26,591 nucleotides of DNA from a virus, in the IMG/VR virus record IMGVR_UViG_3300005515_000050, positions 1 to 26,591 of that record. One strand, given 5' to 3'. Of this stretch, positions 1 to 26,591 are shown one piece after another. Made by a program: the position numbers and the translations under genes. The notes under the pieces are model-generated. The model saw only the letters and a list, made by a program, of their open reading frames with translations. It did no database searches and was not told the origin of the DNA. Within the stretch, counting starts at the first letter, position 1, and each line of letters opens with the position of its first letter.

Positions 1-46
1 GGTATGTTAAAGGATGCGATGCTGAACCCTGGATTAAAAAAGCAAA

Positions 47-81
47 AAGCCCGGGGACCCTCTGCGAGGATTCCCGGGCTT
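47..81 (-). terminator. Rho-independent terminator of the leftward operon
   Basis: An 11-bp stem with one G-U pair (47-57 with 71-81, GC-rich core AGCCCGGG) encloses a 13-nt loop. Read on the minus strand it is followed by a T-rich run (TTTTTGCTTTTTT, 36-48). It lies 64 bp beyond the stop of the last leftward gene, so it probably ends the long leftward transcript. Positions 1-46 show nothing else I can support. Confidence 0.8.
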
Positions 82-145
82 CTCCGGACCCTTGCGGGCC
101 CGTCATTGGTGGAGGTGGGCTCTACTAGATTGGGTCGGCAAAGCC

Positions 146-421
146 TTATGCCGCAAGGGGAGGGGTGGTTTCCTCTGTGCCTGTACCCCCAGCTGTACCC
201 CCGGATTCCGCCGCATGGTCCCGCTCCGAAACCCGCTCCGAAATCCAGGCCTCGACCTCTGCTTCGACCCAACGAACTGACGACCCGAGGGTGACCGGTT
301 TGGGGAAGGTTCCGGCCGAAATGCGCGAATAGAGGGTCGACTTGGACAGGCCGACCCGGTCCATGACCTCGGCGCGGCGGAGGAGCCGGCGGGGGAGGAT
401 GGTCTGAACGTTAGTGCTCAT
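146..421 (-). CDS. AlpA family phage regulator / excisionase-like protein
   Basis: A small DNA-binding protein of 91 aa with a MerR/AlpA-type winged helix. The N-terminal third reads RRLLRRAEVMDRVGLSKSTLYSRI, followed by FPKPVTLGSSVRWVEAEVEAWI, the typical AlpA signature. Members act as transcription activators of integrase or as excisionases (family knowledge). ATG at 421 is chosen over the upstream ATG at 466 because AGGAG sits 5 nt before it and because it overlaps the stop of the upstream gene (411-413), giving translational coupling. The Ala/Thr/Gly-rich C-terminal tail after about residue 65 looks disordered. It is the last gene of the leftward operon, where excision functions are common; no integrase is inside the window. 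Confidence 0.85.
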   Translation of the reverse strand: MSTNVQTILPRRLLRRAEVMDRVGLSKSTLYSRISAGTFPKPVTLGSSVRWVEAEVEAWISERVSERDHAAESGGTAGGTGTEETTPPLAA

Positions 422-728
422 GGTTCTCCTTCGCCGCGTTGGGCGGCTGATTCGGTTCTGGGTCACGCGCTATCTGGCGGTCGGTGGCGGCGGCCATGAC
501 CTTCACCGCTTCGTCCATGTCGCCCTCGGCGAGGTGGTGCAGGGCCAAGGCCCGAGCCTGCCACAGCCCTATGGTCCTACTGCATGCCTTCGCCAAATCG
601 ACGGATGAAAGCGCTGCCAACTCGCATGCCACCGTCGTGATGCTGAATGGCTCGGCTGCTGCTGTTTCTACCCCAGTAGGCTCTGCACATCGGTCCTCAC
701 ACCCCGCGTTGTAGGCTTCAGGCACCAC
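411..728 (-). CDS. Small hypothetical phage protein (start uncertain)
   Basis: The open frame has a convincing helical, Ala/Leu-rich C-terminal half (LAALSSVDLAKACSRTIGLW, then ARALALHHLAEGDMDEAVKVM), ending at TAA 411-413 inside the start of the AlpA gene. I do not recognise a family. The start is unclear: GTG at 728 or 725 gives about 105 aa, GTG at 632 gives 73 aa, and the only ATG (521) gives 35 aa; none has a strong ribosome-binding site. The conserved-looking part begins near position 650. The overlap with the next gene and its direction place it in the leftward operon. Confidence 0.5.
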   Translation of the reverse strand: MVPEAYNAGCEDRCAEPTGVETAAAEPFSITTVACELAALSSVDLAKACSRTIGLWQARALALHHLAEGDMDEAVKVMAAATDRQIARDPEPNQPPNAAKENHEH

Positions 729-743
729 TAACGGAGCTTCAAG

Positions 744-1034
744 ATGAGCCCTATCGAACCCGACAACCTTGTGACTCGTACCGGTGAAGTCGCCGGCGCC
801 CAGTACATCATTAGCCTCAGGGTGGGGACTGACGGTGACACCAGAATCGAAGCAATCGTCGCAGTCATTGGCGACCAAGAGCTGCATGCGCCCGTCTCCG
901 GCGGTGCCTTTGATTCCGAAGAGGCCGCGATGACCGAGGCGATCAAGGCAGTCGAAAGTCTGGCCGAGAGTGATGAACTGCGCTCCGATATGGCTGTCGC
1001 CAAGTCGGACGGAGGACGTCCCATCGGCAAATAA
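744..1034 (+). CDS. Hypothetical protein, rightward gene within the leftward operon
   Basis: A 96-aa acidic protein: probable beta-strands (QYIISLRV, IEAIVAVIGDQEL), then a helix (SEEAAMTEAIKAVESLAESD) and a charged tail. GGAG lies 7 nt before the ATG. It runs against its neighbours and has its own terminator at 1039-1066, so it behaves like an independently transcribed moron. No signal peptide or membrane segment is visible. Its fold resembles small alpha/beta proteins common in xanthomonad genomes, but I cannot name a family. Confidence 0.65.
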   Translation: MSPIEPDNLVTRTGEVAGAQYIISLRVGTDGDTRIEAIVAVIGDQELHAPVSGGAFDSEEAAMTEAIKAVESLAESDELRSDMAVAKSDGGRPIGK

Positions 1035-1038
1035 ATCT

Positions 1039-1066
1039 GAGCAGGGGCCTGGAAACCCTGCTCTTT
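1039..1066 (+). terminator. Rho-independent terminator of the 744-1034 gene
   Basis: A perfect 8-bp stem (GAGCAGGG 1039-1046 with CCCTGCTC 1056-1063) with a 9-nt loop, followed by TTT. It lies 5 bp after the rightward gene. Confidence 0.7.
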
Positions 1067-1087
1067 GGTTGCGGTTCCGCCCGTGTT

Positions 1088-1516
1088 TCACCAGCGTTCC
1101 CCGGGATGCGAACGGCGGTGGTCGTCGATCAGCTGCTGGACCTTGCCCTGCAGCCCGGCAGCCAAGTCGCAGAAGTTGGGCACCACGGTGGTGGCCATGA
1201 CGTGCAGCTGGTTACGGACGTCCAGCAACTCGACAATGGGGAACGACGACGGCGAGTCGAGCTGCACGGTGCCGCCGGGCTTCACGGTTGCTAGCGTGGC
1301 CGGCATGGCGTTCTGCAGTGCCCGCTCCACCACGGCGCGGCCCTCGTCGGTCAGGTCGAATTCGTTGTTCTCCTCACCCTCAACAACCCAGCCGCGCGAC
1401 TGCAGGTCGAGGAGCTCTTGCAGCCGCAGGGTGGTGGAGCCGGTCATGCCGAACTGGGTGTCGCAGATGATCAGGTTGCGGACGGCGCCGCTGGTGGTGA
1501 TGTCGGTGCTATTCAT
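1088..1516 (-). CDS. Hypothetical phage protein, possible winged helix
   Basis: A 142-aa protein of unknown function. Residues 1-60 have a winged-helix look (TTLRLQELLDLQSRGWVV, then EFDLTDEGRAVVERAL), as in MarR/PadR-type domains. The remainder is beta/alpha with a basic end (DDHRRSHPGERW). Its start codon overlaps the stop of the upstream gene by 4 bp (ATGA), so it is translated from the leftward operon mRNA. It sits between the methyltransferase gene pair and the terminal AlpA segment. A DNA-binding role is an inference from the N-terminal pattern. Confidence 0.65.
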   Translation of the reverse strand: MNSTDITTSGAVRNLIICDTQFGMTGSTTLRLQELLDLQSRGWVVEGEENNEFDLTDEGRAVVERALQNAMPATLATVKPGGTVQLDSPSSFPIVELLDVRNQLHVMATTVVPNFCDLAAGLQGKVQQLIDDHRRSHPGERW

Positions 1517-1755
1517 GCGGTCTGCTCCTTGGATTGCAGCGGCGCGCGTGCGGACTGCAACGACGCCCAGGTGAGGGGGAACGGGCCGCGTTTGGCCCGA
1601 GTGGATGCGGTTTCGACGCTGGTGCCGATGGCTTCGGCGATCTCGCGGCTGGTGAGCAGCTTCCCTTCGACCACGTGAGCGAAGAGCCGGGCACGGGCCA
1701 GGCCCGCGCGTCGGTTGTATTCCCGCTGCTTGCGGGTGCGGGCGACGGCGGTCAT
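1513..1755 (-). CDS. Small basic HTH-like protein
   Basis: An 80-aa basic protein. Residues 1-25 are very basic (ARTRKQREYNRRAGLARARL). Residues about 30-60 read as a helix-turn-helix (KLLTSREIAEAIGTSVETASTRAKRG). It overlaps both neighbours with ATGA junctions, including the methyltransferase stop at 1752-1754, so all three are co-translated. I infer a small DNA-binding regulator; no family is recognised. Confidence 0.65.
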   Translation of the reverse strand: MTAVARTRKQREYNRRAGLARARLFAHVVEGKLLTSREIAEAIGTSVETASTRAKRGPFPLTWASLQSARAPLQSKEQTA

Positions 1756-3767
1756 GCGGCGTCCCTCATCAGGCCCATCACCAGCGCCTTCGCGGTGCGG
1801 TTCGGCACCGCGTTACCGATCTGCTTGGTGATCTGGGTGGCGTTGCCGGCGAAGTCGTAGACCTCGCCCTCGTCGTCAAAGGAAGTCGCCCGCGACAGCT
1901 CCCGCCAATGCAGCATTCGATAATTGATGTCGATGGCCACTTCGTCCGCCGCATCGGCCAGCGGCTGGGCCAGGCCCAACTCGCCCCGGTTCGCACCGGT
2001 GATCGTCGGCAGCGGCAGATCGATGTCGTGGGTCCTGGTGTCGCCCTGGTGCGTCACCGGCAGCGCGAACGGCTGGGCCAAGGCCAGAGACTCGGACGTG
2101 GTGATCGTGGCCAGCGGCTCGCTGATAGGGCGCATGTCGCGGACGCGGCCGGTACCGACGTTGCCGCGCATGACGATGGCCTCGGCCAGGGCGACCTCAT
2201 TGGAGCCGGTCAGCGCCGGCACCGGTGCATCCGGATCCAGCACCCGGCTTGCCGGGTCGCGCCCGTCGCTGTCTCCGTGCCCGGCCCGCATCAGCACGGG
2301 CTCGGCGAGGCCGAATCGGGCCTTGGTGGTCACGGACGGCACCGGGTCGGACACGGATTGCGCGGTGAGGCCGGAGCCATTGCCGTAGTAGGGCGCCAGC
2401 AGCGGCACCGCCAGCGCCTGGTCGCCGCCCTTGGCAGTGGTCACCGTCCGAATGGGGTCGGCCACTGAGCGCGGCACGCCAGGACTGCTGGTGTTCGACG
2501 TCGGGACGATGATCGGCTCGATCAGGTGCGGGCGCGCGCCGTTGCCGCCGGTCGTGATCGTTGGCACCGGCTGGGTGACAGGCCGCGCCGTCCCGCCGCT
2601 CGCGGTAGCCATGACCAGCGGCTCCATCAGCTGCGGTCGAGCATTGCCGGGACGCTCGCTGCCAGCGCCACCGGTGGTGATGGTGGGCAACGGCTGGTCC
2701 AGGTCCCGCGCCGCGCCGCCGCTGCTGGTGGCCAGCACCAGGCCGACGTGGGTGCCGCCGGCGGTCAGGGTAGGCAGCGGCTCGTCAGCGGACCGCGCCG
2801 ACGCCTGCAGGTGCTGGTCGCTTGTGCCGCGCATGTGGATCACCACCGGCTCGGCTTGGATCAAGCCCAGCTCCAGCGCTTCGGCCCGGGTGAAGACCAG
2901 TTTCGGCGTGTCGCCATCCAGCAGCGCCTGGACCGCGTCGATGTAGGGCTGCTGCCAGCGGTACTTTGCGGCGCCGGCCAGGATGCGGCGAAGGGTGTTC
3001 GGGCTCAGCGGCTTTTTCCGGTTGAAGATGCTCTTGCCGGTCATGCTCCAGTCGATGATCTCGCGGGCGCCCCGCCAGCGCGGCCGGGTGCCGAGCAGGT
3101 CGGTACCGCCCACACGGTCGTGGCTGAAGTCCTCCCAGAGCAGGCGCTTGCCGTCGCTGCGTCCAATCAGGAAGAACCGCTGCCGGCTGGTCACGTCGCC
3201 GTAGTTGGCGCAGCACAGCACCTTCCAGTCGACCTTAAATCCCACGGCCTGCAGCGCCGCCACCCATGCGCGGAAGTACTCGCCGCGGCGCGACTTGATG
3301 GGCCGGCCGGTGACCAGGCTGCACGGGCCCCAGTCCATGAATTCCGGCACGTTCTCGACGAGGAGACGGGTGACGCGCAGCTCGGTGCACCAGCGCACAA
3401 CGTGCCACGGGTCCATCCGCTGCTGGTCGTGCACCGGCCGGCCGCCGCGTGCCCGGCTGTGGAAGACGCAGGACGGTGCGGCCGTCAGCAGGTCCAAGCG
3501 ACCCTCCGGCACCAACGTCAGGGGCAGGGCCGATTCCAGGTCGGCGCAGTGGATGCGGTCTGCATGCTCCTTGTGGTTCCTGCGGTTCGTCTCGATTGCG
3601 ACCGGCCAGTGGTTCACGCCGATCAGGCGCACCGGCAGGCCCAGTTCGCGCATGGCACGCGCGGCGCCGTTGGACAGCCCGCCAGCACCGCAGAACAGGT
3701 CGGCAATCAGCATGGGGCGGACCTTGCGGTTCACGCGTATCTCTGGCGAGCGGGATCCGTCAGCCAT
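1752..3767 (-). CDS. DNA (cytosine-5-)-methyltransferase with C-terminal repeat array
   Basis: A 671-aa C5 cytosine methyltransferase, about twice the length of typical family members. Visible motifs: I, DLFCGAGGLS (23-32); IV, APSC with the nucleophile Cys100, where the usual Pro-Cys is Pro-Ser-Cys; VI, ENV (138-140); VIII, SRQRFFLIG (194-202); X, IGNAVPNRTAKAL (650-662). Between VIII and X lie eight repeats of a PLPTITTGG-type motif (residues 328-593). ATG at 3767 is preferred over the ATG at 3836 because GGAG lies 6 nt upstream and it overlaps the previous stop. No restriction endonuclease is adjacent, so it is probably an orphan methylase protecting phage DNA from restriction (inference). 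Confidence 0.92.
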   Translation of the reverse strand: MADGSRSPEIRVNRKVRPMLIADLFCGAGGLSNGAARAMRELGLPVRLIGVNHWPVAIETNRRNHKEHADRIHCADLESALPLTLVPEGRLDLLTAAPSCVFHSRARGGRPVHDQQRMDPWHVVRWCTELRVTRLLVENVPEFMDWGPCSLVTGRPIKSRRGEYFRAWVAALQAVGFKVDWKVLCCANYGDVTSRQRFFLIGRSDGKRLLWEDFSHDRVGGTDLLGTRPRWRGAREIIDWSMTGKSIFNRKKPLSPNTLRRILAGAAKYRWQQPYIDAVQALLDGDTPKLVFTRAEALELGLIQAEPVVIHMRGTSDQHLQASARSADEPLPTLTAGGTHVGLVLATSSGGAARDLDQPLPTITTGGAGSERPGNARPQLMEPLVMATASGGTARPVTQPVPTITTGGNGARPHLIEPIIVPTSNTSSPGVPRSVADPIRTVTTAKGGDQALAVPLLAPYYGNGSGLTAQSVSDPVPSVTTKARFGLAEPVLMRAGHGDSDGRDPASRVLDPDAPVPALTGSNEVALAEAIVMRGNVGTGRVRDMRPISEPLATITTSESLALAQPFALPVTHQGDTRTHDIDLPLPTITGANRGELGLAQPLADAADEVAIDINYRMLHWRELSRATSFDDEGEVYDFAGNATQITKQIGNAVPNRTAKALVMGLMRDAA
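1956..2786 (-). repeat. Eight-copy protein-coding repeat inside the methyltransferase
   Basis: Eight diverged copies of a roughly 37-residue unit are marked by the core [DSTA]xP[LVI]x[TS][ILV]T[TAG]: residues 328, 357, 398, 436, 473, 513, 549 and 583. Copies 2 and 3 are closest (QPLPTITTGG and QPVPTITTGG). The core resembles motif IX of C5 methylases, which normally occurs once near the target-recognition domain. Confidence 0.7.
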
Positions 3768-4080
3768 GGGTTTCTCCAGTGAGGGCGGCGCGCAGCTCAG
3801 CAACCCGCGCGCGCCAGTAGTCGATGGTGTCGTCACTGCTGCTGCGCAGCGTTTCGTGGTGCCCGAGGGCTGTTGCCGCCGCGATCAGGTCGGTCAGGGT
3901 CTGGTGCTGCTCGGCCGGCAGCGGCTGCCCGGCGCGCAGGTCGCCAACCTCGGCCTGCAGCTGCTCGACCAGGTCGTGGGCCTGAGCTAGCCACTGGCGG
4001 TAGGCGTCCTTGGTCGGCTGCCGCATGCGGACCGGTACGCCGACGTCGGCAGCGGGCGGCACCAGCACCAGTCCGTTCAT
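3760..4080 (-). CDS. Hypothetical protein, helical
   Basis: A 106-aa protein with a short beta-like N-terminus (NGLVLVPPAADVGVPV) and two long amphipathic helices (about 25-50 and 60-100), likely coiled-coil. No catalytic motif is seen. It overlaps the methyltransferase start by 8 bp and the preceding small gene by ATGA, so it is co-translated with both. It may be a phage accessory protein; no family is recognised. Confidence 0.6.
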   Translation of the reverse strand: MNGLVLVPPAADVGVPVRMRQPTKDAYRQWLAQAHDLVEQLQAEVGDLRAGQPLPAEQHQTLTDLIAAATALGHHETLRSSSDDTIDYWRARVAELRAALTGETHG

Positions 4081-4217
4081 GCCCGGGCGTCCCGCCGGGC
4101 TTCGGCCAGGATCTCGCGAAGGTCTTCCTGCACCTTGCGGTCCTCGCCTTGGGCGACAGCTGCCGCCACGGCCCGTTCCAAGGCGTAGACGCGGTCATTA
4201 GGGTGGATGCAGTTCAT
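4077..4217 (-). CDS. Small hypothetical protein
   Basis: 46 aa: a short N-terminus with Cys-His (MNCIHPNDRVYALE), then one charged helix (KVQEDLREILAEARRDARA). ATG at 4217 is preferred over 4304 because the longer version has an implausible Arg/Pro-rich start and would extend past the divergent gene's start at 4247. GGAG is 11-12 nt upstream, and its stop overlaps the next gene by ATGA. Function unknown. Confidence 0.55.
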   Translation of the reverse strand: MNCIHPNDRVYALERAVAAAVAQGEDRKVQEDLREILAEARRDARA

Positions 4218-4246
4218 GGCAGAATCGGCTCCAACAGGGAGGGAAT

Positions 4247-5011
4247 ATGGATTGGAAGGAGGTGATCTGGGGCATGCTCGTCGGCGTACTTTCGTGCGAC
4301 CCACGGAGCCCGAGCTGCGTGATCGATTGGGACGTGGTCTCGGCGGTGGCTACAGCTGCTGCGGTGGTAGTGGCGATGGGCGCGATCTGGAGTGAGAACA
4401 GACACCGCAATCGCGAGCAGACCAGGGCAGATCGAATCCGCAAAGACGACCTGGACGCCGCTCGTCGAAGAGAAGAGTCCGAAACTCGCCGGTCCGATCA
4501 GGACCGAAAATCGCGTTCGAGGCGGCTGGCCAAGATCTTCGACCGCGAGCTCACTGAGGCAGCAAGGGAGCTGATTCCCCTGATGAAGTTGCTGCAAGGT
4601 TTGAAGCGGGGTGGGGTTCCCCAGTTTCGCGAGATCTATGCAAAGCCGTTGAACCCGGGCGTCTTCAAGATGCATGAACGGTTTCTTGACCAGCTCGACG
4701 TTTTTCCGGACATGCTCGCTATTGCCATCGTCAACAATATGACCAATTGGTCGAGCATCACGCTGTTCTCCGAAGGTCTTGACGCGTCTCCGGACGTGGA
4801 CCTTCTGCGCATACGACATAAAGCACTCGCCGAAATTAGCGAGGTGCTTGACCTCATTGGCGAAACGAAGGAAGAACTTGAGCCTTACTTTGCCGACCTT
4901 CCGGGTTTGCAGATTCTGACTCTCGAAGAAGTGAGGGCCATGAATGCTGCTAAGGCCGATGCGCTGCTCAGTGGTAGCGACGGCGGAGGCAACGAGGGCA
5001 ATCCGGGCTGA
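4247..5011 (+). CDS. Membrane-anchored helical protein, rightward moron in the leftward operon
   Basis: A 254-aa protein, rightward inside a leftward operon, with a strong site (AGGGAGGG 4 nt before ATG). Residues 27-48 form one transmembrane segment (VVSAVATAAAVVVAMGAIW), followed by a strongly charged coiled-coil-like stretch (49-95, rich in Arg/Asp/Glu) and a globular helical domain (about 96-235). Topology suggests an inner-membrane anchor with a large cytoplasmic domain. Function unknown. Phage proteins of this build include superinfection-exclusion and defence proteins, but nothing in the sequence proves that. The moron at 16134-16709 has the same build. It ends 8 bp before a convergent stop. 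Confidence 0.7.
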   Translation: MDWKEVIWGMLVGVLSCDPRSPSCVIDWDVVSAVATAAAVVVAMGAIWSENRHRNREQTRADRIRKDDLDAARRREESETRRSDQDRKSRSRRLAKIFDRELTEAARELIPLMKLLQGLKRGGVPQFREIYAKPLNPGVFKMHERFLDQLDVFPDMLAIAIVNNMTNWSSITLFSEGLDASPDVDLLRIRHKALAEISEVLDLIGETKEELEPYFADLPGLQILTLEEVRAMNAAKADALLSGSDGGGNEGNPG

Positions 5012-5019
5012 GGCTGGCT

Positions 5020-5277
5020 TCACGCTGCCACCCCCAGCGCAGCCAAGTCGAGCTCGTCCACTCGATCGCGAAGGCGATGGCATGCGGCGCGCACGGCCAG
5101 CGCAATCTCCTGGCGCGTGTCCTTTGGGTAGAAGTCCATCCCCTCAAAGTGCAGGGCGCCGGCCAGGTCGCGGCGGAACAGGCGGTAGGCGACCACACCG
5201 GTATCGCCCATCGGGTACCGGCCCCAGCTGAAACCGCCGTTGCGCTTCGGCGCGCGGCGGGTGAGGTTGCGGATCAT
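5020..5277 (-). CDS. Hypothetical phage protein
   Basis: An 85-aa protein with a basic N-terminus, an aromatic-rich middle (GRYPMGDTGVVAYRLFRRDL) and a C-terminal helix (TRQEIALAVRAACHRLRDRV). It overlaps the upstream gene by ATGA and belongs to the leftward operon. No family is recognised. Confidence 0.65.
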   Translation of the reverse strand: MIRNLTRRAPKRNGGFSWGRYPMGDTGVVAYRLFRRDLAGALHFEGMDFYPKDTRQEIALAVRAACHRLRDRVDELDLAALGVAA

Positions 5278-5483
5278 GCTGCTTTCTCCTTCTTGGACGG
5301 CAGCCGGCCCTCGATCACCTGCCGGCGGCTTTTGCCCTTTTTCATGGGCGTGTTGCCCAGCACCTGGACGCGGCCGCCGGTCTTCTGGAAGGCGGCGATG
5401 TCGGCTGCTAGCTCCTGTTGGGCCACTTCCTTCTCCCGGCGGCTGGGCGAATCGAAGAACGGGCGGGCATGGATGTCGGTCAT
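5274..5483 (-). CDS. Small basic hypothetical protein
   Basis: 69 aa: an acidic helix (REKEVAQQELAADIAAFQKT) followed by a very basic tail (MKKGKSRRQVIEGRL, ending KKEKAA). ATG at 5483 is chosen over 5615 because it overlaps the upstream stop by ATGA and the extra N-terminus would be shadow sequence. A nucleic-acid binding role is possible from the tail but unproven. Confidence 0.6.
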   Translation of the reverse strand: MTDIHARPFFDSPSRREKEVAQQELAADIAAFQKTGGRVQVLGNTPMKKGKSRRQVIEGRLPSKKEKAA

Positions 5484-5710
5484 GCTGCGATCCTCAGCGG
5501 CGCGCGGCTCACCGGCCCGTGCCACAGGTTGAAGGTGTTGTTGATGCGGACCTGCACCGGGTCGCTCGGCAGCTCCGGCAGCGGACTGCGAAGGCGCCGA
5601 GCGTCGTTGGTGCACATGGCGCAGGTCGGCTCATGGCCCCGCTTGCCTGCGCGCGGGAACGAATCCATCGGCAGGCAGCGGTGGCACCCTGTGCAGGTCT
5701 TGGTGCTCAT
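5480..5710 (-). CDS. Small zinc-finger protein
   Basis: A 76-aa protein with CTGCHRCLP (residues 6-14) and CAMC (30-33), a two-CxxC zinc knuckle like those of phage HNH or zinc-ribbon proteins. Its ATG shares one base with the exonuclease stop (TGATG), so it is translationally coupled. The HNH catalytic histidines are not evident, so I call it a zinc-binding protein rather than a nuclease. Confidence 0.65.
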   Translation of the reverse strand: MSTKTCTGCHRCLPMDSFPRAGKRGHEPTCAMCTNDARRLRSPLPELPSDPVQVRINNTFNLWHGPVSRAPLRIAA

Positions 5711-7446
5711 CAGGCGGCCTCTTTCATCGCTGCGTTCAAGGCGACTTGGGAGATCGCCTCGCACATAGCCGAGAACTGAGCATCGTCGTACAGCTTCGCC
5801 GCGCCTTTCTCGGGCAGCGCGTTGAAGCCGAGCTTGGCCAGGCCGTCGGCGCTGATCGTCAGCGGGACAATTCGGGCGTTGATGTCGCCCAGCTTGATCT
5901 TCACCACCGAGCGCGACGCGGCCGAAGCGGCAGGTGCAGGCGCTGCCGCCGGAGTGCGGACCAAACCCACTGTGGGGCGCTGTTGCGCAGGCCCTTCGAC
6001 TGGCTCGGCCACCGCTACCGGCGCGGCCTGCTGCTGCGCCGCTGCCTGCTCCGCCTCCAGCGCCTTGCGGGCTTTCTCGGCCTCCTCCTCGCGGATCTTG
6101 GCCCGCTGCTGGGCCAGCTTCTCCTCTTCCGCGCGGACGTGCTCGCCGATTCGGGCGGCGACGAGGTTGCGCAGATCCTCCGGCGCTTTGCTCGAGCACA
6201 GCGTCACGCGGTCGGCGAAGAGGGTGGAGTACTCCGGCTGCTCGGCCAGGATCGCGATGTTGGCGCGGATCCGGTCGGCCGTCTGGCTGGCGGTGATCTT
6301 GGCGTTGGTGGCCACCGAGTCGACAGCGTCCTGCATGCTGGCGAAGGAGCGCTTGCCCTTGATTGCCGCCTGCAAATCTGCGATCAGCGTCGCCGGCATC
6401 GGCAGGCCGTGCTCGCCCAACGTTTCGTTGATCGCGCGGATGTGGTCCTGAACTGCACGGCGGGCGTTGTTGCCGATTTCCGTGCGGCGTTCTTCTTTCC
6501 GCTTGGTGACCAGCTTGTCCAGTTCCAGGCGGATCTTGCGGGTTTCGGCGCTGACGTCGTCCATCGTGCGGAACACCGCGTCGATGTCGGCCGTCTGGCC
6601 CAGCACCTGCTGCTTGGTCGCTTCCAGGCGCTCTTCCACGCCCTTGCACCAGCTCACCGTCTTCTCGGCGTTGGCGAAGTCCTCATCGGACTCCAGCTCG
6701 CGGTTGATGGAGCCCAGCACCGCCAGAGCGTTTTCCTTGAACTCGGCCAGGTTCGAGGCGGTAACCATTCCGGTGACCTGGATGCTAAGGGCCGGCAGCG
6801 TCTCTGGCGCACGGCCAGCGGGCACGGGCGCCGCCGTTGGGGTGGGCTCGAAGGCAGCGACGTCCGCCTCCAGCTGGGCCCAGCCGGTCACGATGCGGGA
6901 GCGCAGTTCAAGGTTCGGCGTGTACCAGCAGTGGCGCTCTTCCACCAACTCCCAGCCGCCCTCCACGCGCTTCCACTCGGAGGCCATAAACAGCACGCGC
7001 TCGCAGCCGCTGACCATGGCTTGGTGCTCCATCTGCACCTGGTACATCAACGGCAAGTCGGCACCGGTGCAGCCGTCGAACATGGCCTCGCGCAGTGTCT
7101 CGTTCAAGCGTTTGTGCTCGAAGGCGGTGTCCTCCAGCAGGCTCAGGCCGTCGAAACTTGCCGAGTACTTCCCGCTCACGCCGGTGACCGGGTACAGCTC
7201 CTCGCCGACGATCTGCTCGGCGATGACGCGCGCCTGTGCTTCGTATTCGTGGCCCGGGTCGATCACGTGCTCTTGCACGAAGTCGCTGAACTCGCGCGGC
7301 ACGCCGGCGGCCAGTTCCTTCAGCAGGTCAGCGCGGGTGTGGTTGCTGGAGACGCCGAGCATGGACGGGGCGTCGCTGGCGTTGAGGTGCTGGCCGCGGT
7401 GCGCGTGCCACTCAGGGGTGCCCTGGATCAGTTCGACGATGCGCAT
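5710..7446 (-). CDS. YqaJ-type recombination exonuclease with extended helical C-terminus
   Basis: A lambda-exonuclease/YqaJ-fold nuclease of 578 aa that would make 3' single-stranded tails for the annealing protein encoded just upstream. Visible features: GTPEWHAHR and NASDAPSMLG (9-31), an acidic GHEYEA (65-70), Asp99 in SASFDG, ExK at 110-112 (FEHKR) and QVQMEHQ (136-142), together the PD-(D/E)xK active site. Nuclease domains of this family are usually 200-300 aa; here residues about 245-350 form a second helical domain (VSWCKGVEERLEATKQQVL), then helices, a Glu/Lys/Ala coiled coil (about 435-475), a Pro/Ala linker and a final domain (530-578). It starts 2 bp after the annealing-protein gene. 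Confidence 0.88.
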   Translation of the reverse strand: MRIVELIQGTPEWHAHRGQHLNASDAPSMLGVSSNHTRADLLKELAAGVPREFSDFVQEHVIDPGHEYEAQARVIAEQIVGEELYPVTGVSGKYSASFDGLSLLEDTAFEHKRLNETLREAMFDGCTGADLPLMYQVQMEHQAMVSGCERVLFMASEWKRVEGGWELVEERHCWYTPNLELRSRIVTGWAQLEADVAAFEPTPTAAPVPAGRAPETLPALSIQVTGMVTASNLAEFKENALAVLGSINRELESDEDFANAEKTVSWCKGVEERLEATKQQVLGQTADIDAVFRTMDDVSAETRKIRLELDKLVTKRKEERRTEIGNNARRAVQDHIRAINETLGEHGLPMPATLIADLQAAIKGKRSFASMQDAVDSVATNAKITASQTADRIRANIAILAEQPEYSTLFADRVTLCSSKAPEDLRNLVAARIGEHVRAEEEKLAQQRAKIREEEAEKARKALEAEQAAAQQQAAPVAVAEPVEGPAQQRPTVGLVRTPAAAPAPAASAASRSVVKIKLGDINARIVPLTISADGLAKLGFNALPEKGAAKLYDDAQFSAMCEAISQVALNAAMKEAA

Positions 7447-7448
7447 GA

Positions 7449-8285
7449 TCAGCCCTCCGTCCCGTTCTGGTCCGAATCGGCACCGGTGGCTTCGCCGTCG
7501 GTCTGATCGTCCTCGTCCTTCGGCGGCTTACGGATCTCCTGCAGCTGCGCGTCGGTGAAGCTCGCCTTGGTCTTCAGCGTGGCAATCAGGTCGTCGGCAG
7601 TCTTTTTGCCGCTCTTGATCAGGCCCCACCACTTCGGCAGGTTGTCCGCGAAGTCCTTCTCGGGGTAGGCCGGCAGCTGCTTCGCGGCCTCGCCCTCGAT
7701 GGCAGCCCTTGCCGGCTCAGCCTGTGCGGCGCCGGCCACCGGGATGTCCATGATCTCTTCGGCGATGGGCATGCCGCGCAGCACGTCCGGGAAGACGTCG
7801 CGCAGTGCGAAGGCCCGGGCGCGCATCTGGCGCATGCGCTTGGGGTACTGGGTCCACGGCCCCTGCTTGCCAGCCAGGCCTGCAGCCTTGGCATCGTCCA
7901 TGCTGAAGGTGCGAATCTCTTCCGCCTCGCCGCGGCGCTTCACCTTGCAGATCGCGGCATTGCCGTCGTCCGATTCGGTGATGTACTCGCACAGCGGCGA
8001 GCTGCGTACCAGGGCGATTACCGCATCGCCCCACAGCGCCGCGCGCCCGTTGATCACGGCGATGTTCTGCACTGCCTGCAGCGGCTTCAGGCCCAGCTCG
8101 GAACCCCACTGGATCGCGATCAGGCAGTTTGCCGGCTTGCCCTTGAAGTCCTTCGGCACCAGGTCGCTGTCGGCGAGATAGTCGCAGAAGGTCAGGGCCT
8201 GCTCGAAGGTCTGCGGGCTGAGGTCGAACTGCTGGCGTGGCTGTGTTGCTACCGCGTTCTGATGCTGTACGGCGGGAACGTTCAT
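7449..8285 (-). CDS. recT: RecT family single-strand annealing recombinase
   Basis: A 278-aa RecT/Bet-type annealing protein. Family features: FEQALTFCDYLADSDLVPKDFKGKP, then CLIAIQWGSELGLKPLQAVQ, INGRAALWGDAVIALVRSSP and the end of the core, RMRQMRARAFALRDVFPDVL. After about residue 195 the tail is acidic and probably flexible. It pairs with the exonuclease that starts 2 bp downstream, forming a two-component recombination system. ATG at 8285 is chosen over 8396 because the core begins soon after it and GGAG lies 10 nt upstream; the extra 37 residues of the longer version are Arg/Lys-rich and unlike the family. A small hairpin (8301-8315) directly precedes the ribosome-binding site. Confidence 0.9.
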   Translation of the reverse strand: MNVPAVQHQNAVATQPRQQFDLSPQTFEQALTFCDYLADSDLVPKDFKGKPANCLIAIQWGSELGLKPLQAVQNIAVINGRAALWGDAVIALVRSSPLCEYITESDDGNAAICKVKRRGEAEEIRTFSMDDAKAAGLAGKQGPWTQYPKRMRQMRARAFALRDVFPDVLRGMPIAEEIMDIPVAGAAQAEPARAAIEGEAAKQLPAYPEKDFADNLPKWWGLIKSGKKTADDLIATLKTKASFTDAQLQEIRKPPKDEDDQTDGEATGADSDQNGTEG

Positions 8286-8300
8286 GTCGCTGGATCTCCG

Positions 8301-8315
8301 GCCGGCATGGCCGGC
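8301..8315 (-). promoter_or_regulatory. Hairpin just before the recT ribosome-binding site
   Basis: A perfect 5-bp GC stem (GCCGG/CCGGC) with a 5-nt loop ends 1 nt before the GGAG of recT on the minus strand. A second hairpin (GTCCCG 8332-8337 with CGGGAC 8344-8349) lies a little upstream. They could shape recT translation or mRNA processing; this is inference from position. Confidence 0.4.
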
Positions 8316-8370
8316 TTTATGGGAATGGGTTGTCCCGTATCGCCGGGACCACGCGGGCTTTGGCTTCCAA

Positions 8371-8395
8371 GGCCCCTTCACGGAATCGAACCGCA
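8371..8395 (-). other. Second T-arm-like hairpin
   Basis: On the minus strand, TGCGG-TTCGATT-CCGTG (8379-8395) repeats the exact 11-nt core GGTTCGATTCC of the element at 8417-8490, followed by AAGGGGCC. A matching 5' acceptor strand (GGCCCTC, 8456-8462) exists only inside the first element, so two full tRNAs cannot coexist. No CCA end is encoded. Confidence 0.3.
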
Positions 8396-8416
8396 TCTCG
8401 TCTTGACCACAACGTC

Positions 8417-8490
8417 GCCACCTAGCGGGAATCGAACCCGCGATTTACTGGTGGAGAGGGCCGGTGCTGATCTCCGGCATGCTGGGTGGC
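8417..8490 (-). tRNA. Degenerate tRNA-like element (probable pseudo-tRNA)
   Basis: Read on the minus strand, a 7-bp acceptor stem with one mismatch (CCACCCA with TAGGTGG, plus an outer G-C) and a perfect T-arm (GCGGG, loop TTCGATT, CCCGC) fall at exactly the canonical spacing for a 73-nt tRNA. The D-arm pairs poorly, the sequence where the anticodon stem should be (positions 27-43) does not pair at all, and the invariant T8, A14 and D-loop GG are missing or shifted. I cannot assign an anticodon. It is either a decayed tRNA or a tRNA-mimic minihelix. Confidence 0.3.
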
Positions 8491-8615
8491 ACTAATCCAG
8501 CGCTTAGACGGTTATGCCGAAGCGCCCCGTCATGACCACCTATGGCAGCCGCGCCCTTGAACTGCGGCATTCCATCTCGCTGCGCATCAGCCTGCGCATT
8601 CCTCTCCGTACTCGG

Positions 8616-8912
8616 TCAGGCGGCTGCCTGCTGTTCTTCATTGACCCGCTTGTACGGGTACTTCAACGGAAACGGCTTGATGTAGCCGCCAAAGTGCTTG
8701 CCGATGGAGTCGGCGTTCTTGAACGCTTCGAACTCGGCCGCGCTGAAGTTCTCGTAGTGGTAGACCGAGCCCGGGCCACGGGCAGCGCCAGTGCCGCGCT
8801 TGAAGCAGATGGCCAAGGTGTTGGTGTCGGGGTCGTGCCCGATGCTGTGGATCTGCGAGGAATCGACGTCGATTAGCTGGATGCGGCGCGGGGCCGGCGA
8901 AGTGCTGGACAT
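8616..8912 (-). CDS. KTSC domain protein
   Basis: A 98-aa protein whose residues about 15-85 match the KTSC domain: HSIGHDPDTNTLAICFKRG, then VYHYENFSAAEFEAFKNADS and IGKHFGGYIKPFP. The family takes its name from a lysyl-tRNA-synthetase-associated domain; in phages the role is unknown, with RNA or nucleic-acid binding suggested. AGGAG sits 7 nt before ATG 8912. An 8-bp hairpin (8927-8950) lies immediately upstream of that site. It is part of the leftward operon, upstream of recT. Confidence 0.82.
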   Translation of the reverse strand: MSSTSPAPRRIQLIDVDSSQIHSIGHDPDTNTLAICFKRGTGAARGPGSVYHYENFSAAEFEAFKNADSIGKHFGGYIKPFPLKYPYKRVNEEQQAAA

Positions 8913-8926
8913 GTTGTGCTCCTGGG

Positions 8927-8950
8927 CGGAAAGAGGTGCCCGTCTTTCCG
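8927..8950 (-). promoter_or_regulatory. 8-bp hairpin before the KTSC gene ribosome-binding site
   Basis: CGGAAAGA (8927-8934) pairs perfectly with TCTTTCCG (8943-8950) around an 8-nt loop, ending 3 nt before the AGGAG of the KTSC gene on the minus strand. No T-run follows, so it is not a standard terminator. Processing or translational control is an inference. Confidence 0.45.
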
Positions 8951-8994
8951 GGCTGTCAGCCGTGCGCCACAGGGGGGCAGCGCGGGGCAGGGGA

Positions 8995-9519
8995 TCAGGC
9001 AGCCAGGTCTTCCTGCTGCTGCGGTTCGTCGTTGGCCTTGCCGGGCTGCAGGGTCAGCACCACGGATTCACGGATCAGCGCTTCGGTCAGCTCCGCCACT
9101 TCGTCCGGGTCGACGTTCGCCGACGCCTTGAAGGAGAGCTCTACGCTGCCGCCTTCCTTCGGGGCGATGACGAACTTCTTGAGCTTCACGTCGACCAGGA
9201 AGATCGGCTGCGTGCCTTCCAGCTCGCCGTCGATCTGCAGCTCGAAGCCCTTAAATTCGTGGCCGACCTTCAGCGGTTCGAGGCTCGGAATCTTGATCTC
9301 GGTCAGGTGCTCACCGATGGTCGGCAGCGACTGCTGTTCGCCGGCCTTCGGCTTGCGGAACAGCGACTTGCGCAGCTCCTTGTCGAAGTGATCCAGCACG
9401 GTGTTGCTGGTGCTGGTGACGAAGGTCACGTCGACGGCGAGCGCGCGCTCCTCACCGTGCCTTTCGATCCGCACGTTGACGTTGCTCAGCACGGCGGGGT
9501 TTTTGTCCAGATGGAACAT
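8995..9519 (-). CDS. Conserved hypothetical phage protein of the recombination operon
   Basis: A 174-aa beta-rich protein (VLSNVNVRIERHGEERALAV, SLEPLKVGHEFKGFELQIDG, GSVELSFKASANVDPDEVAE) with an acidic Gln-rich C-terminus (EPQQQEDLAA). ATG at 9519 with GAGG 5 nt upstream is preferred over 9762, whose added N-terminus overlaps the neighbouring membrane gene. An acidic tail after a beta-rich body recalls phage single-strand binding proteins, but no OB-fold signature is certain, so I leave the function open. Confidence 0.7.
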   Translation of the reverse strand: MFHLDKNPAVLSNVNVRIERHGEERALAVDVTFVTSTSNTVLDHFDKELRKSLFRKPKAGEQQSLPTIGEHLTEIKIPSLEPLKVGHEFKGFELQIDGELEGTQPIFLVDVKLKKFVIAPKEGGSVELSFKASANVDPDEVAELTEALIRESVVLTLQPGKANDEPQQQEDLAA

Positions 9520-9557
9520 GGGAACCTCGTAGATAGCGCCGGCCAGGCCGGCAGTGG

Positions 9558-9803
9558 TTACTGCAGGTCGTGTGGTACGGCGGGGATCTGGTCCACAGCG
9601 GTGCGGCGGGCGGCCAGCGCCTTCTCGGCGCGCTGCCATTCCAGAACGGTCTGGTAGACCGAGGCGGCAAGAACGCCGCGCATCACCAGCAGCGCGAAGA
9701 TGCTTTCGTGCACCACGGCAAGCACGCAGCCGGCAGCGGCAAAGCCGCAGAACAGCGCCCACATGGCCAGCGGCGCCAGAATCGGGGAAAGAGGCCGGCT
9801 CAC
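9558..9803 (-). CDS. Small two-helix membrane protein
   Basis: 81 aa with two predicted membrane segments: about 9-30 (LAPLAMWALFCGFAAAGCVLAV) and about 33-49 (SIFALLVMRGVLAASVY), then a charged cytoplasmic-like tail. The start codon is GTG at 9803, overlapping the upstream stop (GTGA), with AAGGGG about 8 nt upstream. Function unknown. It is one of two small membrane proteins encoded together in the early leftward operon. Confidence 0.6.
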   Translation of the reverse strand: MSRPLSPILAPLAMWALFCGFAAAGCVLAVVHESIFALLVMRGVLAASVYQTVLEWQRAEKALAARRTAVDQIPAVPHDLQ

Positions 9804-9928
9804 TGGAACACCCCTTGCACTAACAGGGTGCCTACGACGCCCAGCACCAGCCCGACCACCGCGCCGTACACCAGGAACTCGCGGGACATGGACCGGTTTT
9901 CCTTTTCGATGGCTTCTTCGAAGTTCAT
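9800..9928 (-). CDS. Very small single-pass membrane protein
   Basis: 42 aa: a charged N-terminus (NFEEAIEKENRSMSREF), then one hydrophobic segment (LVYGAVVGLVLGVVGTLLV), with almost no tail. ATG at 9928 overlaps the upstream stop by ATGA, and the stop overlaps the next gene's GTG. Size and topology fit a tail-anchored small protein. Function unknown. Confidence 0.6.
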   Translation of the reverse strand: MNFEEAIEKENRSMSREFLVYGAVVGLVLGVVGTLLVQGVFQ

Positions 9929-10164
9929 GCGGCCTCCGGCCCGTTGCCGCGGGCGGCCAGCCGCAGGTCGGCCTTCATGTCGGCGACGGCTCGCGCCGCA
10001 CTCTTCGTGCCGGCCAGCACCTCGCCCTTCGCCACACGGGCGGCGCGGAAGGCCAGGTGGTCGGCATAGCCCATGCGGCGGGCAATGATGTTCACGGCCG
10101 CGAAGGCGCCCTCGGCGCGCTGGATGCGCACGGTGGGCGCGAACGGGAGAACGACCGCGCTCAT
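9925..10164 (-). CDS. Hypothetical basic helical protein
   Basis: A 79-aa protein, basic and alanine-rich (RAEGAFAAVNIIARRMGYAD, FRAARVAKGEVLAGTKSAAR). It shares ATGA overlaps with both neighbours in the leftward operon. No family is recognised. Confidence 0.6.
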   Translation of the reverse strand: MSAVVLPFAPTVRIQRAEGAFAAVNIIARRMGYADHLAFRAARVAKGEVLAGTKSAARAVADMKADLRLAARGNGPEAA

Positions 10165-10583
10165 GCCGCACGCTCCAGGTCGGCATTGCCGAGCAGGATT
10201 TCGTCGGTAGCTGGAGACGGATTACGGGCGAACGGGTTGGTGAGCGAGCGGGCGCGGTCGATCAGCTCCTGACGAATGGCGCGCCGACGCTCCAGCTCGG
10301 CGGAGGGCATTCCCGACCGGTCGCTACGCGCGTCCCGGCCGGTAGGAACGATGTCGATCGCGTCGCCCAGCATCTGGAGCTGGTGGCGCCGGGCAGCTTC
10401 CCAGGCCAGTTCGCAGTTGCCGTCGGTGGCCCAGTGCGCGCCGAGGTACGCGATCTCGCAGCCCGGCATGGTCAGGCCATGGTTCAGTAGCTGGGCGGCG
10501 AGGATGCAGGCGGTATGGCGCTGGAAGCGGATGTCCTCGGGGCTGTGGGCCGGGGCGGGGCGGGCGGTGTTGGGCTGGTCCAT
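10161..10583 (-). CDS. First gene of the early leftward operon, hypothetical
   Basis: A 140-aa protein of unknown function with Cys/His-containing helices (QRHTACILAAQLLNHGLTMP, GAHWATDGNCELAWEAARRH) and a charged C-terminal half. GGAG lies 6 nt before ATG 10583. The promoter at 10633-10660 would give it a roughly 43-nt leader, so it is the first gene expressed when repression is lifted. Early-left position is often used for host-takeover or anti-host proteins; that is an inference only. Confidence 0.65.
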   Translation of the reverse strand: MDQPNTARPAPAHSPEDIRFQRHTACILAAQLLNHGLTMPGCEIAYLGAHWATDGNCELAWEAARRHQLQMLGDAIDIVPTGRDARSDRSGMPSAELERRRAIRQELIDRARSLTNPFARNPSPATDEILLGNADLERAA

Positions 10584-10632
10584 GACGGTCTCCGTCGCCC
10601 TCCCTCGGAGTGAGGTGTCGGGGCGTGCGAAG

Positions 10633-10686
10633 AGATTACCAAACGGTAATGGCCTGTCAATACCATTTGGTAAACAAAATGGTAAA
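10633..10686 (-). promoter_or_regulatory. Early leftward promoter with repressor operators
   Basis: On the minus strand a perfect -35 TTGACA (10655-10660) and -10 TAATCT (10633-10638) are separated by 16 bp. A perfect dyad ATTACC-AAAC-GGTAAT (10635-10650) overlaps the -10 and spacer; a second operator TACC-ATTT-GGTA (10661-10672) abuts the -35; and a GGTA half-site lies at 10681-10684. The first two centres are 24 bp apart. The same sites recur at 11920-11972. Start of transcription is expected near 10626. Confidence 0.75.
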
Positions 10687-10765
10687 GACGTTCAGCGTGT
10701 CGGCCCGAGCGCAGCTCCGGTGGCCTCAACCCGATACAATCGGGGGCCAACTTGGAGGGGAAACG

Positions 10766-11188
10766 ATGAAGGCTTCAGGGTTCCTGCTGTTTCTGAGCGC
10801 AGCGCTCGCCGCTGGCTGTTCCACTGTGCCGGTGGGAGAAGGGCAGGCCAAGGCAGTACCGGCGGATCGCATCTATGCGCCGCAATATTTGGAAGCGACC
10901 CAAGAGCGTTCGGCTGCCGTGGTCATCGCCAGGGACAAAGGCTTTTCCGGCTCCGGTTGCTCGCACGACATCTCTGTAAACAACGAGAAGGTGCTTGCGC
11001 TGCGTCAGGCTGAGACGGCCACCTTGCATCTCGCACCAGGCGCCTACTTCATCAAGCTGGAGACGGGCGGGGGCCTCTGCCCGAACATATCGACTTCCCA
11101 GAATCTGACGCTGGCCTCTGGCGAACGCCAAGCGTACCGAGTGCTTCTGCCGTCCGACGGAAGCCTGCGCCTTACTCGCGAGCAGTAA
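10766..11188 (+). CDS. Phage-encoded lipoprotein (moron)
   Basis: A 140-aa precursor with a type II signal peptide: residues 1-18 hydrophobic with lipobox LAAGC (Cys19), so it should be a lipidated envelope protein. The mature part is beta-rich (AAVVIARDKGFSGSGCSHDI, ATLHLAPGAYFIKLE) and resembles DUF2846-like small lipoproteins in outline; that match is uncertain. Cys residues in SGC and LCP may pair. GGAGGGG lies 6 nt before ATG. A -10 like TACAAT (10735-10740) and its own terminator (11193-11218) make it a stand-alone unit between the early leftward promoter and the repressor, a usual place for lysogenic-conversion genes expressed from the prophage. Confidence 0.75.
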   Translation: MKASGFLLFLSAALAAGCSTVPVGEGQAKAVPADRIYAPQYLEATQERSAAVVIARDKGFSGSGCSHDISVNNEKVLALRQAETATLHLAPGAYFIKLETGGGLCPNISTSQNLTLASGERQAYRVLLPSDGSLRLTREQ

Positions 11189-11192
11189 CGAC

Positions 11193-11218
11193 GCAGCGGG
11201 AAGTGGCCCGCTGCATTT
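11193..11218 (+). terminator. Terminator after the lipoprotein gene
   Basis: A perfect 8-bp stem (GCAGCGGG 11193-11200 with CCCGCTGC 11207-11214), a 6-nt loop, then ATTT. It lies 4 bp after the lipoprotein stop and 2 bp from the convergent repressor stop, so it insulates the two genes. Confidence 0.75.
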
Positions 11219-11220
11219 GC

Positions 11221-11904
11221 CTAGGCCACGCGCTCCAGATGCTGGATGAGGTAGACGCGGCCACCGATGATGGCCTCGTCGGTCAAACGGAAGGGCGGAT
11301 ACAAGACTTGGTCCGCGCTTCGTGCCCAGATTCCGTCCGGCTGCGCCTGGAGGGCCTTGATCTGGTGGCCATAGCCGGTATTGATTAGATACAGCCCGTC
11401 GCCGACGAACTCACGGCAGCCGGTATCGACCATAACCATTTCGCCTGGCTTGATCTTCGGCGCCATAGAGTCGCCCACCCCGGTTACCAGCTTGAGCCGC
11501 CCAGCGGGTGGCATGAAGCCGATGACGGAACGGATGTAGTTGGGCGCGAAGTCCATCGCACGTACGACTTCCGGAAAATCCTCGTTCACCCGACCTACCG
11601 CTCCCATCTGCGCCTCCGCATCGATTTGCTCGACGCGAACGTAGTCGCTTGGTGTCGCAAGCTCTGCGACCGTTGAGACTTTCGTGGATCCGTCCGAAAG
11701 GTAGCCACCCGGCATGCCCGCAGCCCGCTCGATGGCGGTGGCTCGCTTCTCACCGAATGACTTCTCCTTCAACAGCCCGGACAGCTCGCCCTGGTTGATT
11801 CCAGTTGCGCGGACGAAGTCCACTTGCTTCCCGTGGAAGCGCTCGTCAATCCATTGCTGCAGGCGCTGCCTGCGTCGGGCTACGGCCGGGCTGTCGGTCT
11901 TCAT
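11221..11904 (-). CDS. CI-like phage repressor with LexA/S24 peptidase domain
   Basis: A 227-aa repressor. Residues about 10-70 form an HTH domain (FVRATGINQGELSGLLKEKS). Residues about 120-225 form an S24 domain with nucleophile Ser146 in GVGDSMAPKIKPGEMVMVD and general base Lys183 in HQIKAL. RecA-stimulated self-cleavage on DNA damage is expected for the family; the usual Ala-Gly site is not obvious, with MGAVGRV (100-106) the likely hinge. ATG at 11904 begins the basic HTH region; the longer version would be encoded across the operators. It has no ribosome-binding site and lies about 5 nt from the predicted transcript start, so the message is probably near-leaderless. It should bind the TACC-N4-GGTA sites. 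Confidence 0.92.
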   Translation of the reverse strand: MKTDSPAVARRRQRLQQWIDERFHGKQVDFVRATGINQGELSGLLKEKSFGEKRATAIERAAGMPGGYLSDGSTKVSTVAELATPSDYVRVEQIDAEAQMGAVGRVNEDFPEVVRAMDFAPNYIRSVIGFMPPAGRLKLVTGVGDSMAPKIKPGEMVMVDTGCREFVGDGLYLINTGYGHQIKALQAQPDGIWARSADQVLYPPFRLTDEAIIGGRVYLIQHLERVA

Positions 11905-11915
11905 CCGGCGAGTTT

Positions 11916-11974
11916 CGTATACCAGAGGGTAATTCACCAAATGGTGTTGACTGGAAATTACCATATGGTAATGT
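11916..11974. promoter_or_regulatory. Divergent immunity promoters and three operators
   Basis: Three dyads share TACC-N4-GGTA: 11920-11931 (centre AGAG), 11935-11946 (CACC-AAAT-GGTG) and 11957-11972 (ATTACC-ATAT-GGTAAT). Rightward: -35 TTGACT (11947-11952), 16-bp spacer, -10 TAATGT (11969-11974), covered by the third dyad, start expected at about 11981. Leftward: an extended -10 TGGTATACG (hexamer 11916-11921), start near 11909, covered by the first dyad. This gives a lambda-like switch in which repressor and Cro compete. Confidence 0.75.
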
Positions 11975-11981
11975 TCCGGGC

Positions 11982-12230
11982 ATGGACACCCTCCGAAACT
12001 ACCTCTCGACGATGAGCCCGGCAGACCAGGCGGAATACGCCCAGCGTGCCGGCACCACCATCAACTACCTCCGCAAGGCCATGAGCGTTGGCCAGCGGTT
12101 CGACGGAGGTTTGGTTCGCCAGCTCTACCTCCAGAGCGGCGGTGCCGTATCGCGTAGCCAGTTGCGCCCCGATATCTGGCCGCCCGCCGAGTTCGGTGAC
12201 GAGAGCGGGGCTACGGACTTCGCCGCATGA
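11982..12230 (+). CDS. YdaS/Cro-family transcriptional regulator
   Basis: An 82-aa Cro-like protein of the YdaS family: LRNYLSTMSPADQAEYAQRA, then GTTINYLRKAMSVGQRF as the HTH, and the family signature SRSQLRPDIWP (58-68). It is divergent from the repressor and first in the rightward early transcript, so it should act as Cro. No ribosome-binding site precedes ATG 11982, and the predicted transcription start falls at or within a base of the ATG, which implies a leaderless mRNA. The acidic tail after residue 70 is probably flexible. Confidence 0.85.
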   Translation: MDTLRNYLSTMSPADQAEYAQRAGTTINYLRKAMSVGQRFDGGLVRQLYLQSGGAVSRSQLRPDIWPPAEFGDESGATDFAA

Positions 12231-12242
12231 CTTATGCCCCGT

Positions 12243-12286
12243 CCCAGCCGGCCCGTGCGTGTGGTGACCGCGGGCTTCCGGCTGGG
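12243..12286 (+). promoter_or_regulatory. Large stem-loop between cro and the CII-family gene
   Basis: CCCAGCCGG (12243-12251) pairs perfectly with CCGGCTGGG (12278-12286); an inner CCCG/CGGG (12252-12255 with 12271-12274) extends it past a 3-nt bulge. No T-run follows. Its position, between cro and cII-like genes, matches lambda nutR/tR1, so it could be an antitermination or attenuation element (inference). Confidence 0.45.
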
Positions 12287-12374
12287 TGGGGCGCCCATTC
12301 CTTGAGTTGATCGTTTCCATGGCGCCCATCGTGCGCCGCCGACGCCCAGGCGTCTCCAATCGAGAAGTCCGCCC

Positions 12375-12824
12375 ATGAATGTCACCGATGCCGCCTACGA
12401 CACCGTCCACGAATACCCCGGAGGCAGCGAGTCCCTCGCGCCCCGCATGAGCAAGAGTCTGTCCGCTGCCACCCTGCGGGCAAAGGTCAATCCGAACACC
12501 GACCGCAACCTGCTGAGCCTCCAGGAGGCCGACGAGCTGATGGGAAAGGCCGGCGACTACCGGATCCTGCATGCCCTGGCGGCGAGCCATGGTTTCGTGC
12601 TGCAGCGGGTGGACGCCCCGGACGGCGGCTCGATGATCGGCGCGCTGTTGGCTGCCGCTGCGGCGAAGGGCGATCTGTCCCAGGTGATTGCAGAGGCCTT
12701 GGCCGACGGTAAGGTGACGCCCAACGAGGCGGACCAGATCGGCCGCGCCTGCGCGCTGGTGCAGGCCGCGATCGCGCAGGTTGGCCAGCATGCCGACGCT
12801 GCTGCGGAGCGGGGCGGGGTATGA
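12375..12824 (+). CDS. CII-family phage regulatory protein
   Basis: A 149-aa member of the phage CII regulatory family (CP76 type): NVTDAAYDTVHEYPGGSESL, APRMSKSLSAATLRAKVNPN, LSLQEADELMGKAGDYRILH. The N-terminal half is the DNA-binding part; the C-terminal half (KGDLSQVIAEALADGKVTPN, EADQIGRACALVQAAIAQVG) is helical. In related phages this protein activates lysogeny promoters. It follows cro, starts at an ATG with weak GAGAAG upstream, and overlaps the next gene by ATGA. Confidence 0.82.
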   Translation: MNVTDAAYDTVHEYPGGSESLAPRMSKSLSAATLRAKVNPNTDRNLLSLQEADELMGKAGDYRILHALAASHGFVLQRVDAPDGGSMIGALLAAAAAKGDLSQVIAEALADGKVTPNEADQIGRACALVQAAIAQVGQHADAAAERGGV

Positions 12825-13108
12825 GCGTAACTGCCCTGATGTGGGCTTGGGTTACGGCACGCAACTGGCGCGCCCGTGCTACAGCATGGGTGTCCGCCCA
12901 ACGAGGGGGACACCCCATGAATGCACGACCCGATGTTCTCCAGCAGCTGCAGTGCTGCCTGGACGTGATTGCCCGTAGCATCCCCATGACCGATGCCGAG
13001 CGCGCAGAACACCGCTGCCGGTGCGCGGCAGAGCAGGCGAGGGCAGAAGCACGGCGAGCTGGTGCAGCGCCGGCGGACCTGCTGAGTCAGGGGTCCTGCC
13101 ATGCGTGA
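12821..13108 (+). CDS. Small hypothetical protein before the replication initiator
   Basis: 95 aa as drawn. It starts at an ATGA overlap with the CII-family gene; an alternative ATG at 12917 with AGGGGG upstream would give 63 aa (MNARPDVLQQLQ). The N-terminal ALMWAW phrase resembles starts of phage replication proteins, so the upstream part could be a remnant. The second half is helical with three Cys residues. It overlaps the next gene by 8 bp. Function unknown. Confidence 0.5.
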   Translation: MSVTALMWAWVTARNWRARATAWVSAQRGGHPMNARPDVLQQLQCCLDVIARSIPMTDAERAEHRCRCAAEQARAEARRAGAAPADLLSQGSCHA

Positions 13109-14036
13109 CTACGCCAAGGTGGTGCCCACGTTCTGGACAGGTGAGACGGGGAAGGCAATCCGCAAGAGGGGGGCCGAAGGGGTCGTTGTAGCCCTCTACC
13201 TCATGTCTTCCCCGACCTCGAACATGCTGGGCCTGTACTACCAGCCGGTCCTCTACATGGCCCATGAAACTGGGCTGGGGGTCGAAAGGGCCTTCGAAGG
13301 GCTTAAGGCGTGCATCGATGTCGGGTTCTGCCAGTACGACGAGGCAACCGAGTTCGTGTGGGTGCCCGAGATGGCAGCATTCCAGATTGGCGAGGGCTTG
13401 AAGGCCAACGACAACCGCTGCGTGGGCATCCAGAAAGACTACAACGGCCTGCCCGACAACCCGTTCCTCGGCGACTTCTTCGACCGGTATCAGACCGATT
13501 TCCATCTGCGCAACCGGCGTGGCGGGGAAGGGGTATCAAAGCCCCTTCCAAGCCAAGAGCAGGAACAGGAGCAGGAACAGGAGCAGGAGCAGGAAAGAAC
13601 ATCCTCACTTCGTTCGGAGTCGTCCCCGCAGCTGGCGCTGACGGGCGACCCCACGGCACCTGCCGACCTCAAGGCGAAGCGAGCAGACCGGATCCGGCAG
13701 ATCGCCGAGGACGCCCGCACCGCCTACAACGCCATCCTGGCCAAGCCTCACGGCCAGCTGCCTGCCTGCACCCTGCTGAACAAGTCGCGCATCAAGACGG
13801 TGGAAAGAGCATTGCCGACCGTTCGGCAGCTTTGCCAGACCATGTTCGGCAGCGAGAAGGTCACGCCGCAGTTCTGGAAGGCTTACTTCGAGACTGCGGA
13901 CAACGACGACTTCCATGCCGGCCGACTGCCCGGTGGCCCCGGCCACGAAAACTGGAAGCCCGACTTCGAATACCTGCTGCGCGAGACGGTCATCGCCAAG
14001 CTGGCTGACCGGGCCGCATCGGAGGATGCAGCGTGA
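13101..14036 (+). CDS. Phage replication initiator-like protein (O-like)
   Basis: A 311-aa protein placed directly before DnaB. Residues 1-120 look like a winged-helix domain of phage replication proteins (DYAKVVPTFWTGETGKAIRK, LGLYYQPVLYMAHETGLGVE). A Gln-Glu linker (QE x7, residues 152-165) joins it to a helical C-terminal domain (190-311; AEDARTAYNAILAKPHGQLP, YFETADNDDFHAGRLPG). It probably binds the origin and loads the helicase. As in lambda O, the mid-gene repeat could itself be part of the origin. The next gene's GTG overlaps its stop. Confidence 0.75.
   Translation: MRDYAKVVPTFWTGETGKAIRKRGAEGVVVALYLMSSPTSNMLGLYYQPVLYMAHETGLGVERAFEGLKACIDVGFCQYDEATEFVWVPEMAAFQIGEGLKANDNRCVGIQKDYNGLPDNPFLGDFFDRYQTDFHLRNRRGGEGVSKPLPSQEQEQEQEQEQEQERTSSLRSESSPQLALTGDPTAPADLKAKRADRIRQIAEDARTAYNAILAKPHGQLPACTLLNKSRIKTVERALPTVRQLCQTMFGSEKVTPQFWKAYFETADNDDFHAGRLPGGPGHENWKPDFEYLLRETVIAKLADRAASEDAA
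13554..13595 (+). repeat. GAR-CAG hexanucleotide repeat (Gln-Glu tract)
   Basis: Seven consecutive 6-bp units of CA(G/A)-GA(G/A) encode Gln-Glu x7 in the replication initiator. It is purine-rich on the plus strand. Such tracts can change length by slippage. It is also where lambda-type phages carry origin iterons. Confidence 0.8.
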
Positions 14037-15499
14037 GCGGGCTTCGGGACGAAACGGATCGCCTGGCCGGCCTGTACGGGGACCAGCAGGCCCTGCGGCT
14101 GCCGCCGCACAGCCTGGACGCTGAGCAGGCGGTGCTGGGCGGCCTGATGCTGCGCCACCGCGCCTGGGACGACGTTGCTGACCTGCTGACTGCAGACAGC
14201 TTCTACCGGTATGACCACCGGCTCATCTGGCAGGCGATGGAGGCCATTCGCCCGGCCGAGTTCGATGCGGTGACCATCGGCGAATGGTTCGAGTCGCGCG
14301 GCAAGCTGGACCAAGTACGCGACGGCGCTTACCTGGTCGAGCTGAGCTCCACCACCCCGTCGGCAGCCAACGTCGTTGCTTACGCGGAGATCGTGGCCGA
14401 GAAGGCGAAGCTACGTGCGCTCATCGATGCCGGGCACGACCTGATCGACGCTGCATACAGCCCGGATGGGCGCAGCGCTCTGGACCTGGTGGGGCAGGCG
14501 CAGAGCCGTATCGGCGGCCTTCTGGACAACGAGCCCTGCGACCTTGAGCCGGTAGCGCCGGTGATGGCCCGCGTCTTCGACCAGATCAGCCGCGCGGCCA
14601 CCGCGCCGAACGGGATCACCGGCCTGCCGGTGGGCATGTGGGACCTTGACGTGATTCTGGACGGCCTGCAGCCCGGCCGGCTGTACGTGCTGGCTGCGCG
14701 CCCGAAGATGGGCAAGACGACGCTGGCGCAGAACATTTCGGAGTACGTTGCCCTGCGCCTGCAGCAATCGGTTGCCTTCTTCAGCTTCGAAATGAAGCCC
14801 GAGGAGCTCGGCAAGCGGATGCTGTGCAACCAGGCCGGCATCAGCGGCAACAAGCTGCGAAGCGGCAACCTGGACGAGATCGACTGGCAGAACGTCACCG
14901 ACTGGACGCGCAAGATCGGTGAGGCCGCCATCCGCATCAGCCGCCCGCGCATCGCCAAGGTCCAGCACGTCTGCGCGCAGGTGCGCCGAATGAAGGCGCA
15001 GGATCCGAAGTTGGCTCTGGTCGTCATCGATTACCTGCAGCTGATGCACGTGTCCGGCGACAACCGCGCCTCCGGCATCGGCGACATCACGCGCGCGCTG
15101 AAGCTGCTGGCCAGCGAGCTGGATATCGCCGTGCTCCTGCTGAGCCAGCTCAACCGCGACGTCGAGAAGCGCCCTGGCGACAAGCGGCCCATCGTGGCGG
15201 ACCTGCGGGACTCTGGTTCGATCGAGCAGGACGCCGATGCGGTGATCTTCATCTACCGCGACGAGATCTACCACAAGGACAGCCGGTGGGAGGGCACTGC
15301 GGAACTGATCGTGGCCATCCAGCGCGACGGCGCACCGGGCATGGCAAGGGTCCAGTACCAGCCGGAGTACTTCCGGTTCTCCACGCTGCCGGAATGGTGG
15401 CAGCCCAAGCAGGCAGCCAATGAGGACGGCACTGGCCCGGCACCGCGGAAGAAGCGCTCTGGCCTGGCCGCCCATCTACCCCAAGCAGGTGCCGCATGA
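14033..15499 (+). CDS. dnaB: Replicative DNA helicase, DnaB type
   Basis: A 488-aa hexameric replicative helicase. The N-terminal domain begins LPPHSLDAEQAVLGGLMLRH (23-42). Walker A is ARPKMGKTT (222-230), Walker B lies in LALVVIDYLQLM, and DnaB motifs QLNRDVEKRP and LRDSGSIEQDADAVIFIYRD follow. Near-full length compared with host DnaB (about 460-470). The start is GTG at 14033, overlapping the initiator stop as GTGA, so the two are coupled. It unwinds DNA at the phage fork and would recruit host primase. Confidence 0.95.
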   Translation: MSGLRDETDRLAGLYGDQQALRLPPHSLDAEQAVLGGLMLRHRAWDDVADLLTADSFYRYDHRLIWQAMEAIRPAEFDAVTIGEWFESRGKLDQVRDGAYLVELSSTTPSAANVVAYAEIVAEKAKLRALIDAGHDLIDAAYSPDGRSALDLVGQAQSRIGGLLDNEPCDLEPVAPVMARVFDQISRAATAPNGITGLPVGMWDLDVILDGLQPGRLYVLAARPKMGKTTLAQNISEYVALRLQQSVAFFSFEMKPEELGKRMLCNQAGISGNKLRSGNLDEIDWQNVTDWTRKIGEAAIRISRPRIAKVQHVCAQVRRMKAQDPKLALVVIDYLQLMHVSGDNRASGIGDITRALKLLASELDIAVLLLSQLNRDVEKRPGDKRPIVADLRDSGSIEQDADAVIFIYRDEIYHKDSRWEGTAELIVAIQRDGAPGMARVQYQPEYFRFSTLPEWWQPKQAANEDGTGPAPRKKRSGLAAHLPQAGAA

Positions 15500-16125
15500 C
15501 CGCGATGACCGCTGCAGCGAAAAAGATCCGTGCAAAGCGCGCGAGCCGGCCAATCTACGCGACCTGCCTGCGCCTGGTGGAGCCGAGCACCGGTGAAGAG
15601 CTTGGCGCCTTCGTGCCGGTCCATGAGATCGACCGTCGGCTGGCCAAGCAGCGCGGCTACCGCGTGGGGCAGGAGTACCGGCTGGAGATCAAGGAATCGC
15701 GCAACCCCGCCTTCCACCGTCTTGCACATGCCATCGGGCACCTGCTGGTGGACCACGTTGAGGCCTTCCGCGATCTGGACGCGCACGCCGCGCTGAAGCA
15801 GGTACAGCTCGATTCCGGGATCTGCTGCGAGATGGTTGAAATGGACGCCACACCCGTGGTCGCCGCGCTGCTGGACGCAGCCGAGGCGGTCCTGGGCAAG
15901 GGCGCCCGGAAGGTGCTGGCAGCAGTGTTACCGGAGATCCGCACGATACCGGTGAAGCACGCCCAGTCCCTGGCCTTTGACTCGATGGAAGAGGCGGACT
16001 TCCGCCTGTTCTTCGACGGGGTCACAGCCTGGATCGGTGAGCACTACGCGCAGGTGATGCTGGAAGAGGTACGCGGCGAGTACTGGCGCATGGTCAACGG
16101 CAAGCAGCAGCGGAGGGCAGCGTGA
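15496..16125 (+). CDS. DUF1367 family protein
   Basis: A 209-aa protein matching DUF1367 in outline: a basic N-terminus, beta-strands (YATCLRLVEPSTGEELGAFV), the core RLEIKESRNPAFHRLAHAIG where the family has RN-x-x-FHR, and a C-terminal helix (SLAFDSMEEADFRLFFDGVT). The family is common next to phage replication and nin-type recombination genes; its function is unproven. ATGA overlap with dnaB. Confidence 0.75.
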   Translation: MTAMTAAAKKIRAKRASRPIYATCLRLVEPSTGEELGAFVPVHEIDRRLAKQRGYRVGQEYRLEIKESRNPAFHRLAHAIGHLLVDHVEAFRDLDAHAALKQVQLDSGICCEMVEMDATPVVAALLDAAEAVLGKGARKVLAAVLPEIRTIPVKHAQSLAFDSMEEADFRLFFDGVTAWIGEHYAQVMLEEVRGEYWRMVNGKQQRRAA

Positions 16126-16133
16126 GGACTTCA

Positions 16134-16709
16134 CTACCCGCCGAGTGCCTTGCTTTTACGTCGCTCGTCGCGCCACGACAGCGGGTTGACCGATTGGTTG
16201 ACTTCCGCGATATCGCCGTACAGCGCTCCGATTCTTCCCACCAAAATCTCGAAGCGATCCATAAGGTGAACCTGGATGGCCACGCCTGTGCTCGCAATGC
16301 TGGCGTCGAGGGCCTCCGCGTAGGTAAGAAGTTCTCGCAAGCCATCCTTGAGGCCCAACGTTGGATAGATGAGCCTATCGTCTGGGAGGTCGTGCGCGGG
16401 AATAGCGTCGAAAGCCTTCGTAGCCTCTCTCAACAAATCGAGGTTCCAAGGCTTGGCTATTGGATTCTTTTCGTAGCTCCGCATGTCATCCATGAACTGT
16501 TCCGACGCATCGGCGGCAAATGCTGCCATGGCCGTCAGCGCCTGAACTCGTTGGCCCAGAGTTTTCTTGTGCTGCCAGCGTGCAATCCATGCAGCGCCTC
16601 CTATCGCGACAGCAGAGAGCAGTGCTTGTGCCCATGCAGCGGCGGACGACCACCAGCTCAGCGGCTGGCAGAGGATCTGGAGCGGATAGCAGTAAAGCGG
16701 CTCGGCCAT
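16134..16709 (-). CDS. Membrane-anchored helical protein, leftward moron in the rightward operon
   Basis: A 191-aa protein encoded against the direction of all neighbours. A hydrophobic segment at about 20-43 (AAWAQALLSAVAIGGAAWIA) is followed by WQHKK and a cytoplasmic helical domain (50-191). AGGGGG lies 5 nt before ATG. Its DNA looks less GC-rich than the flanking genes. It has the same build as the 4247-5011 protein (short N-terminus, single membrane segment, basic stretch, helical domain), though I see no clear sequence identity. A prophage-expressed exclusion or defence role is a reasonable guess, not shown. Confidence 0.7.
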   Translation of the reverse strand: MAEPLYCYPLQILCQPLSWWSSAAAWAQALLSAVAIGGAAWIARWQHKKTLGQRVQALTAMAAFAADASEQFMDDMRSYEKNPIAKPWNLDLLREATKAFDAIPAHDLPDDRLIYPTLGLKDGLRELLTYAEALDASIASTGVAIQVHLMDRFEILVGRIGALYGDIAEVNQSVNPLSWRDERRKSKALGG

Positions 16710-16741
16710 GGCGTCCCCCTGTCCTCAATGGAGCCGCAAGC

Positions 16742-17137
16742 ATGAGGCGCGGTCGTTCCACCGGCAAGCCCACCGCCGCCCAGCAGGCGCGGATGGACGC
16801 AATCACCGATATCGGCTGCATCGTGGCCAAAGGGCTGCGCATCAGCTTCGGAGACGTTCCGGTGCCGGCCGAGGTGCATCACCTGACGGTCGGTGGGAGG
16901 CACGGCCAGAAAAGGCGCGGCCACGACTTCACCATTGGCCTGAACCCCTGGTCCCACCGCGGCGAGCCATTCGGCGGCATGTCGGCGGCAAGGTGCGAGG
17001 AGCTGTTCGGACCGTCCTACGCAAAGCAGCCGCGCCGGTTCCGGCAGGAGATCGGGAACGATGAATACCTGCTTGACCTGCAGAACACCTTGATTCAACA
17101 GCACTTGGAGAAGACCTTATGGCGACCAGCCGCCTGA
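16742..17137 (+). CDS. Ref-like / HNH-type phage nuclease
   Basis: A 131-aa protein resembling the phage Ref family (RecA-dependent HNH nuclease of P1) and related nin-region proteins: AQQARMDAITDIGCIVAKGL, AEVHHLTVGGRHGQKRRGHD, then FTIGLNPWSHRGEPFGG. In typical members the last motif reads LC-x-x-HHR; here Cys is Asn and the first His is Ser, so metal binding or activity may differ. GGAG lies 9 nt before ATG 16742. It overlaps the RuvC-like gene by 19 bp, linking nuclease and resolvase functions. Confidence 0.72.
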   Translation: MRRGRSTGKPTAAQQARMDAITDIGCIVAKGLRISFGDVPVPAEVHHLTVGGRHGQKRRGHDFTIGLNPWSHRGEPFGGMSAARCEELFGPSYAKQPRRFRQEIGNDEYLLDLQNTLIQQHLEKTLWRPAA

Positions 17138-17637
17138 TTCTTGCGGTAGACCCGGGCCTTAAGGGCGCGGTGGCGGCGCTCGCCGACGGGTTCCCCTGCG
17201 CTGTCCTGGACATGCCCACCATGGAGGTCGACGGCCGGACGGAAATCGACGCTCGTGCCATCGCGTTGTTCATCAGAGAGCAGCGCGCCACGCACCCGGG
17301 CGCCGAGGTCCTTGCATGCATTGAGCGAGTGCGGGCCATGCCGGCGCAGGGCCGGAAGCAGGGCGCTCAGTCGTCCATGAACTTCGGTGACAACTACGGC
17401 AAGGCCAAGGCAGTGCTGGAGCTACTGGGCATTCCGACGATCCGCGCCGAGCCGCTGAGCTGGAAGCGTCGGTTCGGGCTGGTGGGGCAGGACAAGGACG
17501 CGTGCCGGCTGCTGGCCATCCAACGCTTTCCTGCCGCTGCCCATTACCTGACCCGGAAGAAGGACGACGGTCGCGCCGACGCCCTGATGATTGGCCTTTG
17601 GGCCGCGCACCAGGTGGCTATGGGTAAGGTCGCATGA
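17119..17637 (+). CDS. RuvC-like Holliday junction resolvase
   Basis: A 172-aa RNase-H-fold resolvase of the phage RuvC type. Acidic residues: Asp11 in AVDPGLKGAVA, Glu69 in CIERV, and Asp150/Asp154 in DDGRADALMI; SSMNFGDNYG (85-94) is typical. It would resolve recombination and replication junctions before packaging. GGAG lies 8 nt upstream of ATG 17119. It follows the Ref-like gene and overlaps the next by ATGA. Confidence 0.87.
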   Translation: MATSRLILAVDPGLKGAVAALADGFPCAVLDMPTMEVDGRTEIDARAIALFIREQRATHPGAEVLACIERVRAMPAQGRKQGAQSSMNFGDNYGKAKAVLELLGIPTIRAEPLSWKRRFGLVGQDKDACRLLAIQRFPAAAHYLTRKKDDGRADALMIGLWAAHQVAMGKVA

Positions 17638-18002
17638 GCGACGAGAACGTGGTTTTCCTGCCTGTGAAGCCGAAGACAATACCGGCTGTTGAGCTGACGA
17701 TTGTCAGGAGCTACGGGAAGTGCAAGCACGCCCACTTCTTGGTGGACGAGAGCGCGTCCGAGGTCACCTGCCGGGACTGCGGAGAAAAGCTCAACCCGAT
17801 ATGGGCACTCGGACAGCTTGCTCAGCGAGACAGCAGTCTGATCCAGCGATGGTCGCTCCTTTCGGCCCACGTTCGACTGTTGGAAGGGCGTACCAAGGTG
17901 AAGTGCACTGGATGCCAGAAGATGGTGACCATTCCAACCGGGGTATCGGACTGGAAGGTCAGGGACTTGGCCGAACGCCTCCGCCGGGAGGAGGGGCTTT
18001 GA
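17634..18002 (+). CDS. Zinc-finger hypothetical protein
   Basis: A 122-aa protein with CKHAHF (30-35), CRDC (46-49) and CTGC (91-94) that suggest zinc binding, and a charged C-terminal helix (WKVRDLAERLRREEGL). It overlaps both neighbours in the rightward operon. Function unknown. Confidence 0.65.
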   Translation: MSDENVVFLPVKPKTIPAVELTIVRSYGKCKHAHFLVDESASEVTCRDCGEKLNPIWALGQLAQRDSSLIQRWSLLSAHVRLLEGRTKVKCTGCQKMVTIPTGVSDWKVRDLAERLRREEGL

Positions 18003-18208
18003 GCGCTTCCGACACCCGCATGCAGAAGCGATACCGGCTTCAGTTACGCCGACACGGCAGGTGCTGGGCATGCCAGTTCCGGGAACAGGCCGGCCAGAGC
18101 TACCACTGCAAGGGCTACACCGAGCGGCAAGGCAGCTGCGACAGCGATGGGCGGCTGCCCGTTTTCCGATTTAACCCCGAAGTACTTGAGGCCCTCCGCG
18201 ATGCGTAG
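17999..18208 (+). CDS. Small Cys-rich protein with TTG start
   Basis: 69 aa if TTG 17999 is the start (overlapping the upstream TGA, with GGGAGGAGG just upstream); ATG 18020 would give 62 aa. CWACQF, CKGY and GSCDSDG place four Cys residues around a short loop, suggesting a small zinc knuckle. The basic N-terminus (MQKRYRLQLRRHGRC) fits nucleic-acid binding. Unknown function. Confidence 0.55.
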   Translation: MSASDTRMQKRYRLQLRRHGRCWACQFREQAGQSYHCKGYTERQGSCDSDGRLPVFRFNPEVLEALRDA

Positions 18209-18734
18209 CACAGACCCCCTAACCGAAGACCTCCGCCGCTGGGGCCATGCCCAGGTGAACCGCTATGCCTTCAGCCACGCTGAGCGCGGGGTGCACGTGC
18301 TGCAGCACGCACGTGACCTCGCGCCCGGCACCCGTGAGCGCGCATTGCGCGAGCTAGTAGGCCGGGATGGTGGCGACCGGCGGCGCTTCATGGGCGCCCG
18401 GTCTGGGGTGGTCGGGATGCACACCCTTCCGACATGGGCCGTCAGCCCGGTCCGCGCCTCGAACGACGCCGACAGGCCGCACGACAATCCGGAGATCGCG
18501 GTGGACATGGGTACCCCGGACGAGCTGCGGTGGGTCGACAGGGCGCTGGCCTCAATGCAGCGGCAGTTCCCTCTTCGGGCCCTGATCGTTCGGACCGAGT
18601 TCACCGTGTCTGCCAGCCAGGCGGTGAAGGCGCGAATGGTAGCCGAGCAGTACGGAGGCAGCCTCAGCTTGAGGCAGTACCGATACGAACTGGGAAAGGG
18701 TACGGAGTGGTTTCGCGGCAGCATGGCAGCGTAA
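18201..18734 (+). CDS. Putative late-gene regulator (Q-like antiterminator position)
   Basis: A 177-aa basic protein, last gene of the rightward early operon and directly before the late promoter region. The C-terminal half (about 105-177) has helices and an HTH-like end (VSASQAVKARMVAEQYGGSL, SLRQYRYELGKGTEWFRGSM) in the manner of phage antiterminators/DUF1133-like regulators. The start ATG 18201 overlaps the previous stop and has GAGG 9 nt upstream; the longer start at 18147 lies inside that gene. The Q assignment rests mostly on position and this C-terminal pattern. A perfect hairpin begins 2 bp after its stop. Confidence 0.5.
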   Translation: MRSTDPLTEDLRRWGHAQVNRYAFSHAERGVHVLQHARDLAPGTRERALRELVGRDGGDRRRFMGARSGVVGMHTLPTWAVSPVRASNDADRPHDNPEIAVDMGTPDELRWVDRALASMQRQFPLRALIVRTEFTVSASQAVKARMVAEQYGGSLSLRQYRYELGKGTEWFRGSMAA

Positions 18735-18736
18735 GT

Positions 18737-18761
18737 CCAGCGCAGCCTGAAGCTGCGCTGG
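18737..18761 (+). terminator. 10-bp perfect hairpin after the early operon
   Basis: CCAGCGCAGC (18737-18746) pairs fully with GCTGCGCTGG (18752-18761) with a 5-nt loop. No T-run follows on either strand, so it may pause or protect the transcript end, or act as a factor-dependent terminator. Confidence 0.45.
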
Positions 18762-18767
18762 GTCGGA

Positions 18768-18902
18768 TCAACGAGCTAGGAGGATGACGAGCGCAAGCAG
18801 TTGCTTGGCGATCGCCTTCAGGTCCACCTTGACCCGTATCTGGATATCAATCATGTCGGATATTCCGGCATCTTTGATCGCCAGCACCGGTGCCGCGATC
18901 AA
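18768..18902 (-). CDS. Possible small leftward ORF with hydrophobic C-terminus
   Basis: If started at TTG 18902 it encodes 44 aa; ATG 18854 gives 28 aa. The protein reads ISDMIDIQIRVKVDLKAIAK followed by QLLALVILLAR. Third-position GC is high, as in real genes here, and the frame stays open upstream to 18961. It is downstream of the leftward half of the promoter at 19216-19260. No strong ribosome-binding site exists at either start, so it may be a remnant. Confidence 0.25.
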   Translation of the reverse strand: MIAAPVLAIKDAGISDMIDIQIRVKVDLKAIAKQLLALVILLAR

Positions 18903-18903
18903 G

Positions 18904-19104
18904 TTAATGATCTCGGCGTTCTTTAACGTCGCGTTCGAAACGACGCCTCCTTCTCTCGTCTAGATCGAGTCCGGAGGATTGCAGAAACCGTGCAGAAACT
19001 TGGTCGGCCGGGCGGCGCGCGCTTTTTACGTCGGCGAGGACGGGGTTGCCAGCCTCTCTATCGTCGAGGCCATCACGAGGTGCCCTACTGGACTGCTTCA
19101 ACAC
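18904..19104 (-). CDS. Doubtful small leftward ORF, Arg-rich
   Basis: 66 aa from a GTG at 19104 with AAGGGA 5 nt upstream. It is very charged, with an Arg-rich end (DLDERRRRRFERDVKERR). Its TAA is 1 nt from the TTG of the next leftward frame. Only the ribosome site and coupling support it; composition is atypical. Confidence 0.2.
   Translation of the reverse strand: MLKQSSRAPRDGLDDREAGNPVLADVKSARRPADQVSARFLQSSGLDLDERRRRRFERDVKERRDH
18980..18999 (+). repeat. Direct repeat TGCAGAAAC x2
   Basis: TGCAGAAAC occurs at 18980-18988 and 18991-18999, an 11-bp period close to one DNA helical turn. It could be a protein-binding pair. Confidence 0.4.
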
Positions 19105-19215
19105 GAATTCCCTTGAGCAGCTGGAGTGCCACCCCGGCTCGTTTCCAAGGAGCCTAGCCGCCGATCACTCGTCGGTTGCGTCGATGTTAAGGCCACGGCG
19201 GCTCTGCATGCAAAG

Positions 19216-19260
19216 CTTGACAGTGACGTCATCAAATGGTCTGATTCTGCCACTGTCAAG
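19216..19260. promoter_or_regulatory. Candidate late promoter, bidirectional, in a 10-bp inverted repeat
   Basis: CTTGACAGTG (19216-19225) and CACTGTCAAG (19251-19260) are perfect inverted repeats. Rightward: -35 TTGACA (19217-19222), 17 bp, -10 TCTGAT (19240-19245), start about 19252. Leftward: -35 TTGACA (19254-19259), 17 bp, -10 TTTGAT (19231-19236), start about 19224. The rightward one would drive lysis and head genes (pR'-like); the leftward one would make an RNA toward the Q-like gene. Confidence 0.55.
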
Positions 19261-19270
19261 AATTGTCCCT

Positions 19271-19306
19271 GAAGCCCTGGCCAAAAGCCGGGGCTTCTGC
19301 GTTCTT
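19271..19306 (+). terminator. Strong hairpin just after the late promoter (tR'-like)
   Basis: An 11-bp stem with one G-U pair (19271-19281 with 19287-19297) and a 5-nt CAAAA loop is followed by a T-rich tail (TGCGTTCTT). Transcripts from 19252 would end after about 50 nt, as lambda pR' transcripts end at tR' unless Q acts. Confidence 0.6.
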
Positions 19307-19539
19307 GGTCCCCCGATACCGATTGACCACCGCGCGACCAGGCCTGAACACCTCGCCGCGAGGCGACACGGGCCGGCACCAATACTCCAGGGCGGAGAGA
19401 GGCTGGGTCCATGACCCCGGCCATGGTGCCTATCCAGCGGTGGTGATCGGCCTTCTACGCCCGCAGCCCCCCGGACCAACCACGAACCTTCGAAGAGACC
19501 GGTCGAGGGGCGGGCACCTATACCCTGAGCGAGACAGGC

Positions 19540-20022
19540 ATGAGCCAGTTCGACACGATCATCAATCGCGTGCTGGCCCATGAGGGCGGCTACGTCAACG
19601 ACCCGCGCGACCCCGGCGGCGAGACGCAGTGGGGCATCAGCAAGCGCTCCTACCCGCAGCTCGACATCCGGGCGCTGACCAGGCAGGACGCCGTCGAGAT
19701 CTACCGCCGGGACTTCTGGAGGCGGGTGCAGGGCGACAAGATGCCGCCCGCCTTCGCGTTCCAAGCGCTGGATGCTGCCGTGAACCATGGCATCGGCAAT
19801 GCGGTTCGCTGGCTGCAGCGCGCCGCTGGCGTCGCTGATGACGGGGTGATCGGCCCGAGGACCATGGCTGCAGTAGCAGGCCAAGACCCAGCCGATCTGG
19901 TCCTGCTGTTCAACGCCGAGAGGCTGGAGTTCTACGCCAAGCTCGGCACCTTCGACGCCTTCGGACGTGGATGGACACGCCGCGTCGCAGGGAACCTGCG
20001 CTATGCCGCCCGGGACAACTGA
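19540..20022 (+). CDS. Endolysin, glycoside hydrolase family 108 (N-acetylmuramidase)
   Basis: A 160-aa peptidoglycan hydrolase. HEGGYVNDPRDPGGETQWGI (14-33) is the GH108 catalytic segment with Glu15. The peptidoglycan-binding-like second half contains AFQALDAAVNHGIGNAVRWL and GVIGPRTMAAV. No signal peptide is visible, so export would rely on the holin encoded two genes downstream. The ribosome-binding site is weak (GAGCGAGACAGG). First gene of the late operon as read here; its stop overlaps the next start as TGATG. Confidence 0.92.
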   Translation: MSQFDTIINRVLAHEGGYVNDPRDPGGETQWGISKRSYPQLDIRALTRQDAVEIYRRDFWRRVQGDKMPPAFAFQALDAAVNHGIGNAVRWLQRAAGVADDGVIGPRTMAAVAGQDPADLVLLFNAERLEFYAKLGTFDAFGRGWTRRVAGNLRYAARDN

Positions 20023-20345
20023 TGCCGGCGGCAAAGAAGCCGGCGAAGCTCTCGCCGATCAGTCAGCTGCAGGGCGTGCTGCTGGTGCTGGATAACCGCA
20101 GCGGTCGGCCCACGGCAGAAATGCTGGCCAACGTGCGGGAAATGGTTGGCGACGCACTGGCTGTGATGCAGGAGCCAGACGCAGCTAAACAGAAGATCGC
20201 CTTCGTGCTGCTGGCCATCCAGCAGTCCACGGAGGTCGTGGTGCGCATTGTGCGCAACAAGGAAATCACCCGGGTCACGGTGATCGACCAGCCGCTGTAC
20301 CACTGGGCGCTCCGCGAGATCCACGCACTGGCAGGTGCCGCATGA
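20022..20345 (+). CDS. Hypothetical protein in the lysis cassette
   Basis: A 107-aa, mostly helical protein (ISQLQGVLLVLDNRSGRPTA, KIAFVLLAIQQSTEVVVRIV) without a clear membrane segment. It is coupled to the endolysin (TGATG) and to the holin (ATGA). Function unknown. Confidence 0.65.
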   Translation: MPAAKKPAKLSPISQLQGVLLVLDNRSGRPTAEMLANVREMVGDALAVMQEPDAAKQKIAFVLLAIQQSTEVVVRIVRNKEITRVTVIDQPLYHWALREIHALAGAA

Positions 20346-20557
20346 CCTTCGCGACTCGAAACGTCGGCGCGGCCCGGGTGGGCATCGCCGTGCTGGTGCT
20401 GTTTCTTCTCGGCATGGCCATGGCAGCGCTTATCGCGGTGGCCATTCCGCCCGAAAACAAGGATTCCTTCGGCATGCTGATCGGCGGCTTGAACAACGCC
20501 ACCGGCATGGTGATCGGCTACTTCTTTGGCATGACCCGACGCGGTTCTGGAGCCTGA
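20342..20557 (+). CDS. Holin, two transmembrane segments
   Basis: 71 aa: segment 1 at about 13-34 (GIAVLVLFLLGMAMAALIAV), segment 2 at about 45-63 (LIGGLNNATGMVIGYFFGM), and a short basic tail (TRRGSGA). Size, topology and location between the muramidase and spanins support a class II holin that opens the inner membrane to the endolysin. Confidence 0.75.
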   Translation: MTFATRNVGAARVGIAVLVLFLLGMAMAALIAVAIPPENKDSFGMLIGGLNNATGMVIGYFFGMTRRGSGA

Positions 20558-20558
20558 T

Positions 20559-20702
20559 ATGTACGGCGGAGATGGCAATTGGTTCATCGGCGGCATCGTT
20601 CTGGCGATGATTGCCGGCGCGGCCTTGATGGGCATCCTCTTCTGGCTGGTCCCTCTGCTTTGGGGCCTGATCAAGCCCTGGCTGCACATGGTGACCGGAT
20701 GA
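20559..20702 (+). CDS. Very small membrane protein, possible second holin or antiholin
   Basis: 47 aa beginning YGGDGNWFIGGIVLAMIAGA, with one long or two short hydrophobic stretches (about 9-28 and 30-40). It lies 1 bp after the holin and overlaps Rz by ATGA. Its placement in the lysis cassette suggests lysis-timing control. Confidence 0.65.
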   Translation: MYGGDGNWFIGGIVLAMIAGAALMGILFWLVPLLWGLIKPWLHMVTG

Positions 20703-21166
20703 ACCGGGCAGACATCGCGGTGCTGGCCTTCGTCGTATGGTCTGCCGCTGCCTTCGGCGCCGGCTGGGCATGGCGCGGCGATCGCGCCGACGGCGTCGAA
20801 GCCCGGCAGCAGGCCAGTACCAGCGCAGCCCAGGTACAGCAGGTCAATCAGGTACGCGGTACCGAACACCAGCAGGCCGACACCATGGCCGCCATTGGAG
20901 CGAAGCATGAAGAAGACCGCGCTGCGGCCCCGGCCGTCGCTGATGCTGTTGTGGCTGGGGTGCATGATGGCTCTCTCAGGCTGCGCGACGACCTCGCTAC
21001 CTGCAACACCGCCCGCCTGTCCGAAGCCGTCGCCGGCACCATCGAACGTGATGCGGGAGCCCAACTACGAGCAGAGGTTGCGGGAGCTGCTGTTCAAATC
21101 GGACGCGACGCCAACGACCAAGTCAGCGCCTGCCAAGCCGTCATAGACGCCTATGGTGCTCACTGA
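20699..21166 (+). CDS. Rz: Rz-like inner-membrane spanin
   Basis: A 155-aa i-spanin: N-terminal membrane anchor (IAVLAFVVWSAAAFGAGWAW, 6-25) and an Ala/Gln/Arg-rich periplasmic coiled-coil domain (DRADGVEARQQASTSAAQVQ onward). ATG 20699 overlaps the upstream gene by ATGA. An Rz1 lipoprotein gene is nested in another frame, the classic arrangement; together they fuse the inner and outer membranes at the final lysis step. Confidence 0.82.
   Translation: MNRADIAVLAFVVWSAAAFGAGWAWRGDRADGVEARQQASTSAAQVQQVNQVRGTEHQQADTMAAIGAKHEEDRAAAPAVADAVVAGVHDGSLRLRDDLATCNTARLSEAVAGTIERDAGAQLRAEVAGAAVQIGRDANDQVSACQAVIDAYGAH
20907..21146 (+). CDS. Rz1: Rz1-like outer-membrane spanin lipoprotein nested in Rz
   Basis: A 79-aa lipoprotein wholly inside Rz, in the +1 frame. 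Signal peptide KKTALRPRPSLMLLWLGCMM with lipobox ALSGC, then a Pro-rich mature part (LPATPPACPKPSPAPSN) as in known Rz1 proteins. GGAG is 6 nt before ATG 20907. It pairs with Rz. Confidence 0.85.
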   Translation: MKKTALRPRPSLMLLWLGCMMALSGCATTSLPATPPACPKPSPAPSNVMREPNYEQRLRELLFKSDATPTTKSAPAKPS

Positions 21167-21429
21167 CGTGCGCGCTTGGCTTCTTCCCTGATGAATTCAA
21201 TGGTTCCCTTGTGGGGGTCCACGCCTTGCCGACAAGCGGTCAGCTGTGCCTCCGCTGCCTTGATTGATTGCTCCGAGCTGTAGTCGGCCTCATACATGTC
21301 GGTAACGCAGTTGCTGAGCTGCTTTGCATGCTTCGTCTGGTACCAGACGTAGCCACGGTACGAGGTCGGGATACCAACCAGCAGACCCACCGCCCACAGC
21401 AGGGCCTTGTACTTGAACGGAAATTCCAT
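21160..21429 (-). CDS. Single-pass membrane moron, leftward
   Basis: An 89-aa protein on the opposite strand between lysis and packaging genes. A hydrophobic segment at about 9-21 (ALLWAVGLLVGIP) is followed by an aromatic stretch and a helical domain with two Cys (41, 66), which could form a disulfide if periplasmic. AGGAAG precedes ATG 21429; the longer start at 21525 would run into the terminase gene. Its end overlaps Rz by 7 bp. Likely expressed independently of the late genes, perhaps in lysogens. Confidence 0.6.
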   Translation of the reverse strand: MEFPFKYKALLWAVGLLVGIPTSYRGYVWYQTKHAKQLSNCVTDMYEADYSSEQSIKAAEAQLTACRQGVDPHKGTIEFIREEAKRARQ

Positions 21430-21497
21430 GGACTTCCTATCGGCAATGGCCTCGTGACCTTTAGGCCCAGTTCGCCCACATAGCAGCCAATCACCCC

Positions 21498-21977
21498 ATG
21501 AGCAGATCAACCAAACGTCGCTCACCTCTCACGGCGAAGCAGAAGCGTTTCGTCCTGGAATACCTGAAGGACCAAAACGGCACGCAGGCCGCAATCCGAA
21601 CGGGGTATAGCGAGAAGACCGCCAAGCAGCAAGGTTCGCGGCTGCTGACCGATCAGAGGGTGCTAGCTGCTCTGCATGCTGGACAGAAGAAGGTGGCCAG
21701 GAAGGCAGAGGTGACCGTTGAAAGCCTAATGGCCGAGCTGGAGCAGGCTCGAAGGCTGGCGGTCAAGGAAAAACAGGTCAGCGCCGCGGTCACCGCGACT
21801 ATGGGCAAGGGGAAGCTGGCCGGCCTGCTGATCGAAAAGCGCCAGCACTCCGGTGCGGTTGGCACCTACAACCTGAAAGACCTATCGGACAATGACCTCG
21901 ACCGCCTTGAACAGATCCTCGGTCCGCTTGCCGACGTTGGCGGAGATCCGGGCGGAGCGGGCGAGGAGGGCAACTGA
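21498..21977 (+). CDS. Terminase small subunit
   Basis: A 159-aa protein of the Terminase_2 family: SPLTAKQKRFVLEYLKDQNG, then TQAAIRTGYSEKTAKQQGSR, the usual HTH that recognises the packaging site. The C-terminal part carries oligomerisation helices and an acidic tail. No strong ribosome site precedes ATG 21498. The large subunit starts inside its 3' end. Confidence 0.9.
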   Translation: MSRSTKRRSPLTAKQKRFVLEYLKDQNGTQAAIRTGYSEKTAKQQGSRLLTDQRVLAALHAGQKKVARKAEVTVESLMAELEQARRLAVKEKQVSAAVTATMGKGKLAGLLIEKRQHSGAVGTYNLKDLSDNDLDRLEQILGPLADVGGDPGGAGEEGN

Positions 21978-23460
21978 GCGCGAGCGGCAGCGCATCGCCG
22001 AGAACGTAGAGGGCATCCGGGCAAGATCACACACGCTGGAGGGCTTCATCCTCGAGCACTGGCACATCTTGGAGCCGGCCAGGCCGCTGAAGTTTGGCTG
22101 GGCGCTGCGGGCGATGTGCAGGCACCTGGAGGCGGTCACCGAGGGCCATATCCAGTTCCTGTTAATGACCGTGCCGCCCGGCATGATGAAGTCGCTGCTG
22201 CTGGTGTTCTGGACAGCGTGGGAATGGGGCCCGGTTGGTCGCCCGGACCTGCAGATGCTGGCCACTTCGTACAGCCAGCCCAACGTGTTGCGCGACAACT
22301 TGAAGCTACGGCGCCTCATCGAGAGCGACCAGTACCAGGCCGCGTGGCCGATGAAGCTTCGCGGCGACCAGAACGCGAAGGGGAAGTTCGAGAACACCGG
22401 CAACGGCTTCAGTGAGGCCAGGCCTTTCAGCTCCATGACCGGTGGCCGCGGCGACCGGGTGAAGGTGGACGACCCGCATTCGACCGAGACCGCCGAGAGC
22501 GACGCCGAGCGCAAGACCGCCGTCCGGATCTTCCGTGAGGGCATTACCGACCGACTGAACGACATCACCTCCTCGGCGATGGTGATCATCATGCAGCGCC
22601 TGCACCAGCAGGACGTTGCAGCGGTGGCGCTGGAGCTGGACCTGGGCTTCGTCCACCTGAATCTGCCAATGGAGTTCGAAGCAGAGCGGGTCGACAAGGA
22701 CGGCAAGAAAACCGGCGGCCCGTGCCGTACCTACGTGAACGGGGAGCTTTTCTTCGAGGACCCGCGCACCGAAGACGGCCAGCTCCTGTTTCCAGAGCGC
22801 TTCCCGCGCGCCGAGGTCGACAGGCTCAAGCGTGCGAAAGGCAGCTACGCATACGCCGGGCAGTACCAACAGCGGCCCACCCCTCGCGACGGCGGGCGGT
22901 TTAAGCGGGAATGGTTCGAGGTGGTGGAGGCAGCGCCGGCGATCGCGTCGGCCCGAAAGGTTCGGCGGTGGGACTTCGCTGCCACCGACCCGAAGGAGAA
23001 AACCAGTAGCGATCCGGACTACACCGTCGGACTGCTCTTGGGCGAATTCGCCGGGACGTACTACGTGCTCGACGTCGTGCGCGACCAGGTGTCGCCCGCC
23101 GGCGTGGAGCGGATGCTGAAGAACACCGCAGTGCAGGACGGCAAGGGCATCAAGGTTCGTATCCCGCAGGATCCTGGCGCCGCCGGCAAGAGCAACGCCG
23201 CGCACCAGGTGAAGCTGCTGGCGGGCTGGGACGTCAAGGCGGTGCTGGAATCCGGATCCAAGGAGGTCCGGGCAACCCCGGTGGAGGCTCAAGCCGAAGC
23301 CGGAAACATCAAGCTGGTGAAGGGGCCGTGGGTCGCAGCGTTCTTGGACGAGATCGCCGAGTTCCCGAACGCGAAACATGATGATCAGGTGGACGGGCTC
23401 TCGGGCGCTTTCGCCGAGCTCGTCACCGGCAGCACCTACAACCTGGGGAACGCTCTCTGA
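21892..23460 (+). CDS. Terminase large subunit
   Basis: A 522-aa packaging motor. Deviant Walker A VPPGMMKSLL (95-104), a Walker-B-like VKVDDPH (190-196), and nuclease acidic residues at Asp361 (RRWDFAATD), DPDYTVG (374-380) and HDDQVDG (496-502). It overlaps the small subunit by 86 bp, which is long but keeps the basic N-terminus; no better start is seen. It cuts and pumps DNA into proheads docked on the portal encoded next, whose ATG shares a base with its stop. Confidence 0.93.
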   Translation: MTSTALNRSSVRLPTLAEIRAERARRATERERQRIAENVEGIRARSHTLEGFILEHWHILEPARPLKFGWALRAMCRHLEAVTEGHIQFLLMTVPPGMMKSLLLVFWTAWEWGPVGRPDLQMLATSYSQPNVLRDNLKLRRLIESDQYQAAWPMKLRGDQNAKGKFENTGNGFSEARPFSSMTGGRGDRVKVDDPHSTETAESDAERKTAVRIFREGITDRLNDITSSAMVIIMQRLHQQDVAAVALELDLGFVHLNLPMEFEAERVDKDGKKTGGPCRTYVNGELFFEDPRTEDGQLLFPERFPRAEVDRLKRAKGSYAYAGQYQQRPTPRDGGRFKREWFEVVEAAPAIASARKVRRWDFAATDPKEKTSSDPDYTVGLLLGEFAGTYYVLDVVRDQVSPAGVERMLKNTAVQDGKGIKVRIPQDPGAAGKSNAAHQVKLLAGWDVKAVLESGSKEVRATPVEAQAEAGNIKLVKGPWVAAFLDEIAEFPNAKHDDQVDGLSGAFAELVTGSTYNLGNAL

Positions 23461-25250
23461 TGGGCAAGCTCGCACAAATCAAGGACGGGCTGGTCAACCT
23501 GGTTGCCAACCTGGGCACGCCTCGCGACAAGGCGGCTTCCTCGTTCTACGGCCTGCCGCTCCTGACGGACGCAGACGCAAACAATGCCTACCGCGGCACC
23601 TGGCTGGCGCGGAAGGTCATCGATATCCCTGCAATGGACAGCTGCCGCAAGTGGCGCGGCTGGAGCGCTGACCAGGCCGAGATCTCCGCCATTGAGGCGG
23701 AGGAGAAGCGCCTCGGCCTCCAGCAGAAGATGCTGGAAGCACTCACGCGCGCGCGTCTCTCCGGCGGCGCTGCTCTCTACATCGGTACGGGGCAGTCCGA
23801 CCCGCTGAAGCCCCTGAGCCCGGAATCGGTGGGGAAGGGCGGCATCAAGCACATCAACGTACTGTCCAAGCGGGTGCTGCAGGCGGGGGAGCTAGACCGT
23901 GACCCGGAATCACCAGGCTACGGCCGGCCCGCGTACTACAACCTCAGCAGTGGCACTGCCGGGCAGCTGCGGATCCATCCAAGCCGGCTTGTGATCCTGC
24001 AAGGCGCCACGAAGCCGGATCCGGAACTGGACACTGGTGACGGATGGGGCGATTCGGTGCTGCTGGCGATCAGCAAGGCCATCAAGGATGCCGACAGCAC
24101 GGCCGGCAACATCGCTTCACTGGTGTTCGAAGCGAAGGTCGACGTGATCAAGATCCCGAACTTCATGTCGATGCTGTCCGACCCGGCCTACGAAGCGCAG
24201 ATGCTGAGCAGGATGCAGCTGGCCATGATGGCCAAGGGCATCAACGGTGCGCTGCTGCTGGATGCCGAGGAGTCATACGAGCAGAAGCAGGCGCAGTTCG
24301 GCGGCCTCACCGACCTGCTGATGTCCTTCATGCAGCTGACCGCAGGCGCCTCGGATATCCCGATGACCCGGCTCCTCGGCCAGTCGCCGGGCGGCATGAA
24401 CGCAAGTGGCGAAAGCGACCTGCGCAATTACTACGATCGGATCAGCTCCAGCCAGGAACTGGTGCTGGCACCGGCGCTGCAGGTGCTCGACGAGTGTCTG
24501 ATCCGTTCGGCGCTGGGCAGCCGGCCGAAGGAGGTGTTCTACAACTGGCGCAGCCTGTGGCAGACCACTGACACCGAGCGCGCGACCATCGGCAAGACCA
24601 CGGCTGACACGATCAAGACCATCGTCGATACCCGCCTCATTCCCGACGACGTAATGTCGGTGGTGGCGGTCAACATGCTAACCGAGGCCGGCGTCGCGCC
24701 GGGCCTTGAAGCAGAGATGCTGGAGTACGGCCAGGCCAACCCGGATGGCGAGAGCGATGAGATCGGCGAGGAGGAGAGCGCGGCGGCGGCAACGGCAGCC
24801 GTGGTCGACGCCCAGCCCCGGTCCCTGTACGTAAGCCGTAAGGTGATCAACACGGACGAAATCGAGGCGTGGGCGCGCGGTCAGGGAATCACGGATCTGG
24901 TCGACGACCTGCACGTGACCGTCGCCTATTCGCGCCAGGCCTTCGACTGGATCAAGGCAGGCAACGCGAGCGACTGGGGCAACGACGGGAAGGACCGGGT
25001 GGTGATACCGGAAGGTGGCCCGCGCGCCGTCGAGCCGCTGGGCGGCATGTCTGCGGTGATCCTGTTCGCTTCGTCAGCGCTGTCGTGGCGCCACGAAACC
25101 ATCATCCGCGCCGGCGGCTCGCACGACTACCCGGACTTCACCCCGCATATCAGCCTCACCAAGGCTCCCGTCGACCTGCTAAAGGTCGAGCCGTACCGCG
25201 GCCGCATCGTGCTGGGCCCGGAAATCTTCGAAGAGATCCGAGAGGACTGA
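23460..25250 (+). CDS. DUF1073-type portal protein fused to an Acb1-like 2H phosphoesterase (anti-CBASS)
   Basis: 596 aa in two parts. Residues 1-425 are the portal (RKVIDIPAMDSCRKWRGWSA; LGQSPGGMNASGESDLRNYY; NWRSLWQTT). After an acidic/Ala linker (426-450), residues 455-596 form a 2H-phosphoesterase-like domain with two H-x-[ST] motifs: His485-Val-Thr487 (DDLHVTVAYS) and His563-Ile-Ser565 (TPHISLTK). Acb1 enzymes of this type degrade cyclic nucleotides that trigger the CBASS abortive defence (established for T4-type Acb1). The fusion would place anti-defence activity on the portal or on a cleaved product; that is inference. The frame is uninterrupted and starts on the terminase stop. Confidence 0.88.
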   Translation: MGKLAQIKDGLVNLVANLGTPRDKAASSFYGLPLLTDADANNAYRGTWLARKVIDIPAMDSCRKWRGWSADQAEISAIEAEEKRLGLQQKMLEALTRARLSGGAALYIGTGQSDPLKPLSPESVGKGGIKHINVLSKRVLQAGELDRDPESPGYGRPAYYNLSSGTAGQLRIHPSRLVILQGATKPDPELDTGDGWGDSVLLAISKAIKDADSTAGNIASLVFEAKVDVIKIPNFMSMLSDPAYEAQMLSRMQLAMMAKGINGALLLDAEESYEQKQAQFGGLTDLLMSFMQLTAGASDIPMTRLLGQSPGGMNASGESDLRNYYDRISSSQELVLAPALQVLDECLIRSALGSRPKEVFYNWRSLWQTTDTERATIGKTTADTIKTIVDTRLIPDDVMSVVAVNMLTEAGVAPGLEAEMLEYGQANPDGESDEIGEEESAAAATAAVVDAQPRSLYVSRKVINTDEIEAWARGQGITDLVDDLHVTVAYSRQAFDWIKAGNASDWGNDGKDRVVIPEGGPRAVEPLGGMSAVILFASSALSWRHETIIRAGGSHDYPDFTPHISLTKAPVDLLKVEPYRGRIVLGPEIFEEIRED

Positions 25251-25254
25251 CCCC

Positions 25255-26376
25255 ATGTACCTAATCGATCACGTCTCGGTGTCGGCGCCCCGCCGCACCG
25301 TGGACGGCTACCTTGTGGCCGATGCATACGTGGCGCGGACCGGCATCCAGACCTACCTGGGAGAGGAGCTGGGGCGACCTGACCTGTTGAACGTGCGGGT
25401 CTATCGGCCACCGGAGGAGGTGTTCTCCGATGCAACGCTGCGCAGCTTCGCGCACCGGCCGATGACCAACGACCACCCGCCGGAACAGGTGAACGCGCAG
25501 AACTGGAAAAAGTACGCCGTTGGCCAGACCGGCGACGAGGTCGTGCACGACAAGAACCGAGTGCGTGTTCCGCTGGTCCTGATGGATCAAGACGCGATCG
25601 CGGACTACGAGGCCGGCAAGCGCGAGCTGTCGCAGGGGTATTCCTCGGAGATCGATTGGACCGATGGGGTGACGCCGGAAGGTGAACCCTACGACGCGGT
25701 CCAGCGAAACATTCGCAACAACCATCTGGCCCTTGTCCAGCGCGGCCGGGCCGGCGCTCAGTTTCGCATCGGGGATGGGCGCACCCCCGGTGCTCCGGAT
25801 CCAAGCGCCCATCCACAACCCCAGGAGAACCACATGAGCGACAAGACCATCTTGGTCGATGGGCTGTCCGTCGTCACCAACGACGCCGGCGCCCAGGCCA
25901 TCAGCAAGCTGCAGCAGCAGCTGAAGGATGCGCAGACCGCCGCAGGCACCGCTGATGCCAATCACCAGGCGGTGATCGCGGCCAAGGACGCCGACATCGC
26001 CAAGCGCGACGCGGAAATCGATTCGCTGAAGGGCCAGGTCCTCAGCGATGCAGCGCTGGACTTGCGCGTGCAGGCCCGCGGCGACCTGATCGGCAAGGCC
26101 AAGGCCATCCATGACACCGACTACACCGGCAAGAGCGATGCGGAAGTCCGCAAGGCGGCCGTCGTCGGCAAGCTCGGCGATGCCGCGGTGGCGGGCAAGC
26201 CGGAGGCCTACATCGAAGCGCGCTTCGACATCCTGGCCGACGGCGCAAAGCCCCGCGATCCGGTCGTTGTCGCCCTCGGCGACCGGGCCATCCATCGCCA
26301 GCCCGTCCAGGACAACGGCTACGCCGCGTCCGTAGCGGGTCTGGACTACCGCACCGCTGGCCAGAAGGAGAACTAA
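25255..26376 (+). CDS. DUF2213-type prohead protease with C-terminal scaffold
   Basis: A 373-aa protein. Residues 1-175 are the DUF2213 protease-like domain: RPMTNDHPPE with His74, and KRELSQGYSSEIDW with Ser126/Ser130, then NHLALVQRGRAG, the prohead-protease pattern. Residues 194-373 are a coiled-coil-rich scaffold (LQQQLKDAQTAAGTADANHQ; AVIAAKDADIAKRDAEIDSL). A Pro-rich linker joins them. The ATG is 5 bp after the portal stop with GAGAGGA upstream. It processes and shapes the capsid during assembly. Confidence 0.85.
   Translation: MYLIDHVSVSAPRRTVDGYLVADAYVARTGIQTYLGEELGRPDLLNVRVYRPPEEVFSDATLRSFAHRPMTNDHPPEQVNAQNWKKYAVGQTGDEVVHDKNRVRVPLVLMDQDAIADYEAGKRELSQGYSSEIDWTDGVTPEGEPYDAVQRNIRNNHLALVQRGRAGAQFRIGDGRTPGAPDPSAHPQPQENHMSDKTILVDGLSVVTNDAGAQAISKLQQQLKDAQTAAGTADANHQAVIAAKDADIAKRDAEIDSLKGQVLSDAALDLRVQARGDLIGKAKAIHDTDYTGKSDAEVRKAAVVGKLGDAAVAGKPEAYIEARFDILADGAKPRDPVVVALGDRAIHRQPVQDNGYAASVAGLDYRTAGQKEN
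25834..26376 (+). CDS. Internal in-frame scaffold protein start
   Basis: An in-frame ATG (residue 194 of the protease-scaffold) has AGGAG 7 nt upstream, a better site than that of the full gene, and begins MSDKTILVDG at the domain boundary. The product would be a 180-aa free scaffold, as lambda Nu3 is made inside gene C. Confidence 0.6.
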   Translation: MSDKTILVDGLSVVTNDAGAQAISKLQQQLKDAQTAAGTADANHQAVIAAKDADIAKRDAEIDSLKGQVLSDAALDLRVQARGDLIGKAKAIHDTDYTGKSDAEVRKAAVVGKLGDAAVAGKPEAYIEARFDILADGAKPRDPVVVALGDRAIHRQPVQDNGYAASVAGLDYRTAGQKEN

Positions 26377-26379
26377 GCC

Positions 26380-26591
26380 ATGGCACTGCAGACCAACTAT
26401 CCGGACATCCAGCCCGTCGCCATCGCTGGTGCACCGGCGACCATGCTTCCCGCTACCGACATCTCTCGCACCATCGAGGGCGCGGCAGTTGCCTTCGGCA
26501 AGGCAGTAGAACAGGGCGCCACCGACAAGGCGGCGAAGCTGTTCGCTGGCGGCAAGTATGTCGGCATCGCGCTGCTTGACCGCTCCGCCTC
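26380..26591 (+). CDS. Capsid cement/decoration-like protein (truncated by window end)
   Basis: The first 70 residues are present and the frame runs off the window. AAGGAG lies 9 nt before ATG 26380. LQTNYPDIQPVAIAGAPATM and GGKYVGIALLDRSA resemble the start of Gp24-like structural cement or DUF2190-type proteins, which in related phages directly follow the protease-scaffold gene and precede the major capsid gene. Confidence 0.6.
   Translation, partial: MALQTNYPDIQPVAIAGAPATMLPATDISRTIEGAAVAFGKAVEQGATDKAAKLFAGGKYVGIALLDRSA

Follow-up and report, generated by a model that had tools for sequence, protein, structure and literature searches.

A phage portal protein with a removable C-terminal domain of the Acb1 phosphodiesterase family

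The window, that is, the whole stretch of 26,591 nucleotides of virus DNA analyzed here, encodes a portal protein that ends in a second, enzyme-like domain. Profile matches, predicted fold, and conservation together make it well supported that this domain is a 2H phosphoesterase of the Acb1 family with its catalytic residues intact. Acb1 destroys the signal molecules of CBASS, a form of bacterial immunity. The domain is a removable module, whether by loss or by recombination. On balance, it probably serves as an optional, portal-tethered Acb1-type phosphodiesterase acting on CBASS signals in the infected cell during late expression. If it is active, an immune-evasion enzyme is tied to an essential structural gene that is expressed as CBASS fires.

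Architecture, predicted fold, and active site

The 596-aa open reading frame spans exactly positions 23460 to 25250 on the plus strand. In Pfam, it matches the Phage_portal_3/DUF1073 profile PF06381 at residues 40 to 386 (E value 4.5e-109; 364.9 bits against a curated cutoff of 33.8) and the Acb1 profile PF23474 at residues 455 to 596 (E value 3.6e-29; 101.8 bits against a cutoff of 27), and since both scores far exceed the curated cutoffs, the matches are not due to chance. The arrangement given in the preliminary description, a portal followed after an acidic linker by a C-terminal enzyme domain, was borne out. Every one of the 56 sequences in alignment A3 also matches PF23474. PHROG 146 (portal) covers residues 4 to 593 of the window protein, so the two-part architecture is already contained within a database family.

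The portal core (residues 1 to 426; 23460 to 24737, plus strand) is also matched by the NCBIfam profile TIGR01555 (E value 1.2e-85), and its AlphaFold2 model aligned to the Pam3 portal 8HDS_A with a Z score of 30.4 over 413 residues. By analogy with the homologues of Pam3 and E217, the window portal would form a dodecameric ring at the capsid vertex. The acidic linker (residues 427 to 449; 24738 to 24806, plus strand) has low conservation (column conservation of 0.35 versus 0.65 to 0.70 on both flanks) and low pLDDT, with values below 50 and hence predicted disorder at residues 432 to 450; among relatives it is 15 to 86 residues long, consists of 24% D/E, and has no common sequence. It is followed by the junction motif DAQPR (residues 450 to 454; 24807 to 24821, plus strand), the beginning of a conserved pattern DAxP[RK]xLY, and by the Acb1 domain (residues 455 to 596; 24822 to 25247, plus strand).

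The C-terminal part alone retrieved the Pam3 portal 8HDS (E value 7e-32) and the FBB1 Acb1 structure 7T26 (E value 3e-7) in a phmmer search against the PDB. A structure prediction for comparison with Acb1 had been suggested at the outset, and the AlphaFold2 model of the domain, built with 56 relatives, reached a mean pLDDT of 91.2 and adopted a predicted 2H phosphoesterase fold nearest to solved Acb1. The top Foldseek matches were FBB1 Acb1 7T26/7T27 (E value 9.1e-8, TM scores 0.71/0.77), followed by a Burkholderia phage phosphodiesterase and Escherichia coli LigT. With the whole-protein model, VIA-align placed 7T26 on residues 454 to 594 with a Z score of 15.3 and a root mean square deviation of 1.9 Å over 127 residues.

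Two H-x-[ST] motifs had been reported at residues 485 to 487 and 563 to 565, and both are found there. Motif 1, H485-V-T487 (24912 to 24920, plus strand), aligned to FBB1 H44/T46, and motif 2, H563-I-S565 (25146 to 25154, plus strand), to T4 H113/T115, which are H114/T116 in FBB1. In the alignment with FBB1 and KVP40 Acb1, H485, T487, H563, and S565 occupy the positions of the catalytic tetrad (T4 H44, T46, H113, and T115), Y457 that of T4 Y12, and Y557 that of T4 F107; according to Hobbs et al. (PMC9117128), the T4-numbered residues compared here make up the tetrad of Acb1 and contact the bases. E591 aligned with T4 E141 and P517 stands at the position of T4 W74, the alignment being uncertain near both, and the window protein stops before the position of T4 W147 in the C-terminal lid. 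Of the four aromatic positions at which T4 Acb1 stacks its ligand, W74 and W147 are thus unmatched. These stacking and lid residues concern specificity, not family membership. Judged from these residues, catalysis looks intact, and the substrate range or preference may differ from that of T4 Acb1, since the W147 lid position is missing and W74 is not conserved.

The portal gene lies downstream of terminase genes, next to that for the large subunit (21892 to 23460, plus strand; PF17289, E value 1.9e-14; PHROG 38, E value 4.1e-73), and upstream of a gene for a DUF2213 head maturation protease/scaffold protein (25255 to 26376, plus strand; PF09979, E value 5.1e-54; PHROG 530, E value 4.4e-108). 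The latter, a head maturation protease according to PHROGs, agrees with the prohead protease that had been placed next door, and a DUF2213 gene is also located downstream of the portal-Acb1 genes in Pam3, Ssp-JY40, and psageB2. Among close relatives, the gene at this place (25255 to 26376 in the window) swaps between at least two versions independently of the presence of Acb1, with MEIFDSLALDAS... in L007 and L017 and the window-like type in L022. The remaining window is that of a temperate phage, with an S24/CI-like repressor, a CII-like regulator, RecE/RecT, DnaB, endolysin, and Rz, and relatives of it were found in Stenotrophomonas genomes. Near the RecE- and RecT-like genes, positions 1755 to 3836 of the minus strand encode a protein of 694 aa whose C-5 cytosine methylase domain (PF00145) is matched in two stretches. 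A PADLOC search gave no match.

Conservation, selection, and repeated absence of the domain

Relatives were gathered in IMG/VR searches that took the whole portal as well as the domain alone as query. Of 153 different portals long enough to be useful, 134 have the Acb1 domain; the ratio is biased by this mix of full-length and domain queries. Within these 134 fusions, the position of H485 holds His in 133, that of T487 Thr in all, that of H563 His in all, and position 565 either Ser or Thr in all, with Ser replacing Thr in 65; the equivalent of the stacking tyrosine T4 Y12 is kept in 133 of 133. The catalytic residues belong to the best-conserved positions of the portal fusions, and together with the Pfam profile and the predicted fold, this conservation upholds the 2H/Acb1-type identity proposed in the preliminary description. 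The sole fusion with a changed catalytic histidine, IMGVR_UViG_3300048856_000015, has Arg at the position of H485 and is a candidate for a natural inactive Acb1 copy. In the Stenotrophomonas group, pairwise dN/dS (NG86; pairs not independent) was 0.134 in the portal core and 0.144 in the Acb1 domain, but 0.55 in the linker. Purifying selection on the Acb1 domain is about equal to the portal's own, and the contrast with the linker is large.

A 2H enzyme could instead act on another substrate, e.g., on 2′,3′-cyclic phosphate ends left on RNA by an attack of host RNases, or on other defense nucleotides, linear or cyclic. The diversity of 2H enzymes, weak matches of some fusions to LigT and 2′-5′ RNA ligase profiles, and the unmatched T4 W74 and W147 positions point in this direction, and Iyer et al. 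weighed an RNase role. We regard such a substrate as unlikely; the Acb1 profile is the clear winner in Pfam, structural comparison puts FBB1 Acb1 first and LigT well behind (by E value, TM score, Z score, and root mean square deviation), and there is little or no variation at the Y12 and HxT/HxT positions. Moreover, 3′3′-cGAMP and cAAA were cleaved by each of the nine additional Acb1 homologues that Hobbs et al. (PMC9117128) assayed.

Five portals, L017 to L020 and L032, have cores 83 to 86% identical to that of the window and end at 452 to 453 aa, right after the acidic linker, without Acb1. In the four phage records L017 to L020, the gene following the Acb1-less portal is the same as in the Acb1-bearing L007. 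No Acb1 was found elsewhere in these four records of 44 to 53 kb, nor was a relocated copy found in the whole Stenotrophomonas genome G022, which holds L032; more distant Acb1-less records had none elsewhere either. The idea that the Acb1-less phages hold Acb1 in split form or at another place was rejected, as none was found in twelve virus records of 4 to 53 kb, some of them fragments, or in G022.

On a portal-core tree of 92 ingroup rows (IQ-TREE quick search), the domain's presence and absence changed 8 times, with at least 6 changes forced by well-supported branches; the count is blind to gain versus loss. Loss is favored over gain because Acb1-bearing rows fill all deep ingroup branches, and recombination in the portal gene could also be the source of the pattern. 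The repeated clean absence in close relatives therefore indicates a dispensable accessory enzyme rather than a structural part, as the preliminary description had implied. It could still be supposed that the domain has become a structural or assembly component of the portal, kept for its fold rather than for catalysis, as it lies physically within a structural protein and PHROG 146 takes the whole length as portal. This is hardly credible in view of the highly identical portals lacking the domain, the repeated changes on the tree, and the conservation of the catalytic residues.

Place and time of action

We infer that the portal-borne domain has anti-CBASS activity; its substrate, its target, and the time and place of its action would be as follows. 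The Stenotrophomonas phage portal would carry an intact-looking Acb1-type 2H phosphodiesterase on a flexible acidic C-terminal tether, as an optional module with no share in portal mechanics. Within the infected cell, the enzyme would cut CBASS cyclic di- or trinucleotides, or signals closely akin to them. In the simplest account, it would do so during late gene expression, as portal subunits build up alongside the head proteins that can trigger CBASS, being borne on freshly synthesized portal subunits while the trigger is produced. Fusion to a late structural gene would thereby place the antidote when and where the trigger appears, and copies borne in the capsid would be a by-product or a second delivery route.

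The activity of T4 Acb1 from about 15 min of infection matches the late onset of CBASS (Hobbs 2022, PMC9117128), and there is a report of a CBASS sensor interacting with a prohead protease (review, PMC12409349); in the window, the prohead protease gene directly follows the portal-Acb1 gene. SMODS cyclase genes, which are typical of CBASS and whose products make its signals, were present in 10 of 91 Stenotrophomonas species genomes, and one of these SMODS-bearing genomes, G029, also has a portal-Acb1 prophage. The overlap of portal-Acb1 with SMODS across Stenotrophomonas (1/4 versus 10/91) is too sparse for an association, and the SMODS cyclases show that the target can exist in Stenotrophomonas, no more.

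Portal C termini make the barrel that faces the capsid interior, and uncleaved copies should therefore sit in the DNA-filled head. A C-terminal portal barrel has been described for Pa193. In a different reading, the domain sits on the barrel within the capsid and is released from it, perhaps by the DUF2213 head protease cutting at the DAxPR junction; ejected with the DNA, it would clear immune nucleotides from the first minutes of infection. Were the portal a delivery vehicle, the incoming phage DNA would be covered at once against cyclic-nucleotide immunity. Iyer et al. (PMC5512222 and PMC9503650) proposed virion delivery for portal-2H fusions, and the window protein, with an effector domain fused to a head protein, the portal, has the composition of head-packaged polyvalent effector proteins. 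In one fusion, L174, Acb1 is followed by a third domain, the nuclease-like PBECR3, which recalls such head-packaged polyvalent proteins.

The junction pattern also bears on virion delivery. DAxP[RK]xLY was present in 127 of the 134 portal fusions and absent from all Acb1-less portals and from five aligned free-standing Acb1 relatives; it may be a processing site or a mere fold cap. The linkers, however, vary in sequence and length and have no common cleavage motif within them. Release by the neighboring protease, one of the options in the preliminary description, finds no support here; the linker is not conserved, although the motif at the edge of the domain is. Delivery would be limited to at most 12 copies per virion, and with CBASS activated late (PMC9117128), an early supply is not obviously needed. 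Taken together, delivery in the virion is the main rival to late action in the cell but appears rather doubtful, and the specific form of it in which the DUF2213 protease frees Acb1 at DAxPR in the procapsid and up to 12 copies packaged at the portal barrel are ejected with the genome seems improbable.

The preliminary description held that every virion would carry an active enzyme, and the virion of Pam3, the only one of this kind known to be solved, does not support this. The Pam3 portal sequence has 621 aa with an Acb1-type domain at residues 461 to 611, but the portal chain deposited from the virion, 8HDS, comprises 442 of 621 residues and matches the window model structurally no further than chain residue 438; 8HDS was not among the Foldseek matches to the domain model. 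The Pam3 virion model is thus apparently without the Acb1 domain, and the domain is either flexible or removed in the virion. The gap is compatible with cleavage, but plain flexibility explains the missing density equally well, so that it speaks neither for nor against carriage of the effector into a new host. The related portal gp19 of E217 was built for residues 97 to 528 of 765 only (PMC10329688).

An internal translation start yielding free Acb1 was rejected as a general mechanism, as only 15 of 134 fusions have an ATG in frame in the stretch from residue 421 to the domain, 4 of them with a Shine-Dalgarno-like 4-mer. M420 is present in 51 of 134 and was likewise dismissed as a general start, because Acb1-less portals of the same group also have it.

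We favor late action in the infected cell, and natural portal pairs with and without the domain, some of them more than 80% identical, leave the working of portal-borne effectors directly open to test.

Comparison with known systems

Portal-fused Acb1 is easily missed, because annotation of the genes mostly stops at portal, head, or hypothetical protein. Free copies are also misnamed. Edwardsiella phage vB_EpM_ZHS encodes a free 199-aa Acb1 (2116 to 2715 of record L028; PF23474, E value 2.8e-22) between the terminase and portal genes, annotated as a prohead protease, and an Acb1-size protein of Roseobacter phage DSS3P8 has the same misleading name. The Acb1-prohead protease fusion that these annotations imply was rejected, since the proteins are free-standing and 150 to 199 aa long. 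A triple fusion was found in L174 (1848 to 4223, plus strand), a 792-aa portal with Acb1 and the PBECR3 nuclease-like domain (PF18812, E value 6.9e-12, residues 688 to 791), so the portal tail can gather further effector-like domains.

With the Acb1 (anti-CBASS protein 1) of T4 and FBB1 (PF23474; 7T26/7T27), the window domain shares the predicted 2H fold, the Y12 equivalent, and an acidic residue near T4 E141. The tetrad is of the HxT/HxT type in T4 and FBB1 and HxT/HxS in the window, and the window copy differs in being fused to the portal C terminus and in lacking the W147 lid position and a W74 equivalent. The Pam3 portal (PDB 8HDS) has the same two-domain architecture, is about 45% identical over the full length, and keeps both H-x-[ST] motifs; a MuF gene follows the portal gene in Pam3 but not in the window.

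Portal-2H and MuF-2H fusions, with a proposed role against nucleotide signals, were described by Iyer, Aravind, and colleagues in 2017 (PMC5512222) and 2022 (PMC9503650). The architecture class is the same, and so is the functional proposal, the destruction of counter-invader nucleotide signals; both the architecture and the injection idea are thus already published. In the literature searched, no experimental study and no activity data for a portal-borne Acb1 were found, which agrees with the earlier remark that delivery by a portal appears little studied. The proposal of Iyer, Aravind, and colleagues, in the passages considered here, is based on domain architecture and context, whereas here the 2H domain was placed in the Acb1 family, and catalytic conservation, selection, and repeated natural loss were measured. 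Further additions are a junction motif specific to the fusions, the lack of the domain in the Pam3 model, and the triple fusion. New as well are the close relatives that lack exactly the Acb1 domain and have none elsewhere in their records, with at least six changes on the portal tree.
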